NCBI RefSeq assembly: GCF_008195825.1
Contig: NZ_CP043329.1
Location: forward strand, 2,852,001 to 2,916,000
From: Pedobacter aquae
Lineage (GTDB): Bacteria; Bacteroidota; Bacteroidia; Sphingobacteriales; Sphingobacteriaceae
Reading direction: 5' to 3'
DNA length: 64,000 bases
Shown: piece by piece, positions 1-64,000 of the stretch
Numbering within the stretch: position 1 is the stretch's first letter
Layout of the letters: every line of letters begins with the position of its first letter
Made by a program: the position numbers and the translations under genes
The notes under the pieces: model-generated
Told to the model about the DNA's origin: nothing
Database searches by the model: none
Seen by the model: the letters and a program-made list of their open reading frames with translations, nothing else

Positions 1-1
1 C

Positions 2-685
2 TCTCACGATTTACAAGAACCATTAAGAAAAATCAGAGCTTTTGGAGACCGCCTACAAAACAAATATGCCCAAGAAATTTCCGAAGAAGGTTTAGATTAT
101 ATCAAGAGAATGCAAAGTGCATCAGAAAGAATGCAAACGCTTATTGATGATTTGCTTACTTATTCTAGGGTTACCCGCGGAGATGAAGGTTTTGAAGAGG
201 TAGATTTACATGAGCAAATACAAATGACATTAGAGAACCTTGAATTTGCTATAGAGAAAAAAGGTGCCACCATAGATATGATGGTGAACCATACCGTAAA
301 AGCTATACCTGGGCAAATTAGACAGCTTTTCCAGAATTTATTTAGCAACGCTATCAAATTCAGCAAAGAAAATGTTGCTCCTGTAATAGAAGTAAAATCA
401 GAAATAATAAGTGGTTCTTTATTGAATATGCCAGGGATTTATCCAAATAAAGATTACTGTGTAATTAAAATAAAGGATAATGGTATTGGTTTCGACCCAC
501 AATACGGAGATAAAATATTTGCGCTCTTCCAAAGGCTACATACCAGAAATGAATATGAAGGAACCGGTATAGGATTAGCTGTTTGTAAAAAAATAGTAGA
601 AAAACACGATGGATTTATACAAGCCGACAGTAAACCCGGAGAAGGCACTCAATTTACCATCATTTTACCTTATCAGGCTTCATGA
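2..685 (+). CDS. Sensor histidine kinase, C-terminal part (5' end outside window)
   Basis: The frame is open from base 2, so the start and any sensor domain lie upstream. What remains is the transmitter core. The HisKA motif S-H-D-L-Q-E-P-L has its phospho-acceptor His codon at 5-7. The ATPase domain shows an N box (NLFSNAIKFS), a G1 box (DNGIGFD), an F box (IFALFQRLH) and a G2 box (GTGIGLAVCKKIV). It would autophosphorylate on His and pass phosphate to a receiver. The 'SHDLQEPLRKI' form is typical of phytochrome-like and PAS-containing kinases of Bacteroidota. Its stop overlaps the next gene's start by four bases (ATGA), so the receiver protein at 682 is its likely partner. The input signal cannot be told from here. 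Confidence 0.93.
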   Translation, partial: SHDLQEPLRKIRAFGDRLQNKYAQEISEEGLDYIKRMQSASERMQTLIDDLLTYSRVTRGDEGFEEVDLHEQIQMTLENLEFAIEKKGATIDMMVNHTVKAIPGQIRQLFQNLFSNAIKFSKENVAPVIEVKSEIISGSLLNMPGIYPNKDYCVIKIKDNGIGFDPQYGDKIFALFQRLHTRNEYEGTGIGLAVCKKIVEKHDGFIQADSKPGEGTQFTIILPYQAS

Positions 686-1087
686 GTAAAAGAACCATAA
701 ATAGTGCTATTTGGATTGCCGAGGACGACCCTGATGATAGGTTGATGCTTAAAGAAGCCTTTGAGGAATTTAATTATACCAAACCTTTAGTTTTTTTTGA
801 GGATGGAGAAAAATTATTGAAAGCCTTAAAAAGAAGCGCATCAAATGGAAACCAAATCTCATTTTATTGGATTTGAATATGCCAAAAATTAACGGACATG
901 AAGTGCTAGCTTTTATCAAAGCTAATGAAAACACTAAAAACATACCCGTTATCATTTTCACCACTTCTAAAAGTGAGGAAGAAAAAAAGAAAGTTTAAAA
1001 ATGGGTGCTCGTGATTTTATTACTAAACCCTATAAGTTTAAAGATATGCTAAAAATTACCGGAGATTTAATTAAATCATACGGATAA
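682..1087 (+). CDS. Rcp1-type response regulator receiver, frame broken twice
   Basis: A single-domain receiver. The acidic pocket reads AEDDPDD near the N-terminus, the phospho-acceptor Asp lies in ILLDLNMP, the Thr in IIFTTSKS and the Lys in FITKPYKF. The frame is lost at the A5 run 828-832 and again at the A7 run 982-988. Adding one A to each run gives one continuous protein of about 135 residues ending at the TAA at 1085-1087. It overlaps the upstream kinase gene by four bases, so the two are translationally coupled and probably form a kinase/Rcp1-like pair. Since both breaks are single-base losses in A runs and all receiver motifs are intact, I infer sequencing errors rather than decay. 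Confidence 0.85.
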
Positions 1088-1098
1088 ATGATAATAAT

Positions 1099-2558
1099 AT
1101 GAAACCTGTTAAAGTATTATTAATTGATGATGATGAGGATGATTACATCCTTACCAAGGAAATATTTAGTGATATTCCGCAAAAAGAAAAATATCAGTTA
1201 AGCTGGATTAACAACTATGAAGAAGGTATTAATGCCATGCTGAAGAGCCATTATGATATTTACTTGGTTGATTACCGCTTAGGTAAATACACTGGCATTG
1301 ACTTGTTAAAAGAGGCCATTAAATCTAACGTTGGAGAACCTATCATTATCTTAACAGGAAAAGGTGATTCTAAAGTAGATGACGAAGCCTTACAAATTGG
1401 TGCGGCAGATTATCTTATCAAAGATAAAATAGACCCTTATACCATAGAACGCTCTATTCGATATGCTTTAAAACACACCTTAACTTTAAAAGCGCTAAAA
1501 GAGAGCGAAAATAAATTTAAAATTATTTTCGAGCGCTCTAAAGAACCTTTTGTTATTATAGATTCTTTTGGTGCTATTAGAGATATTAATGAAGCAGGTT
1601 TAAGATTTTTTAAATATACCAGAGAAGAACTTGAACTTATAAAAGGTGTCGATTTATACGTTAACCGTAAAGACAACGCCCAATTTGTTCAACAAATGGA
1701 TGAAAAAGGCTCTGTTAATGATTTTGAAACTCAACTGATCACCAAAGAAAAAGAGGTAAGAACAGTAGCCATATCCGCTTTTTTGCAAATAGACCAACAC
1801 GCTACACAAGAGCTTTATTACTGTATCATTCATGATATTACCAACAGAAAAAAGAAGAAAAAGCTATTGTAGATATTGAGAAACTAGCCGTAACAGAAAG
1901 AATTGTAAAAGGATTATCTAATGAAATAAGAAATCCTTTATCAAATATCAATTTATCTTTAGAACAGCTTAAGCTTGATTTAAATACAAGTGATGAAACC
2001 ATCAATCTTTATTTAAACATCTTAAAAACCAATTTCGATAAAATAAATCTTCTAGTTTCTAATTTAGTAAGCTCTACGCAAAATAGGGAACTCCATATCC
2101 AAACCAAAGTTCTTAACCATATTTTAGAAGAGTGCATCATTAAAACTGAAGATGAATTGGTTAATAATTTTTTAAGGATAGATAAAGACTTTAACACAAC
2201 AGATATTATGGTTGATGTTGATGAAGAGCAAATTATACAAGCCCTACAAAATATTTTCGTCAACGCTATAGAGGCCGGTGCTAGCTATATCTCTGTTAAA
2301 ACAGCAGTTAAAAACAACGAAGTAGAAATTCTTATTTCTGATAATGGTAATGGTGTTGAACCTGAAGATCAAAAAAGAATATTTGAACCTTTCTTTAGTA
2401 ATAAAGCTAAAAGTTTAGGTATGGGTTTAGCAAACACTCAAAAAATATTAATCAATCATAAAGGGAAAATAAGTTTGGATAATACCTCCATAAATGGTTC
2501 TACATTCGTAATTTCTATACCTGAAAGCAAACAGATTAATTTATGGAATTCCTTATAA
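1099..2558 (+). CDS. Receiver-PAS-histidine kinase hybrid, frame broken once
   Basis: Residues 1-125 are a receiver domain (acidic cluster D10-D15, phospho-acceptor D58 in LVDYRLG, Thr in ILTGKG, Lys in LIKDKID). Residues about 135-250 are a PAS domain. After an A6 run at 1848-1853 the frame continues one base earlier, giving a dimerisation segment and an ATPase domain with an N box (NIFVNAIEAG), G1 (ISDNGNGVE) and G2 (SLGMGLANTQKIL). One added A joins the parts into about 485 residues. The residue expected to be the phospho-acceptor His is Asn (GLSNEIRNPL, codon 1920-1922), although the motif around it is well kept. It follows the receiver gene after 11 bases and probably belongs to the same operon. 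It may signal without autophosphorylating, or act as an ATP-binding partner. Confidence 0.82.
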
Positions 2559-2626
2559 TTAAATTTTTTATTATTTAGCACATATAATCTAGAAATTTAT
2601 TAACATTGCAAATTAAAATATTAGAG

Positions 2627-3616
2627 ATGAGAAAAAACATTAAAAATTTTTTAGCATTATCAACGCTATTGGCATCTACCATTTTTATGGCTGTTGCTCA
2701 AGATACTAAAACTTCTACTGCAAAAACTTTTGGTGGCAGAGATCAATACAGAACTTGGTCAATAGGTGTTAATGCTGGAGCTTTAACCCCGGTTGTACTA
2801 ACAGGCGGTTCAAATGACTTTATCAATTGGGATGCTAATTTTGGATATGGCTTAAGTTTAAATAAGCAAGTTGCACATTCTTTCAGCTTACAAGCTAATG
2901 CCTTCTTCGGCAATTTATCTGGTAATAACGCTGATGCACCAGGTGGTAGAGTAGGTAATTACAGATCTTTCGACACTCAAATTGGTTTTGGATTAGACTT
3001 AAGAGGCGTTGTAAACGTTGCTACTGTTGACTTCTTAAAAAGAGAAAATGCATTAAATTTTAGCGTATCTACGGGTTTAGGTTTATTAGGATATGCTCCT
3101 AGTTATGTTAACCAAACAAATGCAATTATTGATTGGAAAGGCATCTCTGGCGCTTCTGGCGATAAAGATTTTATAAAAAGTGCTTATGTACCTGTAGGTG
3201 TTGGTGCTAAATTTAAAGTTTCTGAGTTGGTAAGTTTCAACTTGGGTTATACCATGAGCTTCCTTGATGCAGACAATCTTGATGCTAACTATGGTAAAGA
3301 AAACTCAAAGGATAAATTTTCTTACACTTATGCTGGTTTAGAATTCTCTTTAGGTTCTAAAAGCAAACCAAATTTAACTTGGGCTAACCCAATTGCAACC
3401 ATGTACGATGAACTTAACGATTCTAAATTACGTGAAGATGTTAATAAATTAAAGACTCGTACTTCTACTGCAGAGCAAGATGTACAAGATCTTAAAAAAG
3501 ATACAGATGGAGACGGTGTTGCAGACCATTTAGACAAATGCCCTGGTACACCAGCTGGCACTAAAGTAGATGGCGCTGGTTGTGCATTAGTAATCCCTCA
3601 GGCTAAAGCAAAATAA
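2627..3616 (+). CDS. OmpA-like outer-membrane barrel with TSP3 repeat, no OmpA_C domain
   Basis: The ATG at 2627 begins a clear signal peptide (MRKNIKNFLALSTLLA, cleavage near AVAQ). An in-frame TTG at 2606 is less likely because it lies in a -7-like element. Residues up to about 250 alternate polar and hydrophobic strands as in an outer-membrane barrel. A linker follows, then one calcium-binding thrombospondin type 3 repeat (DTDGDGVADHLDKCPGTPAG). In usual family members the peptidoglycan-binding OmpA_C domain follows. Here the protein stops about 20 residues later with PQAKAK, directly before a good terminator, so the end looks genuine rather than frameshifted. It is probably an abundant surface or porin-like protein not anchored to the wall. 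Confidence 0.85.
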   Translation: MRKNIKNFLALSTLLASTIFMAVAQDTKTSTAKTFGGRDQYRTWSIGVNAGALTPVVLTGGSNDFINWDANFGYGLSLNKQVAHSFSLQANAFFGNLSGNNADAPGGRVGNYRSFDTQIGFGLDLRGVVNVATVDFLKRENALNFSVSTGLGLLGYAPSYVNQTNAIIDWKGISGASGDKDFIKSAYVPVGVGAKFKVSELVSFNLGYTMSFLDADNLDANYGKENSKDKFSYTYAGLEFSLGSKSKPNLTWANPIATMYDELNDSKLREDVNKLKTRTSTAEQDVQDLKKDTDGDGVADHLDKCPGTPAGTKVDGAGCALVIPQAKAK

Positions 3617-3635
3617 TCTTACAAAACTATCATAG

Positions 3636-3668
3636 AAAAGCTCCGGAATATATTTCGGAGCTTTTTTT
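3636..3668 (+). terminator. Rho-independent terminator of the OmpA-like gene
   Basis: A 10-base stem (AAAAGCTCCG paired with CGGAGCTTTT) with a 10-base loop is followed by a T run, 20 bases after the stop codon. Confidence 0.85.
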
Positions 3669-3695
3669 GTATTAAAAGCTTTCATATATTTAAAT

Positions 3696-4739
3696 ATGTC
3701 AGTTTTTACTTATAAGCAAAGAAATTCCGTTGTTCTTATTGTATTATTACTTCTTGCTGCAGTAATACTGTACAGTTTAAGAGACCTATTTACCGCCTTC
3801 TTAGGTGCTATCGTTATTTATACCATTTTTAAACCTTTATACCTTTATCTGGTAAGAAAAGTAAAAACGTATGTGGCCGCAGGAATTGTAATATTATCAT
3901 CATTTACCATCATCATCCTACCTTTTTTTGCGCTTAGTTATATGATTATAGATCGTGTAACATCACTTAAACAAAATCAATTTCAGTTAAAAGCTTTAAT
4001 ATCTAGGTTAGATGATTTTGTTGGTCTTCAGTTAAATCAGCCTCATTTGGTAGATAAATACGTTAATAAACTGTCTATATTTATTCAGGAGCTTTTTCCA
4101 ACTTTCGTTGGAGGGGCATTTTTTATTTTTCTTGCGCTTACGCTGATGTATTTTGTGCTTTACTTTATGCTAGTAGAGATGGAAGCATTCGAAAATATTC
4201 TATTAAAATATGCCCCATTAAGAGAACATCATGCCAAGCAATTTGCAGAAGAACTCAAAAACACAACTTATTCTAATATATTGGGTCAAGGTTTAATAGC
4301 CTTAGTACAAGGTATGCTGGTAAGTATTTCCTTTTTTATTGTTGGGATAAACGATGCTATTTTTTGGGGAGTTCTAGGCATATTTCTATCCTTTTTACCC
4401 GTTGTTGGCGCACCACTAATAACGCTTCCCGCTGCAATTATTCTATTTTTAAATGGCGAAACAGGTCATGCTATTTTCCTTAGCATCTTCACTTTAACCA
4501 TCCTTATCAATATAGATAACATCATCCGTTTTATCATCAATAAAAAAGTTGCTGATACGCATCCTATCATCACGGTAATAGGTGTTATCATTGGTATACC
4601 GATGTTTGGTTTTGTAGGTTTAGTATTTGGGCCTTTACTACTATCGTGGTTTATACACTTAGCAGCTATCTATGAAATTGATATTATAGCAACAGAGCGA
4701 TTAGAAAATCATTTAGAAAACAAAAATTCAAATTCATAG
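3696..4739 (+). CDS. AI-2E family (TqsA/YdiK-like) membrane permease
   Basis: A 347-residue polytopic inner-membrane protein. It has two or three N-terminal membrane helices, a soluble segment around residues 85-150, then about five helices. The family-typical C-terminal signature is present: GVLGIFLSFLPVVGAPLITLPAAI followed by GVIIGIPMFGFVGLVFGPLLLSW. The family exports or imports small molecules (autoinducer-2 in TqsA, cations in others). The substrate cannot be inferred. The gene starts 27 bases after a terminator and is followed by the small envelope-stress genes, from which it is probably separately transcribed. Confidence 0.85.
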   Translation: MSVFTYKQRNSVVLIVLLLLAAVILYSLRDLFTAFLGAIVIYTIFKPLYLYLVRKVKTYVAAGIVILSSFTIIILPFFALSYMIIDRVTSLKQNQFQLKALISRLDDFVGLQLNQPHLVDKYVNKLSIFIQELFPTFVGGAFFIFLALTLMYFVLYFMLVEMEAFENILLKYAPLREHHAKQFAEELKNTTYSNILGQGLIALVQGMLVSISFFIVGINDAIFWGVLGIFLSFLPVVGAPLITLPAAIILFLNGETGHAIFLSIFTLTILINIDNIIRFIINKKVADTHPIITVIGVIIGIPMFGFVGLVFGPLLLSWFIHLAAIYEIDIIATERLENHLENKNSNS

Positions 4740-4807
4740 CATTTCCAAAACATTTTGGCAGGATATTTTCTTGTAAAATATAGATATTCACTTTAAAAAA
4801 AATCATC

Positions 4808-5074
4808 ATGACAGACAATTCAAAAACAGTTATAGCACTTTTAGCCGGATTAGCTGCTGGTGCTGCTTTAGGTTTATTATTCGCTCCAGAAAAAGGTTCT
4901 GATACAAGAGATAAACTTGCTGAATCTTTAAAAAACTTGGGAGATAGTATTAAAGAAAAAGCCGCCGAAGAAATTGATAATCTTACAGATTTAAAAGAAA
5001 AAATTGTAGGTAATATAAAATCTAAAATTAAGCAAACAGAAAACGAGTATGCTGATGATACAGAACATGCTTAG
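4808..5074 (+). CDS. YtxH domain-containing small membrane protein
   Basis: An 88-residue protein. A single Gly/Ala-rich membrane helix ([23 protein letters not shown]) is followed by the family hallmark '[13 protein letters not shown]' and a charged amphipathic tail. YtxH proteins are small general-stress envelope proteins of unknown mechanism. It is followed closely by a holin-like DUF1469 protein and a coiled-coil protein, a recurring trio in Bacteroidota. A second YtxH-like gene lies at 38912. A TGGCAGG motif about 50 bases upstream resembles the sigma-54-like boxes seen ahead of other small stress genes in this window, but its spacing is off. Confidence 0.85.
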
Positions 5075-5117
5075 TTTTTAGCATCAAAATTTTTTAATGA
5101 CAGACACACGTTGAGCG

Positions 5118-5453
5118 ATGGAAGAATTAATTGAAAAAATAAAAGAGCATTTAAACACAAGAATGAAGCTTGCCAAGCTTAGCCTTGTGGAAAAAGGAGT
5201 TTTGCTCTTTGCTAATTTAATAACAGATGGTTTAGTTATCATATTTATTGTACTTGCATTCCTTTTCGTGAGTCTGGCATTTGGTTTTTACCTTTCTGAA
5301 TTATTGGGTAATAGTTACGGGGGCTTCTTCTTGGTTTCTCTTTTCTATTTTTTAATGGCAGTAATTGTTTACGCTACTAAAGATAAGTATCTAGAAAAAC
5401 CGATAATTAACAATATGATTAAGAAAATTTTTAAGAAACAAGAGGAGGAATAG
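5118..5453 (+). CDS. Phage holin-like family protein (DUF1469, Phage_holin_3_6)
   Basis: A 111-residue inner-membrane protein. An N-terminal amphipathic helix (residues 1-28) is followed by two membrane helices (about 30-57 and 67-88) and a Lys-rich cytoplasmic tail. This is the layout of the Actinobacteria/Proteobacteria-type 'putative holin superfamily III' protein, found widely in non-phage chromosomal stress loci. The neighbours (YtxH upstream, small hypothetical protein two bases downstream) fit a chromosomal envelope-stress role and not a lysis cassette. Confidence 0.8.
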   Translation: MEELIEKIKEHLNTRMKLAKLSLVEKGVLLFANLITDGLVIIFIVLAFLFVSLAFGFYLSELLGNSYGGFFLVSLFYFLMAVIVYATKDKYLEKPIINNMIKKIFKKQEEE

Positions 5454-5455
5454 CA

Positions 5456-5919
5456 GTGGAAACTCAAGTTAAAATAGAAAATCTTCAACAGTTAAGAGCT
5501 CAAATAAAAACATTACGCTTACAACAAGCAGAACAAGAACTGTATTTCTTAGAAAAGAAACAGAGTTTTCAAGATGCGATAAAATCTCCTTTTAAATTCT
5601 TAAAAAAATAGGCTCTTTCTTAGGTTTTAATGCTAAAGAACAGCAAGGTGTAGGCCCAAAAAATGCAGATTGGGTAACCTCCTTAGCAAGAATACTGGTT
5701 CCGCTAGTTCTTAATAAAACTTTGTTAAGAGGTAATGGCTTATTTTTAAAATCAGTACTTACACTTATATCGCAAAGAGCTATTAATCCTCAAAATGTTA
5801 ACCAGTATAAACTGAGTAACTTGATAGACAAAGTAAGTTCTTGGATAAACTCAACTATAAAAAGCAAGAAGAAACAAGATGTTGATTATGGTATTCCGCC
5901 AGATAGCGAGACTTTTTAA
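5456..5919 (+). CDS. Hypothetical protein of the YtxH/holin cluster, frame broken once
   Basis: Begins at GTG 5456, two bases after the previous stop. Residues 1-45 are a Gln/Glu/Lys-rich coiled coil (LRAQIKTLRLQQAEQELYFLE). The frame stops at 5609-5611 directly after an A7 run (5602-5608). With eight A's it continues as KKIGSFLGFNAKEQQG to the TAA at 5919, giving about 155 residues. The C-terminal half contains a hydrophobic stretch (WVTSLARILVPLVLNKTLL). I do not recognise a named family. Tight linkage to the DUF1469 gene suggests a shared role at the inner membrane. Confidence 0.7.
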
Positions 5920-5920
5920 T

Positions 5921-5957
5921 AAAAAGGAGAGCTTTGATAAGCCCTCCTTTTTTTAAA
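5921..5957. terminator. Bidirectional terminator between convergent genes
   Basis: An A-rich arm ending AAAAAGGAG pairs with CTCCTTTTTT across a loop of about 14 bases. The T run on either strand can serve the plus-strand small-protein cluster or the minus-strand FabH-like gene. Confidence 0.7.
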
Positions 5958-7035
5958 ATTTATATACCACCGTATTGATATTCATACCTGCACCTACCGA
6001 AGTAAATAGCACTACATCACCTTTAATAATCTCATGTCCTTGATATTTGGTTTTCAAAATCAAATCTAATAAAGTTGGAACTGTAGCTACAGAAGAGTTA
6101 CCTAATTTAGCTATAGACATTGGCATCACATCTAATGGAGCATCCTCAATATCATATAGCTTAAAAAATCTTTTTAAGATAGCCTCATCCATTTTTCCGT
6201 TGGCTTGGTGTACCAATACCTTTTTTACATCATTAGGGTTTAAATTGGCTTTTTCTAAAGCTGTTTTCATTACTAAAGGAACATTCTTTAAAGCATATTC
6301 ATATACCTTGCGTCCATCCATTTTCAAGAAAATATCAGTGTAAGCGTCATAATCTTCCTTACTGCTGCCTTCCATTCTTAAAAACCAAGCCTCATTTTGT
6401 GTATGCGTTTGAGCTTTATGTGATAGAATACCAACATTTTCTTCTGTTTCTAAAGCGCTTATGATAACTGCACCAGCACCATCGGCATAAATCATACTAT
6501 CTCTATCATGCGGATCTATAATTCTTGATAAAGTTTCTGCACCAATAATCAGAACATTCTTAGCATCGCCAGCCTGAATATAATAATTAGCTTGTATTAA
6601 ACCTTGAACCCATCCTGGGCAACCAAAAGGCAAATCATAAGCCACACAATCTGGATTTTGAATTTCTAGTTTATGCTTAATACGGCTAGCCAATGTTGGT
6701 ACCATATCAGACCTGTTTGTACCGTACGAAATATCTCCAAAATTGTGTGCAACAATAATATAATCTAGAGACTCAGCATCTATCAAAGATGATTGTAAAG
6801 CATCTTGAGCAGCTAAAAAACCCAGCTCAGAAGCTGTTTGATTTGGTGCAGCATATCTTCTTTCTTCTATATCTGTTATGGTAACAAACTTTTTTATAAT
6901 ATCTGCATTACTACGATTGATACGTTGCCCATCTCGCTCAAAAAAATCATGATTAATAAAATCTTCATTTCTAACTACAACACCAGGTATATAGCTTCCA
7001 GTTGCAGTAATAACAGCTTTAATTGATTCGGTCAT
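5953..7035 (-). CDS. Beta-ketoacyl-ACP synthase III (FabH-like)
   Basis: A 360-residue thiolase-fold condensing enzyme. The FabH catalytic triad is visible: Cys139 in DLPFGCPGW, His276 in VLVHQANGK and Asn313 in KLGNSSVATVP. A GDGAGAV-type turn appears as YADGAGAV. Such enzymes join an acyl-CoA to malonyl-ACP to start fatty acid or secondary-metabolite chains. It is about 30 residues longer than E. coli FabH and matches the longer paralogue common in Bacteroidota, so it may serve a special lipid or aryl-polyene-like pathway, not bulk initiation. No fab or acyl carrier gene lies beside it, so I give no gene symbol. It stands alone between a terminator and a divergent gap. Confidence 0.85.
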   Translation of the reverse strand: MTESIKAVITATGSYIPGVVVRNEDFINHDFFERDGQRINRSNADIIKKFVTITDIEERRYAAPNQTASELGFLAAQDALQSSLIDAESLDYIIVAHNFGDISYGTNRSDMVPTLASRIKHKLEIQNPDCVAYDLPFGCPGWVQGLIQANYYIQAGDAKNVLIIGAETLSRIIDPHDRDSMIYADGAGAVIISALETEENVGILSHKAQTHTQNEAWFLRMEGSSKEDYDAYTDIFLKMDGRKVYEYALKNVPLVMKTALEKANLNPNDVKKVLVHQANGKMDEAILKRFFKLYDIEDAPLDVMPMSIAKLGNSSVATVPTLLDLILKTKYQGHEIIKGDVVLFTSVGAGMNINTVVYKF

Positions 7036-7120
7036 ATGTAAATTTTGAACTATATACCAAATTAGTATAAAGTATCCGAATTAAGAAATGTTAATTGAAA
7101 AAGCTAATTATCAATTTGAC

Positions 7121-8034
7121 TTAAAAGGTGTAAGATATTCCTGTATTAAATAAAAAGAAGAGTTTTCCATCCTCTGTATTATCAAAATTTTGAACTTGGT
7201 TTAAGGGCTTAATAAAATAAGGTGTAAAATTTAATTGTAGTTTTTTTATACGATAATTTAAAGGTATGGTAGCATTAAGAGCTAGTAATTGATATTTCCT
7301 TATTTCCTTTTGTTGCTCTTCTGTTACTGTTTCTGTGATAACACTTTCTGTAGGCGCTTGTGTACTACCAGGAAAGAAAGGTATTGGAGATGGCGTAGTA
7401 CCGCCAGGATTAGTGATTTTTCTCTCACGTGTAGTTTGGCTGTAATAAGTTTGAAAGAAAGATTGTGTACCTGCTAATAAAGATAGGGTTGGACTTACTT
7501 TTAGGTTTTTAGCCAACTTAATATCTTTAAGCAATTCTAGGGTGTTTACCAAATCATTCTGGTTTTTTCCAAACTGATAACTTGAACCTAGAGAAACTTT
7601 AAAAAACTCAGGCTGATAATAAACTGTGGCATCTGTAGTAGCATTAAAGGCACTTAAAATAATGCTGCTGCCATCTTTAAAAAAATACTTAGTAAAAGAA
7701 AGTACCCCACCAAATTTTTTCTTCTTATCTAAAGAGAAAACATAGCCAGGCGTAATACTCAAACCATCTGCGGCAAAACTATTAGCAGCTGCATTTATGT
7801 AAGCAGCAGAGCCTATAAAAAACCTTTTGCTGATATTATATTAATATTTGGCAGCAATACAGGTACACTGCTAAAATCTTTTCTACCTGCGTATGTTAGG
7901 TTTGAAACATATTGAGCACCCACATTAAAAAAAATTTGGGGATTGCTTACAGAGTCTTGTATAGCAGATTTGCCCTCTAGGCCAGCGCCTAATAATAAAG
8001 AAAATAAACCCCAAAATTTAATACATTTAAGCAT
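7121..8034 (-). CDS. Outer-membrane barrel protein, frame broken once
   Basis: The minus-strand start at 8034 gives an N-terminal hydrophobic signal (CIKFWGLFSLLLGAG). The frame stops just after an A6 run on the plus strand (7817-7822). One more base joins it to the downstream frame, for a protein of about 305 residues. Alternating strands and a terminal aromatic (GISYTF) mark an outer-membrane beta barrel. A Pro/Gly/Thr-rich loop sits in the middle (TNPGGTTPSPIPFFPG). The family is not recognised. It directly follows a low-complexity secreted protein gene on the same strand, separated by a strong palindromic hairpin. Confidence 0.65.
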
Positions 8035-8046
8035 AACATAAAATAA

Positions 8047-8070
8047 GAGCTGCCAGAATTCTGGCAGCTC
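8047..8070 (-). terminator. Perfect 24-bp palindrome, probable terminator
   Basis: GAGCTGCCAGAA is followed by its exact reverse complement, seven bases after the minus-strand stop at 8078. The minus-strand sequence continues into a T-rich stretch. It could end or attenuate transcription between the secreted protein and the barrel gene. Confidence 0.65.
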
Positions 8071-8077
8071 AAAATGA

Positions 8078-8722
8078 TTATTTACGATTTACATTAACTC
8101 TAGAAGCACTTTCAGATGAAGTCTCTGTACTTACTTTTTTATTACCAACTTTTGCATTGCTTTTAGAAGAAGTATTCTTGGTTGAACTAACATTTAACTC
8201 TTTTCTAGAAGCGTTTGAATTTGTATTACTTTTTAAAGAAGTTTCATTATTTACTTCAACTGTAGCTTTAGCACCTTCTGCTCTTTCTTTAGCTTCATTA
8301 GCTTTTGCTAAACCAGCATCCCTTTTTTCAACTACCTTAGTAGATAAAGATTCGCCAGCTTTTGCGCCATTTTTAATTATTTTTTCCCCATTTATAGCAG
8401 ATTGTGAAGAAGCATTTAACTCTGCCGTAGCACCAGCACTTTGCTTTGCTACTTCTGCATTTAAAGACCCTTTAGCCGCCGCATTTGCATCTACTGCCGT
8501 TTGTGCGGCTTTTTGAGCAGTTGCTTGTGTTTGCGTTGCGGTTCTGGTTGCTACTTCTGTGGTTTTTTCAACCGCTTTTTGTGTAGCCGCTTTAACACCA
8601 GATGTTGCAACTTGGCTTGCTACTTGAGTGGAAACACCAGCACCTACTTGTACTTGGGCTACTGCTACATTAGCACTTAATCCTATAACTGCTAATGCTA
8701 ATAATTGAAATTGCGTTTTCAT
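8078..8722 (-). CDS. Low-complexity Ala/Lys/Ser-rich secreted protein
   Basis: A 214-residue protein with a clear signal peptide (MKTQFQLLALAVIGLSANVAVAQ). The mature part has almost no aromatic residues. Residues about 24-100 are Ala/Thr/Gln-rich with heptad-like spacing (ATQKAVEKTTEVATRTATQ), followed by a Lys/Glu/Ala segment and an Asn/Ser/Lys-rich tail. It is probably an extended or helical periplasmic or surface protein. I recognise no family. The next gene on the same strand is an outer-membrane barrel, so the two may work together, but this rests only on position. Confidence 0.75.
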   Translation of the reverse strand: MKTQFQLLALAVIGLSANVAVAQVQVGAGVSTQVASQVATSGVKAATQKAVEKTTEVATRTATQTQATAQKAAQTAVDANAAAKGSLNAEVAKQSAGATAELNASSQSAINGEKIIKNGAKAGESLSTKVVEKRDAGLAKANEAKERAEGAKATVEVNNETSLKSNTNSNASRKELNVSSTKNTSSKSNAKVGNKKVSTETSSESASRVNVNRK

Positions 8723-8908
8723 AATTCATTATTTAAGTTTAAAAATTGAGCTAGGCTCTTTAATTAACACTATATATTTGTGTAACAAAAACATATACAT
8801 TCTAACTTACGCAATGCTTATGCCAATAGATTTTGAATAGCCAAAAATTCATTAAAAGCTTTACTTATTGTATATTTTTTTTATACAATTTGTATAGGAA
8901 AAAGGTCG

Positions 8909-9976
8909 TTAAAATAAGCTTATTTGCCTGTTATGGCTATTTTTAAAAAGATCAAGTCTTTGGGGTTTAAGCGTATTTTGGGGCATATATTTTTTAATTG
9001 CGATATTAAAAAGTCTATGAATTACTTCTGCTTCTAACCCATCTCCTGATATCCTTTTACCCCATCTAGAATCATTTAAACTTCCGCCATGGCAAGATTT
9101 TATTTGGTTTAAAACTTTTTCTGCTTTATCAGGAAAAGCTTTGAGTACCCAGTCTGTGAAAATTTCTCCTATTGCACCATTTAATCTTACAATAGTAAAA
9201 GAGGCCGCAGTTACACCATGTTCTGAAGACGCCTTAATTATATCCACAATCTCATGGCTGTTAAGTCCTGGTATAATAGGTGCAACCATTGCCCTTACTG
9301 GAATACCCTCTTTAACAAGTTTTTCCATAACTTTTAGCCTTCCCTTACCGGTAACAGTTCTTGGCTCTAACTTTAGGCGTATATCTTCATCTAAAGAAGT
9401 AATGGAAATATTTACATGCAGTAAATCATGCTTATTTAATTCTTTTAAAAGATCTAAATCCCTAAGGATAAGATTATTTTTAGTGATGATACTAACCGGA
9501 TGCTTGTATTTTAGTAATACTTCTAAAAGCGACCGTGTTATTTTAAATTTTCTTTCTGCAGGCTGGTAGCAATCTGTATTTCCGGATAGTAAAATAACTT
9601 TAGGTTGGTAGTTTGGCTTATTTAATTGCTGTTCTAATAGCTTGGCAGCATCAGGCTTTATGATGATTTTACTCTCAAAATCTAAACCTGCATCAAAACC
9701 CCAATACTCATGCGAGTTTCTTGCATAGCAATAAATACAACCATGCTCGCAACCATGATATGGATTAACTGATGCTACAAAAGATAAATCTGGACTGTTG
9801 CTTTCGCTGATGATTTTTTTTGGGTATTCTTTGATGAATTCTGTCTTTATTTCATCAATAAAAGGTTCATCTAAACCTTCAATATGTTCTAAACTATATT
9901 TTAAATTTTGGAATTTATTATTGATATTTCCCTGCGCTCCACGACCTTTTAGGTAAGATTCTTCATTATTCAACAT
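8909..9976 (-). CDS. PA0069/Rv2578c-type radical SAM protein
   Basis: A 355-residue protein with the radical SAM cluster motif C76-x3-C80-x2-C83 (GCEHGCIYCYAR) directly after VASVNPYHG, the arrangement of the spore photoproduct lyase-like PA0069 family. Further family features are KVILLSGNTDCYQPAE, the SAM-binding glycine region and PIIPGLN. The C-terminal 80 residues lack extra Cys clusters. The family's substrate is unproven; members are often near DNA repair genes, but none are adjacent here. The start ATG lies three bases after a 31-bp AT-rich inverted repeat (9980-10010), so the gene may be controlled there. Confidence 0.88.
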   Translation of the reverse strand: MLNNEESYLKGRGAQGNINNKFQNLKYSLEHIEGLDEPFIDEIKTEFIKEYPKKIISESNSPDLSFVASVNPYHGCEHGCIYCYARNSHEYWGFDAGLDFESKIIIKPDAAKLLEQQLNKPNYQPKVILLSGNTDCYQPAERKFKITRSLLEVLLKYKHPVSIITKNNLILRDLDLLKELNKHDLLHVNISITSLDEDIRLKLEPRTVTGKGRLKVMEKLVKEGIPVRAMVAPIIPGLNSHEIVDIIKASSEHGVTAASFTIVRLNGAIGEIFTDWVLKAFPDKAEKVLNQIKSCHGGSLNDSRWGKRISGDGLEAEVIHRLFNIAIKKYMPQNTLKPQRLDLFKNSHNRQISLF

Positions 9977-9979
9977 AAC

Positions 9980-10010
9980 CTAAAAATACTAAAAATTTTA
10001 GTATTTTTAG
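9980..10010. promoter_or_regulatory. 15-bp perfect inverted repeat at the start codon of the radical SAM gene
   Basis: CTAAAAATACTAAAA (9980-9994), one central base, then its exact reverse complement (9996-10010). It lies between the LUD gene stop (10023) and the radical SAM start (9976), both on the minus strand. It could be an operator or an AU-rich mRNA hairpin hiding the start codon. It is a weak candidate as a terminator because no T run follows. Confidence 0.5.
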
Positions 10011-10022
10011 ATGGAAAATAAA

Positions 10023-10667
10023 TTATTGATAAGAATCATCTAACAAGAAAATAAAAAGTTCTTTAGGGCCATGAGCGCCTATAACCAATGTTTTTTCTAT
10101 ATCAGCAGTACGACTTGCACCGGTAATAGTACTAATCATTGTTGGTAAGTTATTGCCGTATTTATCTTTTAATAATTTAAATCCGTCTTTTAAATCCATT
10201 ACCAATTGTGAGGTATAAGCTATTACTACATGAAAATGCGGGTAAATACTTAATCTCCTACCAGCAGCACCTGCATTGCTTACTAATATAGAACCATTTC
10301 TGGCTATAAGTGCTTCGCATAAAGTAAAACCTACTTCTGCTAGTTCAAAATCTTTATCGCTTTCGTAAAATGGATACTCGTACTTTCTTAATAAATCTTG
10401 TAAAGGTTTTTCCCAGCAGTATATTTTACGCCACTTTTTCTCATCAGCTAAAAGCAAAATATTTTCTATGAGTTGTATTTCATCCTCACAAAAAACAAAC
10501 TGACCGCTTACGTTTATAAATTGTTCGGCAAATACCACTTCTGGTACTTCATCTACCGGCGGATATAAAGGGAGATCTTCCAGGTTAGGATATGGATTAT
10601 CTCTTTTCTCTAATAAAGCTTTTCTTATCTTTTTTAGTAATTTCTCTTTCGAGGTACTTTCCTTCAT
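10023..10667 (-). CDS. LUD domain (LutC/YkgG-like) protein
   Basis: A 214-residue protein matching the LUD fold of LutC: an N-terminal helical segment (SKEKLLKKIRKALLEK), then ELAEVGFTLCEALIARNGSIL and the conserved STITGASRTADIEKTLVIGAHGPKEL. LutC is one subunit of L-lactate dehydrogenase LutABC, but no lutA or lutB lies nearby. In Bacteroidota a lone LUD gene downstream of ftsH is a common arrangement, so the substrate is open. A terminator separates it from ftsH, and a TAAATTTG -7 box on the minus strand (10686-10693) gives it its own promoter. Confidence 0.85.
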   Translation of the reverse strand: MKESTSKEKLLKKIRKALLEKRDNPYPNLEDLPLYPPVDEVPEVVFAEQFINVSGQFVFCEDEIQLIENILLLADEKKWRKIYCWEKPLQDLLRKYEYPFYESDKDFELAEVGFTLCEALIARNGSILVSNAGAAGRRLSIYPHFHVVIAYTSQLVMDLKDGFKLLKDKYGNNLPTMISTITGASRTADIEKTLVIGAHGPKELFIFLLDDSYQ

Positions 10668-10685
10668 TTCCTATGATATAAGCTG

Positions 10686-10693
10686 CAAATTTA
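10686..10693 (-). promoter_or_regulatory. Bacteroidota -7 promoter element for the LUD gene
   Basis: Reads TAAATTTG on the minus strand, an exact TAnnTTTG match, 18 bases ahead of the start codon. It lies after the ftsH terminator, as expected for an independent promoter. No clear -33 TTG was found. Confidence 0.55.
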
Positions 10694-10700
10694 GGATATA

Positions 10701-10727
10701 AAAAATCCCCTGAAAATAGGGGATTTA
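10701..10727 (-). terminator. Terminator after ftsH
   Basis: An 8-bp perfect stem (AAATCCCC with GGGGATTT), 8-base loop, and a run of T on the minus strand. It sits four bases after the ftsH stop. Confidence 0.8.
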
Positions 10728-10730
10728 AAT

Positions 10731-12815
10731 TTATATTTCAGATGATTCTGATTTAAGTGGTTCTGTACTATCGCCAACAGGTTCTGGATGTATATTTTCT
10801 GCAATTACGCCTTGCTCACCACCTTCTTTACCATTTACAAATTCATCGTAAGTGGTTCTGTGGTCAAATGGTCTTTTACCTAAAATCTCTTCTAAATCAC
10901 TTTGGAATAAGATTTCTTTTTCTAAAAGCTTTTGCGCCAATAGCTCTAAACCTTCTCTTTTCTCAGTAAGTAATTGCTTGGTTCTGTTGTAGATACCTTC
11001 TATCAATAACCTAACTTCAATATCAATAAGCTCAGCTGTTTTATCAGAATAAGGCTTGCTGAAATTATATTCATTATTAGGATCGTGGAAAGAAACATTA
11101 CCTACTTTAGGGTTCATACCATAAATGGTAACCATGGCGTAAGCAAGTTTTGTAATACGCTCCAAATCGTTTTGTGCACCTGTAGAGATTTTATTAAAGA
11201 TAATATCTTCTGCTACACGGCCACCCATAGTCATACATAAACCATCAGAAAGTTGCTCTGTAGTGTACAAGAACTGCTCTTTTGGCAAATATTGTGCATA
11301 ACCTAAAGCGGCTACTCCACGTGGAACAATAGAAACTTTAACCAATGGGTCTGCATGCTCTAAGAACCAACCCGCTATAGCATGACCAGCTTCGTGGTAA
11401 GCAACAATTTTCTTTTCTTCCGGAGATATGATTTTATTTCTCTTCTCTAAACCACCAATCACACGGTCAATAGCATCTTGGAAATCTTGCATATCAATAG
11501 CTTCTTTGTTTCTTCTAGCTGCAATTAAAGCGGCTTCGTTACAAACATTGGCTATTTCTGCACCAGCAAAACCTGGAGTTTGTGCTGATAATTTTTTAGG
11601 ATCTATCTCTTTAGCAAGTTTTAAAGGTTGTAAGTGTACTTTAAAAATCTGCTCTCTACCCACTAAATCTGGCTTATCAATAGAAATTTGTCTATCAAAA
11701 CGACCCGGACGTAATAAAGCGCTATCTAAAACATCTGGTCTGTTGGTTGCTGCCATGATGATGATACCAGAATCGGTACCGAAACCATCCATTTCAACCA
11801 ATAACTGGTTTAAGGTATTTTCACGCTCATCATTACCGCCAACCATACTATTTTTACCTCTGGCTCTACCAATAGCATCAATCTCATCAATAAAAATGAT
11901 ACAAGGCGCTTTCTCTTTAGCTTGTTTAAATAAATCTCTTACTCTTGATGCACCTACACCCACAAACATCTCTACAAAGTCTGAACCAGATAAAGAGAAG
12001 AAAGGTACTTGTGCTTCGCCTGCAACGGCTTTAGCCAATAAGGTTTTACCTGTACCTGGCGAGCCCACTAATAACGCCCCTTTAGGGATTTTACCACCTA
12101 AATTGGTGTATTTTTTAGGGTTTTTCAGGAAATCTACAATTTCCATAACCTCTTGTTTAGCTTCTTCTAAACCGGCAACATCGTTAAAAGTAACTGAAAC
12201 CTGAGATTCTTTATCAAAAAGCGTAGCTTTTGATTTACCAATGTTGAAGATTTGACCACCAGCACCACCTCCGGCACCGCCACCCATTCTTCTCATGATA
12301 AATATCCATAATAAGGCAAAAAGAATAATAGGGAATATCACACTCCAGAACCATCCAGAAATTGGATTACTTCTAGTTTCTGGAAGAACATTCACTCTTT
12401 GGCCTTCTGGAATACCTTCTTGCGAAGCTTGTAAACGTTTCTCTAAAGCTTCAAAAGAACCATCTTTAAAGTAATACTGCGGACTAGTACCAGTTACAGA
12501 GAAATTAGAATTATCTCTAACATCTTTAAACTTGTCTTTTTTTAAACTGTCTTTTTTAATGTAAACTTCGGCAATGTAAAGGTCTTCTTGTTTGTAACCT
12601 ACCAATTTATCCACATCACCGCTTCTTAGCATTTCTTGCTCGAATTTTTGGTAAGTGATTAACTTAGAATTGTTACCACTCATGAAAAACTGAACTGCTA
12701 AAATGGCTAGTATAATAATTCCGTAAATCCACATGATATTGAATTTTGGTGGTTTTGGAACTACACGTTTACCGGGAACTTTTTTTATTGATTTTTTATT
12801 TTGATCTTCTTTCAT
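10731..12815 (-). CDS. ftsH: ATP-dependent zinc metalloprotease FtsH
   Basis: 694 residues. Two membrane helices (about 27-45 and 156-173) flank a periplasmic FtsH_ext domain. Then come a Gly-rich linker, the AAA+ domain with Walker A GSPGTGKT (251-258), Walker B IIFIDE (307-312) and the second region of homology ATNRPDVLDSALLRPGRFDR, and the M41 protease domain with zinc motif HEAGH (474-478). It degrades misassembled membrane proteins and short-lived regulators at the inner membrane. It follows rsfS by 27 bases on the same strand, the usual Bacteroidota order, and ends at its own terminator. The Lys/Pro-rich N-terminal tail of about 25 residues is longer than in E. coli. Confidence 0.98.
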   Translation of the reverse strand: MKEDQNKKSIKKVPGKRVVPKPPKFNIMWIYGIIILAILAVQFFMSGNNSKLITYQKFEQEMLRSGDVDKLVGYKQEDLYIAEVYIKKDSLKKDKFKDVRDNSNFSVTGTSPQYYFKDGSFEALEKRLQASQEGIPEGQRVNVLPETRSNPISGWFWSVIFPIILFALLWIFIMRRMGGGAGGGAGGQIFNIGKSKATLFDKESQVSVTFNDVAGLEEAKQEVMEIVDFLKNPKKYTNLGGKIPKGALLVGSPGTGKTLLAKAVAGEAQVPFFSLSGSDFVEMFVGVGASRVRDLFKQAKEKAPCIIFIDEIDAIGRARGKNSMVGGNDERENTLNQLLVEMDGFGTDSGIIIMAATNRPDVLDSALLRPGRFDRQISIDKPDLVGREQIFKVHLQPLKLAKEIDPKKLSAQTPGFAGAEIANVCNEAALIAARRNKEAIDMQDFQDAIDRVIGGLEKRNKIISPEEKKIVAYHEAGHAIAGWFLEHADPLVKVSIVPRGVAALGYAQYLPKEQFLYTTEQLSDGLCMTMGGRVAEDIIFNKISTGAQNDLERITKLAYAMVTIYGMNPKVGNVSFHDPNNEYNFSKPYSDKTAELIDIEVRLLIEGIYNRTKQLLTEKREGLELLAQKLLEKEILFQSDLEEILGKRPFDHRTTYDEFVNGKEGGEQGVIAENIHPEPVGDSTEPLKSESSEI

Positions 12816-12842
12816 TTTCTTCTTGATAATACCTTTGTGGTT

Positions 12843-13217
12843 TTAGGCTCTTTGATAAAATTTAACTTCTGCGTCTCCCCATAAATCTTCTATACCGTAG
12901 AAAGCTCTTTTATCTGTTTTAAAGATGTGCACTACAACGTCAGAATAGTCTAGAATTACCCACTCGGCATGTACCAAACCTTCTTTTCTAATAGGTTCTT
13001 GACCACTTGCTTTGTAAACTTCTTCTTCTACGCTATCAGCTATAGCTCTTATTTGGGTAGATGATTCTGCATGACAAATCACAAAAAAATCTGCAACAGA
13101 ACTGTGAATATTTCTAAGATCTAACCGCACTATTTCATTCCCTTTTTTTTCCTGAATTCCGTGGACTACGAAAGTAGATATATCAGTAGATGGGATTTCT
13201 ATTTTATTTTTTACCAT
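12843..13217 (-). CDS. rsfS: Ribosome silencing factor RsfS
   Basis: A 124-residue DUF143/RsfS protein. The core reads NEIVRLDLRNIHSSVADFFVICHAESSTQIRAIADSVEE, followed by GLVHAEWVILDYSDVVVHIF. RsfS binds L14 on the large subunit and blocks subunit joining in poor nutrient conditions. It heads the minus-strand rsfS-ftsH operon and is divergent from birA with only 36 bases between the starts, so the two transcripts share a compact promoter zone. Confidence 0.95.
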   Translation of the reverse strand: MVKNKIEIPSTDISTFVVHGIQEKKGNEIVRLDLRNIHSSVADFFVICHAESSTQIRAIADSVEEEVYKASGQEPIRKEGLVHAEWVILDYSDVVVHIFKTDKRAFYGIEDLWGDAEVKFYQRA

Positions 13218-13253
13218 TAAAAAATTTTAGTTTTGAATTTTAATTAAAACATA

Positions 13254-14018
13254 TTGCAAAATAACACTTTTCCATCACTATTTGTTGGACAAAATATTGT
13301 AAAATTAAAGGAGATTGATTCTACAAACAATTACCTTAAGGATTTACTTTCAAATTGCGAGCCACTTCAAGAAGGTACTGTTATAATGGCAGATACGCAA
13401 TTTGCTGGAAGAGGGCAAAGGGGTAATGTTTGGCTAAGCGAAGCTGGAAAAAATCTAACCATAAGTATTCTTTTAAAACCTGTATTCTTAGCTGCATCAC
13501 AACAGTTTGAACTTACAAAAGTTATTTCCTTGGGTGTTACAGATTGTTTAACGAAATTATTAGGTGAAGATTGTAAAGTTAAATGGCCCAATGATATTTA
13601 TGTTAAAGACCAAAAGATAGGTGGTATTCTGATAGAAAACACCCTTAAAGGAGCTTTTTTAAAAGATAGTGTGGTGGGTATAGGCTTAAATGTTAACCAG
13701 AACATTTTTGCAGATGGGCTTAAAGCCACCTCTGTTGCTAATATTTTACAAATAGAATATCATCTTAACCAGTTATTATCAGAACTTTGTTACTATATAG
13801 AAGGTAGATACTTACAACTTAAAGCCAATAAAAAAGATTTACTTTATGCAGATTATATGAACAGGCTATTTAGGTTTAACCAGCTGTCAGACTTTATCAT
13901 CAATCATGAAAAAGTGTCTGCCAGAATTATTGATGTTAACCCAAACGGCAAGCTCATCGTGAGCATAGCAGGAGATATTCAACCATTTGATTTTAAAGAA
14001 ATCGCTTTCGTAATTTAA
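13254..14018 (+). CDS. birA: Biotin-[acetyl-CoA-carboxylase] ligase
   Basis: A 254-residue class I biotin protein ligase with no N-terminal DNA-binding domain. The substrate-entry motif EIDSTNNYLKDL, the biotinyl-AMP loop GRGQRGNVWLSEAGKNLTISILLKP (GRGQRG) and KWPNDIYVKDQKIGGILIE with the catalytic Lys are all present. A C-terminal SH3-like cap follows. It attaches biotin to the carboxyl carrier protein. The frame can only start at TTG 13254, since the next ATG would remove the STN motif. Lacking a helix-turn-helix, it should not act as a repressor. Confidence 0.93.
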   Translation: MQNNTFPSLFVGQNIVKLKEIDSTNNYLKDLLSNCEPLQEGTVIMADTQFAGRGQRGNVWLSEAGKNLTISILLKPVFLAASQQFELTKVISLGVTDCLTKLLGEDCKVKWPNDIYVKDQKIGGILIENTLKGAFLKDSVVGIGLNVNQNIFADGLKATSVANILQIEYHLNQLLSELCYYIEGRYLQLKANKKDLLYADYMNRLFRFNQLSDFIINHEKVSARIIDVNPNGKLIVSIAGDIQPFDFKEIAFVI

Positions 14019-14025
14019 TGTTACA

Positions 14026-16077
14026 ATGACAAAAAAATTCTTATTCACCCTAAGCCTTCTGAGCTTAACCTTCATCAGCTGGGCTCAAATTTTAAAACCA
14101 GTAAGTTGGTCTTTTTCAACAGAGGCTATTAATGACAAAGAAGCTTATGTAGTTGCAACAGCTAAAATTGATAAGGGCTGGCATGTGTATTCTTTAAATA
14201 TTGAAGAAGGCGGGCCTATTGCCACATCATTAACGTTAAGCCCTAGCAAAAGCTATGCGCTAGTGGGTAAAGCCACAGAAGCGCCAGAAGCTGAAAAAGC
14301 TTTTGACCCAAATTTTAACATGAACATTGCTTGGCATGAAGACCGAGCTGTTTTTAAACAAAAAGTTAAACTTAACACCCAAGAAGTAACTATAAATGGC
14401 GTTTTAGAATTTATGGTTTGTAATGATAAGCAATGTCTTCCGCCAGAGGAAATAACGTTTAAAGTTACAGCCTCATTAGCAGGTAAAGCCATTGCAAATA
14501 CATTGGCAACGCCAACAACTACTCCAGCTACTGATAGCATAAGTACAGCAATATCCGCAATAACAGATAGCGCTGTTATCGATACTACTTCTCAGCAAGT
14601 TCTTGTTAATGCTATTGATATAGAACCTTTAGCACAAGAAGAGCAAAGTTTATGGGCTATCTTTTTAGCAGGTTTTATTGGTGGCTTTTTGGCTCTTATT
14701 ATGCCATGTATTTTCCCTATGCTGCCTTTAACTGTTAGCTTTTTCACCAAAAAAGCAGGTAGCAGAGCAAAAGCAGTTACACAGGCTGGCTTATATGGCC
14801 TTTTTATTATTGTTATTTATGTAGTATTAGGTTTATTGGTTACTATAATTTTTGGTTCCGATGCTTTAAATGAAATGGCCAGCAATGGCATTTTCAACTT
14901 TGTATTTTTCTTGATGCTGGTGATATTTGCCATCTCTTTCTTTGGTGCATTTGAGCTTACCTTACCATCATCATGGGTAAATAAAGTTGATGAAAAATCA
15001 GATAAAGGAGGCTTAGCAGGATTATTCTTCATGGCATTTGCCTTGGCTTTAGTTTCTTTTTCTTGTACAGGCCCAATTATAGGGACTTTATTGGTACAAG
15101 CTGCCTCTATGGGAGAATTGATGGGCCCTGCCATAGGTATGTTTGGTTTCTCGCTTGCTTTAGCTATACCATTTACACTTTTTGCAGCTTTCCCATCCTT
15201 ACTTAAATCTTTACCAAAATCTGGCGGATGGCTAAACAGCGTAAAAGTTGTTTTAGGTTTTATTGAGCTTGCTTTAGCCTTCAAATTCTTATCAAATGTA
15301 GATTTAGCTTACCATTGGGATATCTTAGACCGCGAAGTTTTTTTAGTACTTTGGATTGTTATTTTCGCATTATTAGGATTGTATCTTTTAGGGAAAATTA
15401 AATTCTCGCATGATAGCGATTTACCCTTTGTAAGTGTCCCTCGTTTATTTTTAAGCATTATAGTATTCTCTTTTACCCTTTACATGGTACCTGGTTTATG
15501 GGGTGCTCCACTAAAAGCCATTAGTGCTTGGTTACCGCCGCAAACCACTCAAGATTTTGACCTTTACACAAATAGCTTATCTTCGCCCTCTGAAAAAAGT
15601 AATGTAGCTAAAAAATACGCTGGCTTATTTGAAGCGCCGCATCATTTAGATGCCTTTTTTGATTATGAAGAAGGTATGGCATATGCGAAAAGTGTTAATA
15701 AACCAGTTCTTATAGATTTTACAGGACATAGCTGTGTAAATTGCCGTAAAATGGAAGCTAGTGTTTGGAGTGACCCTGAGGTATTAAACATCCTGAAAAA
15801 GGATTACGTTTTGATTTCACTTTACGTGGATGATAAAACAGCTTTACCAGAAGCAGAACAATACACTTCTACTTTTTCTGGCAAAAAAGTTAAAACTTTA
15901 GGCAATAAATGGAGCGATTTTCAAGCATCAAAATTTAAAGTAAACTCACAGCCTTATTATGTTATTGTGAATGATAAAGAAGAGCTACTTACCAAACCAG
16001 AGGCTTTTAACTTAGATATCAGTAACTATATCAGATTTCTTAATGAAGGGAAATCTAACTATCAAAACAAAAATTAA
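14026..16077 (+). CDS. Thiol:disulfide interchange protein DsbD-like
   Basis: 683 residues. A signal peptide (to about residue 20) precedes an N-terminal DsbD alpha-like domain with paired Cys132 and Cys137 (VCNDKQCLPP). A transmembrane DsbD/CcdA region follows with Cys228 in IMPCIFPMLP and Cys347 in SFSCTGP. A C-terminal thioredoxin domain carries C570-V-N-C573 (GHSCVNCRKM). This is the full three-module electron relay that moves reducing equivalents from cytoplasmic thioredoxin to the periplasm. It begins seven bases after birA and abuts pfkA directly (TAA then ATG), so the three are co-transcribed. Confidence 0.93.
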   Translation: MTKKFLFTLSLLSLTFISWAQILKPVSWSFSTEAINDKEAYVVATAKIDKGWHVYSLNIEEGGPIATSLTLSPSKSYALVGKATEAPEAEKAFDPNFNMNIAWHEDRAVFKQKVKLNTQEVTINGVLEFMVCNDKQCLPPEEITFKVTASLAGKAIANTLATPTTTPATDSISTAISAITDSAVIDTTSQQVLVNAIDIEPLAQEEQSLWAIFLAGFIGGFLALIMPCIFPMLPLTVSFFTKKAGSRAKAVTQAGLYGLFIIVIYVVLGLLVTIIFGSDALNEMASNGIFNFVFFLMLVIFAISFFGAFELTLPSSWVNKVDEKSDKGGLAGLFFMAFALALVSFSCTGPIIGTLLVQAASMGELMGPAIGMFGFSLALAIPFTLFAAFPSLLKSLPKSGGWLNSVKVVLGFIELALAFKFLSNVDLAYHWDILDREVFLVLWIVIFALLGLYLLGKIKFSHDSDLPFVSVPRLFLSIIVFSFTLYMVPGLWGAPLKAISAWLPPQTTQDFDLYTNSLSSPSEKSNVAKKYAGLFEAPHHLDAFFDYEEGMAYAKSVNKPVLIDFTGHSCVNCRKMEASVWSDPEVLNILKKDYVLISLYVDDKTALPEAEQYTSTFSGKKVKTLGNKWSDFQASKFKVNSQPYYVIVNDKEELLTKPEAFNLDISNYIRFLNEGKSNYQNKN

Positions 16078-17058
16078 ATGACAAATACCATCAAAAAAAT
16101 AGGCGTTTTTACATCTGGAGGCGATTCACCAGGTATGAATGCAGCAATTAGAGCTGTAGTACGTACCGCTTTATATCATAATATAGAAGTTGTTGGTATT
16201 AGAAGAGGCTATGAGGGGATGATTAATGCCGAGTTTCAGGATATGGACCGTAAATCTGTTGCTAACATTATCCAGCGTGGCGGAACCATTTTAAAAACAG
16301 CCAGAAGTCAGGCTTTTTTAACTCCAGAAGGTAGACAGATTGCTTACAATAACCTAAAAAAAATAAATGTTGATGCTTTAGTTGCCATTGGTGGCGATGG
16401 TACTTTTACAGGTGCTAAAGTATTTGGCGAAGAGTTTGACATGCCAATTTTAGGCTTGCCAGGCACTATTGATAACGATTTATTTGGTACAGATTTTACC
16501 ATTGGTTATGATACGGCTATCAATACCGTAATTAATGCGGTAGATAAAATTAGAGATACGGCAGAATCTCATGACCGTTTATTTATTGTAGAGGTAATGG
16601 GCAGAGATTGCGGTTTAATTGCACTAAGAAGCGGCATTGGTGTAGGTGCAGAATCTATTTTAATACCAGAAACTAAAACAGACATTAACGCTATTATCCA
16701 TAGATTAGAGATTAGTAGAAAAGACAAATCTTCTAAAATTATTATGGTTGCCGAAGGTGATGACGCTGGTGGCGCTTTTGAAGTAGCAGAAATTATCAAA
16801 GCTCGTTTCCCTAATTATGACACCAAAGTTTCTATACTAGGGCACATCCAACGTGGCGGATCACCAACTTGTATGGATAGAGTTTTAGCAAGCCGTGTTG
16901 GCGTTGCAGCTGTTGAAGGTTTACTAAATGGCGAAAGAAGTCAAATGGTTGGTTTAATACACGGAAAAATTGCTTTTACATCTTTTGAACAAGCTATTAA
17001 ACACCATGTTGAGGTAAATGAAAACCTATTAAAAATTGTAGAAGTTCTTTCTCTATAG
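16078..17058 (+). CDS. pfkA: ATP-dependent 6-phosphofructokinase
   Basis: 326 residues of the standard group A enzyme. ATP-binding FTSGGDSPGMNAAIR is at the start, GGDGTFTGA lies near residue 105, substrate and catalytic loop PGTIDNDLFGTDFTIGYDTA follows, then EVMGRDCGLIAL and HIQRGGSPTCMDR. The DGTFTG glycine and the TIDND Asp fit an ATP-dependent, not a PPi-dependent, enzyme. It phosphorylates fructose-6-phosphate in glycolysis. It starts on the base after the dsbD stop and is followed by a clear terminator. Confidence 0.97.
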   Translation: MTNTIKKIGVFTSGGDSPGMNAAIRAVVRTALYHNIEVVGIRRGYEGMINAEFQDMDRKSVANIIQRGGTILKTARSQAFLTPEGRQIAYNNLKKINVDALVAIGGDGTFTGAKVFGEEFDMPILGLPGTIDNDLFGTDFTIGYDTAINTVINAVDKIRDTAESHDRLFIVEVMGRDCGLIALRSGIGVGAESILIPETKTDINAIIHRLEISRKDKSSKIIMVAEGDDAGGAFEVAEIIKARFPNYDTKVSILGHIQRGGSPTCMDRVLASRVGVAAVEGLLNGERSQMVGLIHGKIAFTSFEQAIKHHVEVNENLLKIVEVLSL

Positions 17059-17076
17059 CATAAGAAAATCATCATC

Positions 17077-17113
17077 AAAAAAGCCGTAAGATTGTACATC
17101 CTACGGCTTTTTT
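17077..17113. terminator. Terminator after pfkA
   Basis: An AAAAAAGCCGTA arm pairs with TACGGCTTTTTT across a 13-base loop. T runs occur on both strands, so it can also end the minus-strand SMR transcript. Confidence 0.85.
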
Positions 17114-17132
17114 ATGTTTTAAATATTTCTGT

Positions 17133-17459
17133 TTAGTTGGATACAAACTTTAACCCAATAATAGAACCTATAAGGGTGATGATAAAAAATATCCTCCAGA
17201 AAGTAGCAGGCTCTTTAAAGATAAAAATGCCCACCAATACAGTTCCTACAGCACCAACACCTGTCCAAACGGCGTAAGCAGTGCCAATGGGTAAAGTTTT
17301 GGTTGCCAAATACAGTAAGTACATACTGATAGATAGGCAAAGAAAAAAGCCCCCTATCCACCATAAAGCAACATTTCCTGATGTTTCTTTCGCCTTCCCT
17401 AAACAAGATGCAAAACCAACTTCAAATAAACCTGCAATAACTAATAAAAGCCAATTCAT
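17133..17459 (-). CDS. SMR-family efflux protein, Gdx/SugE type
   Basis: A 108-residue protein with four membrane helices. The conserved Glu lies in helix 1 (LFEVGFASCLGKAK), and LPIGTAYAVWTGVGAVGTVLVGIFIFKEP is the SMR signature. The ATKTLPIGTAYAVWTGVGAVGT pattern and Gly/Ser-rich helix 1 are nearer to guanidinium exporters (Gdx, formerly SugE) than to EmrE-type drug pumps. The subtype call is inference. It starts two bases after the Prc protease stop, so it is probably co-transcribed with it. I saw no guanidine riboswitch. Confidence 0.85.
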   Translation of the reverse strand: MNWLLLVIAGLFEVGFASCLGKAKETSGNVALWWIGGFFLCLSISMYLLYLATKTLPIGTAYAVWTGVGAVGTVLVGIFIFKEPATFWRIFFIITLIGSIIGLKFVSN

Positions 17460-17461
17460 GC

Positions 17462-19528
17462 TTATTTTACTTTTGCTACTTTGATAAATCCTATAAAATC
17501 TGTTAGAATTTGTAAAGCCTCTAGCTGCATAAAATCAAATGTTTCTTCTTTTGCAGGTTTAGATTCGCCTTTCTTTAAAGCTGGCAAACCTCTGCTAACT
17601 CTTCTGGCATTTTCTTGCGCAAAACTTTTTTGCTCTAGGCTTTCACGTTGCTTTTTAAGTGCTTCTTCGTTTAAAGGAACAGAGTTTTCTTTATCTCTTC
17701 TTTTAAATTCTTCAATATCTTCTAACAAAAACTTAAATTCCTGACTGGTTTTCATTCTTTGTTGATGCATTGCTTTAAGCGAGCTAATATCTTTACTTAA
17801 GTCTTTAATTTTTGTGTAATTACTACTCTTAATTTCATCCCAAGGTAAGGCGGCAGGTTCTGCACTTTCGCCGTATTTATCCGCAGGGAAAATAGCCGGA
17901 AACTCGATATCTGGCGTTACACCTTTATGTTGCGTTGAGCTTCCGCTAACGCGATAAAATTTACCTGTTGTAAGGTTAATTTGACCACCTTTCTCGCCCA
18001 AATTAGGGTTTACCCTACGCATATCAATAGCAGATTGTACTGTACCCTTACCGTAGGTGGTATTACCTATTACAATACCACGACCGTAATCTTGTATAGC
18101 ACCTGCAAAAATTTCTGATGCTGAGGCACTAAACCTATCTACCATTACTGCCAACGGACCATCCCATACTACACTTGGGTTATCATCGCTATCTACTTCT
18201 ACTTTATTTCTTAAATCTCTAACCTGTACCACAGGGCCAGTAGTAATAAATAAGCCCGTTAAATCTATAGCTTCTACTAATGAGCCCCCACCGTTTGTTC
18301 TTAAATCTATCACTACAGCATCAACATTTTGTTGTTTTAAGCTGTCTAAAAGTAATTTCACGTCTCTTGTGGTTGATTTATAATTGGGGTCACCGGCTTG
18401 CATAGCTTTCCAATCTGCATAAAAAGCTGGAATTTCTATAATACCATATTTATAGCTTTTACCATCTCTGGTAACGGTTTTAATTGATTTTTTTGCAGAT
18501 TGATCTTCTAATATAATTTTCTCTCGAACCATTTCTACAATTTTTGGCTTGGCAGACATGTCTTGCTCTTTAGACAAGATTTTCAGACGAACAATAGTAC
18601 CTTTCTTACCTCTAATTAATGAAATGGCATTGTCTAATCTCCAACCAATAACATCTACAAACTCTTCATTACCTTGCGCTACACCAATAATCTTATCATC
18701 AATTTTTAATTGCTTGCTTTTATCTGCTGGGCCACCGGTAACAATGCTTTTAATGGTTACAAATTCGTTTTCTGATGATAAAGTTGCTCCAATACCTTCT
18801 AAAGATCTAGACATATCGATATTAAAATTGGCAGCGTTTGTCGGATTAAAATAACTGGTATGCGGGTCTATAGACTCGGTAAAGGCCGTCATAATTACCT
18901 GAAAAGCATCTTGATTATTGATTTTTGAAGATTGTGTAATTAAGTTCTCATAACGCTTCTTCAAAGATGATTTTATTGCCGTATCTGCTTTCTGTGTAAG
19001 TTTCAGATTTAAATAATCATACTTTACTTTTTTTATCCAATTGGCATCACTTTCTGCCATGTCTTTAAACCAAGGAGATTTTTCGCGACTAAACAAATAA
19101 TCTTCTTTCTTAGTAAAATCAAAATTATTATTTAGGTTTTTGATAGAGAAAGTCATCCTTTCATTATACCTCTTTTGGTATACATTAAACATGTAAAAAG
19201 GTGCTGTTAAGTCGCCAGCTTTTAAATCATCATCAAAATTAGATCTAAACTGAGCGAACTCCGCAATATCAGCAGCTAAAAAATAATTACGATTAGGATC
19301 TAAACTTTTTAAGTAGTTATCATAAATAACACCACCTAAAGAATCATTCAAACTCAACTTTTTATAATTGAAACTGGTAACCAGCTCGGCAATTTCTTTG
19401 GTAATTAAAGCTTGCTGCTCATCAGGTTTTAGGTTGTTAGAACCCGGAACATCTTTTATAATTCTAGGTGTTGCGGTACAAGCTACGGTAGCCGCTATTA
19501 AAATCCCCGAAAAAACTCTTCTTAACAT
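17462..19528 (-). CDS. C-terminal processing (tail-specific) protease Prc
   Basis: About 690 residues. An N-terminal helical domain is followed by a PDZ domain (SLEGIGATLSSENEFVTIKSIVTGGPADKS) and an S41 protease domain. The Ser/Lys dyad is in DRFSASASEIFAGAI and GNTTYGKGTVQ. A DUF3340-type tail completes the E. coli Prc-like layout. The frame is open to 19636, but the ATG at 19528 gives a standard signal sequence with a lipobox-like ATVAC, and a -7-like TATTTTG box (19585-19591) rules out the longest form. The next in-frame ATG, 19567, is the alternative. It cleaves periplasmic proteins from C-terminal tails. Confidence 0.9.
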   Translation of the reverse strand: MLRRVFSGILIAATVACTATPRIIKDVPGSNNLKPDEQQALITKEIAELVTSFNYKKLSLNDSLGGVIYDNYLKSLDPNRNYFLAADIAEFAQFRSNFDDDLKAGDLTAPFYMFNVYQKRYNERMTFSIKNLNNNFDFTKKEDYLFSREKSPWFKDMAESDANWIKKVKYDYLNLKLTQKADTAIKSSLKKRYENLITQSSKINNQDAFQVIMTAFTESIDPHTSYFNPTNAANFNIDMSRSLEGIGATLSSENEFVTIKSIVTGGPADKSKQLKIDDKIIGVAQGNEEFVDVIGWRLDNAISLIRGKKGTIVRLKILSKEQDMSAKPKIVEMVREKIILEDQSAKKSIKTVTRDGKSYKYGIIEIPAFYADWKAMQAGDPNYKSTTRDVKLLLDSLKQQNVDAVVIDLRTNGGGSLVEAIDLTGLFITTGPVVQVRDLRNKVEVDSDDNPSVVWDGPLAVMVDRFSASASEIFAGAIQDYGRGIVIGNTTYGKGTVQSAIDMRRVNPNLGEKGGQINLTTGKFYRVSGSSTQHKGVTPDIEFPAIFPADKYGESAEPAALPWDEIKSSNYTKIKDLSKDISSLKAMHQQRMKTSQEFKFLLEDIEEFKRRDKENSVPLNEEALKKQRESLEQKSFAQENARRVSRGLPALKKGESKPAKEETFDFMQLEALQILTDFIGFIKVAKVK

Positions 19529-19736
19529 ATCTTTTATCTTTTCAAATCCCGTGAGAGAAGTATTCATTACAACGTATTTTTTTGCAAAATAATGCTTTAA
19601 AGCTAAACAAAAAACATAGAATACAAAGCCTGACAATAAAAGGAAAAAACTATCATATCTACTTTAAATTTTAGCTTAAAACTGGTTAATATGCTATCTT
19701 GTACGATATTTGTTATCCATCTAAAAAAATAAAAAA

Positions 19737-21013
19737 TTGGCTATAACAGACCCTTTAGCAGAGCGGATGCGCCCTACTTCATTAGACAGTTATACTGGGC
19801 AACAACATTTGGTTGGTCAGGGAGCTGTTTTGCGTAAAGCTTTAGAAAATGGAAATATCCCAAGCATGATATTTTGGGGTCCGCCAGGGGTAGGTAAAAC
19901 TACCCTAGCTTATATCATTTCTAAAAGTTTAGATAGACCTTTTTTCTCTTTAAGCGCTATCAATTCTGGTGTTAAAGATGTGAGGGATGTGATAGAAAAA
20001 GCCGCCCAATACAAAAAAGGAGGTATTGTACCGGTTTTGTTTATTGATGAGATTCACAGGTTTTCAAAATCTCAGCAAGATTCTTTATTGGGTGCAGTAG
20101 AACGTGGCTTGGTTACTTTGGTGGGCGCTACTACAGAGAACCCTTCTTTTGAAGTCATATCGGCTTTACTTTCTAGATGCCAGGTTTATATTCTTAAAAA
20201 TTTAACTGAGGATGATTTGCTTCAGCTCTTGAAAAGGGCTTTAGAAAATGATGAAATTTTAAAAACCAAACATGTTGATTTAAAAGAAACAGAAGCTTTA
20301 TTTAGATTATCAGGAGGCGACGGTAGGCGACTGCTAAATGTTTTTGAATTGGTGATAAATGCTGCCGAAGATGATAAAATAAGCATCACCAATGAATTTG
20401 TATTGAAGCATGTACAACAAAACATGGCTTTGTATGATAAAACTGGCGAACAACATTATGACATCATATCGGCCTTTATCAAGTCTATCCGCGGAAGCGA
20501 CCCTAACGCAGCTGTTTATTGGCTAGCCCGTATGATTGAGGGGGCGAAGACCCTTCTTTTATTGCCAGAAGATTACTGATTTTAGCCTCAGAAGATATTA
20601 GTAATGCTAATCCTAATGCTTTGTTATTGGCCAATAATTGTTTTCAAGCAGTAAATGTGATAGGCTGGCCCGAGTCTAGAATTATCCTCTCACAAACGGT
20701 TACTTATTTGGCAAGCTCGGCCAAAAGCAACGCTTCTTACGAAGCTATTGGTAAAGCACAGCAATTGGTTAAACAAACTGGAGATTTAACTGTGCCTTTA
20801 CACCTCAGAAATGCACCAACTAAACTGATGAAAAACATTGGCTATGGCGAAGATTATAAATACGCCCATGCTTATGAAGGTAATTTTGCTGAGCAAGAAT
20901 TTTTCCCCGAAGAGTTAAGTGGAACTACGCTTTATGACCCTCAAAACAACCCGGCAGAAATCAAGATTAAAGAACGCTTAAAAAGCTTGTGGAATAAACG
21001 CTATAAGTATTAA
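19737..21013 (+). CDS. rarA: Replication-associated recombination protein A, frame broken once
   Basis: An AAA+ ATPase starting at TTG 19737 (AITDPLAERMRPTSLDSYTGQQHL, the family N-terminus). Walker A is GPPGVGKTT (48-56), Walker B LFIDEI (101-106), and the sensor 1 region is GATTENPSFEV. At a G5 run (20540-20544) the frame shifts. With six G's it reads IEGGEDPSFIARRLLILASED, exactly the family sequence, and continues through the C-terminal tetramerisation domain to 21013, for about 425 residues. RarA/MgsA acts at stalled replication forks with SSB. The intact downstream half argues for a sequencing error. Confidence 0.9.
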
Positions 21014-21053
21014 ACATTATTGATAATTTTGCTAGCGCAAAACTGCCCGACTA

Positions 21054-21602
21054 GTGAAAAAGAGATTGAAAAGAAGTTACCGCGTTGCTAAATATGTTGT
21101 TTATAAACAAACCATTATAGACCCCATTGACCATTTTTGGACTTTTATAGGTGCTTTTTTGGGTATTGCTACCATAGGTTTTTTTCATAACCAAAAGTTT
21201 AACGATTTAGATAATGTTTTCCTGATAGGTTCTTTTGGTGCATCGGCGGTATTGGTTTTTGGTGCAACTAATAGTCCGTTGGCACAACCTAGAAACTTGG
21301 TTGGCGGGCATCTTTTATCAGCCGTTATAGGCGTGGTTATTTATAAACTTTTGCCAGATCAAATCTGGATTTCATCAGCCTTAGCTGTAGCCCTATCTAT
21401 AGTGGCTATGCAAATGACTAAAACCATGCACCCGCCTGGTGGGGCAACGGCGTTAATTGCTATTATTGGCTCTGAAAGGATAAAAGACCTCGGTTTTAGC
21501 TATATTATTTCTCCGGTTTTAAGCGGTATTATCATTTTATTATTGATAGCCTTAATTGTTAACAACATCCCGAAAGGAAGAAATTACCCTTATAAACATT
21601 AA
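21054..21602 (+). CDS. HPP family membrane protein
   Basis: 182 residues starting at GTG 21054. About four or five membrane helices are seen, with the family motif TKTMHPPGGATALIAIIG near residue 125 and the paired motif FGATNSPLAQPRNLVGGHLLSA. HPP proteins are integral membrane proteins. Plant and cyanobacterial members carry nitrite into plastids or cells, but that role is not shown for this branch. The gene follows rarA by 40 bases and ends four bases before the convergent pepT stop. Confidence 0.88.
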   Translation: MKKRLKRSYRVAKYVVYKQTIIDPIDHFWTFIGAFLGIATIGFFHNQKFNDLDNVFLIGSFGASAVLVFGATNSPLAQPRNLVGGHLLSAVIGVVIYKLLPDQIWISSALAVALSIVAMQMTKTMHPPGGATALIAIIGSERIKDLGFSYIISPVLSGIIILLLIALIVNNIPKGRNYPYKH

Positions 21603-21606
21603 AATT

Positions 21607-22851
21607 TTAGGCTTTTTCTTCCCAAATAAGTGCCAAATGAATAATGGTTCTTACGGCTGCTTCCATATCCTGAACGCTAACCCATTCTTGCTTGCTATGG
21701 AAAGCATGTTCGCCTGCAAAAATATTTGGGCAAGGCAAACCCATAAAAGATAAACGAGAACCATCTGTACCACCTCTAATACTTTGGGCTTTAGGTTTTA
21801 TCCCCGCTCTTTGGATGGCTTCTAAAGCATAATCACTCACTTTAGGATATTGTGCAATGATGTTTTTCATGTTACGATATTGCTCCTTTACTGTAAAAGT
21901 TACTTGAGCAGAAGGGTAGTTTTCTACTACTTTTAAAGAGATTTTCTTTACCAATTCCTCATACGTTAGTAGCATGCTATCATCAAAATCGCGGATAATA
22001 AATTCTATCACAGCTTCTTCAACTTCGCCTTTTATAGCTACGGGATGAATAAAACCTTGTTTACCACTGGTATGCTCAGGCGATAAATTTTTGGGTAATG
22101 CCGCTACGATATCGGCCGCTATTTTAATGGCGCTTTCCATTTTGTTTTTTGCAAAACCAGGATGAGCACTTACGCCTTGAATATGAACTGTCATGCCATC
22201 GGCAGAGAAAGTTTCATCTTCAAAAGAACCCAAAGTTTCACCATCAATGGTATAACCAAAATCAGCTTTAAGCTTAGCTAAATTTACATGGTCTACCCCC
22301 CTTCCAATTTCTTCATCGGGGGTAAATAAAACTTTAATTTCACCATGTTTAAGTTCTGGATGATTGACTAAAAAGTTAACTGCATCCATAATTTCAGCAA
22401 GGCCAGCTTTATTATCGGCACCTAGCAAAGTTTTTCCACTTGCCGTGATGATATCATTTCCAATTTGATGAGTTAAATCTGGATGTTCAGTCATTTTTAA
22501 GATAACCGAAGCATCATCAGGCAAAATAATATCTTCACCTTGATAATTTTTATGGATAATAGGTTTTACATTTTCGCCAGAGCAATCTGGAGAAGTATCC
22601 ATGTGCGAGCAGAAAAATATAACCGGAACTTGCTTATCTGTATTAGAAGGGATACTGGCGTATACATAACCATTTTCATCCATTTCTGCATCTTGAAGAC
22701 CTATTTCTTGTAATTCTTTAACCAATAATCTCCCAAGATTTTTCTGTTTTGCTGTAGATGGAACGGTTTCAGAATAAGGATTAGATTGTGTATCTATTTG
22801 AACGTATCTTAAAAATCGCTCTATAACTTGATAGCGTATATCCATTTTCAT
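21607..22851 (-). CDS. pepT: Peptidase T (tripeptide aminopeptidase)
   Basis: A 414-residue M20B metallopeptidase. The metal ligands are in FFCSHMDTSPD (His, Asp), LLGADNKAGLAEIM (bridging Asp), TPDEEIGRG (catalytic Glu and metal Glu) and TIDGETLGSFEDETF. GGTDGSRLSFMGLPCPN carries the C-terminal ligand region. It removes N-terminal residues from tripeptides in the cytoplasm. Length and motif order match the family. It stands alone on the minus strand, divergent from the outer-membrane gene at 22962. Confidence 0.96.
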   Translation of the reverse strand: MKMDIRYQVIERFLRYVQIDTQSNPYSETVPSTAKQKNLGRLLVKELQEIGLQDAEMDENGYVYASIPSNTDKQVPVIFFCSHMDTSPDCSGENVKPIIHKNYQGEDIILPDDASVILKMTEHPDLTHQIGNDIITASGKTLLGADNKAGLAEIMDAVNFLVNHPELKHGEIKVLFTPDEEIGRGVDHVNLAKLKADFGYTIDGETLGSFEDETFSADGMTVHIQGVSAHPGFAKNKMESAIKIAADIVAALPKNLSPEHTSGKQGFIHPVAIKGEVEEAVIEFIIRDFDDSMLLTYEELVKKISLKVVENYPSAQVTFTVKEQYRNMKNIIAQYPKVSDYALEAIQRAGIKPKAQSIRGGTDGSRLSFMGLPCPNIFAGEHAFHSKQEWVSVQDMEAAVRTIIHLALIWEEKA

Positions 22852-22897
22852 GATTTATATTTTGATAAGCCAATTTTTTGCAATATTTTTAACCTGA

Positions 22898-22928
22898 TTG
22901 CAAAAAGCAGTATATCTGGTTACATTGC
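22898..22928 (+). promoter_or_regulatory. Candidate Bacteroidota -33/-7 promoter
   Basis: TTG at 22898-22900, a 20-base spacer, then TACATTGC beginning at 22921. Spacing fits the Bacteroidota primary-sigma consensus (TTG, 19-21 bases, TAnnTTTG), with one mismatch in the -7 box. It precedes the gene at 22962 by about 35 bases. Confidence 0.5.
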
Positions 22929-22961
22929 ATAAAAGTATGATTTAAGATTCAAAACAATACT

Positions 22962-23708
22962 TTGAAAAAGATATTAACAATCATTTTACTTCTGAGTTCT
23001 CTTTCTGGTTTTTCCCAAGCTAACTATTTTCAGTTTGGAATAGGTTTACAAGGAGGAATTAGCACTGCTTATACTGGTTTAAGTTATGAAGGTGCTATGG
23101 TAATAAGCAATCCAGATGCAGATAAAAAATTAGGCACTAATAAATCTAGAACTTTTGGAGGCTCTTTGGATTATTATGTCACTCCGTTTATATCAGCAGG
23201 TTTGGAGTATAATATGGTACAGCTTAAAGACGGACCAGACCAATATAACAGACAATTTATTTCCGATTTCTCAAATATAGAACTAAGAGGTAATATAGCC
23301 GCTGGCCAGTTTTTTGATTATTCTTATAATCCGCTTATTTATGCTTTAAGAAATGTTAACCTTTCTTTAGGTATTGGAATGCTAAGTGGGAAAAATAATG
23401 TTGCAGAATACACAGAAACAGACAAATATCCTAGAAGACAACATGCAAATGATTTAGGTCAAAGCAAATTCAATACTGTACTAAATTTACCCATGACCAT
23501 TGGCTACAGGTTTAATGTTTATGACGCTTATAATGTAGCTTTCTTACAAGTAGGCATCAATTACAAAATGGTTTTCACCTTTTCTGATGATATTGATGGT
23601 TTTAATGATAACCCAGCTATGTTCCAAAACAACTCTAAAGATGCCTACACAACTTTAGGTTTCTCTGTTAAGTATTTATTTGGACCAACAAAAATATTCT
23701 ACAGGTAA
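22962..23708 (+). CDS. Outer-membrane beta-barrel protein, unknown function
   Basis: 248 residues starting at TTG 22962. The signal peptide is MKKILTIILLLSSLSGFSQA. The mature part alternates strands and ends in an aromatic-rich strand (KYLFGPTKIFYR), as in small PorT/OmpW-like barrels of Bacteroidota. I recognise no specific family. The next gene begins five bases downstream, so it may head a short operon with the YjbR and rhomboid genes. A candidate promoter lies at 22898-22928. Confidence 0.75.
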   Translation: MKKILTIILLLSSLSGFSQANYFQFGIGLQGGISTAYTGLSYEGAMVISNPDADKKLGTNKSRTFGGSLDYYVTPFISAGLEYNMVQLKDGPDQYNRQFISDFSNIELRGNIAAGQFFDYSYNPLIYALRNVNLSLGIGMLSGKNNVAEYTETDKYPRRQHANDLGQSKFNTVLNLPMTIGYRFNVYDAYNVAFLQVGINYKMVFTFSDDIDGFNDNPAMFQNNSKDAYTTLGFSVKYLFGPTKIFYR

Positions 23709-23713
23709 TTTTC

Positions 23714-24067
23714 ATGAACATTGAAAGTTTAAGAAATTACTGCCTTAGTCTAAAAGGCACTACCGAGTCTTTCCCTTTCGGGGATGATACCTTGGTTTTT
23801 AAAATCGTAAACAAAGTATTTTTATTAGCTAGTTTAACAGAGCCTTGCAGCTTTAACGTAAAATGCGACCCAGAAAAAGCTATACAACTTAGAGAAAGTT
23901 TTAGCGAAGTTATACCCGGCTACCACATGAATAAAAAACATTGGAATACGGTTTATTACAACGGCAGCCTTTCTGATAAACAACTTACAGAAATGATAGA
24001 CCATTCTTACCAATTGGTTCTAAAAAGTTTACCCAAAAAACAACAAGAAGAAATTAATAATCTTTAA
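23714..24067 (+). CDS. MmcQ/YjbR family protein
   Basis: 117 residues with the family fold marks SLKGTTESFPFGDDTLVFKIVNKVFLL, then FNVKCDPEKAIQLRESFSEVIPGYHMNKKHWNTV. The CyaY-like YjbR fold is often described as DNA-binding from its structure, but no specific function is established. It lies five bases after the barrel gene and eight before the rhomboid gene. Confidence 0.9.
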   Translation: MNIESLRNYCLSLKGTTESFPFGDDTLVFKIVNKVFLLASLTEPCSFNVKCDPEKAIQLRESFSEVIPGYHMNKKHWNTVYYNGSLSDKQLTEMIDHSYQLVLKSLPKKQQEEINNL

Positions 24068-24075
24068 ATTACAGC

Positions 24076-24699
24076 ATGTTAGATATCTTAAATGAAACGC
24101 CTGTAGCGGCCATCATATTTATTTTTACCATTGTTACCAGTATTTATGCTTTTAATAACGACGCTGTTTATGGTAAGTTTATGCTTCATCCATACAGTGT
24201 TGCAAAAGGAAAAAATTTATACCAACTTATTAGCAGTGGTTTTATCCATAAAGATTGGTCGCACCTGATATTTAACATGCTTTCTTATTATTTCTTTGCC
24301 TTTAACCTAGAAAAAATAATGGGGCATTGGCAATTTGGCTTATTGTATATGGTGAGTTTAATTTTAAGCGATTTACCAACCGTACAAAGGCATAAAGACC
24401 ATTTCTGGTATAACAGCTTAGGCGCATCAGGTGCAGTTTGCGCTGTGGTTTTTAGTTTTATCGTTTTTGCGCCGCTAACCAAGATGATTATTTTCCCGCT
24501 GCCTATCCCAATACCAGCAGTTATTTATGGTTTCTTGTTTTTAATTTATACCTCGTATGCCGGTAGAAGATCTAATGATGGCATTAACCACGATGCCCAT
24601 TTTTATGGTGCTATAACAGGAGTTTTAATTACCATTATTTTATACCCAAGAGCTATTGCTCATTTTATAAATAGTATATCGGCAGGTTTAGCCTCTTAA
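24076..24699 (+). CDS. Rhomboid family intramembrane serine protease
   Basis: 207 residues with six membrane helices. The catalytic Ser is in NSLGASGAVCAVVFSF, the partner His in INHDAHFYGAITGV, and the HLIFNMLSYYFF segment is the usual helix 2 motif. It would cut transmembrane substrates inside the inner membrane. The last four bases overlap the end of the convergent gene at 24696. Confidence 0.9.
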   Translation: MLDILNETPVAAIIFIFTIVTSIYAFNNDAVYGKFMLHPYSVAKGKNLYQLISSGFIHKDWSHLIFNMLSYYFFAFNLEKIMGHWQFGLLYMVSLILSDLPTVQRHKDHFWYNSLGASGAVCAVVFSFIVFAPLTKMIIFPLPIPIPAVIYGFLFLIYTSYAGRRSNDGINHDAHFYGAITGVLITIILYPRAIAHFINSISAGLAS

Positions 24700-25424
24700 G
24701 TGAGTAAATAATAACTTGCTGCGGCAGCGCTTAATTGCATAGTAAGATTATCTAAACCATGGCTGCTAAAAGCCTCAACTAAAGTGGCTATAAAAGCACA
24801 AACCATGGCGTAAACTATTGCGCTATGCAATTGATACCCATAAAAGCGGTATATTAAAAAACAAATAAGTGCGCTTACTATAAAAATAGCTAAAGAACCT
24901 TCATAAGTTCTGGTAGCTTTTATACCAAACATACTTGGCACTTGATAAGAGTGCTTCCCCCATCTAGAGCCCACAGGTTCGCCAATAGCATCGCCCCAGC
25001 CACCTACCAAATAACCTATAAAAGCAAAACCAGGGAAAAATAAATTACTTAAAACACCGCCAATAGCTGTAGCAAATAAAGGTATGATAATGAATCTATC
25101 AGCATGAGGTTCATCTTTCTCTCTGGCTAATGCCTGATAGAAAAAACTGCTTTTACCCTTTAGAACGGCAAATATCACCCAAAGAAAAACGATAACACCC
25201 ATTAAAACGGCTGCTGGCAACCCATAAAAGACTTGTAAAACGGCTGCCGCAGTAAAGATGAGGAAATGATAAATTTTACGTGAATAGGCTGTTTTGATAT
25301 TGAACTTAGCTTTAAGTACAGAAACCAATAAAACAGCTAAAGCAACATAAGCAAATAGGTATAATCCCAAATGATAAATTAAATCTAATGATGGGATAAA
25401 TTTTTCTATATCTGGTACATTCAT
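24696..25424 (-). CDS. Phytol/dolichol kinase-like membrane protein (SEC59/VTE5 family)
   Basis: A 242-residue protein with about seven membrane helices. The nucleotide-binding signature of CTP-dependent polyprenol and phytol kinases is present: GGWGDAIGEPVGSRWGKHSY, followed by KATRTYEGSLAIFI. The N-terminal SRKIYHFLIF motif also fits (usual form RK..H). Relatives phosphorylate prenyl alcohols or diacylglycerol-like lipids with CTP. The substrate is unknown here. The neighbours do not help: a convergent rhomboid and an unlinked hypothetical gene upstream. Confidence 0.78.
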   Translation of the reverse strand: MNVPDIEKFIPSLDLIYHLGLYLFAYVALAVLLVSVLKAKFNIKTAYSRKIYHFLIFTAAAVLQVFYGLPAAVLMGVIVFLWVIFAVLKGKSSFFYQALAREKDEPHADRFIIIPLFATAIGGVLSNLFFPGFAFIGYLVGGWGDAIGEPVGSRWGKHSYQVPSMFGIKATRTYEGSLAIFIVSALICFLIYRFYGYQLHSAIVYAMVCAFIATLVEAFSSHGLDNLTMQLSAAAASYYLLT

Positions 25425-25462
25425 AAATAGGCTATACCATTAAAGATAGAAATTATAGCTCG

Positions 25463-26449
25463 TTATTTTGATAAATTAATCTCTTCTGCCTTTATAAGTT
25501 CCTCATTTTCATTGAAAAGATAGCTTACTGGCCTTTCGGGATTTTTAATAATCTCTAGTAAAAGGAAATTCCAACGCTTCCAAAAATTCTCTAAAACTTG
25601 GCCGTAAGTTTTATTGTTCCATAAATCAAAAACTGGTTTTGCTTGCATGCCTCTTAAAGGCATCGCTTCTATATGAAACTCGTCTTCTACAGGCATAATA
25701 TGGTATTCTGGCAACCTGTTAAACAAATAAGCCGAATAAAAAATCTTAGCACATAACTCTTCAAACTGAATAGGATGCAACTTAGCTCCTTCAATTTTCT
25801 CCCAAAGCTCTTCGTGGTATTTTTTATTAGCACCATTATCTTGTAAACAAAGGATGATACCAAAATCTTGCATTCTTAAAGAAAAAGTAAGCGTATTAAT
25901 TTCATCACGATAGGAGAACTCTTCTTCGGCATTTTCTACTTCGCATATCCAGATACTCCAAGGTTTAAAGCCTTCTAATTTAACTGGCTTAATAACGGCC
26001 TGCAACATGCTGTGCAACATGCTAAACTTATGTATAAGCCCCTGCGACATGTGAAACTGCTCTCCGCTGGCTTGCTGCTGTCTTACGGCAATTTGCAATT
26101 CTTTGAAAATAATGCCATATACCGTTTTAGCAACCCACAAAAAAAGCTGTTGCTCATCTAATGCAGAAACCGCCTTATATCCATTTAAAAAAGCATTCTC
26201 AATAGTACTTTCTAATTTTTCAAAAGCCTCTGCTGTTTTTACGCTACACGGAATTTTAATATCAGCGTAGCTTACCATGCTTTCATCTAAAAGCTTAAAT
26301 GGCCTTTCATCTAACTTGTATTTCCCAATAAGCCAAGGTGCAAAAACATTTAAGGTTTCTTCTGTTGAGTTGAGTTTATCCCCGCTAAGGAAACAAACAG
26401 AAGACTCAAATCGCATTCTTTGAAAAGGTTGGTACAATGGCTCTTGCAT
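25463..26449 (-). CDS. Hypothetical protein, possible HNH-scaffold relic
   Basis: About 328 residues with no signal peptide and no membrane helix, so probably cytoplasmic. The ATG at 26449 is preferred over the one five codons earlier. Landmarks are CFLSGDKL (residues about 18-25), FAPWLIGKYKL, LDESMVSYADIKIPCS, AFEKLESTIENAF and FLWVAKTVYGIIF. The order resembles HNH-type zinc proteins (C-x2-C, HVFPQWL, CxxCN, LE, WxxKT), but only one Cys of each pair remains. That resemblance is from memory and unproven. The rest is rich in aromatic and charged residues. It is transcribed alone on the minus strand. Confidence 0.65.
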   Translation of the reverse strand: MQEPLYQPFQRMRFESSVCFLSGDKLNSTEETLNVFAPWLIGKYKLDERPFKLLDESMVSYADIKIPCSVKTAEAFEKLESTIENAFLNGYKAVSALDEQQLFLWVAKTVYGIIFKELQIAVRQQQASGEQFHMSQGLIHKFSMLHSMLQAVIKPVKLEGFKPWSIWICEVENAEEEFSYRDEINTLTFSLRMQDFGIILCLQDNGANKKYHEELWEKIEGAKLHPIQFEELCAKIFYSAYLFNRLPEYHIMPVEDEFHIEAMPLRGMQAKPVFDLWNNKTYGQVLENFWKRWNFLLLEIIKNPERPVSYLFNENEELIKAEEINLSK

Positions 26450-26544
26450 GCTGCAAAAATACAAAGCACACTTTAATTAATACTTACCCATACTAATTAT
26501 TACAAAAAGCTGTTATTATTCATCATCTGTTCATACAGAATGGC

Positions 26545-26552
26545 TAAATTTG
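26545..26552 (+). promoter_or_regulatory. -7 promoter element before the MFS gene
   Basis: TAAATTTG is an exact TAnnTTTG match. Transcription should start near 26558, which excludes the earliest possible start codon (TTG 26550) and favours TTG 26562 or 26571. Confidence 0.55.
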
Positions 26553-26570
26553 CGACAAATATTGTGGGTT

Positions 26571-27743
26571 TTGGAGGTACAGGAACAAAAATCAATTTAT
26601 ACATTACAATTTTCATTAGTTTGCCTAAGCTCCTTTCTCTTCTCGGCCAGCTTTAACATGCTTTTACCAGAACTACCTTCTTATTTAAGTAGCTTGGGTG
26701 GTGCAGAGTATAAAGGATTAATCATCGCCTTGTTTACCTTAACAGCCGGAATATCAAGACCTTTTAGTGGAAAATTAACAGACAAAATTGGCCGAATCCC
26801 TATTATGGCGGTGGGCTCTTTGGTTTGTTTCGTTTGCGGGTTTTTATATCCCATTTTAACTAGCGTTGCCGGATTTTTATTTCTAAGATTGATACATGGT
26901 TTCTCTACAGGTTTTAAACCTACCGCAACAGCGGCTTACGTGGCAGATTTAGTTCCCTCAACCCGATGGGGAGAAGCTATGGGTATACATGGTTTAGCTT
27001 TTAGCACAGGTATGGCTATTGGACCAGCTATTGGTAGCGCTATTACCTTGTATTATGCTATTGATATTCTATTTTACTGCTCTTCTTTATTCGCGTTACT
27101 TTCTATCCTGATTTTGTTTAATATGAAAGAAACTTTAACTACTAAAGAGGCTTTCAAGTGGACTTTCATGACCATCAATAAATCAGAAATTATAAACAAA
27201 CAAGCCATGCCTGTATTTTGGGTAACGCTTTTTAGTTATGTAAGCTATGGCGCTTTAATAACGCTTATCCCCGATTGGAGTGGGCATATTGGAATCAAAA
27301 ACAAAGGTTTGTTCTTTATGGTATTTACCATTGCGTCTTTATTAATGAGGTTTATTGCAGGTAAAGTTTCTGACCAATATGGCCGTAAACCAGTCTTAAG
27401 AGTTTCTATTATCTTACTTTGCGTATCGCTTACTTGGCTAGCCACATGGCAAACAACTATGGGTTTCATTACAGGTTCTATCATTTATGGTATGGCAACT
27501 GGTATGTTCTCTCCTGCTATTTCTGCTTGGGCTATTGATTTAAGTGATGATGATAAACGCGGAAAATCTGTAGCCACCATGTATATTGCCTTAGAAGCAG
27601 GTATTGGCTTGGGCGCTCTTTTTGCCGGCTGGTTTTTTAGAGATATCATCTCTAGAGTTCCCTTGGTATTTTATGGTGCTGCATTTTGTAATTTCTTAGC
27701 CTTACTTTATTTATTGGCTTATATGAAAAAGAGCGAAAAGTAA
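26571..27743 (+). CDS. MFS transporter
   Basis: About 390 residues with 12 membrane helices. The MFS motif between helices 2 and 3 is GKLTDKIGRIPIM, with its half-repeat GKVSDQYGRKPVL after helix 8. The LIHGFSTGFKPTATAAYVADLVPSTRWGEAMG segment and the second-half SDDDKRGKSVATMY are typical of the sugar/drug efflux type. The substrate is not predictable. No ATG lies near the N-terminus, so the start is a TTG. A -7 element at 26545-26552 argues for 26562 or 26571 over 26550. Confidence 0.88.
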   Translation: MEVQEQKSIYTLQFSLVCLSSFLFSASFNMLLPELPSYLSSLGGAEYKGLIIALFTLTAGISRPFSGKLTDKIGRIPIMAVGSLVCFVCGFLYPILTSVAGFLFLRLIHGFSTGFKPTATAAYVADLVPSTRWGEAMGIHGLAFSTGMAIGPAIGSAITLYYAIDILFYCSSLFALLSILILFNMKETLTTKEAFKWTFMTINKSEIINKQAMPVFWVTLFSYVSYGALITLIPDWSGHIGIKNKGLFFMVFTIASLLMRFIAGKVSDQYGRKPVLRVSIILLCVSLTWLATWQTTMGFITGSIIYGMATGMFSPAISAWAIDLSDDDKRGKSVATMYIALEAGIGLGALFAGWFFRDIISRVPLVFYGAAFCNFLALLYLLAYMKKSEK

Positions 27744-27809
27744 TCTAACCGTCGTAATTTCCGTTATCAGTTTAAAATTATGCTTCATGCGCAACAATAA
27801 TTTAAGGCT

Positions 27810-27817
27810 TATATTTG
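27810..27817 (+). promoter_or_regulatory. -7 promoter element before the GH3 gene
   Basis: TATATTTG is an exact TAnnTTTG match 42 bases ahead of the ATG at 27859. It supports that start over the in-frame ATG at 27787, which lies upstream of the element. Confidence 0.55.
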
Positions 27818-27858
27818 TTCATTGGCAAATCAAAAAAATCTTTAAGCAAAAGATATAC

Positions 27859-29571
27859 ATGAAGAAAATAATATGTTTAATAAGCTTAGCGCTGAGTTTT
27901 TCTTTACTTCAAGCACAAACTAAAGTCCCTTATATCAGTACCGTAAATGCCACTAACCGCTGGGTAGATTCTGTTTTTAAAAAACTTACCCGTAACGAGA
28001 AAATTGGTCAATTATTTATGGTAAGAGCACATACCAATTTAGGGAAAGCTTATTCAGATTCTGTTGCTAAAGTTATTGCCAAACAACATTTAGGTGGGGT
28101 AGTATTTTTTCAAGGTGGCCCAAAAAGACAGGCTTTACTAAGCAACCAATACCAAAGTTTATCTAAAAAAGTGCCTTTAATGATAGCTCAAGATGCCGAG
28201 TGGGGCTTGGGAATGCGCTTAGATAGCACTTTATCTTATCCTTATCAAATGACATTAGGCGCTATCCAAAACAATAATTTAATTTATAAAATGGGGCAAA
28301 TGGTAGCCAAAGATTTAAAACGCTTAGGTGTTCATATCAATTTTGCCCCGGTTATGGATGTTAATAACAACCCTAGAAATCCGGTAATTAACTACCGCTC
28401 TTTTGGCGAAAATAAATATAACGTTGCCAATAAAAGCATTGCCTATATGAAGGGTATGCAAGATGCTGGCTTATTTACAACCGCTAAACACTTCCCAGGT
28501 CATGGCGATACTGATGTTGATTCTCATTACGATTTACCCTTATTATCTTTCAGCAAACAAAGGCTAGACTCGTTAGAAATGTATCCATTTAAACAAGCTA
28601 TAGCCGCAGGTTTAAACGGTGTAATGGTAGCGCATATGAGTATCCCAGCCTTAGATAATACTAAAAATCTGCCTTCAACACTTTCTAAGCCCATCATTAC
28701 CAATCTGCTTAAAAATGATTTAAACTTTAAAGGATTGGTTTTTTCTGACGCCATGGATATGAAAGGCGTAGTTAAATTTTTCCCTAATGGCGAAGCCGAT
28801 GTAAAAGCTATTATAGCGGGTTTAGATGTGATAGAACTTTCTCAGGATTCTGAAAAAGCTATCCATCTCATTCGGAAATCCATCAGAAAACACCAATTAA
28901 CTTGGGATGATATTGACCAAAAAGTAAAACGCATTTTGGCTGCTAAATACTGGATGAACTTACACCAATACCAAGCCGTAGACACTACAAAACTTGTGGA
29001 GGCTTTGAATAGCGCAGAATCTAAAGTTCTAGTACAAGAACTAACAGATGCTGCTGTAACAGTGTTAAAAGGTTCTGAAAACTTCCCTATTGCAACAGAT
29101 TTTGTTAGGAAAATGGCTATACTAAGTATTGGGCCAAAAGACCCAACAACTTTTTCAGAAACCATGAAACGCTTTTTCCCTGATGCTACTTTATTCATCA
29201 TCCCAAAAGATATCAGCCTAAAAGAATTAGAAACCGTAAAAACAGAAATAGCAAAATTTGGACAGCTTGTAATGGCTATTCACGATACCAGATTACGCCC
29301 AGCTGGCACTTTAGATTATCAAAATAATTTAAAGCTGTTTATTGCTGATATGACCAAATTTAACCCCATTACAGTAGTTTTTGCAAACCCATATACTTTA
29401 GCCGGTTTACCCGGAATAGAGCAGTCTAAAGCCTTGGTACTAGGTTATCAAAACAGTAAAGAAATGCAATCTTCTGCTGCAAGGGTCATTTTAGGAAAAC
29501 TAAACGCTAAAGGGAAACTACCTGTTACCATAAATGCTTACTATAAATTTGGTGCTGGCGAGGTAAAATAA
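27859..29571 (+). CDS. Glycoside hydrolase family 3, NagZ/beta-N-acetylglucosaminidase type
   Basis: About 570 residues. From ATG 27859 it has a signal peptide (MKKIICLISLALSFSLLQAQ), so it is exported. The GH3 N-terminal domain shows RSFGENKYNVANK, TAKHFPGHGDTDVDSHYDLP (the KHFPGHG...H motif with the His of NagZ-type enzymes) and the nucleophile loop FSDAMDMKGV (Asp). A second alpha/beta domain follows from about residue 390 (ESKVLVQELTDAAVTVLKG). Full-length versions in Bacteroidota often end in a beta-lactamase-like domain, which is absent here. The likely role is release of N-acetylglucosamine from peptidoglycan or glycans in the periplasm. Confidence 0.9.
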   Translation: MKKIICLISLALSFSLLQAQTKVPYISTVNATNRWVDSVFKKLTRNEKIGQLFMVRAHTNLGKAYSDSVAKVIAKQHLGGVVFFQGGPKRQALLSNQYQSLSKKVPLMIAQDAEWGLGMRLDSTLSYPYQMTLGAIQNNNLIYKMGQMVAKDLKRLGVHINFAPVMDVNNNPRNPVINYRSFGENKYNVANKSIAYMKGMQDAGLFTTAKHFPGHGDTDVDSHYDLPLLSFSKQRLDSLEMYPFKQAIAAGLNGVMVAHMSIPALDNTKNLPSTLSKPIITNLLKNDLNFKGLVFSDAMDMKGVVKFFPNGEADVKAIIAGLDVIELSQDSEKAIHLIRKSIRKHQLTWDDIDQKVKRILAAKYWMNLHQYQAVDTTKLVEALNSAESKVLVQELTDAAVTVLKGSENFPIATDFVRKMAILSIGPKDPTTFSETMKRFFPDATLFIIPKDISLKELETVKTEIAKFGQLVMAIHDTRLRPAGTLDYQNNLKLFIADMTKFNPITVVFANPYTLAGLPGIEQSKALVLGYQNSKEMQSSAARVILGKLNAKGKLPVTINAYYKFGAGEVK

Positions 29572-29574
29572 ACC

Positions 29575-29600
29575 CTAAGCAAACATTTTGGCTTAGTTTT
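29575..29600 (+). terminator. Weak terminator after the GH3 gene
   Basis: CTAAGC and GCTTAG form a 6-bp stem around a 10-base loop, followed by TTTTAATTCTT. Confidence 0.45.
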
Positions 29601-29615
29601 AATTCTTCTATACGA

Positions 29616-32126
29616 ATGAGCCCGGGAGAAAAAATCATAAGCAATTGGTATAAGCAAAAAAAGTGGCAGCAATTTGCTTTTCAACAAGAAATGATGGATG
29701 CCTATTTAAAAGGCTATTCTGGCTTGTTAAATGCTCCAACAGGTAGTGGTAAAACTTTTGCCTTGTTTTTGCCTTTTTTGGCAGATTATATCAATCAATA
29801 TCCAAACGATTACCAAAGCAGAAAAAATAATGGTTTGTTAATGTTATGGATAACACCATTGAGAGCCTTAACGAATGATATCCAAAAGGCCATGCAAACT
29901 GTGGTTGATGATTTGGGAATCCCTTGGAAAATTGCCGCCCGCACTGGCGATACCAGTAGTGCCGATAAGCAAGCCATCAAAAGGAAACCACCAGAAGTTT
30001 TATTAACCACACCAGAGAGCTTACACCTCATGCTGGCTCAAAAAGATTATCCCAAAACTTTTGAAAAAATAAATGTGGTTGTAACCGATGAATGGCATGA
30101 ACTCTTAGGCACAAAACGCGGTGTACAAATGGAGTTAGGTTTAAGTAGGTTGAAAGGATTGATGTCGAGAGACGCAAGACCGAAGACCGATGATAAGCCC
30201 GGCTTTCCAACTTCTCACTTCGGTCATCAAACTTTAAAAATTTGGGGTATAAGCGCCACTATTGGTAATCTTGAAGAAGCTGCACAAGTGCTTTTAGGCG
30301 TTAACTTCCCTAAAGAGCAGCAAAAAATGGTGAAAGCTGACATTGATAAAAATCTCGTTATCACTTCTATCATCCCTCAAAACATAGAAAATTATAGTTG
30401 GAGCGGGCATATTGGCTTAAAGCTGCTTCCCGAGGTGATGGAGATCGTAGCCCAAAGCAAAACCACACTCATTTTCACCAATACCAGAGCGCAATCAGAA
30501 ATATGGTATCAGGCTATATTAGATAAATATCCGGAGTATGCTGGTATCATGGCCATGCACCATGGTTCTTTAGATAACGATTTACGCAATTGGGTAGAGC
30601 AAGCTTTACATGCCGAGATTTTAAAAGTAGTGGTGTGTACTTCCAGTTTAGATTTGGGTGTAGATTTTAGACCCGTTGATACCATTATACAAATTGGTAG
30701 CCCTAAAGGAGTAGCCCGTTTTATGCAAAGAGCAGGCAGAAGTGGGCATCATCCAGGTGCAACTTCCAAAGCTTGGTTTGTGCCCACGCATTCTTTAGAA
30801 TTATTAGAAGGCGCTGCACTTAAACATGCCATCAAACAAAAAACTTTTGAGAGCAGAGACCCCATTATTTTAGCTTTTGATGTTCTTATCCAATACTTGG
30901 TTACTCTGGCTGTTTCTGATGGCTTTAGAGCCGATGAAATTTATAAAGAAGTAAAAAGCACTTTCGCTTACGCTGATATTTTACCTCAGGAATTTGATGA
31001 TTTGCTAGATTTTATCAGCAAAGGAGGTAAAACACTCTCCCAGTACGATGAGTATTTAAAAGTAGAATACGAAAACGGTTTGTATAAAGTAAACAACCGT
31101 AGAATAGCCATGCGACATCGTTTAAGTATGGGAACCATCACCAGCGAAATAAGCATGCGGGTAAAATTTCAAAGCGGCGGCAGTTTAGGCACTGTTGAAG
31201 AAGGCTTTATTGCTAAACTTAAAATAGGCGATAATTTTTGGTTTGCAGGCAGAAACTTAGAATTGGTGCGTGTAAAAGACATGACAGCCTATGTTAAAAA
31301 ATCAACTAAAAAGAAGGGAGCTATAGCTACTTGGCTAGGGGGTAGAATGCCATTATCGTCGCAACTATCAGCTGTTTTTAGAGAGAAACTTGATGAGGTA
31401 GCCTTAGGTGTAGAAGAAGACGAAGAAATTATTGCTTTACGTCCGCTTTTTACCCAACAAAACTCTTTATCACATTTGCCTCAAAAAACCGAGTTTCTTA
31501 TTGAAAAATTAGAAACCCGAGATGGACACCATTTATTCTTTTACCCTTTTGAAGGCAGGTTGGTACATGAAGGTATGGCATCTTTATTAGGTTTTAGATT
31601 ATCAAAACTTAAAAATGCTAGCTTTTCTATAGCCATGAATGATTATGGTTTTGAGTTATTAACCGATGATGAAGTACTACTAGAAAAAGCCTTGGAAAAC
31701 AATTTATTTAGCGATAAAAATTTAATAGACGATATACAAAACAGCCTCAATGCAAATGAAATGGCCCGCAGAAGATTTAGAGATATTGCACATATTTCTG
31801 GTTTAATTTTTACGGGTTTCCCGGGCAAGCCTATGAAAAACAAACATCTGCAATCTTCAACATCCTTATTGTTTGATGTATTTAGCGAATACGAAAAGGA
31901 TAATTTATTAATTAGGCAAGCTTATAACGAGGCTTTAGCTTTCCAACTAGAAGAGTTTAGGTTAAGAGAAGCTTTACAGCGGATACAAAAACAAAAAATT
32001 GTGCTTAAAGAAATGGCACAACCTAGTCCTTTTGCTTTCCCTATTATGGTAGATAGGCTGAGAGAAAAAATGAGTACCGAGTCTTTAGAAGAAAGAGTGG
32101 CTAAAATGGTAGAAAGATTAAATTAA
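29616..32126 (+). CDS. Ligase-associated DEXH-box helicase (Lhr family)
   Basis: 836 residues. Helicase motif I is NAPTGSGKTFALFLP (residues about 39-53), motif Ia is WITPLRALTNDI, motif II is VVTDEWHEL (DEWH, the DExH form), motif III is WGISATIGN and motif VI is FMQRAGRSGHHPG. A long Lhr-type C-terminal region completes it. In many bacteria this helicase is encoded with an ATP-dependent DNA ligase, an exonuclease and a PdeM-type endonuclease in a DNA-damage operon. None of those partners is adjacent here. Its last four bases overlap the convergent gene at 32123. Confidence 0.92.
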   Translation: MSPGEKIISNWYKQKKWQQFAFQQEMMDAYLKGYSGLLNAPTGSGKTFALFLPFLADYINQYPNDYQSRKNNGLLMLWITPLRALTNDIQKAMQTVVDDLGIPWKIAARTGDTSSADKQAIKRKPPEVLLTTPESLHLMLAQKDYPKTFEKINVVVTDEWHELLGTKRGVQMELGLSRLKGLMSRDARPKTDDKPGFPTSHFGHQTLKIWGISATIGNLEEAAQVLLGVNFPKEQQKMVKADIDKNLVITSIIPQNIENYSWSGHIGLKLLPEVMEIVAQSKTTLIFTNTRAQSEIWYQAILDKYPEYAGIMAMHHGSLDNDLRNWVEQALHAEILKVVVCTSSLDLGVDFRPVDTIIQIGSPKGVARFMQRAGRSGHHPGATSKAWFVPTHSLELLEGAALKHAIKQKTFESRDPIILAFDVLIQYLVTLAVSDGFRADEIYKEVKSTFAYADILPQEFDDLLDFISKGGKTLSQYDEYLKVEYENGLYKVNNRRIAMRHRLSMGTITSEISMRVKFQSGGSLGTVEEGFIAKLKIGDNFWFAGRNLELVRVKDMTAYVKKSTKKKGAIATWLGGRMPLSSQLSAVFREKLDEVALGVEEDEEIIALRPLFTQQNSLSHLPQKTEFLIEKLETRDGHHLFFYPFEGRLVHEGMASLLGFRLSKLKNASFSIAMNDYGFELLTDDEVLLEKALENNLFSDKNLIDDIQNSLNANEMARRRFRDIAHISGLIFTGFPGKPMKNKHLQSSTSLLFDVFSEYEKDNLLIRQAYNEALAFQLEEFRLREALQRIQKQKIVLKEMAQPSPFAFPIMVDRLREKMSTESLEERVAKMVERLN

Positions 32127-32656
32127 TAAACCGTAATCATATCCAATTTATAATCTTTACCTACTCTTTTCTTTGGTTTACTTGGGTAAAACATATTTAC
32201 AGTGATGATACTAGCCGGAAAAATTGCTGCCACTGCGCTAAAAGCTGTAATAGCTGGGTTTACATCTAAACTTTCTGTTAAAGCAATTGCCGAACCTCCT
32301 AAAACAGCATAGCTTAATAAAAATACGCCCAAAGTACCACCAAAATCACTTTTTTGTATGGCTGTAATATCTTTTACATTTAAAGCTAAATTATCTTTTG
32401 CGCCTTTCCTTATCTTTAGAAAAACAGTTTCTTTACTGATAGAATCTATCAAACCCCTTAAACCAGCCTCTTCACCTTTAAATTTATGCTCTAAATTTAG
32501 CTTATTTCTTGGGTAAGCTATCCTTACCATTTCACCCGCTTTTATCACAGTAGTTTTATTATTCTGGTGTGTAATCAGGATTTCATGTCTTTGAGAAAAA
32601 ACTGTAGCAGAGCACATTAAAGCAAAAAGCGTTAAAAGAAGGCATTTCAAATTCAT
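32123..32656 (-). CDS. Exported hypothetical protein
   Basis: 177 residues. A signal peptide (MNLKCLLLTLFALMCSATVFSQ) precedes a beta-rich domain (HEILITHQNNKTTVIKAGEMVRIAY) and two hydrophobic segments (GVFLLSYAVLGGSAIALTES and AFSAVAAIFPASIITVNMF), which may be membrane helices. It resembles short Bacteroidota envelope proteins without an assigned family. Its 3' end overlaps the helicase gene by four bases tail to tail. Confidence 0.72.
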   Translation of the reverse strand: MNLKCLLLTLFALMCSATVFSQRHEILITHQNNKTTVIKAGEMVRIAYPRNKLNLEHKFKGEEAGLRGLIDSISKETVFLKIRKGAKDNLALNVKDITAIQKSDFGGTLGVFLLSYAVLGGSAIALTESLDVNPAITAFSAVAAIFPASIITVNMFYPSKPKKRVGKDYKLDMITVY

Positions 32657-32735
32657 ACAATAAAGGTAAAGAGAATTTTAAACGTAACACAGTAAAATAA
32701 AAAATTGATTACTAGCAAAATAGAATTTTAAATCT

Positions 32736-32743
32736 TACATTTG
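32736..32743 (+). promoter_or_regulatory. -7 promoter element before rpsP
   Basis: TACATTTG is an exact TAnnTTTG match. It lies about 50 bases upstream of the rpsP ATG and rules out the earlier in-frame TTG at 32741, which is inside the element. Confidence 0.6.
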
Positions 32744-32791
32744 CGTCCCTTTACGTGTAAAGGGATATTGCAAAAATTTAATGTATTAAAA

Positions 32792-33349
32792 ATGGCAACT
32801 AAAATTAGATTACAAAGACACGGTAAAAAAGGAAAACCGTTCTACTACATCGTAGTAGCAGATTCAAGAGCACCAAGAGATGGTAGATTTATTGAAAGAA
32901 TAGGTTCTTACAATCCAAACACCAATCCAGCTACAATTGACTTGAATTTTGATCAAGCTGTTAAATGGGTTACTAGCGGTGCTACACCTACAGATACAGC
33001 TAAGGCTATCTTATCTTACAAAGGTGTACTTTACAAAAAACACTTAAACGGTGGTGTAATTAAAGGCGCTCTTACACAAGAGCAAGCTGATGCAAAATTT
33101 GCAGAGTGGTTACAAGGCAAAGAAGGTAAAATCGAAGCTAAAAAAGCAGGTTTAGTATCTAAAAAAGAAGAAACTAAGAAAGCTGCTTTGGTAGAAGAAG
33201 CTAAGAAAAGAGAAGCTATTGAGGCTGCAATTGCTGCTAAAAATGCTCCTGTTGAAGAAGCAGCTCCAGAAGTAGAAGAGGAAGCAGCATCAGAAGATGT
33301 AGCTGTTGAAGCTTCTGCAGAGGAAACTGAAACTCCTACAGCAGAATAA
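32792..33349 (+). CDS. rpsP: 30S ribosomal protein S16, with extended tail
   Basis: About 185 residues from ATG 32792 ([26 protein letters not shown]). The first 85 residues are canonical S16. A Bacteroidota-type extension of about 100 residues follows, first Lys/Ala-rich ([23 protein letters not shown]), then acidic Glu/Ala-rich. S16 helps fold the 16S 5' domain. The gene is alone, with a -7 element upstream and a 40-bp perfect palindromic terminator downstream. The rimM and trmD genes that often follow are not here. Confidence 0.97.
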
Positions 33350-33365
33350 TATTATTTTCTTTTAA

Positions 33366-33405
33366 CAAGAAAGGGTGATTTGAATATTCAAATCACCCTT
33401 TCTTG
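33366..33405. terminator. 40-bp perfect palindromic terminator
   Basis: CAAGAAAGGGTGATTTGAAT is followed by its exact reverse complement with no unpaired loop. It sits between the convergent rpsP and mlaD genes and can serve both. Confidence 0.8.
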
Positions 33406-33452
33406 TTTATGGGATACTTTGGTTATTAATTTACAAGCCTTCGCTTATATTT

Positions 33453-34427
33453 CTACTTAGCCTCTTCTTTAGCTTTCTTTCTAAAATAGCCTCTTAATAA
33501 AAAGTTGTGCTGTAAAGCTTCCAAATCTTCATCTAGCTTTTGGCTGCTGGTTTCTAAATTTCTCATAATTACTTTAAGCTGCTCGGCAGTTTGCTTATCA
33601 TTTAACAATACACCTAAAGCATTATCATGAGCATTTAATTTTGCGGATGCTACTTTTAAATTCTCTGTAAGTTTAGAAGCTGCCGCTGCTGTTTGTTGAA
33701 ACTCATTTACCGATGATTGTAATTTTGCAAATACAGCTGTATCGGTAAAAAGTTTATCGGCCAAGCCTCCTTTGGTATTCATTTTTGCAGTAAAACTATT
33801 AAGCTCTTTAGCCATTTTGTTGGTAGAAGCAGCTGTAGTCTCTAAATTAGCCACCATAGCTTTAAAATCTTTAGCAATTTGCTCATCGGCTAATAAAGCC
33901 CCGGCAGCACCTTTTCCTTCTACTAAGTTTCTAGCAAGAATCTTAAAATCTGAAGTAATATCTACCAAGTTCTTGTTATTGGTTTGAAGAGTCTTCATCA
34001 TATCATCGGTAGATAAAGTTTTGTTAACCTGTAGTCTATCGCCATCCTCAACAAAAGGAAAACTAGGCGAACCTCCATCAATCACAATAATCTTGTTGCC
34101 TATCAAACCATCAGAGTTAATACTGGCTTTAGCATCTTTATGGATGTATTGGTGAGCCACTTCCTCTATACTTAAAAAAACCTGAACCTGCGAAGTTCCA
34201 TAAAACTGAATTTTTTTAATGGTACCTACCTTAACGCCAGAGAACCATACGTTGTTCCCTACTTTTAACCCTTGAATATCATCAAAAACAACATTTACGG
34301 TAAAAGATTTTACGAAAGTTTTCTTCTGCCCTCCTAAAGTTAATATCCCGATAAGGAAAATGGCTAGGCCAAGAAAAATAAATATTCCAACGGTTACACC
34401 GCGTTTTCTGTCTGTTATTTCAGTCAT
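33453..34427 (-). CDS. mlaD: MlaD/MCE family lipid-transport protein
   Basis: 324 residues. An N-terminal anchor helix (GVTVGIFIFLGLAIFLIGILTL) is followed by one MCE domain (VVFDDIQGLKVGNNVWFSGVKVGTIKKIQF) and a long helical tail of coiled-coil type (residues about 130-300). MCE proteins form periplasmic rings or tunnels that carry phospholipids between the inner and outer membranes. It lies two bases downstream of the ABC ATPase and completes the mlaE-mlaF-mlaD operon. The tail is longer than in E. coli MlaD and may bridge the periplasm. No mlaB or mlaC gene is adjacent. Confidence 0.92.
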   Translation of the reverse strand: MTEITDRKRGVTVGIFIFLGLAIFLIGILTLGGQKKTFVKSFTVNVVFDDIQGLKVGNNVWFSGVKVGTIKKIQFYGTSQVQVFLSIEEVAHQYIHKDAKASINSDGLIGNKIIVIDGGSPSFPFVEDGDRLQVNKTLSTDDMMKTLQTNNKNLVDITSDFKILARNLVEGKGAAGALLADEQIAKDFKAMVANLETTAASTNKMAKELNSFTAKMNTKGGLADKLFTDTAVFAKLQSSVNEFQQTAAAASKLTENLKVASAKLNAHDNALGVLLNDKQTAEQLKVIMRNLETSSQKLDEDLEALQHNFLLRGYFRKKAKEEAK

Positions 34428-34429
34428 TT

Positions 34430-35209
34430 TTACTCTATAAAATTATATTCATAGAAAGATTTAACTCTTTCATCATCTGTATTAAAAACTTCTTCAAAGG
34501 TGCCTACTTGGTTAAAATGGCCATCAAGAAGCATGGTTATACGATCACCTGTTTGCTTGGCACAAGTAAGATCATGGGTAATGATAATAGAACTGGTATG
34601 ATACCTTTCTTGTACCTCGTTTATTAAACCATTAATTTCTAAGCATGTTATAGGGTCTAAACCAGCTGTTGGTTCATCATACAACATAATTTTAGGTTGT
34701 AATATCAAAGTACGAGCAATACCAATGCGCTTTCTTTGTCCTCCAGATAATTCAGAAGGCATTTGATTAATGGTTTGCCCTAAACTTACCGCATCTAAAA
34801 CGGTTTCAACGGCATAATCTTTCTCCTTTTTAGTCAGATTTTTACGATTTCTCACCAAAGGAAATTCTAGATTCTCTCTCACCGTCATACTATCATAAAG
34901 AGCGCTATTCTGGAAAGAAAAACCTATATGTATTCTCAGTTCTTGTAATTCTTTTTCTTTTAATTGGCTTACTTCTTTACCCAAAACTTCTACCGTACCG
35001 CTATCCTGTTTCAGTAGACCCGATATAATTTTAATCAAGACAGATTTACCTGTTCCTGATTTACCTAATACCACAAGGTTTTCTCTTTCATACAAATCCA
35101 GATGAACACCTTTAAGCACATGGTAATCTCCAAAAGATTTATTTAAATCTCTGATGGTAATTACTTTATCTCTTTCTTCCGGATGCTCTATTCTGTTATT
35201 CTTATGCAT
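34430..35209 (-). CDS. mlaF: ABC transporter ATP-binding protein MlaF
   Basis: 259 residues. Walker A is GKSGTGKSVLIK, the Q loop lies in IGFSFQNSALYDSMTV, the ABC signature is SELSGGQRKRIGIART and Walker B is IMLYDEPTAGLD with the H loop in IIITHDLT. The SELSGGQRKR signature and the HIGFSFQ stretch match the MCE-linked ATPases. It powers lipid movement with the MlaE permease. Its first base is the last base of the mlaE gene, so translation is coupled. Confidence 0.94.
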   Translation of the reverse strand: MHKNNRIEHPEERDKVITIRDLNKSFGDYHVLKGVHLDLYERENLVVLGKSGTGKSVLIKIISGLLKQDSGTVEVLGKEVSQLKEKELQELRIHIGFSFQNSALYDSMTVRENLEFPLVRNRKNLTKKEKDYAVETVLDAVSLGQTINQMPSELSGGQRKRIGIARTLILQPKIMLYDEPTAGLDPITCLEINGLINEVQERYHTSSIIITHDLTCAKQTGDRITMLLDGHFNQVGTFEEVFNTDDERVKSFYEYNFIE

Positions 35210-35991
35210 TATGTACGGAATAAAAACGTGATTTGCGTTGCCAATACTTCTTCAATAAACACTAAAAACATACCAATAACTACCGATGAATTTGCTGCTT
35301 TACCTACACCTTCTGTACCTTTTGATGAGTTAAAACCTTGGTAACAACCAACCATACCAATGGTAAACCCAAAAAGGATAGCCTTTACAGTAGACGCAAT
35401 AATATCAAGAAAAGTTATAGACTCTAAAGACGATGAAATAAAACCGCTAAAGCTCGTATCTTCAAACATGGCTACGTTTACAAAACTACCCAATAAACCT
35501 ACCAAAGCTGTGTAAAATGTTAAAATAGGAATAGCGATAGTGGTTGCTAAAACTCTGGTTACCACTAAAAACTTAAACGGGTTGGTAGCAGAAACCTCCA
35601 TAGCATCTATCTGCTCGGTTACTTTCATAGAACCTAACTCGGCACCAATACTAGAGCCCACTTTACCTGCCGATATTAAAGCGGTTAACAAAGGAGCTAA
35701 TGTTCTCAATAAAGCAATACCAACCAAAGATGGCAACCATGATGTTGCCCCAAACTCTGCCAAAGATGGTCTGGATTGTTTGGTAAAAACAATACCGGTT
35801 ATAAATCCTGTTAAAGATATTAAGGCTAAAGAGCGGTAACCAACTTGGTAACATTGACGCATAATTTCTTTACCCTCATAAGGCGGTAGAAGTACTTCTT
35901 TGAAGAATTTCATCACGAACTGATATACTAAATACAGTTCGTAAAACATGCTATGTAATTTTTGTACGAAACGAGATTTTGGTGCTTCCAA
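35209..35991 (-). CDS. mlaE: ABC transporter permease MlaE
   Basis: 260 residues with about five membrane helices. It carries the MlaE family hallmarks VGYRSLALISLTGFITGIVFTKQ, LAPLLTALISAGKVGSSIGAELGSMKVTEQIDAMEV (the cytoplasmic coupling helix that meets the ATPase) and FGFTIGMVGCYQGF. It is the first gene of the minus-strand mla operon. It lies divergent from glnS across a gap of about 246 bases. Confidence 0.94.
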   Translation of the reverse strand: MEAPKSRFVQKLHSMFYELYLVYQFVMKFFKEVLLPPYEGKEIMRQCYQVGYRSLALISLTGFITGIVFTKQSRPSLAEFGATSWLPSLVGIALLRTLAPLLTALISAGKVGSSIGAELGSMKVTEQIDAMEVSATNPFKFLVVTRVLATTIAIPILTFYTALVGLLGSFVNVAMFEDTSFSGFISSSLESITFLDIIASTVKAILFGFTIGMVGCYQGFNSSKGTEGVGKAANSSVVIGMFLVFIEEVLATQITFLFRT

Positions 35992-36212
35992 TTATTCTAA
36001 TTCAATTAAGCTGCGTAAAAGTATAGAATTATATCAAAAATGATGCTAAAGAGATGAAAACATAACAATTAAATCACAAAATATGGAAGTGTTGCTTTTA
36101 AGTTTAAGCTCAGGCACCTTTACATAAAGCCTTTGCTGATAGCTATATACACCCATTAGCGTAATTTATTTGCTAGAAATTTAGCATAGGCTAATAAATC
36201 CGGCTGTTTTTT

Positions 36213-36220
36213 TACTTTTG
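36213..36220 (+). promoter_or_regulatory. -7 promoter element before glnS
   Basis: TACTTTTG is an exact TAnnTTTG match, 18 bases upstream of the glnS ATG. It predicts a very short leader. Confidence 0.6.
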
Positions 36221-36237
36221 TAAGCAAAGGAAAAGAT

Positions 36238-37923
36238 ATGTCAGAGGAAAAATCATTAAATTTTATTGAAGAGATTATAGAAGAAGATCTTAGAAATGGC
36301 AAGCATGGTGGCAGAGTTTTAACACGTTTCCCTCCAGAGCCTAATGGCTATTTACATATTGGTCATGCTAAATCTATCTGCTTAAATTTTGGAATAGCCA
36401 AAAAATACAATGGCGCTACCAACCTTAGATTTGATGATACCAACCCCCTTACAGAAGATACTGAATATGTAGAAAGTATAAAGGAAGATGTAAAATGGTT
36501 AGGTTTTGATTGGAAAGAAGAGCTTTATTCTTCTGATTATTTTGACCAATTATATGATTTTGCGGTTGCCCTGATAAAAAAAGGATTAGCTTACGTAGAT
36601 GATAGTACAGCAGAAGAAATTGCTGCTGGAAAAGGCACACCTACAGAAGCAGGAACTGCAAATATTTACAGAAGTAGATCTATAGAAGAAAATTTACAGC
36701 TTTTTGAAGAAATGAAAGCTGGTAAATATCCTGATGGTGCCAAAGTTTTAAGAGCTAAAATTGATTTAGCAAACCCAAACATGCACCTGCGTGACCCTTT
36801 GATGTACAGGATAAAACATGCGCATCATCATCGTACTGGTGATAAATGGTGTATTTACCCAATGTATGATTTTGCACACGGGCAATCTGATGCTATTGAG
36901 GAAATTACCCACTCTGTTTGTACACTAGAGTTTATTCCACACCGCCCATTATACGAGTGGTTTATAGCGCAATTGGATATTTTCCCATCAAAACAGTATG
37001 AATTTGCTCGTTTAAACATGAGCTATACCGTTATGAGTAAGCGAAAATTGATGCAGTTGGTAAACAACCAGATTGTTGCCGGTTGGGACGACCCGCGTAT
37101 GCCTACCATTAGTGGTTTAAGAAGACGAGGTTTTACACCAGCATCTATCCGCAATTTTTGCGAAAGAATAGGCGTAGCTAAAAGAGACAACTTCATTGAT
37201 TTTAGTTTGCTAGAGTTCTTTATCCGTGAAGATTTAAATAAAACATCGTGGAGAAGAATGGCTGTTCTTGACCCTATAAAAATGGTAATTACCAATTATC
37301 CTGATGGGCAAGAAGAAATTTTACACGGAGAAAATAACCCAGAAGTTGAAGGCCATGATGGTGAAAGAGCTATACCATTTAGCAAAGAGCTATGGATAGA
37401 GCGTGAAGATTTTATGGAAGAACCTCCAAAGAAATTCTTTAGACTTGGTGTAGGTTTAATGTGCCGTTTAAAAAATGCTTATATCGTACAATGTGATGAT
37501 TTTGTTAAAGATGCAGATGGAAATGTAACTGAAATTCATTGTACTTATTTCCCTAACTCAAAATCTGGTGAAGATACATCAGGGTTAAAAGTAAAAGGAA
37601 CCATGCATTGGGTAAGTGTAAAACACGCTAAAACTGCCGAAGTAAGGTTATATGACAGGCTATTTAAAGTAGAACAACCAGACGCTGAAGATGGTGACTT
37701 TAAAGATTATATGAATCCAGAAAGTTTAGTTGTGGTTAAAAACGCCTATATAGAACCAGATTTAACATTAGCTATTGAGCAATTACAAGAACACCCTGAC
37801 AGAAGATACCAATTTATTAGAAAAGGTTATTTCTGTTTAGATAAAGAAGCTACAGCAGAACACCTCATTTTTAACAGAACTGTTGGTTTAAAAGATAGCT
37901 GGGCCAAAGAAGCCAATAAATAA
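36238..37923 (+). CDS. glnS: Glutaminyl-tRNA synthetase
   Basis: 561 residues of the bacterial GlnRS type. The class I HIGH motif is at 40-43 ([15 protein letters not shown]), the KMSKS-like motif is VMSKR (265-269) and the tRNA acceptor-binding segment includes [10 protein letters not shown]. The C-terminal anticodon-binding barrels are complete. Presence of GlnRS means Gln-tRNA is charged directly in this organism. It is transcribed alone with a -7 element close upstream. Confidence 0.98.
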
Positions 37924-37934
37924 TCATAAAAACT

Positions 37935-37970
37935 AAGTATAAAGTGTGTAAATCAGCATACTTTATACTT
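37935..37970. terminator. Hairpin after glnS
   Basis: AAGTATAAAGT and ACTTTATACTT form an 11-bp perfect stem with a 14-base loop. The right arm is the first part of a short tandem repeat. Confidence 0.5.
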
Positions 37971-37987
37971 TATACTTTATACTTTAT
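37960..37987. repeat. Four tandem copies of ACTTTAT
   Basis: The 7-base unit ACTTTAT occurs four times without change. The last base falls in the stop codon of the convergent amidase gene, so a change in copy number would not alter the protein by more than its last codon. Confidence 0.8.
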
Positions 37988-38799
37988 TAATACTTCTTAT
38001 ACAGGTTATAAAGTATACATCTATCCCAAGTAGAAAGAATAGGAAATAAATCTGTCTTGGTAAAATGTCTTTTAAAAGCTACTATTGCGGCAGCCATATC
38101 AGTGGTATCATAACCAATTCTTTTTAAAGCAGCTTCTTCATCAAAATTTACAGGTGGTGGCATATCTGGTAAATCATACCATAAACCAAACCCATTCTTA
38201 GCTAAAACATCCCATGGAAATAATATACTTGGATCTGCCTTTCTTTTAGGTGCAATATCACCATGTCCAATAAAATTTGCTGTTGGGATATTATAATCCT
38301 TTTTAAGTTTAGCTAAAAGCAATAACAATGTATTTATTTGTGCCTCGGCAAAAGGTTCTCTACCATTATTATCTAACTCAATACCAATAGAGCAAGAATT
38401 CATATCGGTAATATTACCCCATTTACCAGCGCCAGCATGCCATGCTCTTAGCTCATCATTTAACATCTGTACTAAAAAACCATCTCTACTTATCACATAA
38501 TGTGCACTTACTTGGGTGCTTTCCATGGTAAAGGTTTTAATGGTTTGCGCTAAAGAGTCTTGTGCGGTATGATGTATAATAACATAAAAAGGCTTACGAG
38601 CGCCAAAATTTACCGTAGGTATATAGGCAGATGGAATAGCATTACCTGCTGAATCTAATACCGTAGGTGCAGGGTTTACCACAATACTAGCGGTAACCTC
38701 TTCCATTTTTGCAGTTTGTATTTTTTCTGCTTGCTTGTATGGTTTTGGAGAGCAAGAGATAAATATGATGGCTGAAAAGAAAATGACTAAATACTTCAT
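37987..38799 (-). CDS. N-acetylmuramoyl-L-alanine amidase, AmpD-like lipoprotein
   Basis: About 270 residues from ATG 38799. A lipoprotein signal ends in FISC (MKYLVIFFSAIIFISCSPKP). The Amidase_2 domain carries the zinc ligands: the first His in FYVIIHHTA, the second His in NFIGHGDIAPKRKADPS, with the conserved Asp/Lys region. The IGIELDN stretch is the AmpD core. It cleaves the amide bond between MurNAc and L-Ala in peptidoglycan fragments. The lipid anchor predicts an envelope location and not cytoplasmic AmpD. The frame is open 30 codons further upstream, but that would bury the signal peptide. Confidence 0.88.
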   Translation of the reverse strand: MKYLVIFFSAIIFISCSPKPYKQAEKIQTAKMEEVTASIVVNPAPTVLDSAGNAIPSAYIPTVNFGARKPFYVIIHHTAQDSLAQTIKTFTMESTQVSAHYVISRDGFLVQMLNDELRAWHAGAGKWGNITDMNSCSIGIELDNNGREPFAEAQINTLLLLLAKLKKDYNIPTANFIGHGDIAPKRKADPSILFPWDVLAKNGFGLWYDLPDMPPPVNFDEEAALKRIGYDTTDMAAAIVAFKRHFTKTDLFPILSTWDRCILYNLYKKY

Positions 38800-38865
38800 A
38801 TGCTTAAAAAACGCGTAAATATAACATTTAGCTGTTTTATGTTTAATTATTTCGATTTTACTTTT

Positions 38866-38880
38866 TGGCAAGGTCTTAGC
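38866..38880 (+). promoter_or_regulatory. Candidate sigma-54 promoter (GG-N10-GC)
   Basis: TGGCAAGGTCTTAGC keeps the invariant GG (38867-38868) and GC (38879-38880) exactly 10 bases apart. The expected start of transcription near 38892 leaves a 20-base leader before the YtxH-like gene. Confidence 0.5.
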
Positions 38881-38911
38881 TTTATGCATACTTCAATAAA
38901 ACCTTAAGAAA

Positions 38912-39214
38912 ATGGAAAACAAATCAAAAATAGCAGCAGTATTGGTAGCCGGTATTGCAGCAGGAGCAGCAGCCTGGTATTTTTTAAAATCAGAAAACGG
39001 AAAGCAAAATTGGTCTTCTTTGGTAGATGGCGTTAAAGATTTTACAGACCATTTAAAAAATACAGCTTCTAAACAAGCCAGTAAAATAAATGATTTGTCT
39101 AAAGACACTTCAGATTATTTGTCTGCTAAAGCACATGAAGCTTCGCATTTCTCTGACAATACTTTAAACGAAATTTCTGCTAAAGTTGCTCAGGATTCAA
39201 AATCTTTATCTTAA
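38912..39214 (+). CDS. YtxH-like small membrane protein
   Basis: 100 residues. An N-terminal Ala/Gly-rich helix (IAAVLVAGIAAGAAAWYFL) is followed by an amphipathic charged tail (DFTDHLKNTASKQASKINDLSKDTSDYLSAKAHEA) with apolipoprotein-like spacing. It is similar in plan to the YtxH protein at 4808 but diverged in sequence. It is a likely envelope-stress protein. A sigma-54-like element lies at the right distance upstream, and a hairpin terminator follows. Confidence 0.75.
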   Translation: MENKSKIAAVLVAGIAAGAAAWYFLKSENGKQNWSSLVDGVKDFTDHLKNTASKQASKINDLSKDTSDYLSAKAHEASHFSDNTLNEISAKVAQDSKSLS

Positions 39215-39218
39215 TGAT

Positions 39219-39258
39219 TTTTAAAGGAGATATACTAAAATGTGTATCTCCTTTAAAA
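39219..39258. terminator. Bidirectional terminator overlapping the quinone reductase 3' end
   Basis: TTTTAAAGGAGATATAC pairs with GTGTATCTCCTTTAAAA (one mismatch) around a 6-base loop. The stop codon of the convergent gene lies within the right arm. Confidence 0.7.
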
Positions 39259-40221
39259 TTTAAGCATAATCTTACCAATATGCTTGCTGCTTTCCATTAA
39301 TTGGTGGGCTTTTATAACATCAGCGTAAGCGAAAACCTGATGAATAACTGGCTTCACTTTGTTATTTTCAAATAATGGCCATACATACTTTTCTATTTCT
39401 CTGGCTAAAAAGGCTTTAAATTCTGGTTCTCTTGCCCTTAAAGTACTTCCGGTAATTTGTAATCTCTTTTGCATTACTTTCAGAATATCTAGCTCGCCAA
39501 CTCTATTTAGCATCGCATTGATATAAACTAAACGCCCTTCTACACTTAAAATATTGATATTTTTAGGCAGGTAATTCCCTCCTACCATATCTAAAACAAC
39601 ATTTACACCTGCTTCTTTTAGTAAAAACTCAAAATCTTGCTCTTTATAATTAATGGCAATATCAGCTCCTAAAGCTGTACAAGCATCACATTTTTCTTTA
39701 GAGCCTGCGGTAACCATTACTTTACAGCCAAATGCTTTGGCTAATTGTATGGCCATAACGCCAATTCCGCTAGAGCCGCCGTGTATCAAAACTTTTTCGC
39801 CAGCCTTTAATTTACCTAGTATAAAAAGGTTATACCAAACAGTAAAAACAGTTTCTGGTAAAGAAGCTGCTTCTAAATAGTTTAACCCTTTCGGGATGTT
39901 TAAACAATTTCCCTCTTTTGCAATTACATACTCGGCATAAGCACCGCCAGAAACTAAAGCGCAAATAGCATCTCCAATTTTATACTTGTTTACCGCTAAG
40001 CCACAAGCAACTACCTCACCTGCTAATTCTAAACCCAAAATATCAGCAACAGCCCCAGCCGGAGCTGGATACTTCCCTTGCCTTTGCATGATATCTGGTC
40101 TGTTAATACCTACAGCAGCAACTTTTATTAAAACTTCATCATCAGCCACCTGTGGTATAGCTCTTTCTTCTAAAGTTAAAACCTCTGGACCGCCGTATTG
40201 TTGGATAACTATAGCCTTCAT
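39253..40221 (-). CDS. NAD(P)H:quinone oxidoreductase (PIG3-like, MDR superfamily)
   Basis: 322 residues of the zinc-free medium-chain dehydrogenase type. The N-terminal GroES-like part reads MKAIVIQQYGGPEVLTLEE, the nucleotide-binding turn is VLIHGGSSGIGVMAIQLAKAFGCKVMVTAGS, and the C-terminus ends SKHIGKIMLKF. The QRQGKYP and ILGLELAGEVVA stretches fit the PIG3 quinone oxidoreductase subgroup. It reduces quinones with NADPH. It starts five bases after the BLUF gene stop, so the light sensor and this enzyme are probably co-transcribed. Confidence 0.92.
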   Translation of the reverse strand: MKAIVIQQYGGPEVLTLEERAIPQVADDEVLIKVAAVGINRPDIMQRQGKYPAPAGAVADILGLELAGEVVACGLAVNKYKIGDAICALVSGGAYAEYVIAKEGNCLNIPKGLNYLEAASLPETVFTVWYNLFILGKLKAGEKVLIHGGSSGIGVMAIQLAKAFGCKVMVTAGSKEKCDACTALGADIAINYKEQDFEFLLKEAGVNVVLDMVGGNYLPKNINILSVEGRLVYINAMLNRVGELDILKVMQKRLQITGSTLRAREPEFKAFLAREIEKYVWPLFENNKVKPVIHQVFAYADVIKAHQLMESSKHIGKIMLKF

Positions 40222-40226
40222 AACAT

Positions 40227-40640
40227 CTATAATAATGGGTTATTAGCAATAAGTTTTAATAATCTTATTGGTGTAGCCTTGCTTAGATATTCTTTAACTC
40301 CTGGATGCTCACACTGTTCCATTTCATTGATATCTGTTAAAGATATTTTATCATAAGCCATAGACCAATTTGGGAAGTAACGTTTTTTAGCTGGCCCTTC
40401 TATCACTACTTTTAAGGCTATAATTCTCTTATCTTTTTCTATGGCATTATAAATATGTTTTACAGCTGGTTTGTCTCCTTCTAGTAATTGTATAAAGGTT
40501 CCTTCAACGTAAAGAAGCTTACCTGTAACGTTATATTTAGCATTTTTCTCTCTTGCTTGCGCTAAAAGCTCATCTAAACTTGTGGTTGTAAAAGGCGTAA
40601 ACTCGTAAGCAAAATAAATTAAGTAGTACATGGTTTTCAA
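40227..40640 (-). CDS. Short BLUF-domain blue-light sensor
   Basis: 137 residues, a stand-alone BLUF domain with a short C-terminal extension. The flavin pocket can be read directly: Tyr9 (YYLIYFA), Asn33 (EKNAKYNVTG), Gln51 (FIQLLEG), Trp92 and Met94 (FPNWSMAY). The intervals match AppA Tyr21-Asn45-Gln63-Trp104-Met106 exactly (24, 18, 41, 2), so the photocycle residues are intact. Short BLUF proteins act through partner proteins, and none is known here. The quinone reductase gene follows after five bases. Confidence 0.93.
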   Translation of the reverse strand: MKTMYYLIYFAYEFTPFTTTSLDELLAQAREKNAKYNVTGKLLYVEGTFIQLLEGDKPAVKHIYNAIEKDKRIIALKVVIEGPAKKRYFPNWSMAYDKISLTDINEMEQCEHPGVKEYLSKATPIRLLKLIANNPLL

Positions 40641-40841
40641 AAATTGTAAAGGTAAAATTCTTTATAAACCCTTTTTTACACTATTTGGCTAAAAAAATAG
40701 TTCTAAAGCTCTTAAAGCATTCATTTTTATTGATGTAGCGCAAAAAAACTAAAAAAACTTATAAAAAATCATTTCCTGTGTAACAGATTAATGATTGGTT
40801 CCGTTATGTCCTATAACGTCTATCAGAAATTAAATTTTATA

Positions 40842-41567
40842 ATGATGAGAAATTTTAGAACTATTAACAATCTTAAGCGATTGACTACAGCAAAAACTTT
40901 ATTGGCAGCTGCCTTCTTGTTAACTTTAACTTCGTGTTTAAAAAACGATGATGATTATACGCCTCAACAAGTAGCTGCGGTTAGTATTTTCCATGCTTCG
41001 CCAGGTACGCAAGCTTTTAATTTTATAACAGACCGTGGCACCGGAAGCGGACCATTTACTTTTAGCCAAAGAACTTTTTACAATTTATATGCGGCGGGGC
41101 AACGCAGGATAAGCATTCGTAAAGTGGGTGGCACACAAGATACTTTAAGAACGGGAACAGTAAATCTGGAGACTGATAAATTTTACTCTATCTATGTAGT
41201 AGATGCTGCGCCAAATCCAAATTTTTTAATTATTAAAGACTCTTTAACTAGCCCGGCGGCAGGTAAGGCAAAAATCAGATTTCTTAATTTAAGTCCGGAT
41301 GCTGGTGCTTTAAGCCTAACAACCGCTTCTGATAGCTTACTGTTTAACACAACGGCTTATAAAGTTCATACTGCTTTTAGTGATATTACAGGTAATAAAA
41401 CCTATACTTTCAAAATTAAGAATAACGGTACTGATAAAGCTACTAGACAAAATGTAGAAATTAAGACCGGAAGAGTTTATACCATTTGGGCAAAAGGAAT
41501 TGACAATACTACCAATGATACGCTTAAAACGGGCATTCAAGTGAGTGAACATTTAAGCGATTTTTAA
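40842..41567 (+). CDS. DUF4397-domain lipoprotein
   Basis: About 240 residues from ATG 40842 (or 40845). A lipoprotein signal ends in LTSC (TLLAAAFLLTLTSCLKNDDD). The rest is a beta-rich DUF4397 domain (VSIFHASPGTQAFNFITDRG, then KFYSIYVVDAAPN, KAKIRFLNLSPDAGALSL). The family is exported and of unknown function, often on the surface. An earlier ATG at 40791 would put 17 odd residues before the signal and is less likely. It is transcribed alone, with a terminator downstream. Confidence 0.85.
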   Translation: MMRNFRTINNLKRLTTAKTLLAAAFLLTLTSCLKNDDDYTPQQVAAVSIFHASPGTQAFNFITDRGTGSGPFTFSQRTFYNLYAAGQRRISIRKVGGTQDTLRTGTVNLETDKFYSIYVVDAAPNPNFLIIKDSLTSPAAGKAKIRFLNLSPDAGALSLTTASDSLLFNTTAYKVHTAFSDITGNKTYTFKIKNNGTDKATRQNVEIKTGRVYTIWAKGIDNTTNDTLKTGIQVSEHLSDF

Positions 41568-41588
41568 AACCCTATTTTCTTCCTGTTT

Positions 41589-41619
41589 AAAGGTTACTTT
41601 AAAAAAGTAGCCTTTTTTT
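41589..41619. terminator. Terminator between the DUF4397 and kinase genes
   Basis: AAAGGTTACTT pairs with AAGTAGCCTTT (one G-T pair), followed by a T run. It lies between convergent genes. Confidence 0.75.
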
Positions 41620-42922
41620 ATGATTCCATTTTTGGGAAAGTCAAATAAAAGGTTGTTCCTTCTTGTTCTTTACTTGTAAACCAAATTTTGCCACCTTGCA
41701 TTTCTGCAAATTCTTTACAAAGCATAAGCCCTAAACCTGTTCCTTTTTCTTTATGGGTTCCGTAATTTGTTTTTGTACTTAGCGTGAAAATAGCATCTTG
41801 CTCTTCTTTTTTAATTCCCATTCCTTTATCGGCCACACTTATCAAATACGCATCTTTTTCTGTAACCATATTTACGTAGATAATACCACCAGTAGGTGTA
41901 AATTTTATAGCATTATGGATAAGATTTCGCAAAATCAATTTTAGCATATCTACATCAGCATATATAGAAATTTTTTCTTCTAAAATAACCTCTAGGGTTA
42001 TATCTTTTTTCTTGGCAAAACTTTTAAGAAAATTAAAGGTGAGCGTTAGCTCTTCTTCAATTAAAATATATCTTTTATTTACAATATTACCTTCCATCTG
42101 GTTTTTAGACCAATGCAGTAAATTATTAAGAAGCTCGAGAGAGTTTTTGGTTAAATCTAGCAAATCAGTCCTTATAACTTTTCTTTCTTCGTCTGTAAGT
42201 TCAACAGTATTCGCAATCTCTAAATATTGCTGAATATTTGCTAAGGGTGTACGTAAATCATGTGAAATGATAGAGAAAATTTTATCCTTTTCGTCGTTTA
42301 AAACTTTTAATGCTTCTGCCTTTTCTAAAACTATCTTTTTTTGAGCGATATAGCTTTTCTTAAGGTATAAAGTCCCTATATAAATCAAAGCTAAAGAAAT
42401 TATATAGGTAGCAAACATATCCAATAACCTACTTTCTTCATTAACATAAGGGGTTACCATATCTTCGCCATAATAATATTCTAGCGTGGCAATAACAGTA
42501 ACACACACCACATTAACAATTAGCCAATAAGGTAGTTTATTAAGCCTTGATATGGATAATAATAAAAATAAACTTACAGCGTAAAGTAATAGGCTAGGGC
42601 TATTTATGCCGCCATTATAAAAATAATTTACTGCAAGTATCAGGTTAATATTGATAGCAGAAATATCAATTGCAAGCGTAAACTTGTTTCTAAACCTACT
42701 GATACCATACGTTAAACATTGAATCAGAAATATTTCTAGCGTAAGTAAAAATGATGGTATGAGGTTATTAAAGTAATTGATTGGGGTAATTAAAATAAGA
42801 GCTGTAATTACAATCAAACTAAAGGAATGAAAAATTCTACTTTCTAATGAAAGATTTAAATTTTCACCTACCCACCAGCTCCAAAAAGAAGAAAATTTAT
42901 CTTGTTTAATAAAATTTTGCAT
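41618..42922 (-). CDS. Membrane sensor histidine kinase
   Basis: 434 residues. Five or six membrane helices fill residues about 32-190 with little periplasmic sequence (7TMR/LytS-like layout), then comes a short coiled coil (KKIVLEKAEALKVLNDEKDK). The phospho-acceptor is His221 in SIISHDLRTPLANI. The ATPase domain has an N box (NLIHNAIKFT), G1 (VADKGMGIK) and G2 (KEKGTGLGLMLCKEF). The kinase is complete. No response regulator is adjacent, so it is an orphan. The signal is probably sensed in or near the membrane. It lies 70 bases downstream of the YjbQ gene on the same strand. Confidence 0.93.
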   Translation of the reverse strand: MQNFIKQDKFSSFWSWWVGENLNLSLESRIFHSFSLIVITALILITPINYFNNLIPSFLLTLEIFLIQCLTYGISRFRNKFTLAIDISAININLILAVNYFYNGGINSPSLLLYAVSLFLLLSISRLNKLPYWLIVNVVCVTVIATLEYYYGEDMVTPYVNEESRLLDMFATYIISLALIYIGTLYLKKSYIAQKKIVLEKAEALKVLNDEKDKIFSIISHDLRTPLANIQQYLEIANTVELTDEERKVIRTDLLDLTKNSLELLNNLLHWSKNQMEGNIVNKRYILIEEELTLTFNFLKSFAKKKDITLEVILEEKISIYADVDMLKLILRNLIHNAIKFTPTGGIIYVNMVTEKDAYLISVADKGMGIKKEEQDAIFTLSTKTNYGTHKEKGTGLGLMLCKEFAEMQGGKIWFTSKEQEGTTFYLTFPKMES

Positions 42923-42992
42923 TAATATTTTATAAACATTATTTTTTGAAATTATTTTTTGCCAAATTTAAAAAATTAAATTTAAAAAAAGC

Positions 42993-43415
42993 CTAAACTC
43001 CCCATGCCGTGAGCATCATATTTCTGCTTCCTCCATCATCTCTATGTTCGCATAAGTAAATACCTTGCCAAGTACCCAAACACAATTTACCACCTGAGAT
43101 AGGTATTTGTACAGATGCACCTAGCAAAGATGCTTTTATGTGTGCAGGCATATCATCAGCCCCTTCATAATCATGCAAATAATAAGGTGCATTTTCTGGC
43201 ACCATGATATTAAAATGCGATTCAAAATCTTGTCGTACAGTAGGGTCGGCATTTTCATTTATCGTTAATGATGCTGATGTATGTTGCATAAAAACTTGCA
43301 ACTGCCCAATTTCTATTTCCTGAATTTGTGGTAAAGCCGCTAAAACTTCTCTGGTAATTAAATGGAAACCTCTTGAAAAAGGTCTTAACCTTATTTGTTG
43401 CTGAAAAAATTTCAT
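42993..43415 (-). CDS. YjbQ family protein (secondary thiamine-phosphate synthase type, UPF0047)
   Basis: 140 residues matching the UPF0047 fold: GFHLITREVLAALPQI, then QVFMQHTSASLTINENADPTVRQDFE, HIKASLLGASVQIPISGGKLCLGTWQGIYLCEHRD. The His in MQHTSAS and in CEHRDDG are the conserved pocket residues. E. coli YjbQ shows weak thiamine phosphate synthase activity, but the natural role is unsettled. Confidence 0.93.
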   Translation of the reverse strand: MKFFQQQIRLRPFSRGFHLITREVLAALPQIQEIEIGQLQVFMQHTSASLTINENADPTVRQDFESHFNIMVPENAPYYLHDYEGADDMPAHIKASLLGASVQIPISGGKLCLGTWQGIYLCEHRDDGGSRNMMLTAWGV

Positions 43416-43493
43416 CCTTAAAATTATTGAAAATGTAGCAAATAAATAGCTACAAAATACCTGCCGGCTGTCAACATGTCACTAAAAAAGCAT

Positions 43494-43508
43494 TGGTACA
43501 GCGCTTGA
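43494..43508 (+). promoter_or_regulatory. Sigma-54-like promoter element before htpG
   Basis: TGGTACAGCGCTTGA fits the sigma-54 layout with GG at 43495-43496 and G at 43507 after 10 bases, but the -12 dinucleotide is GA, not GC. It lies about 44 bases before the htpG ATG. Confidence 0.35.
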
Positions 43509-43551
43509 TGAGGCTAGGTAAATCATAAAAATCAATCTAACAAACAGAGTT

Positions 43552-45435
43552 ATGCAAGAAAAAGGAACCATTTCCATCCACACCGAGAATATTTTTCCGA
43601 TTATTAAAAAATTCTTGTACTCGGATAATGAAATATTCTTGAGAGAATTAGTATCAAACGCTTCTGATGCTACACAAAAGATAAAAAGATTAGCCTCATT
43701 AGGGCAGTATAATGGCGAATTAGGAGAACTGCAAGTTGAGGTAGCTTTTGATGAGAAAAAGAAAACCATCACCATAAGTGATAATGGTTTAGGTATGACT
43801 GCCGAAGAAATAAAAAAATACATCAACCAAATTGCTTTTTCTGGCGCTACAGAATTTGTCGAGAAATTTAAAGACGCTAAAGACGCCAATGAAATTATTG
43901 GGAAATTTGGTTTAGGATTTTACTCGGCCTTTATGGTATCAGAAAAAGTAGAAATTCAGACACTTTCTTACCAAGATGGTGCAGAACCTGCTAGCTGGAT
44001 TTGTGACGGAAGTACAGAGTTTGAGATTGCTAAAGGTACAAGAACCAGCCGCGGTACTGATGTGATTTTATACATCAATGCAGATTCTGAAGAATTTTTA
44101 AGCCAATACAAGCTTCAAGAAATATTAGATAAATACTTTAAGTTTTTACCAACCAAGCTTGTTTTTGGCACTAAAACAGAAAGCGAGCCAGATGGAGAAG
44201 ACAAAGATGGTAAGCCACAATACAAATCTGTAGAGAAAGAAAACATCATTAACGGCGCTAAACCTATCTGGACTTTAGCACCTGCCGATTTAAAAGATGA
44301 AGATTACCTGCAATTCTATAAAGAGCTTTATCCTTTTTCTGAAGACCCGCTATTCTGGATTCATCTAAATGTTGATTACCCTTTCAATTTAACGGGCGTT
44401 TTATACTTCCCTAAACTTAAAAATGATGTAGAGTTTCAACGTAATAAAATCAAATTGTTTAGCAGACAAGTTTTTATTACCGATGAGGTAAAAGACATTG
44501 TTCCAGAGTTTTTAATGTTATTACATGGCGTTATAGACTCGCCAGATATTCCGCTAAATGTTTCTAGAAGTTTCTTACAGGCCGATGGAAATGTTAAAAA
44601 AATCAATAGCTATATCACTAAAAAAGTTGCCGAAAAATTGGCCGAGCTTTTCAAAAAAGACCGCCCAGCTTACGAGCAAAAATGGAACGATATTGGCATT
44701 TTTGTGAAATACGGAATGATAAGCGAAGAGAAATTTTACGAGAAAGCAAAAGACTTTGGCTTATTCAAAAATACCGATAACCAATACTTCACTTTAGAAG
44801 AATATAAAGAAAAAGTAAAGGCAGCACAAACAGATAAAGATGGTAATGTGGTTTATTTATACACGATAGACCCTGCCAAGCAAGACGCCTTTATACAATC
44901 TGCAAAAAAGAAAAATTACGATGTATTGTTGATGGATACCCCTATTGATAATCACTTCGTTAGCCATATAGAAAACAAGCTAGAAAAGGTTCAGTTAAAA
45001 CGTGTTGATGCTGATGTTACTGATAAATTAATTGATAAAGGCGAAAAATTAGAGCATGCTTTAAGCGAAGACCAAACCAAAAAAGTTAAAGAGATATTTG
45101 AAAAAGCTATTAACAAACCGGCTTATCAAGTAAATATAGAAGCAATGAACCCAGAAGAGTTACCAGTTACCGTAACCATGGATGAGTTTATGCGTCGTAT
45201 GAAAGATATGGCTGCTATGGGTGGTGGCATGAGCTTTTATGGTAACATGCCTGATAGTTATAAAGTTGCTATCAACGGAAATCATAAGCTAGTAAGTAAG
45301 ATTTTACAAGCTGAAGATGAAAGTACACAAGCAGCATTAGCTAAACAAGCTTTTGATTTAGCTTTACTATCTCAAGGTTTATTAACCGGAGCAGATTTAA
45401 CAGCTTTTGTAAACAGAAGTGTTTCTTTAATCTAA
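43552..45435 (+). CDS. htpG: Molecular chaperone HtpG (Hsp90)
   Basis: 627 residues. The N-terminal ATPase domain has LRELVSNASDATQKI, DNGLGMTAEEI, and GKFGLGFYSAFMVSEKVEI. The middle domain includes GVIDSPDIPLNVSRSFLQAD, the family catalytic-loop stretch with its Arg. A dimerisation domain completes it. It refolds or stabilises client proteins under stress. A charged insertion (TKTESEPDGEDKDGKPQYKS) lies where eukaryotic Hsp90 has its linker, as is common in Bacteroidota. It is transcribed alone, with a GG-N10-GA element upstream and a terminator downstream. Confidence 0.97.
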   Translation: MQEKGTISIHTENIFPIIKKFLYSDNEIFLRELVSNASDATQKIKRLASLGQYNGELGELQVEVAFDEKKKTITISDNGLGMTAEEIKKYINQIAFSGATEFVEKFKDAKDANEIIGKFGLGFYSAFMVSEKVEIQTLSYQDGAEPASWICDGSTEFEIAKGTRTSRGTDVILYINADSEEFLSQYKLQEILDKYFKFLPTKLVFGTKTESEPDGEDKDGKPQYKSVEKENIINGAKPIWTLAPADLKDEDYLQFYKELYPFSEDPLFWIHLNVDYPFNLTGVLYFPKLKNDVEFQRNKIKLFSRQVFITDEVKDIVPEFLMLLHGVIDSPDIPLNVSRSFLQADGNVKKINSYITKKVAEKLAELFKKDRPAYEQKWNDIGIFVKYGMISEEKFYEKAKDFGLFKNTDNQYFTLEEYKEKVKAAQTDKDGNVVYLYTIDPAKQDAFIQSAKKKNYDVLLMDTPIDNHFVSHIENKLEKVQLKRVDADVTDKLIDKGEKLEHALSEDQTKKVKEIFEKAINKPAYQVNIEAMNPEELPVTVTMDEFMRRMKDMAAMGGGMSFYGNMPDSYKVAINGNHKLVSKILQAEDESTQAALAKQAFDLALLSQGLLTGADLTAFVNRSVSLI

Positions 45436-45455
45436 TAGATTTCTAAATATATTAT

Positions 45456-45487
45456 AAAAGCTTCTTTAGTAATAGGGAAGCTTTTTT
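45456..45487 (+). terminator. Terminator after htpG
   Basis: AAAAGCTTC pairs with GAAGCTTTT around a 12-base loop and is followed by TTTATTTT. Confidence 0.8.
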
Positions 45488-45515
45488 ATTTTCTGGTTAA
45501 GGATGTAAATTAACA

Positions 45516-45530
45516 TGGCAGAGATTTTGT
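45516..45530 (+). promoter_or_regulatory. Sigma-54-like promoter element before the small charged gene
   Basis: TGGCAGAGATTTTGT has GG at 45517-45518 and GT after 10 bases. The expected start near 45542 leaves about 13 bases before the ATG at 45555. Confidence 0.4.
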
Positions 45531-45554
45531 TTTACCTATTCAAATTTAACAGCC

Positions 45555-45791
45555 ATGGAAACACAAGAAAAACATTGGGAATCTGGTCCTAACCAAGATC
45601 ATTTAGATAAAAGAGTTAAAGAACAAGCAGAAAGGGCTCTTAAAGAATCAGAACGTCGTAAAGAAAATTTAGATGATAAAGGGGAAGGTAGCTATAAAGA
45701 AAAAAATGGCGATGAAGATGAGCAATATGAGGGTCTTAAGAACGAACCTAAGATAGACCAAAAGCCAACGCACCCACAAACTGAAGAATAA
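45555..45791 (+). CDS. Small highly charged hypothetical protein
   Basis: 78 residues, nearly half charged or Gln/Asn (HWESGPNQDHLDKRVKEQAERALKESERRKENLDD), no hydrophobic core, so probably disordered. This matches the style of hydrophilin-like stress proteins. A sigma-54-like motif lies upstream and a strong terminator one base after the stop. I recognise no family. Confidence 0.7.
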   Translation: METQEKHWESGPNQDHLDKRVKEQAERALKESERRKENLDDKGEGSYKEKNGDEDEQYEGLKNEPKIDQKPTHPQTEE

Positions 45792-45822
45792 AAAAATCCC
45801 GGAAAAAGCTTCCGGGATTTTT
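45792..45822 (+). terminator. Terminator of the small charged gene
   Basis: AAAAAATCCCGGA pairs with TCCGGGATTTTT around a short loop. Confidence 0.85.
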
Positions 45823-45882
45823 CGTTTAAAAACAACTCTTATTATACATGAGTATGGTTATGTTATTTGGTTGATTTCTATT

Positions 45883-45898
45883 AACCTGAGTTCGATTA
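45883..45898 (+). repeat. Left terminal inverted repeat of the IS982 element
   Basis: A 16-bp perfect match to the reverse complement of 46903-46918. Confidence 0.9.
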
Positions 45899-46795
45899 TA
45901 AAAATAGGCTCACCTGCGAGGTTTTTTGTACTTCATATTTGATAGCCGGTTTTTTAGGAAAGAAGCTGTAAGCGATTAGTCCTGATAAAATATTAGTCAA
46001 AAAATTACCAAAAGAGCGATGTCTTGAATGCTCAATCTGGCACATATTTTTTAATTCATCATTGATGGTTTCAATCACCGAGCGCTTTCTTAGCATAATT
46101 TTATCTTTCAATTCCATTAAACAATTCTTCATATTGTTTCTGATGTTGGTAATTAGATGTAATCCGTCCACAAACAGCATGTGGGTCAGTTCTTTGGATA
46201 AGTATCCTTTATCGGCATATAGCTTACCCTTGACAGCCTGGATAAACCGTTCATTTTTAAGCGGTTCTCTGTCATCTACATTGCCTTGGGTAATGACAAA
46301 GTTTAGAATTTCACCCTTGTCATTAATAATTAGATGAAGCTTAAACCCAAAGAAATACCCCATGGTCGATTTACCTACGGTAGCAATATCCTTGAATACC
46401 CGATTGCGTTTGATACGTTTGTTCTTACATACCCGGATAGGAGTAGAATCAACAAAAGAGATCCCTGTGCATTCGCCCAGGCACATCGTTTTAAGAAAGA
46501 TTGTCATGGGTAAAACGGCTGATTGCATCAGCTCTGTAAATCGATTATAGGAAACCGTTTGAGGAAATTCTGATAGCAGATGTTTCTGAACATACTGCTG
46601 GTAAAAGTGCTTCATGTTTCTAAAACTGCCCGAGTGAAAAAGAACCATTAAGGTAATGACTTCGCTATCAGACATCAGGGGCTTCCTTTTCGGAATGTTT
46701 CCTATCCTAAAAGAGCTAATATTGGCTGTAAAATGATTGCAAAACTCATCTGTTAAATAGAAAATTTCAGTAACTTTATCAATGGTAATATTCAT
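45896..46795 (-). CDS. IS982-family transposase
   Basis: About 300 residues from ATG 46795; a longer form from 46846 adds 17 residues. The DDE fold is visible: GISFVDSTPIRVCKNKRIKRN (first Asp), LYADKGYLSKEL (second Asp), and KRSVIETINDELKNM (Glu). The FFGFKLHLIINDKGEILNFVITQGNVDDREPL block is the IS982 hallmark. The N-terminal half has the usual helix-turn-helix-like region. The frame is uninterrupted, so the transposase should be functional. The stop lies inside the left terminal repeat. Confidence 0.93.
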   Translation of the reverse strand: MNITIDKVTEIFYLTDEFCNHFTANISSFRIGNIPKRKPLMSDSEVITLMVLFHSGSFRNMKHFYQQYVQKHLLSEFPQTVSYNRFTELMQSAVLPMTIFLKTMCLGECTGISFVDSTPIRVCKNKRIKRNRVFKDIATVGKSTMGYFFGFKLHLIINDKGEILNFVITQGNVDDREPLKNERFIQAVKGKLYADKGYLSKELTHMLFVDGLHLITNIRNNMKNCLMELKDKIMLRKRSVIETINDELKNMCQIEHSRHRSFGNFLTNILSGLIAYSFFPKKPAIKYEVQKTSQVSLFL

Positions 46796-46902
46796 GTTTT
46801 GTTTATCTATATACTTAAATTTCAGATACTTAAATATATAAAACACAACTGAATATTACCTCTTTATTCCTAAGATTTATTTATCATTTATCCTTTTATT
46901 AT

Positions 46903-46918
46903 TAATCGAACTCAGGTT
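46903..46918 (-). repeat. Right terminal inverted repeat of the IS982 element
   Basis: A 16-bp perfect match to the reverse complement of 45883-45898. Confidence 0.9.
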
Positions 46919-46977
46919 ATTACTTTAGTAATCAGTTGCCAATTACCAGCAACTGATAAACCTTAACCATAATAACC

Positions 46978-48411
46978 ATGAACCTAAAAAAATTATACTC
47001 CCTTTTAGTGCTGTTTTGTGTAAGTATTTCGGTTTTTGCTCAACCCATATCGCAAGATGAAAAAATGAAATGGTGGCGTGAGGCCCGTTTCGGTATGTTT
47101 ATCCACTTTGGAGTTTATGCACAAATGGCCGGAGAATATAAAGGTCATCAGCAGGCTCGTGGTGGGGCCGAGTGGATTATGAACAGAATGAAAGTACCTG
47201 TTTCAGAATATAAAGAGGTTGCTAAAAAATTTAATCCGGTAAAATTTAATGCTGATGAATGGGTAAAAATGGCTAAAGATGCTGGGATGAAATATCTGAT
47301 TATTACAGCTAAACATCATGATGGTTTTGCCTTATTTGATTCTAAAGCGAGTGATTGGGACATTATGGATGCAACGCCATATAAAAAAGACCTATTAAAA
47401 CCCTTAGCAGAGGCCTGTAAAAAATATGGCGTAAAATTAGGCTTTTACTACTCGCAAGCCCAAGACTGGGTAAACCCAGGAGGTTCTGCGGCTAGAAAAT
47501 TAATGGCAGAAGGTTGGCCTAATCCAGATAGCACAAAAATCAATAACTATACACAAGAACATGACGGCCATTGGGACCCAGCACAGGAAACCAAAACATT
47601 TGCGCAATACATTGATGAAGTTGCAGTTCCACAAGTAAAAGAATTGATGACCAACTATGGCGATATTGCTGTATTATGGTGGGATACACCCGTAAAAATG
47701 ACTGATGACGCTGCCCTTAAATTACAGGAACAGTTGAAAAAACAAGCTCATATTATTACCAACGACCGTTTAAAACGCCCTAATTTCTCTGGAGATACCA
47801 AAACACCTGAACAGAAAATCCCTGATTTAAGCGAGCTAGATGGTAAAGATTGGGAAACTTGTATGACCATGAATGGTACCTGGGGTTTTAGAAATTCTGA
47901 TACTAAATGGAAATCATCAGAAACCTTAATTCGTAACTTGGTTGATATTGCCTCAAAAGGAGGAAACTATTTATTAAATATAGGCCCAAAACCAGATGGT
48001 TCTTTTCCTGATGCCAGTATAGAACGCTTAAAAGATTTAGGTAATTGGATGAAAATTTATAGCGAAGCCATTTATGCTACAGAAGCCAGTCCGATACCAA
48101 GCCAAATTTGGGGTCGTGTAACCAGAAAAACACAAAACGGTAAAACTACCCTTTATCTTTCTGTATTTGAGTGGCCAAAAAATGGTGTATTAGTTATTAA
48201 TGGTTTAGATCCAGAAGTGATATCAGCAGGAATGCTGCACAATGGCGAAAAACTAAAATGGGATAAAAATGGTGAGCAAGTGACGTTAAAAATACCATCT
48301 CAAGCACCGCATGCGGTAGCAAGTGTGTTAAAAGTTGAAGTAAAAGGCGAAATGAAAACTTGGTTTGAACAATCAGGAAAAGAGAAAATGAAAACGGGGG
48401 CTCTTGACTAA
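46978..48411 (+). CDS. Alpha-L-fucosidase, GH29
   Basis: 477 residues. A signal peptide (MNLKKLYSLLVLFCVSISVFAQ) predicts export to the periplasm. The GH29 catalytic domain reads MKWWREARFGMFIHFGVYAQMAGEYKG, YLIITAKHHDGFALFDS, and IAVLWWDTPVKM where the nucleophile Asp is expected (WWD). A C-terminal beta domain follows. It releases L-fucose from glycans. No SusC/SusD genes are adjacent, so it is not part of a visible polysaccharide utilisation locus. An IS982 element inserted just upstream may have displaced or supplied its promoter. Confidence 0.93.
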   Translation: MNLKKLYSLLVLFCVSISVFAQPISQDEKMKWWREARFGMFIHFGVYAQMAGEYKGHQQARGGAEWIMNRMKVPVSEYKEVAKKFNPVKFNADEWVKMAKDAGMKYLIITAKHHDGFALFDSKASDWDIMDATPYKKDLLKPLAEACKKYGVKLGFYYSQAQDWVNPGGSAARKLMAEGWPNPDSTKINNYTQEHDGHWDPAQETKTFAQYIDEVAVPQVKELMTNYGDIAVLWWDTPVKMTDDAALKLQEQLKKQAHIITNDRLKRPNFSGDTKTPEQKIPDLSELDGKDWETCMTMNGTWGFRNSDTKWKSSETLIRNLVDIASKGGNYLLNIGPKPDGSFPDASIERLKDLGNWMKIYSEAIYATEASPIPSQIWGRVTRKTQNGKTTLYLSVFEWPKNGVLVINGLDPEVISAGMLHNGEKLKWDKNGEQVTLKIPSQAPHAVASVLKVEVKGEMKTWFEQSGKEKMKTGALD

Positions 48412-48432
48412 GTGGCTTTAAAGTGAAAAAAG

Positions 48433-48482
48433 TATCAAGCTGATTGGAAATTATAAAAACTTCAACTCCAATCAGCTCGATA
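48433..48482. terminator. Hairpin between fucosidase and tex
   Basis: AGCTGATTGGA and TCCAATCAGCT form an 11-bp perfect stem extended by partial pairing outside. The loop is about 18 bases. No strong T run follows, but it lies between convergent genes. Confidence 0.55.
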
Positions 48483-48489
48483 CAAAAAT

Positions 48490-50757
48490 TTATTTAAACT
48501 TACCCATCAGGGCTTTTAGCTTATGCTGCATATCAGTTTCAGCATCTTTTTGCACAGGCTTTTTAAAACCCTCTTTAGTAACTGATTTTTGAACGATCGC
48601 TGGTTTATCTGCCTTCTTTACCGGGCTTGTATTACCCTTCATACTTAATGCTATACGTTTACGAGCAACATCAACCTCTGTAACGGTAACTTCTACCCTT
48701 TGCTGTACTTTTACAACCTCATTAGGGTTTTGTATAAACCTATCTGCCATTTGGCTTAGGTGTACCAAACCATCTTGATGAACGCCTATATCAACAAAAG
48801 CACCAAAATTTGTAATGTTGGTTACAATACCTGGTACTTTCATCCCTACCCTTAAATCTTCAATTTTATTAATCCCATCAGCAAAAGTGAAAGATTCAAA
48901 TTGCTCACGTGGGTCTCGGCCCGGCTTAGCAAGCTCAGCTAAAATATCTTTTAGCGTTGGTAAGCCTACTTCATCAGAAATATACTTTTGTAGATTTATC
49001 TGCTTTCTAAGTGCATCGTTAACCAATAAATCTTCTACTTTACAGCCTAAGTCTTTAGCCATTTGCTCTACCAAAGCATAACGCTCTGGGTGTACTGCAC
49101 TGGCATCTAGAGGATGTTCGGCATTTCTGATTCTTAAAAAGCCAGCTGCTTGCTCAAAAGCTTTATCACCTAAACGAGCAACTTTTTTTAATGATTCTCG
49201 GTTTTTAAAAGCCCCATGTAGGTTTCTATATTCTACAATATTTTGCGCCAATTGCGGCCCTAGGCCAGAAACATAAGCTAAAACTTGCTTAGAAGCTGTA
49301 TTTAACTCTACGCCAACAGCATTTACACAACTTACAACGGTATCATCTAAAGAGGTTTGTAATTTGTTTTGGTCAACATCATGTTGATATTGCCCTACCC
49401 CGATAGATTTTGGATCTATTTTAACCAATTCTGCCAAAGGGTCCATTAATCTTCTTCCAATAGATACGGCCCCCCTTACGGTGATGTCATGATTAGGAAA
49501 TTCTTCTCTGGCTACCTCAGAAGCAGAGTAAATAGAGGCTCCGCTTTCATTAACCATCACCACTTGTACATCTTTTAAACCTTGCTTACGTACAAATTCT
49601 TCTGTTTCTCTACTTGCTGTACCGTTACCAATAGCTATAGCTTCTACTTCATATTTGTTAACCAAGAAAACCAAAGTTTGCTCGGCTTCTTTTAAATTTC
49701 CGGCTCCTGTAAAAGGATAGATGGTGGTATTTTCTAGTAATTTACCTTGTTTATCTAAGCAAACTAATTTACAACCTGTTCTAAAACCTGGGTCTAAGGC
49801 TAAAACATTCTTTTGCCCCATTGGTGCCGCTAATAATAACTGACGAGCATTTTCTGCAAACACTTTTATAGCTTCCTCATCGGCTTTTTGTTTAGACAAT
49901 AACCTAATCTCTGTTTCCATACCAGGCTTTAGCAATCTTTTATAACCATCTTCTATGGCTAGTTTTACTTGCTGAGATTTTGCATGGTTAGCCTTGATGA
50001 AAAGCTTCTCTAAGAGTTCTATAGCGTCTTCCTCTGGTGGCAAAATATCTAACTTCAAAACAAGTTCTTTTTCGCCCCTGCGGATAGCTAAAATACGGTG
50101 TGATGGAGCAGTTTTTAAGGGCTCTTCCCACTCAAAATAATCTTTGTATTTGATACCTTCCTCTTCTTTTCCTTTAAAAACTTCTGCTTTCAAGGTAGCT
50201 TTCTCCCAAAACAAATCTCTCATTTTAGCCCTCGCATCAGCATTTTCTGCTATCAGCTCTGCTATAATATCTCTTGCACCTTGCAAAGCATCGGCAACAG
50301 CCAAAACACCTTTTTCTTCATTGATATATTGCTCTGCTTCTGCCTCTGGGTCGTTTTTATCTTGCTCTAAAATGCTTAATGCTAGGGGCTCCAAACCTTT
50401 TTCGCGGGCAACCGATGCTTTGGTTTTACGCTTAGGTTTATAAGGCAGGTAAATATCTTCTAAAACAGCCATGGTAGCTGCTTCCATAATTTGCTTTCTT
50501 AAATCATCTGTTAATTTACCTTGCTCCTCAATAGATTTAAGAATAGCTTCTCTTCTTTTATCTAATTCTCTTAGCTGCTGTACCCTGTCTCTTATGGTAG
50601 CTACCTCAACCTCGTCTAAACTTCCGGTAAGTTCCTTACGGTATCTGGAAATGAAAGGTACAGTTGCACCTTCGTCTAATAAGGTTAAAGTTGCATCAAC
50701 CTGTTTAGTACCAATACTTAATTCCTGCGCTACAAGCTGTATATGTTGGTCTCTCAT
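48490..50757 (-). CDS. tex: Tex family RNA-binding transcription accessory protein
   Basis: 755 residues. The N-terminal Tex region (TVPFISRYRKELTGSLDEVEVATIRDR) is followed by a YqgF-like RNase H fold (VLALDPGFRTGCKLVCLDKQGKLLE), helix-hairpin-helix motifs (VSGLGPQLAQNIVEYRNLHGAFKNRESLKKVARLG), and a C-terminal S1 domain (GMKVPGIVTNITNFGAFVDIGVHQDGLVHLSQM). Tex binds nucleic acid and affects transcription and RNA turnover. A Lys-rich tail of about 40 residues follows S1. Confidence 0.96.
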   Translation of the reverse strand: MRDQHIQLVAQELSIGTKQVDATLTLLDEGATVPFISRYRKELTGSLDEVEVATIRDRVQQLRELDKRREAILKSIEEQGKLTDDLRKQIMEAATMAVLEDIYLPYKPKRKTKASVAREKGLEPLALSILEQDKNDPEAEAEQYINEEKGVLAVADALQGARDIIAELIAENADARAKMRDLFWEKATLKAEVFKGKEEEGIKYKDYFEWEEPLKTAPSHRILAIRRGEKELVLKLDILPPEEDAIELLEKLFIKANHAKSQQVKLAIEDGYKRLLKPGMETEIRLLSKQKADEEAIKVFAENARQLLLAAPMGQKNVLALDPGFRTGCKLVCLDKQGKLLENTTIYPFTGAGNLKEAEQTLVFLVNKYEVEAIAIGNGTASRETEEFVRKQGLKDVQVVMVNESGASIYSASEVAREEFPNHDITVRGAVSIGRRLMDPLAELVKIDPKSIGVGQYQHDVDQNKLQTSLDDTVVSCVNAVGVELNTASKQVLAYVSGLGPQLAQNIVEYRNLHGAFKNRESLKKVARLGDKAFEQAAGFLRIRNAEHPLDASAVHPERYALVEQMAKDLGCKVEDLLVNDALRKQINLQKYISDEVGLPTLKDILAELAKPGRDPREQFESFTFADGINKIEDLRVGMKVPGIVTNITNFGAFVDIGVHQDGLVHLSQMADRFIQNPNEVVKVQQRVEVTVTEVDVARKRIALSMKGNTSPVKKADKPAIVQKSVTKEGFKKPVQKDAETDMQHKLKALMGKFK

Positions 50758-50865
50758 GTAAATTTTATTAGTCTACGAAGTTGTAAAAAACTGTAGGTTG
50801 TGCAAAATAAAATTCCTAACAAAAAGCTATGCTTAGCGGTAAACAAGCGTATAGAAATTAATATC

Positions 50866-50899
50866 AAAAAAAATGGTCAGAATAAAAAAATCCTGACCA
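50866..50899 (-). terminator. Terminator of the T9SS cargo gene
   Basis: TGGTCAG and CTGACCA form a 7-bp stem around a 12-base loop. Read on the minus strand it is followed by eight T's, 30 bases after the stop at 50929. Confidence 0.85.
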
Positions 50900-50928
50900 C
50901 TATTGGCTTTTAACCTATTAATATCTTT

Positions 50929-51705
50929 TTAGTTGATGATAATCTTTCTAAAGGCTAGCTTACCTTCACTTTCTACTTTCATCAAATATATGCCTGTATT
51001 TAAGCTGCTTGTTTCAAGCTCTTGCTTTCCTTTTAAGCTCTTTTGGTTTAAAACCGATTTACCAGTCATATCAACAAGCTCTATATCATAAGTATCAGCA
51101 AAAATCACGGTTAAGGTATTTCCAGCTTCTATAGGGTTAGGATAATACGCAAAACCAGCAAACTTTGGATCCTCTTTAACAGAAGTAGAGAAGTAAGGAA
51201 AGTCATCTGAGTAGGTTTTACAGCCTGCTGCATTTGTAACTTCAACAGCATAAAGGCCTGTATTTTGAATTGGGAAAGTAGCTGTAGTAGCTCCAGAAAC
51301 AGGGGTTCTATTAAAATACCATTGGTAAGTTAAACCAGCAACAGTAGGTGTAGTTAAAGCATTGCTATTTGCTGCTCTATTAATAACCGGTTTAACTGGC
51401 CTTGCAGCTGATGTTATAGTTCTCGTAACTGGAGTGCCATTACATGCTCCTCCGGTAGGAACTACTGTAATAGTAACATTTGTACTGCCAAATAAGATGG
51501 TATATTCTGTATCAGATACTCTGTTAAATGAAGCAGCACCAGTAATGGTCCAAGTGTAAGAAGTAGCACCTGTAGCACCAGTAATGCTATAAGTACTGAT
51601 ATTATCAAAACAACCTGATGAAGCACCAGTTATAGTTGCTGTACACTGTGCTTTTCCAGCACTGTGCAAGAAGAAAATCAAGAAAGCAGTTAGTAAATAT
51701 TTCAT
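50929..51705 (-). CDS. Secreted Ig-like protein with T9SS type A sorting domain
   Basis: About 258 residues from ATG 51705. A signal peptide (MKYLLTAFLIFFLHSAGKAQ) is followed by two Thr/Gly-rich Ig-like or PKD-like repeats (SITGATGATSYTWTITGA and GLTYQWYFNRTPVSGATTATF). The C-terminal 75 residues are a type A sorting signal of the type IX secretion system (YYPNPIEAGNTLTVIF, VDMTGKSVLNQKS, LNTGIYLMKVESEGK, RKIIIN). It is exported through the outer membrane and attached or released. It lacks an enzyme domain, so adhesion or structure is the likely role. No por or gld genes lie nearby. Confidence 0.9.
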   Translation of the reverse strand: MKYLLTAFLIFFLHSAGKAQCTATITGASSGCFDNISTYSITGATGATSYTWTITGAASFNRVSDTEYTILFGSTNVTITVVPTGGACNGTPVTRTITSAARPVKPVINRAANSNALTTPTVAGLTYQWYFNRTPVSGATTATFPIQNTGLYAVEVTNAAGCKTYSDDFPYFSTSVKEDPKFAGFAYYPNPIEAGNTLTVIFADTYDIELVDMTGKSVLNQKSLKGKQELETSSLNTGIYLMKVESEGKLAFRKIIIN

Positions 51706-51821
51706 CATAATTAGGAAATTTTCATGGTAAATATAAAAAAAATACATCGTTTATTACGTATCAATATCAATAAGGTTATAGAGACACATTCTAAAAACTA
51801 TTTTTTTATTAATTTTACATA

Positions 51822-52390
51822 ATGAAATTACCAATTGTTGCATACGGAGACCCTGTTTTAAAAAAAATCGCTACAGATATCAATCAAGATTATCCAGATT
51901 TAAATGTTTTAATTGAAAACATGTTTGAAACCATGTATGCAGCTAGTGGTGTAGGTTTAGCAGCGCCACAAATAGGTTTACCCATTAGGCTTTTGTTGTT
52001 GATGCTACACCTTTTGATGATGATGAGCCCGAATTAAGTAATTTCAAAAAGGTATTTATCAATGCCCGCATTTTAGAAGAAACTGGCGAACCTTGGAAAT
52101 TTAACGAAGGCTGTTTAAGTATTCCGGATGTTAGGGAAGATGTAAGTAGAAAGCCTGAAATTGTTGTTTCTTATTACAATGAAAATTGGGAACTAAAAGA
52201 AGAAAGCTTTAAAGGCTTGGCAGCAAGAGTTATACAACACGAGTATGACCACATAGAAGGCAAGCTTTTTACAGACCGTATTAGCTTGTTGCGTAAAACG
52301 ATGCTGAAAAATAAATTAGAATCTATCTCTAAAGGGGCTGTTAAAGTGGCTTATAAAATGAGATTTCCGTCTTTAAAGAAAAAAAGATAA
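51822..52390 (+). CDS. def: Peptide deformylase, frame broken once
   Basis: The three deformylase motifs are present but in two frames: [10 protein letters not shown] (residues 43-52) in the first, EGCLSIP and QHEYDHIEG (zinc-binding HExxH type) in the second. The break is at the T4 run 51991-51994. With five T's it reads [13 protein letters not shown] and continues to TAA 52390, giving about 189 residues, the normal length. The enzyme removes formyl groups from new N-termini and is essential in most bacteria. No second copy is seen here, and all catalytic residues are intact, so the break is almost certainly a sequencing error. Confidence 0.93.
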
Positions 52391-52402
52391 GATTGGTGAA
52401 TC

Positions 52403-53032
52403 TTATCTTTTGTTTCTCTCTTTATTACCTTCTGTAATTTGTTTAATAAGCGCTCCCCATGCAAATGGATTTAATAAAGGATTGGTTTGAACCATATTTT
52501 TATTGGTTAAACCAATGTGGTTGTTCTGAAAATTGAAAGACTGCATCTCTGTACCATCCCTAGGTAAAGCAACGTATAAATCTCTTAAACTTTTGCTTGA
52601 TAAATTTTTCTTAGCTATTTCCAAATCATCATCGGCAAATTTCATGGTTAAGAAATCTCGCTTAAATTCATCAAAACTTGCCCAAGGAAATACCCTAACT
52701 GTAGGCAGCATGATATTGTCTGATTTCATTTTAATAACGGCTGTAAATTTCCTCTCGGTAAGATTTTTTGGTATAACTAATACCAGCTTTTTATAGCCAA
52801 CAGAAGAAAACTGTATGCTATCTCCTTCATGTACTACAAAAGAGTAATAGCCTTTATAATTTGCAGAATAAGTTTTTTTCTCTGAGAGATTGTTAAGCGT
52901 TACATAAGGGACAACGGTATTACTATCAATGTCATAAATAACTCCAGAAAATTGCACCAAAGGTTTCCCCTCCTTTTGTGCAAAAGTAGCTGTAGCTAAA
53001 AGACAAAGTATGGCAATTAAGATATTCCTCAT
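52403..53032 (-). CDS. Exported carboxypeptidase-regulatory-like domain protein
   Basis: 209 residues with a signal peptide (MRNILIAILCLLATATFAQ). The next 100 residues are a CarboxypepD_reg-like beta sandwich (FSGVIYDIDSNTVVPYVTLNN, KGYYSFVVHEGDSIQFSSVGYK), as in the plug-adjacent domain of TonB receptors and in stand-alone Bacteroidota proteins. The C-terminal half (FDEFKRDFLTMKFADDDLEIAKKNL) is helical. The function is unknown. It is convergent with def, 12 bases apart. Confidence 0.82.
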   Translation of the reverse strand: MRNILIAILCLLATATFAQKEGKPLVQFSGVIYDIDSNTVVPYVTLNNLSEKKTYSANYKGYYSFVVHEGDSIQFSSVGYKKLVLVIPKNLTERKFTAVIKMKSDNIMLPTVRVFPWASFDEFKRDFLTMKFADDDLEIAKKNLSSKSLRDLYVALPRDGTEMQSFNFQNNHIGLTNKNMVQTNPLLNPFAWGALIKQITEGNKERNKR

Positions 53033-53087
53033 TATTTTAATAAAAATATTAAAAGCTTCTTAATTTATCTGTTAAATAGTGTTAAAG

Positions 53088-53122
53088 AAAAAAGCCTCTA
53101 TCTTTTAACGATAAGGCTTTTT
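53088..53122. terminator. Terminator after the NifU-like gene
   Basis: AAAAAAGCCT pairs with AGGCTTTTT with further inner pairing (TATC with GATA). It serves the minus-strand nifU and mrp genes. Confidence 0.7.
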
Positions 53123-53147
53123 ATATGTTTTAAAATAAATTGTAAAA

Positions 53148-53438
53148 TTATTGAAGGTTTGCTGGTAATACGGCCGAAGGATCATCTATAGCGGTTAAGT
53201 TAATAGCCTCAACAGCAGTGATAGATGGAACAGCTTTTTTAACAGCTTGCTCTATACCGGCCTTTAACGTCATGATACTCATTGGGCAAGAACCACAAGA
53301 ACCCAATAGTTTTAATTTAACGATATTATCATCTGTAATTTCTTCTACGGATACATTCCCACCATCGGCTTCAAGATACGGTCTTATGGTATCTAATGCT
53401 GCTTCTACTTCGTTCCTTAAATTCTCTTTCGGGTCCAT
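53148..53438 (-). CDS. NifU C-terminal domain protein (Fe-S scaffold/carrier)
   Basis: 96 residues. The NifU_N-independent Nfu domain shows the cluster-binding C48-G-S-C51 (KLLGSCGSCPMSIMTLK) and the preceding IRPYLEADGGNVSVEEI. Nfu proteins hold or transfer 4Fe-4S clusters to target enzymes. It follows the Mrp ATPase by 42 bases on the same strand, a common pairing in Bacteroidota, so the two probably act together in cluster delivery. Confidence 0.93.
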   Translation of the reverse strand: MDPKENLRNEVEAALDTIRPYLEADGGNVSVEEITDDNIVKLKLLGSCGSCPMSIMTLKAGIEQAVKKAVPSITAVEAINLTAIDDPSAVLPANLQ

Positions 53439-53480
53439 TATTGATAATTTTTTATAAAAATAACAAAATCAAAAGGAAAA

Positions 53481-54545
53481 TTATGCTTTTGCCATGTCAT
53501 TTTTAATTGCCAATTGTTGTGCTACTTTTTGTGCAAGTTCTATATAGGCTTTTGCTACTAAACCCTTATCGGCTAAGATAATAGGTTCACCGCTATCGCC
53601 AGCTTCACTTACGCTTTGTACTAAAGGTAATTCGCCAAGGAAAGGGACATTATATTTTTCTGCCATTTTCTTACCGCCATCTTTACCAAAAACATAATAT
53701 TTATTGTTTGGCAGCTCGGCAGGGGTAAAGTAAGACATATTTTCTACCACGCCTAAAATAGGAACGTTAATGCTATTCATCATAAACATGCCAATACCTT
53801 TAGTTGCATCAGCAACGGCTACTTGTTGTGGTGTAGTTACAATAACGGCACCAGCTATAGGGAAAGTTTGGGTAATGGTAATATGGATATCACCTGTACC
53901 GGGAGGTAAATCAACAATTAAATAATCTAATTCGCCCCAATCAGCATCGTTAAAAAGCTGCTTTACAGCGGTAGAAGCCATTGGCCCTCTCCATGGCACA
54001 GGCTGCCCTGGGTCTGTAAAAAAGCCAATTGATAATAATTTAATACCATACTTTTCAATAGGCTCTATACTGGTTTTTCCATTAACTTCACTTACATTGG
54101 GTTTTGCATCTTCTAAACCAAACATGATAGGTACAGATGGACCATATATATCAGCATCTATTAAACCTACTTTTGCCCCGGTTAAACTTAAACCAATGGC
54201 TAAATTTGCCGCCACGGTAGACTTTCCTACTCCGCCTTTACCTGATGAAACCGCGATGATATTTTTTATTTGAGCAGAAAACTGTGTTTTGGGTGTCGTT
54301 ACACGACTTGTCATGTGGATGTTGAGTACCGCATCTTGACTAACGAAATGTTTAATGGCATTTCTACAAGCGTTCTCTAACATGTCTTTCATAGGACAAG
54401 CTGGTGTAGTAAGCACTACAGAGAAACTGATGTTATGGCCATCAATCACCAAGTTTTCTATCATATTAAGTGTCACCAAATCTTTCTTTAAATCTGGATC
54501 TTCTACATTTCTTAAAGCATCTAATACTTGTTCTCTAGTAAACAT
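53481..54545 (-). CDS. Mrp/ApbC-type Fe-S carrier ATPase
   Basis: 354 residues. An N-terminal MIP18/DUF59 domain (residues 1-80, LRNVEDPDLKKDLVTLNMI) precedes a P-loop domain with the deviant Walker A SSGKGGVGKST (100-110), VGLIDADIYGPSVPIMFG and YLIVDLPPGTGDIHITI. VVENMSYF follows, but the C-x-x-C pair usual in this spot is replaced (MSYFTPAELPNNKYY), so cluster binding may differ. It is a carrier or loader of iron-sulfur clusters. Confidence 0.92.
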   Translation of the reverse strand: MFTREQVLDALRNVEDPDLKKDLVTLNMIENLVIDGHNISFSVVLTTPACPMKDMLENACRNAIKHFVSQDAVLNIHMTSRVTTPKTQFSAQIKNIIAVSSGKGGVGKSTVAANLAIGLSLTGAKVGLIDADIYGPSVPIMFGLEDAKPNVSEVNGKTSIEPIEKYGIKLLSIGFFTDPGQPVPWRGPMASTAVKQLFNDADWGELDYLIVDLPPGTGDIHITITQTFPIAGAVIVTTPQQVAVADATKGIGMFMMNSINVPILGVVENMSYFTPAELPNNKYYVFGKDGGKKMAEKYNVPFLGELPLVQSVSEAGDSGEPIILADKGLVAKAYIELAQKVAQQLAIKNDMAKA

Positions 54546-54673
54546 TGTCTTGTAATTTCTCGTAAAATTAACAAAAGGCTTATAATTAAAATTTTGTTTC
54601 GGCGCTGTTTTTGAGATAATTTGGCATCTTCAATTTTTATATCAAAAGATTTTTATACTTTTCTAAGTATTAT

Positions 54674-56803
54674 ATGAGGTTTTTTACGAGCAGATTTAAG
54701 CAATTCAAATACAAAAAAACAGTCATCATTACCCTATCAGTACTGTTTTTGGTATTTATAGCGGGTGGTGTTACAGCCTATTTAAAGCGTGAAGCTTTAC
54801 TAGAAAAGGTCATTAATAAGGCGGTTAATAAGGCAAAATCTAAGTATAATTTAAATGTAAAAATTGGTTCTTACGCGTTTTCGGGCTTAAGTACTGTACA
54901 TTTTAGTAATATTACCATTATACCAGAACAAAGAGATTCTTTAGCAAACATTGCTGATTTTACTGTGGGTATTAAACTTTTCCCTCTCCTTTTTGGGGAT
55001 GTTAAAATATCTGAGCTAAAGCTTAACGATGCGCTTATTTCTTTGGTAAAGAAAGATAGCATCAGCAATTACGATTTCTTGTTTAAGAAAGATACCACTA
55101 CAAAAACAGAGAAAAAAGAGCTAGATCTTGCAGACTTAGCCAATAAACTTATCCACCAGGCATTAGATAAAATACCTGATGATATGGCTATCCAAAACTT
55201 TAAAATAACCTTTAAAGAAGATACCACCCAACTAAGCATCTTCACAAAAACAGCCACCATTATTGATAACGACGTAAAATCTACCATCATCATCAATGAT
55301 AATTTAGCCACTTGGCATGTAGATGGCACAGCAGAACCTAGCGACCAACAGCTTGATTTAAAACTGTATGCTAACAACAAAAAGGTAGAATTTCCTTACC
55401 TAGAAAATAAATATGGCTTAAAATTAAATTTTGATACCGTAAGAACGGTGATGAGTAGCGCAGAAAAATCAGGCTCTGATTTTGAGATCACTGGAAATTG
55501 GTCTGTTAAAAACTTATTAATTAACCACCCCAAAATTGCTGCTAATGATATTGTAGTACCTGATGGAAGTATAGATGCTAAATTGGTTATTGGGGAGAAT
55601 AGTGTTGCGGTTGATAGCAGCTCGGTAGTGCATTTAGGTAATGCTACCCTTCATCCTTTTGTGAAACTAACTTTAGGAGCGCATAAAATTTACGAGCTTA
55701 AGCTAAAGGCAGAGGAGCAAGAGGCGCAAGAAATTTTTAATGCCTTTCCGCATGGTTTATTTGAATCTTTAGAAGGTATCCAAGTAAAAGGAAAATTAAA
55801 ATATGGCCTTAATTTTTACTTGGATAGTAAAAAACCAGATGATGTAATTTTCACTTCTTCTTTAACCGCCAGCCCTGATTTTAAAATTACCAGATTTGGC
55901 AAAACCAATTTCCAGAAAATTAATAAGGACTTTGTTTATACACCTTATGAAAAAGGGAAACCTGTAAGAAATATCATCGTGGGACCGCAAAATCCAAATT
56001 TTGTGGCCATTGAAGATATTTCTCCGAATATTAAAAATGCTCTTCTAACTTCAGAAGACCCTTCATTTTACTCCCATAATGGTTTTGTTGAAGAATCTAT
56101 CAGGCAATCTATTGCTACCAATTTTAAAGCAAAATCTTTTAAAAGGGGAGGTAGCACTATTTCTATGCAACTGGTGAAAAACATTTACCTCAACAGGCAA
56201 AAAACTCTAGCTCGTAAAATTGAAGAAATATTAATTGTTTGGCTGATAGAGCATGAAAATTTAAGCTCTAAAAACCGCATGTATGAGGTTTATTTGAATA
56301 TTATTGAGTGGGGCAGAAATGTTTATGGTATTGGTGAAGCGGCCAACTATTATTTTGGTAAGCATCCATCGCAATTAAGCATTGGTGAGGCTATTTATTT
56401 AGCTTATATCGTACCTAAACCAAAATCTTCTTTATATGCTTGGCAATCAGACGGCAGCTTAAAATCTTATTTAAGAGGCTATTTTAACTTAATTGGCGGT
56501 TTAATGGTCAGAAGAGGCTATGCCCAACAAGACTCTAGTGTATATGGTTATTATGGCATAAGATTAAGAGAAAGTTTAAGACAACAAATAGCTCCTTCAG
56601 ATACTATTCCGGATAGTTTAGCCCAGGATGATGAAAATAGCTTATTTAACCTCTTCAACATTAAAAAAGATTCTACTGTAGTACCTAAAGAGAAATTCTT
56701 GAAACAACTTTTTGAAGCTGATAAGAAAGATACTGCTTCAAAATCTCAGAGAGAAATAAGACAAGAACGCAGACAAAGAAGAAAAGAAGGCTTAAATAAT
56801 TAG
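54674..56803 (+). CDS. GT51 peptidoglycan transglycosylase without transpeptidase domain
   Basis: 709 residues. An anchor helix (VIITLSVLFLVFIAGGVTAYL) is followed by about 400 residues of AsmA/DUF-like beta-helical repeats (LNVKIGSYAFSGLSTVHFSNITI, FTVGIKLFPLLFGDVKISELKLND). The GT51 domain comes next: ISPNIKNALLTSEDPSFYSHNGF (catalytic Glu-Asp), RGGSTISMQLVKNIYL, and LNIIEWGRNVYGIGEAANYYFGK. There is no penicillin-binding domain; a Lys/Arg-rich tail ends the protein. It would polymerise lipid II glycan strands. The AsmA-like module joined to GT51 is unusual compared with E. coli MtgA. Confidence 0.88.
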   Translation: MRFFTSRFKQFKYKKTVIITLSVLFLVFIAGGVTAYLKREALLEKVINKAVNKAKSKYNLNVKIGSYAFSGLSTVHFSNITIIPEQRDSLANIADFTVGIKLFPLLFGDVKISELKLNDALISLVKKDSISNYDFLFKKDTTTKTEKKELDLADLANKLIHQALDKIPDDMAIQNFKITFKEDTTQLSIFTKTATIIDNDVKSTIIINDNLATWHVDGTAEPSDQQLDLKLYANNKKVEFPYLENKYGLKLNFDTVRTVMSSAEKSGSDFEITGNWSVKNLLINHPKIAANDIVVPDGSIDAKLVIGENSVAVDSSSVVHLGNATLHPFVKLTLGAHKIYELKLKAEEQEAQEIFNAFPHGLFESLEGIQVKGKLKYGLNFYLDSKKPDDVIFTSSLTASPDFKITRFGKTNFQKINKDFVYTPYEKGKPVRNIIVGPQNPNFVAIEDISPNIKNALLTSEDPSFYSHNGFVEESIRQSIATNFKAKSFKRGGSTISMQLVKNIYLNRQKTLARKIEEILIVWLIEHENLSSKNRMYEVYLNIIEWGRNVYGIGEAANYYFGKHPSQLSIGEAIYLAYIVPKPKSSLYAWQSDGSLKSYLRGYFNLIGGLMVRRGYAQQDSSVYGYYGIRLRESLRQQIAPSDTIPDSLAQDDENSLFNLFNIKKDSTVVPKEKFLKQLFEADKKDTASKSQREIRQERRQRRKEGLNN

Positions 56804-56881
56804 CTTTTTAAGCTCCTTAACTATAAAAGGGTATAATTTTTATTAATAAATAGGGTTCATATCATCATAAAACTATTTATT

Positions 56882-58663
56882 ATGGAAAAACATACTTACC
56901 AAACTGGTATTATAGGAAACTGTTCTTACATAGCGCATGTACATAAAAACACCAATATCACTTGGTTATGCTGGCCTAGGTTTGATAGTTCTTTTGTTTT
57001 TGGAAGTATGCTTGACACTAAAAAAGGTGGAGAATTCTCCATAGCTCCTTCATCAGCATATACCTCTAAGCAATATTATTTAGAGAATACCAACATTTTG
57101 TGTACAGAAATCACGACAGAAAGTGGCAGGTATAAGGTAACCGATTTTGCACCGCGTTTTCAACAGTTTGAAAGGTATTTTAAACCTTTAATGCTGATAA
57201 GAAAGGTTCAGCTTTTAGAAGGTAATCCTCATATTAAAATAAAATGCCAACCGGTTTATGATTATGGTAAAAGTGAGCTTGAAGTTATTAGAGGTTCAAA
57301 CCATATTGAATATACTGGTTGTGGCGAAAAGATAAGATTATCTACCAATGCACCGCTTTCCTATATTTTAGAAGACCAATATTTTATCCTTAAAGATACT
57401 TTATACCTTTTTTTAACTTTTGGAGAACCTTTAGAAGGCCCTATACAAACCACGGCAGATAGGTTTTTAAACCAAACTACAAGTTATTGGAGAACATGGA
57501 TAAAACGTTCTTCTATTGGCGATTTTTATCAGGAGCAGGTGATAAGATCGGCCTTAGCCTTAAAAATACACCAGTATGAAGATACCGGAGCTATTATTGC
57601 TGCCAGCACTACAAGCTTACCAGAATTCCCAGGAAGTGGCCGAAATTGGGATTACAGATTTTGCTGGCTCAGAGATACTTATTATGTGATAAATGCCTTA
57701 CACCATATTGGCCATTTTGAGGAAACAGAGAAATACTTTGATTATATAACAGATATTTCTTTTGAAGAAGGTTTACGCTATCAGCCGCTTTACAGTATAT
57801 CCCGACAAAAAAATTTAGTTGAGAAAATTGCAGACCATTTAGAAGGCTATTTAGGAAATGGCCCGGTAAGAATTGGCAACCAAGCTTATGAGCATATACA
57901 GAATGATATTTATGGCCAAGCACTTATTTCTTTATTGCCTTTATATACCGATCATCGCTTTGTTTTTTCAGAAAGAAAAGATTCTGCTTCTTTAGTTGAG
58001 GTAGCTTTAAGAAGGATAGAGCATACCATAGATGAAGTTGACGCCGGCATTTGGGAGTTTAGAAATAGTGCTTATTTACATTGCTATAGTAACCTTTTCC
58101 AGTGGGCTGGTTGTAGCGCAGCCGCAAAAATTGCCAGAACCATCAATGATGAAGCCTTAGAAGAAAAAGCAGTTTCTTTGATGAAAAGAGCCGCAAAACA
58201 TATTGAAGATTGTTATGACCCCGTTCGTAAAGTTTATACACATGCCGTTGGTAGTCCGCATTTAGATGCAAGCACCTTACAGCTGATTATGATGAACTAT
58301 CTAGACCCACAATCTGAAAGAGCAAAAAACCATTTAATAGCTTTAGAAAACGAGTTAAAAACGCCAAATGGCTTATTTTATCGCTATTTACATGCCGATG
58401 ATTTTGGAAAACCAGAAACAACTTTCTTGATATGTGCTTTTTGGTATGTAGAAGCGCTAGCTTGTGTTGGTAGGGTTGATGATGCCATAAGAGAGTTTGA
58501 AAAACTAATGAAATATGCTAACCACTTGATGCTCTTTAGCGAGGATGTTGATGAAGAAACGGGTAGCCAATGGGGTAATTTCCCACAAGCTTACAGTCAT
58601 GTTGGTTTAATGAATGCTGCTTATAGGATTTCTAATAAATTGAATAGGCCTTTGTATTTGTGA
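56882..58663 (+). CDS. Glycoside hydrolase family 15 protein (glucoamylase or trehalase type)
   Basis: 593 residues, no signal peptide, so cytoplasmic. The N-terminal beta-sandwich domain (GNCSYIAHVHKNTNITWLCWPRFDSSFVFGSML) is followed by an (alpha/alpha)6 barrel with GSGRNWDYRFCWLRDTYYVI, the GH15 substrate-binding motif, and SQWGNFPQAYSHVGLMNAAYRI near the end. Family members cut alpha-glucosidic bonds from the non-reducing end, and some are trehalases. Because a trehalose synthase/phosphatase is encoded on the other side of the repeat region, a role in trehalose turnover is plausible, not proven. Confidence 0.88.
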   Translation: MEKHTYQTGIIGNCSYIAHVHKNTNITWLCWPRFDSSFVFGSMLDTKKGGEFSIAPSSAYTSKQYYLENTNILCTEITTESGRYKVTDFAPRFQQFERYFKPLMLIRKVQLLEGNPHIKIKCQPVYDYGKSELEVIRGSNHIEYTGCGEKIRLSTNAPLSYILEDQYFILKDTLYLFLTFGEPLEGPIQTTADRFLNQTTSYWRTWIKRSSIGDFYQEQVIRSALALKIHQYEDTGAIIAASTTSLPEFPGSGRNWDYRFCWLRDTYYVINALHHIGHFEETEKYFDYITDISFEEGLRYQPLYSISRQKNLVEKIADHLEGYLGNGPVRIGNQAYEHIQNDIYGQALISLLPLYTDHRFVFSERKDSASLVEVALRRIEHTIDEVDAGIWEFRNSAYLHCYSNLFQWAGCSAAAKIARTINDEALEEKAVSLMKRAAKHIEDCYDPVRKVYTHAVGSPHLDASTLQLIMMNYLDPQSERAKNHLIALENELKTPNGLFYRYLHADDFGKPETTFLICAFWYVEALACVGRVDDAIREFEKLMKYANHLMLFSEDVDEETGSQWGNFPQAYSHVGLMNAAYRISNKLNRPLYL

Positions 58664-58685
58664 TTTTAAGGAATAATGTTACATA

Positions 58686-58702
58686 AAGGCTGATGAATAT
58701 TT
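58686..58702 (+). repeat. Truncated module of the repeat family
   Basis: AAGGCTGATGAATATTT, the start of the most conserved module (seen again at 59270 and 60041), followed by unrelated sequence. Confidence 0.7.
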
Positions 58703-59087
58703 ATATTTCAGGGTCTTTAGGGCTACTTTATACTTCAAGCAAGGAACAACCATTCATAAAAAACAGTCTAAACCGAAGCACATGAGCAACAATTAGTTTA
58801 TTCGTTAATAGTTGATTAGGTTGTTAGTCCGAAATATCCAATATTTAGGTGTCTTTTTACTTTGTACTTTTGACTTTATACTTAAATAAAGCCTACAGCG
58901 AATATGGTTTTGCGTTCGAGTTTTCACTAACTTTTATAAAGCATTAACAAGCAAAAATAAGCGCTCCCTGTTTTTGAGTGTGGGTAAGGGATGTGCGGCA
59001 AAGGCTCCTGTGGGATTGTTCAGGACTTTATTCATTATTTTTATTCATTTTAAAAGGTATTCATGAATTCGCTAAAGCTTCATTTTG

Positions 59088-59113
59088 GTTCCTTTTGGTC
59101 CCTCAAAAGGAAC
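59088..59113. repeat. Conserved hairpin in copy 1
   Basis: GTTCCTTTTG, six-base loop GTCCCT, CAAAAGGAAC: a perfect 10-bp stem. The same hairpin occurs in copy 2 at 59818-59843 without change. Confidence 0.8.
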
Positions 59114-59269
59114 GAGCCTCGCCGGCGATAGAGGCGGATAAATATTATCATTAAAGATTACTAAGCTAAGTGAAGCTTTTTGAAATGACATTTTCGCACA
59201 AGGCTTTCCGGCCTCATAGGCGGCCAACCCTATTTACTTTTTTCTTGATAAAAAAGTAAACAAAAAATC

Positions 59270-59525
59270 AAGGCTGATGAATATTTGTCGTTTCGTCTAA
59301 ATAAATCTTTAGCCACAATCCTGAGTGGTGTGATTGTTTTTGCTTAATGAAAGTATTTACATCACCCGTCGGATTGTTTTCCGATAGTTCTCTATGAAAG
59401 TTTATGCAAAAGATTTATTTGCCTACACTTCCAAATCTTCATAGGCCGTCCTCGTTCTTCGGTAAATTTTGTTTAATTATTAAAGGTAGTCCCAAAATGT
59501 CTGCTCTAGGGGCTTTTTAATTTTA
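59270..59525 (+). ncRNA. Candidate structured RNA, copy 1
   Basis: The most conserved block of the repeat, about 95% identical to 60041-60300. Differences cluster in three short patches. It contains possible stems ACAATC/GATTGT (near 59316), TCGGA/TCCGA (near 59380) and CTATGAA/TTCATAG (about 59402-59453), and ends in AGTCCC (59488-59493) pairing with GGGGCT (59509-59514) before a T-rich tail, as in a terminator. Whether it is transcribed is unknown. Confidence 0.35.
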
Positions 59526-59817
59526 ACTTTTGATTTTTAACTTTTTAAATCTTCCTACTTCCAGAAAGGAACAACCATTCATAAAAAACAAGCTATCCCG
59601 AAGCACATGAGCAATCCCCCAGAGCCGCAAAGGCAAAAAAACAGAAGCAGAAATTAAAAAATCTTGCACCACCAAGCCTATAGCGAATGCGGTTTTGCGT
59701 TAGAGGTTATGTGAACTTTCATAAATCACTTCCTAGCAAAAATAAGCGCTCCTTGTTTTTGAGTGAGGGTAAGGTATGTGCGGCAAAGGCTCCAGCGGGG
59801 ATTGTTCAGGACTTTTG

Positions 59818-59843
59818 GTTCCTTTTGGTCCCTCAAAAGGAAC
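59818..59843. repeat. Conserved hairpin in copy 2
   Basis: Identical to the copy 1 hairpin at 59088-59113: a 10-bp stem with loop GTCCCT. Confidence 0.8.
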
Positions 59844-60040
59844 GAGCCCCGCCGGCGATAGAGGCGGATGTTTATTGTTTTATAGAGATTGTGAATTAAT
59901 TGGCTATTTCGCTCAGGGCTTTCCGGCCTCATAGGCGGCCAACCCTAGGCACTTTTTTCTTGAAAAAAAAAAGTTCCCAAAAAACGAGGAATGAGTTCAT
60001 GAATGCTTAAGAAAAACCATAACCAAAAAATGAATAATTC

Positions 60041-60300
60041 AAGGCTGATGAATATTTGTCGTTTCGTCTAAATAAATCTTTAGCCACAATCCTGAGTGGT
60101 GTGATTGTTTTTGCATATTGAAAGCTACTACAACACCCGTCGGATTGTTTTCCGATAGTTCTCTATGAAAGTTTATGCAAAAGATTTATTTGCCTACACT
60201 TCCAAATCTTCATAGGCCACACTCGTTCTTCGGTAAATTTTGTTTAATTATTAAAGGTAGTCCCAAAATGTCTGCTCTTTAGGGGCTTTTTAATTTTAAC
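60041..60300 (+). ncRNA. Candidate structured RNA, copy 2
   Basis: The second copy of the block at 59270-59525. The stems TCGGA/TCCGA and CTATGAA/TTCATAG and the final AGTCCC (60259-60264) with GGGGCT (60282-60287) are kept. The terminal loop is two bases longer, which does not affect the stem. Transcription is not shown. Confidence 0.35.
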
Positions 60301-60345
60301 TTTTGATTTTTAACTTATATAATACACACTCATTATTTTAAGTTT

Positions 60346-60371
60346 GGGATGTGCGTCAAAGGCTACTGCGG
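60346..60371 (+). repeat. Partial repeat module next to the trehalose gene
   Basis: GGGATGTGCG then TCAAAGGCTACTGCGG matches the GGGATGTGCGGCAAAGGCTC block of the full copies with a few changes. It shows a third, eroded copy at the right edge. Confidence 0.65.
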
Positions 60372-60388
60372 CAAGCAGTTACTACACT

Positions 60389-62560
60389 CTACACCACAAA
60401 CTTTTTAAGAAAACTGCGTACATCTTCTACGCTATTGATGTAATAATTTGCTGCAGATACGCTGCTTCCTACTTTTATGGTGATGGCTCTTTGAGGGAGT
60501 TGCTGAAAGGTGTCTTCATCGGTATGGTCATCACCTAAAGCCATCATAAAATCAAAATCTTTATCTAGGATATAAGAAAAAGCGGCTTTTCCTTTATTGA
60601 TATCACTACTTTTAATTTCTAAAACCTTGTTTCCGGCCAATACTTGTAAACCCATTTCGCGGGTAAGGTAACGTAAATTACTTTCTAGTTCATTAGCTCT
60701 TAACTCGCCCAAGCCTTTTTCTACTTTTCTAAAATGCCAGGCTAAAGAAAAACGTTTTTCTTCTATAAAAGAACCCGGTGTACGGTCTGAGTAGGCTTCT
60801 AACATAGACCTCACTTTAGTTTTCCAATTGTCAGATAAGCCGGGTATAGTTGCCCAATATTGGCCGTTTATTTTTTGCCAGGCGCCATGCTCAGCAATTA
60901 AATCAATATCTAAATGGCCAAACCATTGCTCTAGAGTTTCGTATTTTCTACCGCTAATAATGACCAGTTGATTACGAGCATCGGCATTTAAATCTTTTAA
61001 AAGTTCATACAATTCCTCATCAGGGTAAGCTTTATCAATCTCGGCTTTAAAGCCAACCAAAGTACCATCATAATCTAGAAAGAAAACCCTTTTTTGTGCT
61101 TCTTGCATTTGCTTTACAAAGGTTTCTTGTAGGTTAGCATTTACACTTTTTGCTTTTCTAATACCCTCTGCTACTTTAATATCTGCTAATTGATCCATAA
61201 ATATCTTTACCCAATGGTGTATATCAAACTTGTTTACTAAATCTTTTAAAGCCAACATTCTAGATTTTTGCTCTTCTTCTGGCATTTCTATAGCTTGGAT
61301 GATGGCTCGGTACATCTCGCCCAAATTATTAGGGTTAACAATAAGCGCATCGGCAAGTTCTTTAGAGGCCCCTGCCATTTCACTTAAAATAAGAACGCCC
61401 TTATCTTTTCTGCTTGCAATGTATTCTTTGCTTACTAAGTTCATCCCATCTCGCATCGGGGTAACCAAACAAATATCTGCCCGGCTGTATAAAGCCACTA
61501 AGGTTTCTACCGGAAAAGAGCGATAGAAATAATGGATAGGATGCCAAGATGATGTTCTGAAACGAGCATTGATGTTACCAACCATTTTATCAATATCATC
61601 TCTAAGCTCTTTATACTGTGCTATACTATCTCTTGATGGCACTACAATCATGTGTAAAGAGATTTTCTCTATATACTCTGGGTTATCTGTTAAAACTTTC
61701 TCAAAAGCCATGAGGCGTTGTAAAATGCCTTTGCTATAATCTAGCCTATCTACAGAAAGTATCACTTTAGAGTCTTTTAAAATCTCGTTATAATTGGCTA
61801 TTTCTTCTTGTACTTTGCTGTCTTTGCTTAGGCTTTCAAATTTTTCAGCATCAATACCCATCGGGAAGGCATCAATTAAAACATTTCTATCTGCCACCTG
61901 AATGATGTTTGCTGTTGCATGAACAGGAATAGAACGTGTTGCCGAACTGGTAAAATGCCTCACATCATCGTAAGTATGAAAACCAATTAAATCAGCGCCA
62001 AGCATCCCATTTAATAATTCGGCCCGCCAAGGTATCAACCTAAAAAGCTCAAAAGATGGAAAAGGGATATGTTGAAAAAAGCCTATGGAAACATCTTTTA
62101 ACTCGTCTCTTATTAATTTTGGGAGCAATAAAAGTTGGTAATCATGTATCCAGATGGTATCGCCGGGCTGTGCTATAGCCAAAACTTCTTGTTTAAATTT
62201 CTGATTTACCGCTTGATAATAATCCCAATATTTTTGCTCAAACTGGGCGTAGGTACTCATGTAATGGAAAATGGGCCAAAGTATTTCGTTAGAAAAGCCT
62301 TCGTAATAGTTCAAAATTTCTTCCTCGCTTAAAAAAACTGGTAATAGGTTTTCCTTTTGGAGAAGCGCTATTACTTGGGCTTTCTCCTCATCATCATTAA
62401 TTTCTGTACCGCACCAGCCTATCCAAATATTATCGTCTTGTTTATAGACCGAGCCTAAACCAGTTGCCAAACCTCCTTCGCTCACTTTAAGGGTAAAACT
62501 GCTTTCCTCTTTAGAAATTTTTACGGGTAATCTGTTAGATACGATAATGGTTCTGCTCAT
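60389..62560 (-). CDS. Bifunctional trehalose-6-phosphate synthase/phosphatase
   Basis: About 723 residues from ATG 62560 (MSRTIIVSNRLPVKIS). The N-terminal GT20 synthase domain (to about residue 480) shows GWCGTEI, WIHDYQLLLLPKLIRD, SVDRLDYSKGILQRL and PMRDGMNLVSKEYIASR. The C-terminal HAD phosphatase domain shows FFLDYDGTLVGF (nucleophile Asp), VIISGRK and MALGDDHTDEDTF. It makes trehalose from UDP-glucose and glucose-6-phosphate in two steps in the cytoplasm. TPS-TPP fusions are common in Bacteroidota. It faces an MscS gene in divergent orientation and a GH15 gene across the repeat region, a setting for osmotic stress. Confidence 0.96.
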   Translation of the reverse strand: MSRTIIVSNRLPVKISKEESSFTLKVSEGGLATGLGSVYKQDDNIWIGWCGTEINDDEEKAQVIALLQKENLLPVFLSEEEILNYYEGFSNEILWPIFHYMSTYAQFEQKYWDYYQAVNQKFKQEVLAIAQPGDTIWIHDYQLLLLPKLIRDELKDVSIGFFQHIPFPSFELFRLIPWRAELLNGMLGADLIGFHTYDDVRHFTSSATRSIPVHATANIIQVADRNVLIDAFPMGIDAEKFESLSKDSKVQEEIANYNEILKDSKVILSVDRLDYSKGILQRLMAFEKVLTDNPEYIEKISLHMIVVPSRDSIAQYKELRDDIDKMVGNINARFRTSSWHPIHYFYRSFPVETLVALYSRADICLVTPMRDGMNLVSKEYIASRKDKGVLILSEMAGASKELADALIVNPNNLGEMYRAIIQAIEMPEEEQKSRMLALKDLVNKFDIHHWVKIFMDQLADIKVAEGIRKAKSVNANLQETFVKQMQEAQKRVFFLDYDGTLVGFKAEIDKAYPDEELYELLKDLNADARNQLVIISGRKYETLEQWFGHLDIDLIAEHGAWQKINGQYWATIPGLSDNWKTKVRSMLEAYSDRTPGSFIEEKRFSLAWHFRKVEKGLGELRANELESNLRYLTREMGLQVLAGNKVLEIKSSDINKGKAAFSYILDKDFDFMMALGDDHTDEDTFQQLPQRAITIKVGSSVSAANYYINSVEDVRSFLKKFVV

Positions 62561-62691
62561 AATATGAAAGGGATAAACTTTGAAAATCACTTTTAGAAAA
62601 CAAAAACCATGCAAATGAAAATCACAACTGCAAATCCTCTAATTAAAATTTAGCATGACTATTGCCTATTTACCTCAAAAAACACGCATTT

Positions 62692-63795
62692 ATGGAGAGT
62701 TTGAACACTTATTTAGGAAGAATATCGGGCTATATGCCAGACTATGTTTGGAATCTTATGGTTTTAATGGTTGCATTTTTAATGGGCTCCATCATTAAAC
62801 AACTTATTCTTAAAGCCGGCAGTTATTACAAAAAAACGGATGGTTTTTCTTTCATTAAATCGGCCTTGCGATATGCTAGTAAACCTTTAAGTTTATTGCT
62901 TCCCATATTTGTTTTTAACTTGATGATTCCCTTACTAAAACTGGGGCCTGTTTTTATCAAAATCATTCATAAAAGTGTAGAAATTGCCTTTATTATTGTT
63001 TTCGCCTACTTGTTAATTAATATCATCAACATCATTCAGGATTTTATTTTACATTCTTACAGCCTACAAAAAGATGATAATTTAAGAGAAAGGCGCATTC
63101 TTACACAGCTGCAATTTATCAGGAAATTTTTTGTGGCTTTTATCATCTTACTTACCATAGCTGCGGTACTTTTTAGCTTTGAGGGGATGCGTAAAATAGG
63201 TGCTGGCTTGCTTACTGGTGTGGGTATTGGCGGTATTATTATAGGCTTTGCTGCGCAAAAATCTTTAGGAAACTTATTAGCAGGTTTTCAAATTGCTTTT
63301 ACGCAACCTATCCGTATTGATGATGTTTTGGTAGTTGAAAACGAATGGGGTAAAGTAGAAGAAATTACGCTTACTTATGTGGTTTTACATATTTGGGACC
63401 ACCGCCGTTTAATTTTACCTATTAATTATTTTATTGAAAAACCATTTCAAAACTGGACCAGAACCTCTTCTGATATTTTAGGAACTGTTTTCATTTATAC
63501 CGATTATAATATCCCTTTAGATGCTTTAAGAGAAGAATTTATAAGATTGTTAAACCAAACAAAACTTTGGGATAAAAAGGTACAAGTGATACAAGTAACC
63601 GATGCTAAAGAGCAAACCATAGAAATTAGAGCTTTAATGAGTGCTAGCAATTCATCAAAAGCATTTGATTTGAGATGCTATATCAGAGAAAATTTAATTG
63701 ATTTTATACAAAAGAATTTCCCTGATAGCTTACCAAAATTAAGAGCCAGCTTTAATGCAGAATCAGAAATCTCTCAAACTGAAAAAGCTTCATAA
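62692..63795 (+). CDS. MscS family mechanosensitive ion channel
   Basis: About 367 residues from ATG 62692; a TTG at 62662 would add 10. Four or five membrane helices end in the pore helix with its Gly/Ala packing (GAGLLTGVGIGGIIIGFAAQKSLGNLLAGFQIAFTQPIRIDDVL), followed by the beta domain (EWGKVEEITLTYVVLHIWDHRRLILPINYF) and a C-terminal alpha/beta domain. It releases solutes when membrane tension rises. The gene is divergent from the trehalose gene with about 130 bases between, which fits coordinated handling of osmotic shifts. Confidence 0.94.
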   Translation: MESLNTYLGRISGYMPDYVWNLMVLMVAFLMGSIIKQLILKAGSYYKKTDGFSFIKSALRYASKPLSLLLPIFVFNLMIPLLKLGPVFIKIIHKSVEIAFIIVFAYLLINIINIIQDFILHSYSLQKDDNLRERRILTQLQFIRKFFVAFIILLTIAAVLFSFEGMRKIGAGLLTGVGIGGIIIGFAAQKSLGNLLAGFQIAFTQPIRIDDVLVVENEWGKVEEITLTYVVLHIWDHRRLILPINYFIEKPFQNWTRTSSDILGTVFIYTDYNIPLDALREEFIRLLNQTKLWDKKVQVIQVTDAKEQTIEIRALMSASNSSKAFDLRCYIRENLIDFIQKNFPDSLPKLRASFNAESEISQTEKAS

Positions 63796-63849
63796 TATCA
63801 GAAAACTGTCAAGAATTATTATAGATTATAAAATAAATGTTTAAACATG

Positions 63850-63857
63850 TATTTTTG
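63850..63857 (+). promoter_or_regulatory. -7 promoter element before the nitroreductase gene
   Basis: TATTTTTG is an exact TAnnTTTG match, 21 bases ahead of the ATG at 63878. Confidence 0.55.
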
Positions 63858-63877
63858 TGTTATTAAATTTAAAACAC

Positions 63878-64000
63878 ATGAACGCACAAAATATTATTGA
63901 TAAATTAAATTGGAGATACGCTACCAAAGCATTTGATGCTTCACGTAAATTAAGTGCAGAGCAGCTAGAACATTTATTAAGCGCTGTGCAACTTGCGCCA
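63878..64000 (+). CDS. Nitroreductase-family oxidoreductase, N-terminal part
   Basis: The gene runs off the window. The 41 visible residues (MNAQNIIDKLNWRYATKAFD, then SRKLSAEQLEHLLSAVQLAP) match the N-terminus of NfsB-like FMN nitroreductases, where the WRYATKAFD segment and the LSAVQLAPS helix belong to the FMN-binding dimer interface. It is probably an NAD(P)H-dependent flavin reductase. A -7 element lies just upstream. Confidence 0.75.
   Translation, partial: MNAQNIIDKLNWRYATKAFDASRKLSAEQLEHLLSAVQLAP

Follow-up and report, generated by a model that had tools for sequence, protein, structure and literature searches.

A structured modular non-coding repeat in intergenic regions of Pedobacter aquae and other Sphingobacteriaceae

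The tandem array and its modules

In the window considered here, that is, the whole 64,000-nt stretch of the Pedobacter aquae genome that was analysed, a GH15/trehalase-like gene (56882-58663, + strand) and a trehalose-6-phosphate synthase/phosphatase gene (60389-62614, - strand) converge on an intergenic gap of about 1725 nt. Two head-to-tail units (58727-60303; unit length 771-825 nt) of a non-coding mosaic repeat take up nearly all of it, with a clipped copy of module e on the left and a clipped copy of module b on the right. A previous sequence-only reading had placed two head-to-tail copies of about 0.8 kb between these convergent genes, with fragments of the same family at both edges; the copies were confirmed by repeat search and profile parsing, and the edge fragments are real (58683-58702 for module e, 60327-60371 for module b). 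The blocks that the repeat search found in both copies measure 260 nt (93%), 126 nt (83%), 73 nt (86%), 64 nt (94%) and 64 nt (88%), and follow one another in identical order with a start-to-start spacing of 715 to 825 nt. The near-identical blocks separated by unrelated or absent spacers, also described in that reading, are seen at the a/b, b/c and d/e intervals: the a-to-b interval holds different DNA in the two copies, only copy 1 has a spacer of about 57 nt separating b from c, and only copy 2 has one of about 48 nt separating d from e.

The module names a, b, c, d, e and t were assigned in this analysis, and the window coordinates given below come from profile parsing, except for the left edge, which comes from the repeat search. 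The array edges and the arrangement in relatives support d-e-(t)-(a)-b-c as the probable phase of the unit.

58683-58702, + strand: clipped 5' end of module e (its first 20 nt), left array edge
58727-58789, + strand: module a, copy 1, clade-specific
58832-58870: match to module t
58889-59022, + strand: module b, copy 1, with relatives in distant congeners and another genus
59084-59146, + strand: module c, copy 1, with hairpin GTTCCTTTTG/CAAAAGGAAC (59088-59113) and a second G+C-rich palindrome, CGCCGGCGATAGAGGCGG
59187-59263, + strand: module d, copy 1, mirror form of c, with the CCGGCCTCATAGGCGG palindrome and the hairpin ACTTTTTT-CTTGAT-AAAAAAGT
59265-59496, + strand: module e, copy 1, whose core (59265-59452) is a predicted nested hairpin
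59272-59287 with 59431-59447: predicted helix P0 of module e, copy 1
59299-59310 with 59409-59420: predicted helix P1 of module e, copy 1
59315-59321 with 59371-59377: predicted helix P2 of module e, copy 1
59495-59530, + strand: module t, T-rich tail, copy 1
59552-59619, + strand: module a, copy 2
59672-59808, + strand: module b, copy 2
59814-59876, + strand: module c, copy 2, hairpin at 59818-59843
59902-59980, + strand: module d, copy 2
60036-60267, + strand: module e, copy 2
60266-60303, + strand: module t, copy 2
60327-60371, + strand: module b fragment, right array edge, aligning with part of a 132-nt remnant at the orthologous P. puniceum (G013) site

Copies and architecture in the genome

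The pattern seen in the window is far beyond chance, module e alone being present in about 30 full or near-full copies, grouped in 18 clusters, in the 3.85-Mb genome. Many of these clusters are tandem, with a spacing of 480-860 nt, and the distribution of the other modules across the genome parallels that of e. Every parsed cluster shows the single module order d-e-a-b-c, with insertions and deletions falling mainly at the set junctions a/b, b/c and d/e. Most arrays open with d and close with e/t or c, clipped and partial copies being common in the family. Copies within an array are about 90% alike, against about 85% otherwise.

Regarding their surroundings, 12 of the 19 arrays lie between convergent genes, six between co-directional genes and one between divergent genes. 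The convergent share exceeds that of the gaps in the window (12/19 versus 12/53; P=1.8e-4), a preference for which tolerance of insertions at gene 3' ends is as good an explanation as a function would be. The suspicion that the window held members of a dispersed modular non-coding family, located mostly at convergent intergenic sites, was thus borne out. The reading had also mentioned similar short open frames in Bacteroidota annotations; these do not point to a protein, since stop codons interrupt 38-45 of 45 copies per frame and the three codon phases are equally variable (0.108/0.115/0.098). A coding origin was consequently rejected, and the short frames gave no Pfam match.

A covarying fold in module e

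Pair-change counts indicate that module e is one long nested hairpin of about 180 nt. The first covariation set comprised 37 copies of e from P. aquae, distant congeners and two other genera, in which helices P0 to P3 showed 91% standard pairs, with both sides changed in 18 of 38 pairs. Cells with double changes numbered 110, against 41 after shuffling and 13-29 with slid partners. Compensatory examples include AAATAAATC/GATTTATTT, CAATAAATC/GATTTATTG and GGATAAATC/GATTTATCC in P1, and ACAATCC/GGATTGT, GCAAACC/GGTTTGC and GCAAGC/GCTTGC in P2. A covariance model of e was built from the first-set copies, and in a further set of copies, drawn mainly from other genera, both sides had changed in 35 of 38 pairs, with 230 double-change cells (64 shuffled, 25-59 slid), in an alignment that was fitted to the model and leans towards structure. 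RNAalifold at default settings returned little or nothing on the very diverse MAFFT alignments, which is why the covariation claim rests on the pair-change counts.

Mispairs in e are rare (G-T 26 and A-C 47 of about 2000 cells) and the + strand has no G-T bias. With both mispairs rare, the + strand gives no indication that wobble pairs were selected for; the fold may exist at the DNA level or in an RNA read from the opposite strand. The loop-side motif TGCTTTATGAAAGTTTNTGCAA is present twice within the module. In P. cryophilus contigs (L131, L114), some copies only carry small palindromes such as GCCTGCCGGCAGGCAGG in the e loops, looking like nested insertions.

The mirrored hairpins c and d

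Modules c and d are one motif in opposite orientations, made up of a T-rich spacer, a stem with CTTTT/AAAAG, a loop and an adjoining G+C-rich palindrome. About 8 nt upstream lies a segment complementary to the loop, and the two still match when both change (CTTGAT/ATCAAG, GGAC/GTCC, AGGG/CCCT, AGAT/ATCT, AAAAGGC/GCCTTTT); the loop of module d copy 1 in the window is complementary to ATCAAG at 59267-59272. The mean longest loop complement was 3.38, against 2.45 (sd 0.19) with loops shuffled, and the observed mean was reached in 0 of 1000 shuffles (50 distinct loops). This sequence evidence for covariation appears good but not final, the loops being partly non-independent and the hairpin search simple. 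A pseudoknot was considered for c/d and rejected: the complementarity is supported, but zero nucleotides separate the loop strand from the 3' stem strand, so that both helices could hardly form at once. The pairing might be alternative or in trans.

A class-wide spread of the d hairpin was also considered. A DNA search with c and d, in which only two candidates were scored per genome, gave the hairpin alone in distant genomes. The exact d hairpin pattern, sought in 296 genomes of the phylum, gave 24 matches in P. aquae, against 0 for the reversed control, and 1-2 matches in four other genomes. The pattern being essentially confined to P. aquae, a phylum-wide d hairpin is not claimed.

Distribution among relatives

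The covariance model of e found full-length matches in 40 of 151 Sphingobacteriaceae genomes, belonging to 7 of 25 genera. Outside the family, a single genome matched among roughly 285 from other families of the class; in this class sample of 295 genomes, three Sphingobacteriaceae genomes also match. Some congeners showed no copy of e, and the highest counts reach 16 or more. The near clade alone has modules a and t. Relatives of b, c, d and e extend to distant congeners; there and in another genus these modules follow one another as d-e-b-c, and d and e stay adjacent in other genera too. In one other genus, e forms a tandem array whose units measure about 312 nt, so tandem arrays occur in at least two genera. 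Named relatives are Pedobacter glucosidilyticus (G009), P. puniceum (G013) and P. cryophilus (G008). No copy of the repeat was found in the phages, plasmids and viral contigs searched. The search of the genome and its relatives and the covariance test, both proposed along with the earlier description of the array, came out positive: the blocks are not confined to this locus, nor did they match the ends of a known transposon, a group II intron or an rRNA spacer. The literature on Pedobacter and relatives yielded no description of such a repeat family, and the genome paper of P. glucosidilyticus DD6b uses the word "repeat" only in connection with CRISPR.

Dynamics at orthologous sites

In the sister species P. 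glucosidilyticus and P. puniceum, orthologous sites hold two units, one, none, or another repeat family. Eight more distant congeners have only 0-38 nt in the gap orthologous to that of the window array; this gap is 132 nt long in P. puniceum and 173 nt in genome G011, with differing remnants, and contains one unit in P. glucosidilyticus and two in P. aquae. At a second site (L067), P. aquae has a gap of 1392 nt and three sister species one of 56-58 nt; the array stands in place of the sister species' hairpin terminator instead of interrupting it, and no target duplication was seen. Only d is present at a third site (L069) in P. puniceum, versus d-e-a-b-c-d in P. aquae, a one-unit difference that recombination between the flanking copies of d would account for. 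Neither a clean target duplication nor a clean empty-site junction could be identified, and sites other than L067 differ by whole units. Same-site copies across sister species are 86.1% alike, barely above the 84.4% at different sites, while the flanking DNA is mostly 85-98% identical. The idea that the blocks are selected or exchanged is supported.

Larger changes were also observed. The flanks of arrays L062 and L063 are swapped in P. glucosidilyticus (C12:67.4-67.8 kb and C1:290.9-292.9 kb), and arrays L072 and L073 are joined in P. glucosidilyticus (C22) and G011 (C19), both of which would fit chromosome rearrangement by recombination between arrays. Many G011 copies of the repeat lie at contig ends. 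At the P. puniceum site orthologous to L062 (L194), an unrelated family of tandem repeats occupies the convergent gap; certain gaps therefore seem to be repeat hot spots.

Search for a known family or a mobilising enzyme

As the sequence-only reading had stated, no gene, IS end or CRISPR layout accounts for the array. An Rfam search up to E=1 returned only an irrelevant SmY match, and a tRNA-linked element was rejected, a tRNA being near one array locus only. Modules b-e are absent from all 19 Y1 transposase (Y1_Tnp) loci of eight congeners, including P. aquae; with modules adjoining none of these loci, RAYT (REP-associated tyrosine transposase) or IS200 was rejected as the mobiliser.

The P. 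aquae genome encodes two RAYTs above the NCBIfam cut-off. One of them (L185, G000:C1:2292300-2296500, RAYT at about 1882-2454; NF047646, 190 aa, NHLH...YIHNNP) is flanked by its own REP, CTCGTTNCAAACGAG, and its G009 and G013 relatives keep the same RAYT/REP pairing. This RAYT is similar to TnpA_Y1 subclass 2.6, which is Bacteroidetes-rich and has atypical flanking structures (PMC6006769). The REP hairpin lies beside 4 of the 19 arrays and is absent from the d-e-a-b-c unit itself, different repeat families thus sharing intergenic niches. It is also found next to module c inside a second tandem non-coding family (L077, G000:C1:135000-151000, at 9700-12300; unit about 490-625 nt), which has only module c in common with the present one. 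A dispersed palindromic repeat around TTCGACTCCGCTCAGCCTGACA is located next to the second RAYT (L184:2536-2623) and at L064, L068, L072 and L081, and a similar motif occurs at L192.

Interpretation and alternatives

The reading that we favour, with a probability of about 0.6, is that of an undescribed non-autonomous, structure-dependent mosaic repeat, similar to MITEs and BIMEs (bacterial interspersed mosaic elements) and moved in trans by a putative enzyme. We infer the manner of movement as follows. A trans-acting enzyme, perhaps one acting on single-stranded DNA, would copy or move the element, recognising it by the fold of the e core and by the mirrored hairpins d and c at the ends. Once the element had arrived, tandem arrays, unit deletions and chromosome rearrangements would result from homologous recombination. 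Convergent gaps would be favoured because insertions are least harmful there, and individual copies are probably dispensable to the host. An inverted repeat at the DNA level is expected to give wobble mispairs that are rare and unbiased on the + strand, as seen in e.

Several results speak against this reading: no mobilising enzyme is linked to the modules at the 19 Y1 loci, no clean target duplication or empty site was seen, the phages, plasmids and viral contigs searched gave no copy, and one fold conserved over seven genera also fits a functional RNA. The main rival, which we consider unlikely, is that module e, with the preceding d hairpin, is a multi-copy functional structured non-coding RNA, the arrays being dosage-amplified RNA genes. 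Besides the strong covariation, the repeated TGCTTTATGAAAGTTTNTGCAA motif, the d-e adjacency kept in other genera and the full-length matches in 40/151 family genomes speak for it. However, a copy number going from none detected to 16 or more among congeners, the abundance of clipped copies, the free loss of copies from orthologous sites, a + strand without G-U preference and the lack of an Rfam relative all argue against such a role. A good deal less probable is that the arrays are bidirectional transcription terminators or boundary elements between convergent genes, as their convergent preference, the A/T-rich hairpins of c and d and the missing L067 terminator might suggest; at the window site, however, gaps of 0-38 nt suffice for congeners, 7/19 arrays are non-convergent, and termination needs no covarying fold of 180 nt.

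Mobilisation of the family by a P. aquae RAYT is very improbable. The genome does have two such proteins over the cut-off, and the REP flanking one of them, CTCGTTNCAAACGAG, adjoins 4/19 arrays and enters the separate 490-nt family sharing module c, but this REP is outside the d-e-a-b-c unit and modules b-e are absent from every RAYT neighbourhood examined. The least probable reading has no element as such, only an old tandem duplication that decays neutrally and undergoes gene conversion. Recombination between copies is evident and within-array copies are somewhat more alike (90% vs 85%), yet about 30 dispersed copies already contradict it, and the same order everywhere, the covariation and the presence in seven genera also speak against it.

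A bolder proposal, offered tentatively and with the odds against it, is that the repeat is a new kind of genetic element. Such a mobile unit of DNA (or RNA) would be selected for its structure throughout the family and would differ from REP/RAYT, MITE and retron systems; a putative mobilising machine would recognise its 180-nt core and mirrored loop-pairing hairpins, and the element would shape convergent intergenic regions and chromosome rearrangement in Sphingobacteriaceae. A fold is kept by compensatory change over seven genera while copies come and go at sites, so that the family allows a direct test of how non-coding repeats spread in bacteria and which structure selection keeps. The repeat would explain some of the short hypothetical frames, assembly breaks and rearrangements in Sphingobacteriaceae genomes, for which the e covariance model is a ready annotation tool.

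Comparison with known systems

The nested helices with compensatory changes recall the large structured RNAs of Rfam, from which the repeat differs in having no family match even at a permissive threshold, in its multi-copy mosaic behaviour and in its little wobble pairing. BOX elements of Streptococcus pneumoniae are modular, with a fixed block order and a variable block number, and the present repeat is alike in both respects; compared by description and not by sequence, BOX modules are much shorter and belong to another phylum.

As in MITEs, the unit is non-coding and has inverted-repeat ends (the c/d mirror hairpins), module e being itself a long imperfect inverted repeat. BrickBuilt of Porphyromonas gingivalis is a MITE (PMC4596501) with which the repeat shares a non-coding, intergenic and multi-copy nature, inverted-repeat ends, internal repetition and a Bacteroidota genome. 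A possible difference from BrickBuilt and other MITEs is that no target duplication was seen at L067 and no parent transposase was found in the Y1 class; in contrast to BrickBuilt, which occurs in one species, it is family-wide, with tandem whole-unit arrays and deep structural covariation.

The resemblance to BIMEs and REPINs lies in the intergenic multi-copy mosaic of small palindromic modules, placed at gene 3' ends, often in tandem and with hairpins in inverted pairs. BIMEs, however, are much shorter than the 600-800 nt of the Pedobacter unit, which contains a covarying core of 180 nt and has no linked cognate REP/RAYT pair, the RAYT of the genome being flanked by a different REP. Since its behaviour is that of a BIME or MITE but it lacks a cognate RAYT, one of the features that define REP systems, it is described here as a modular non-autonomous repeat of undescribed form.
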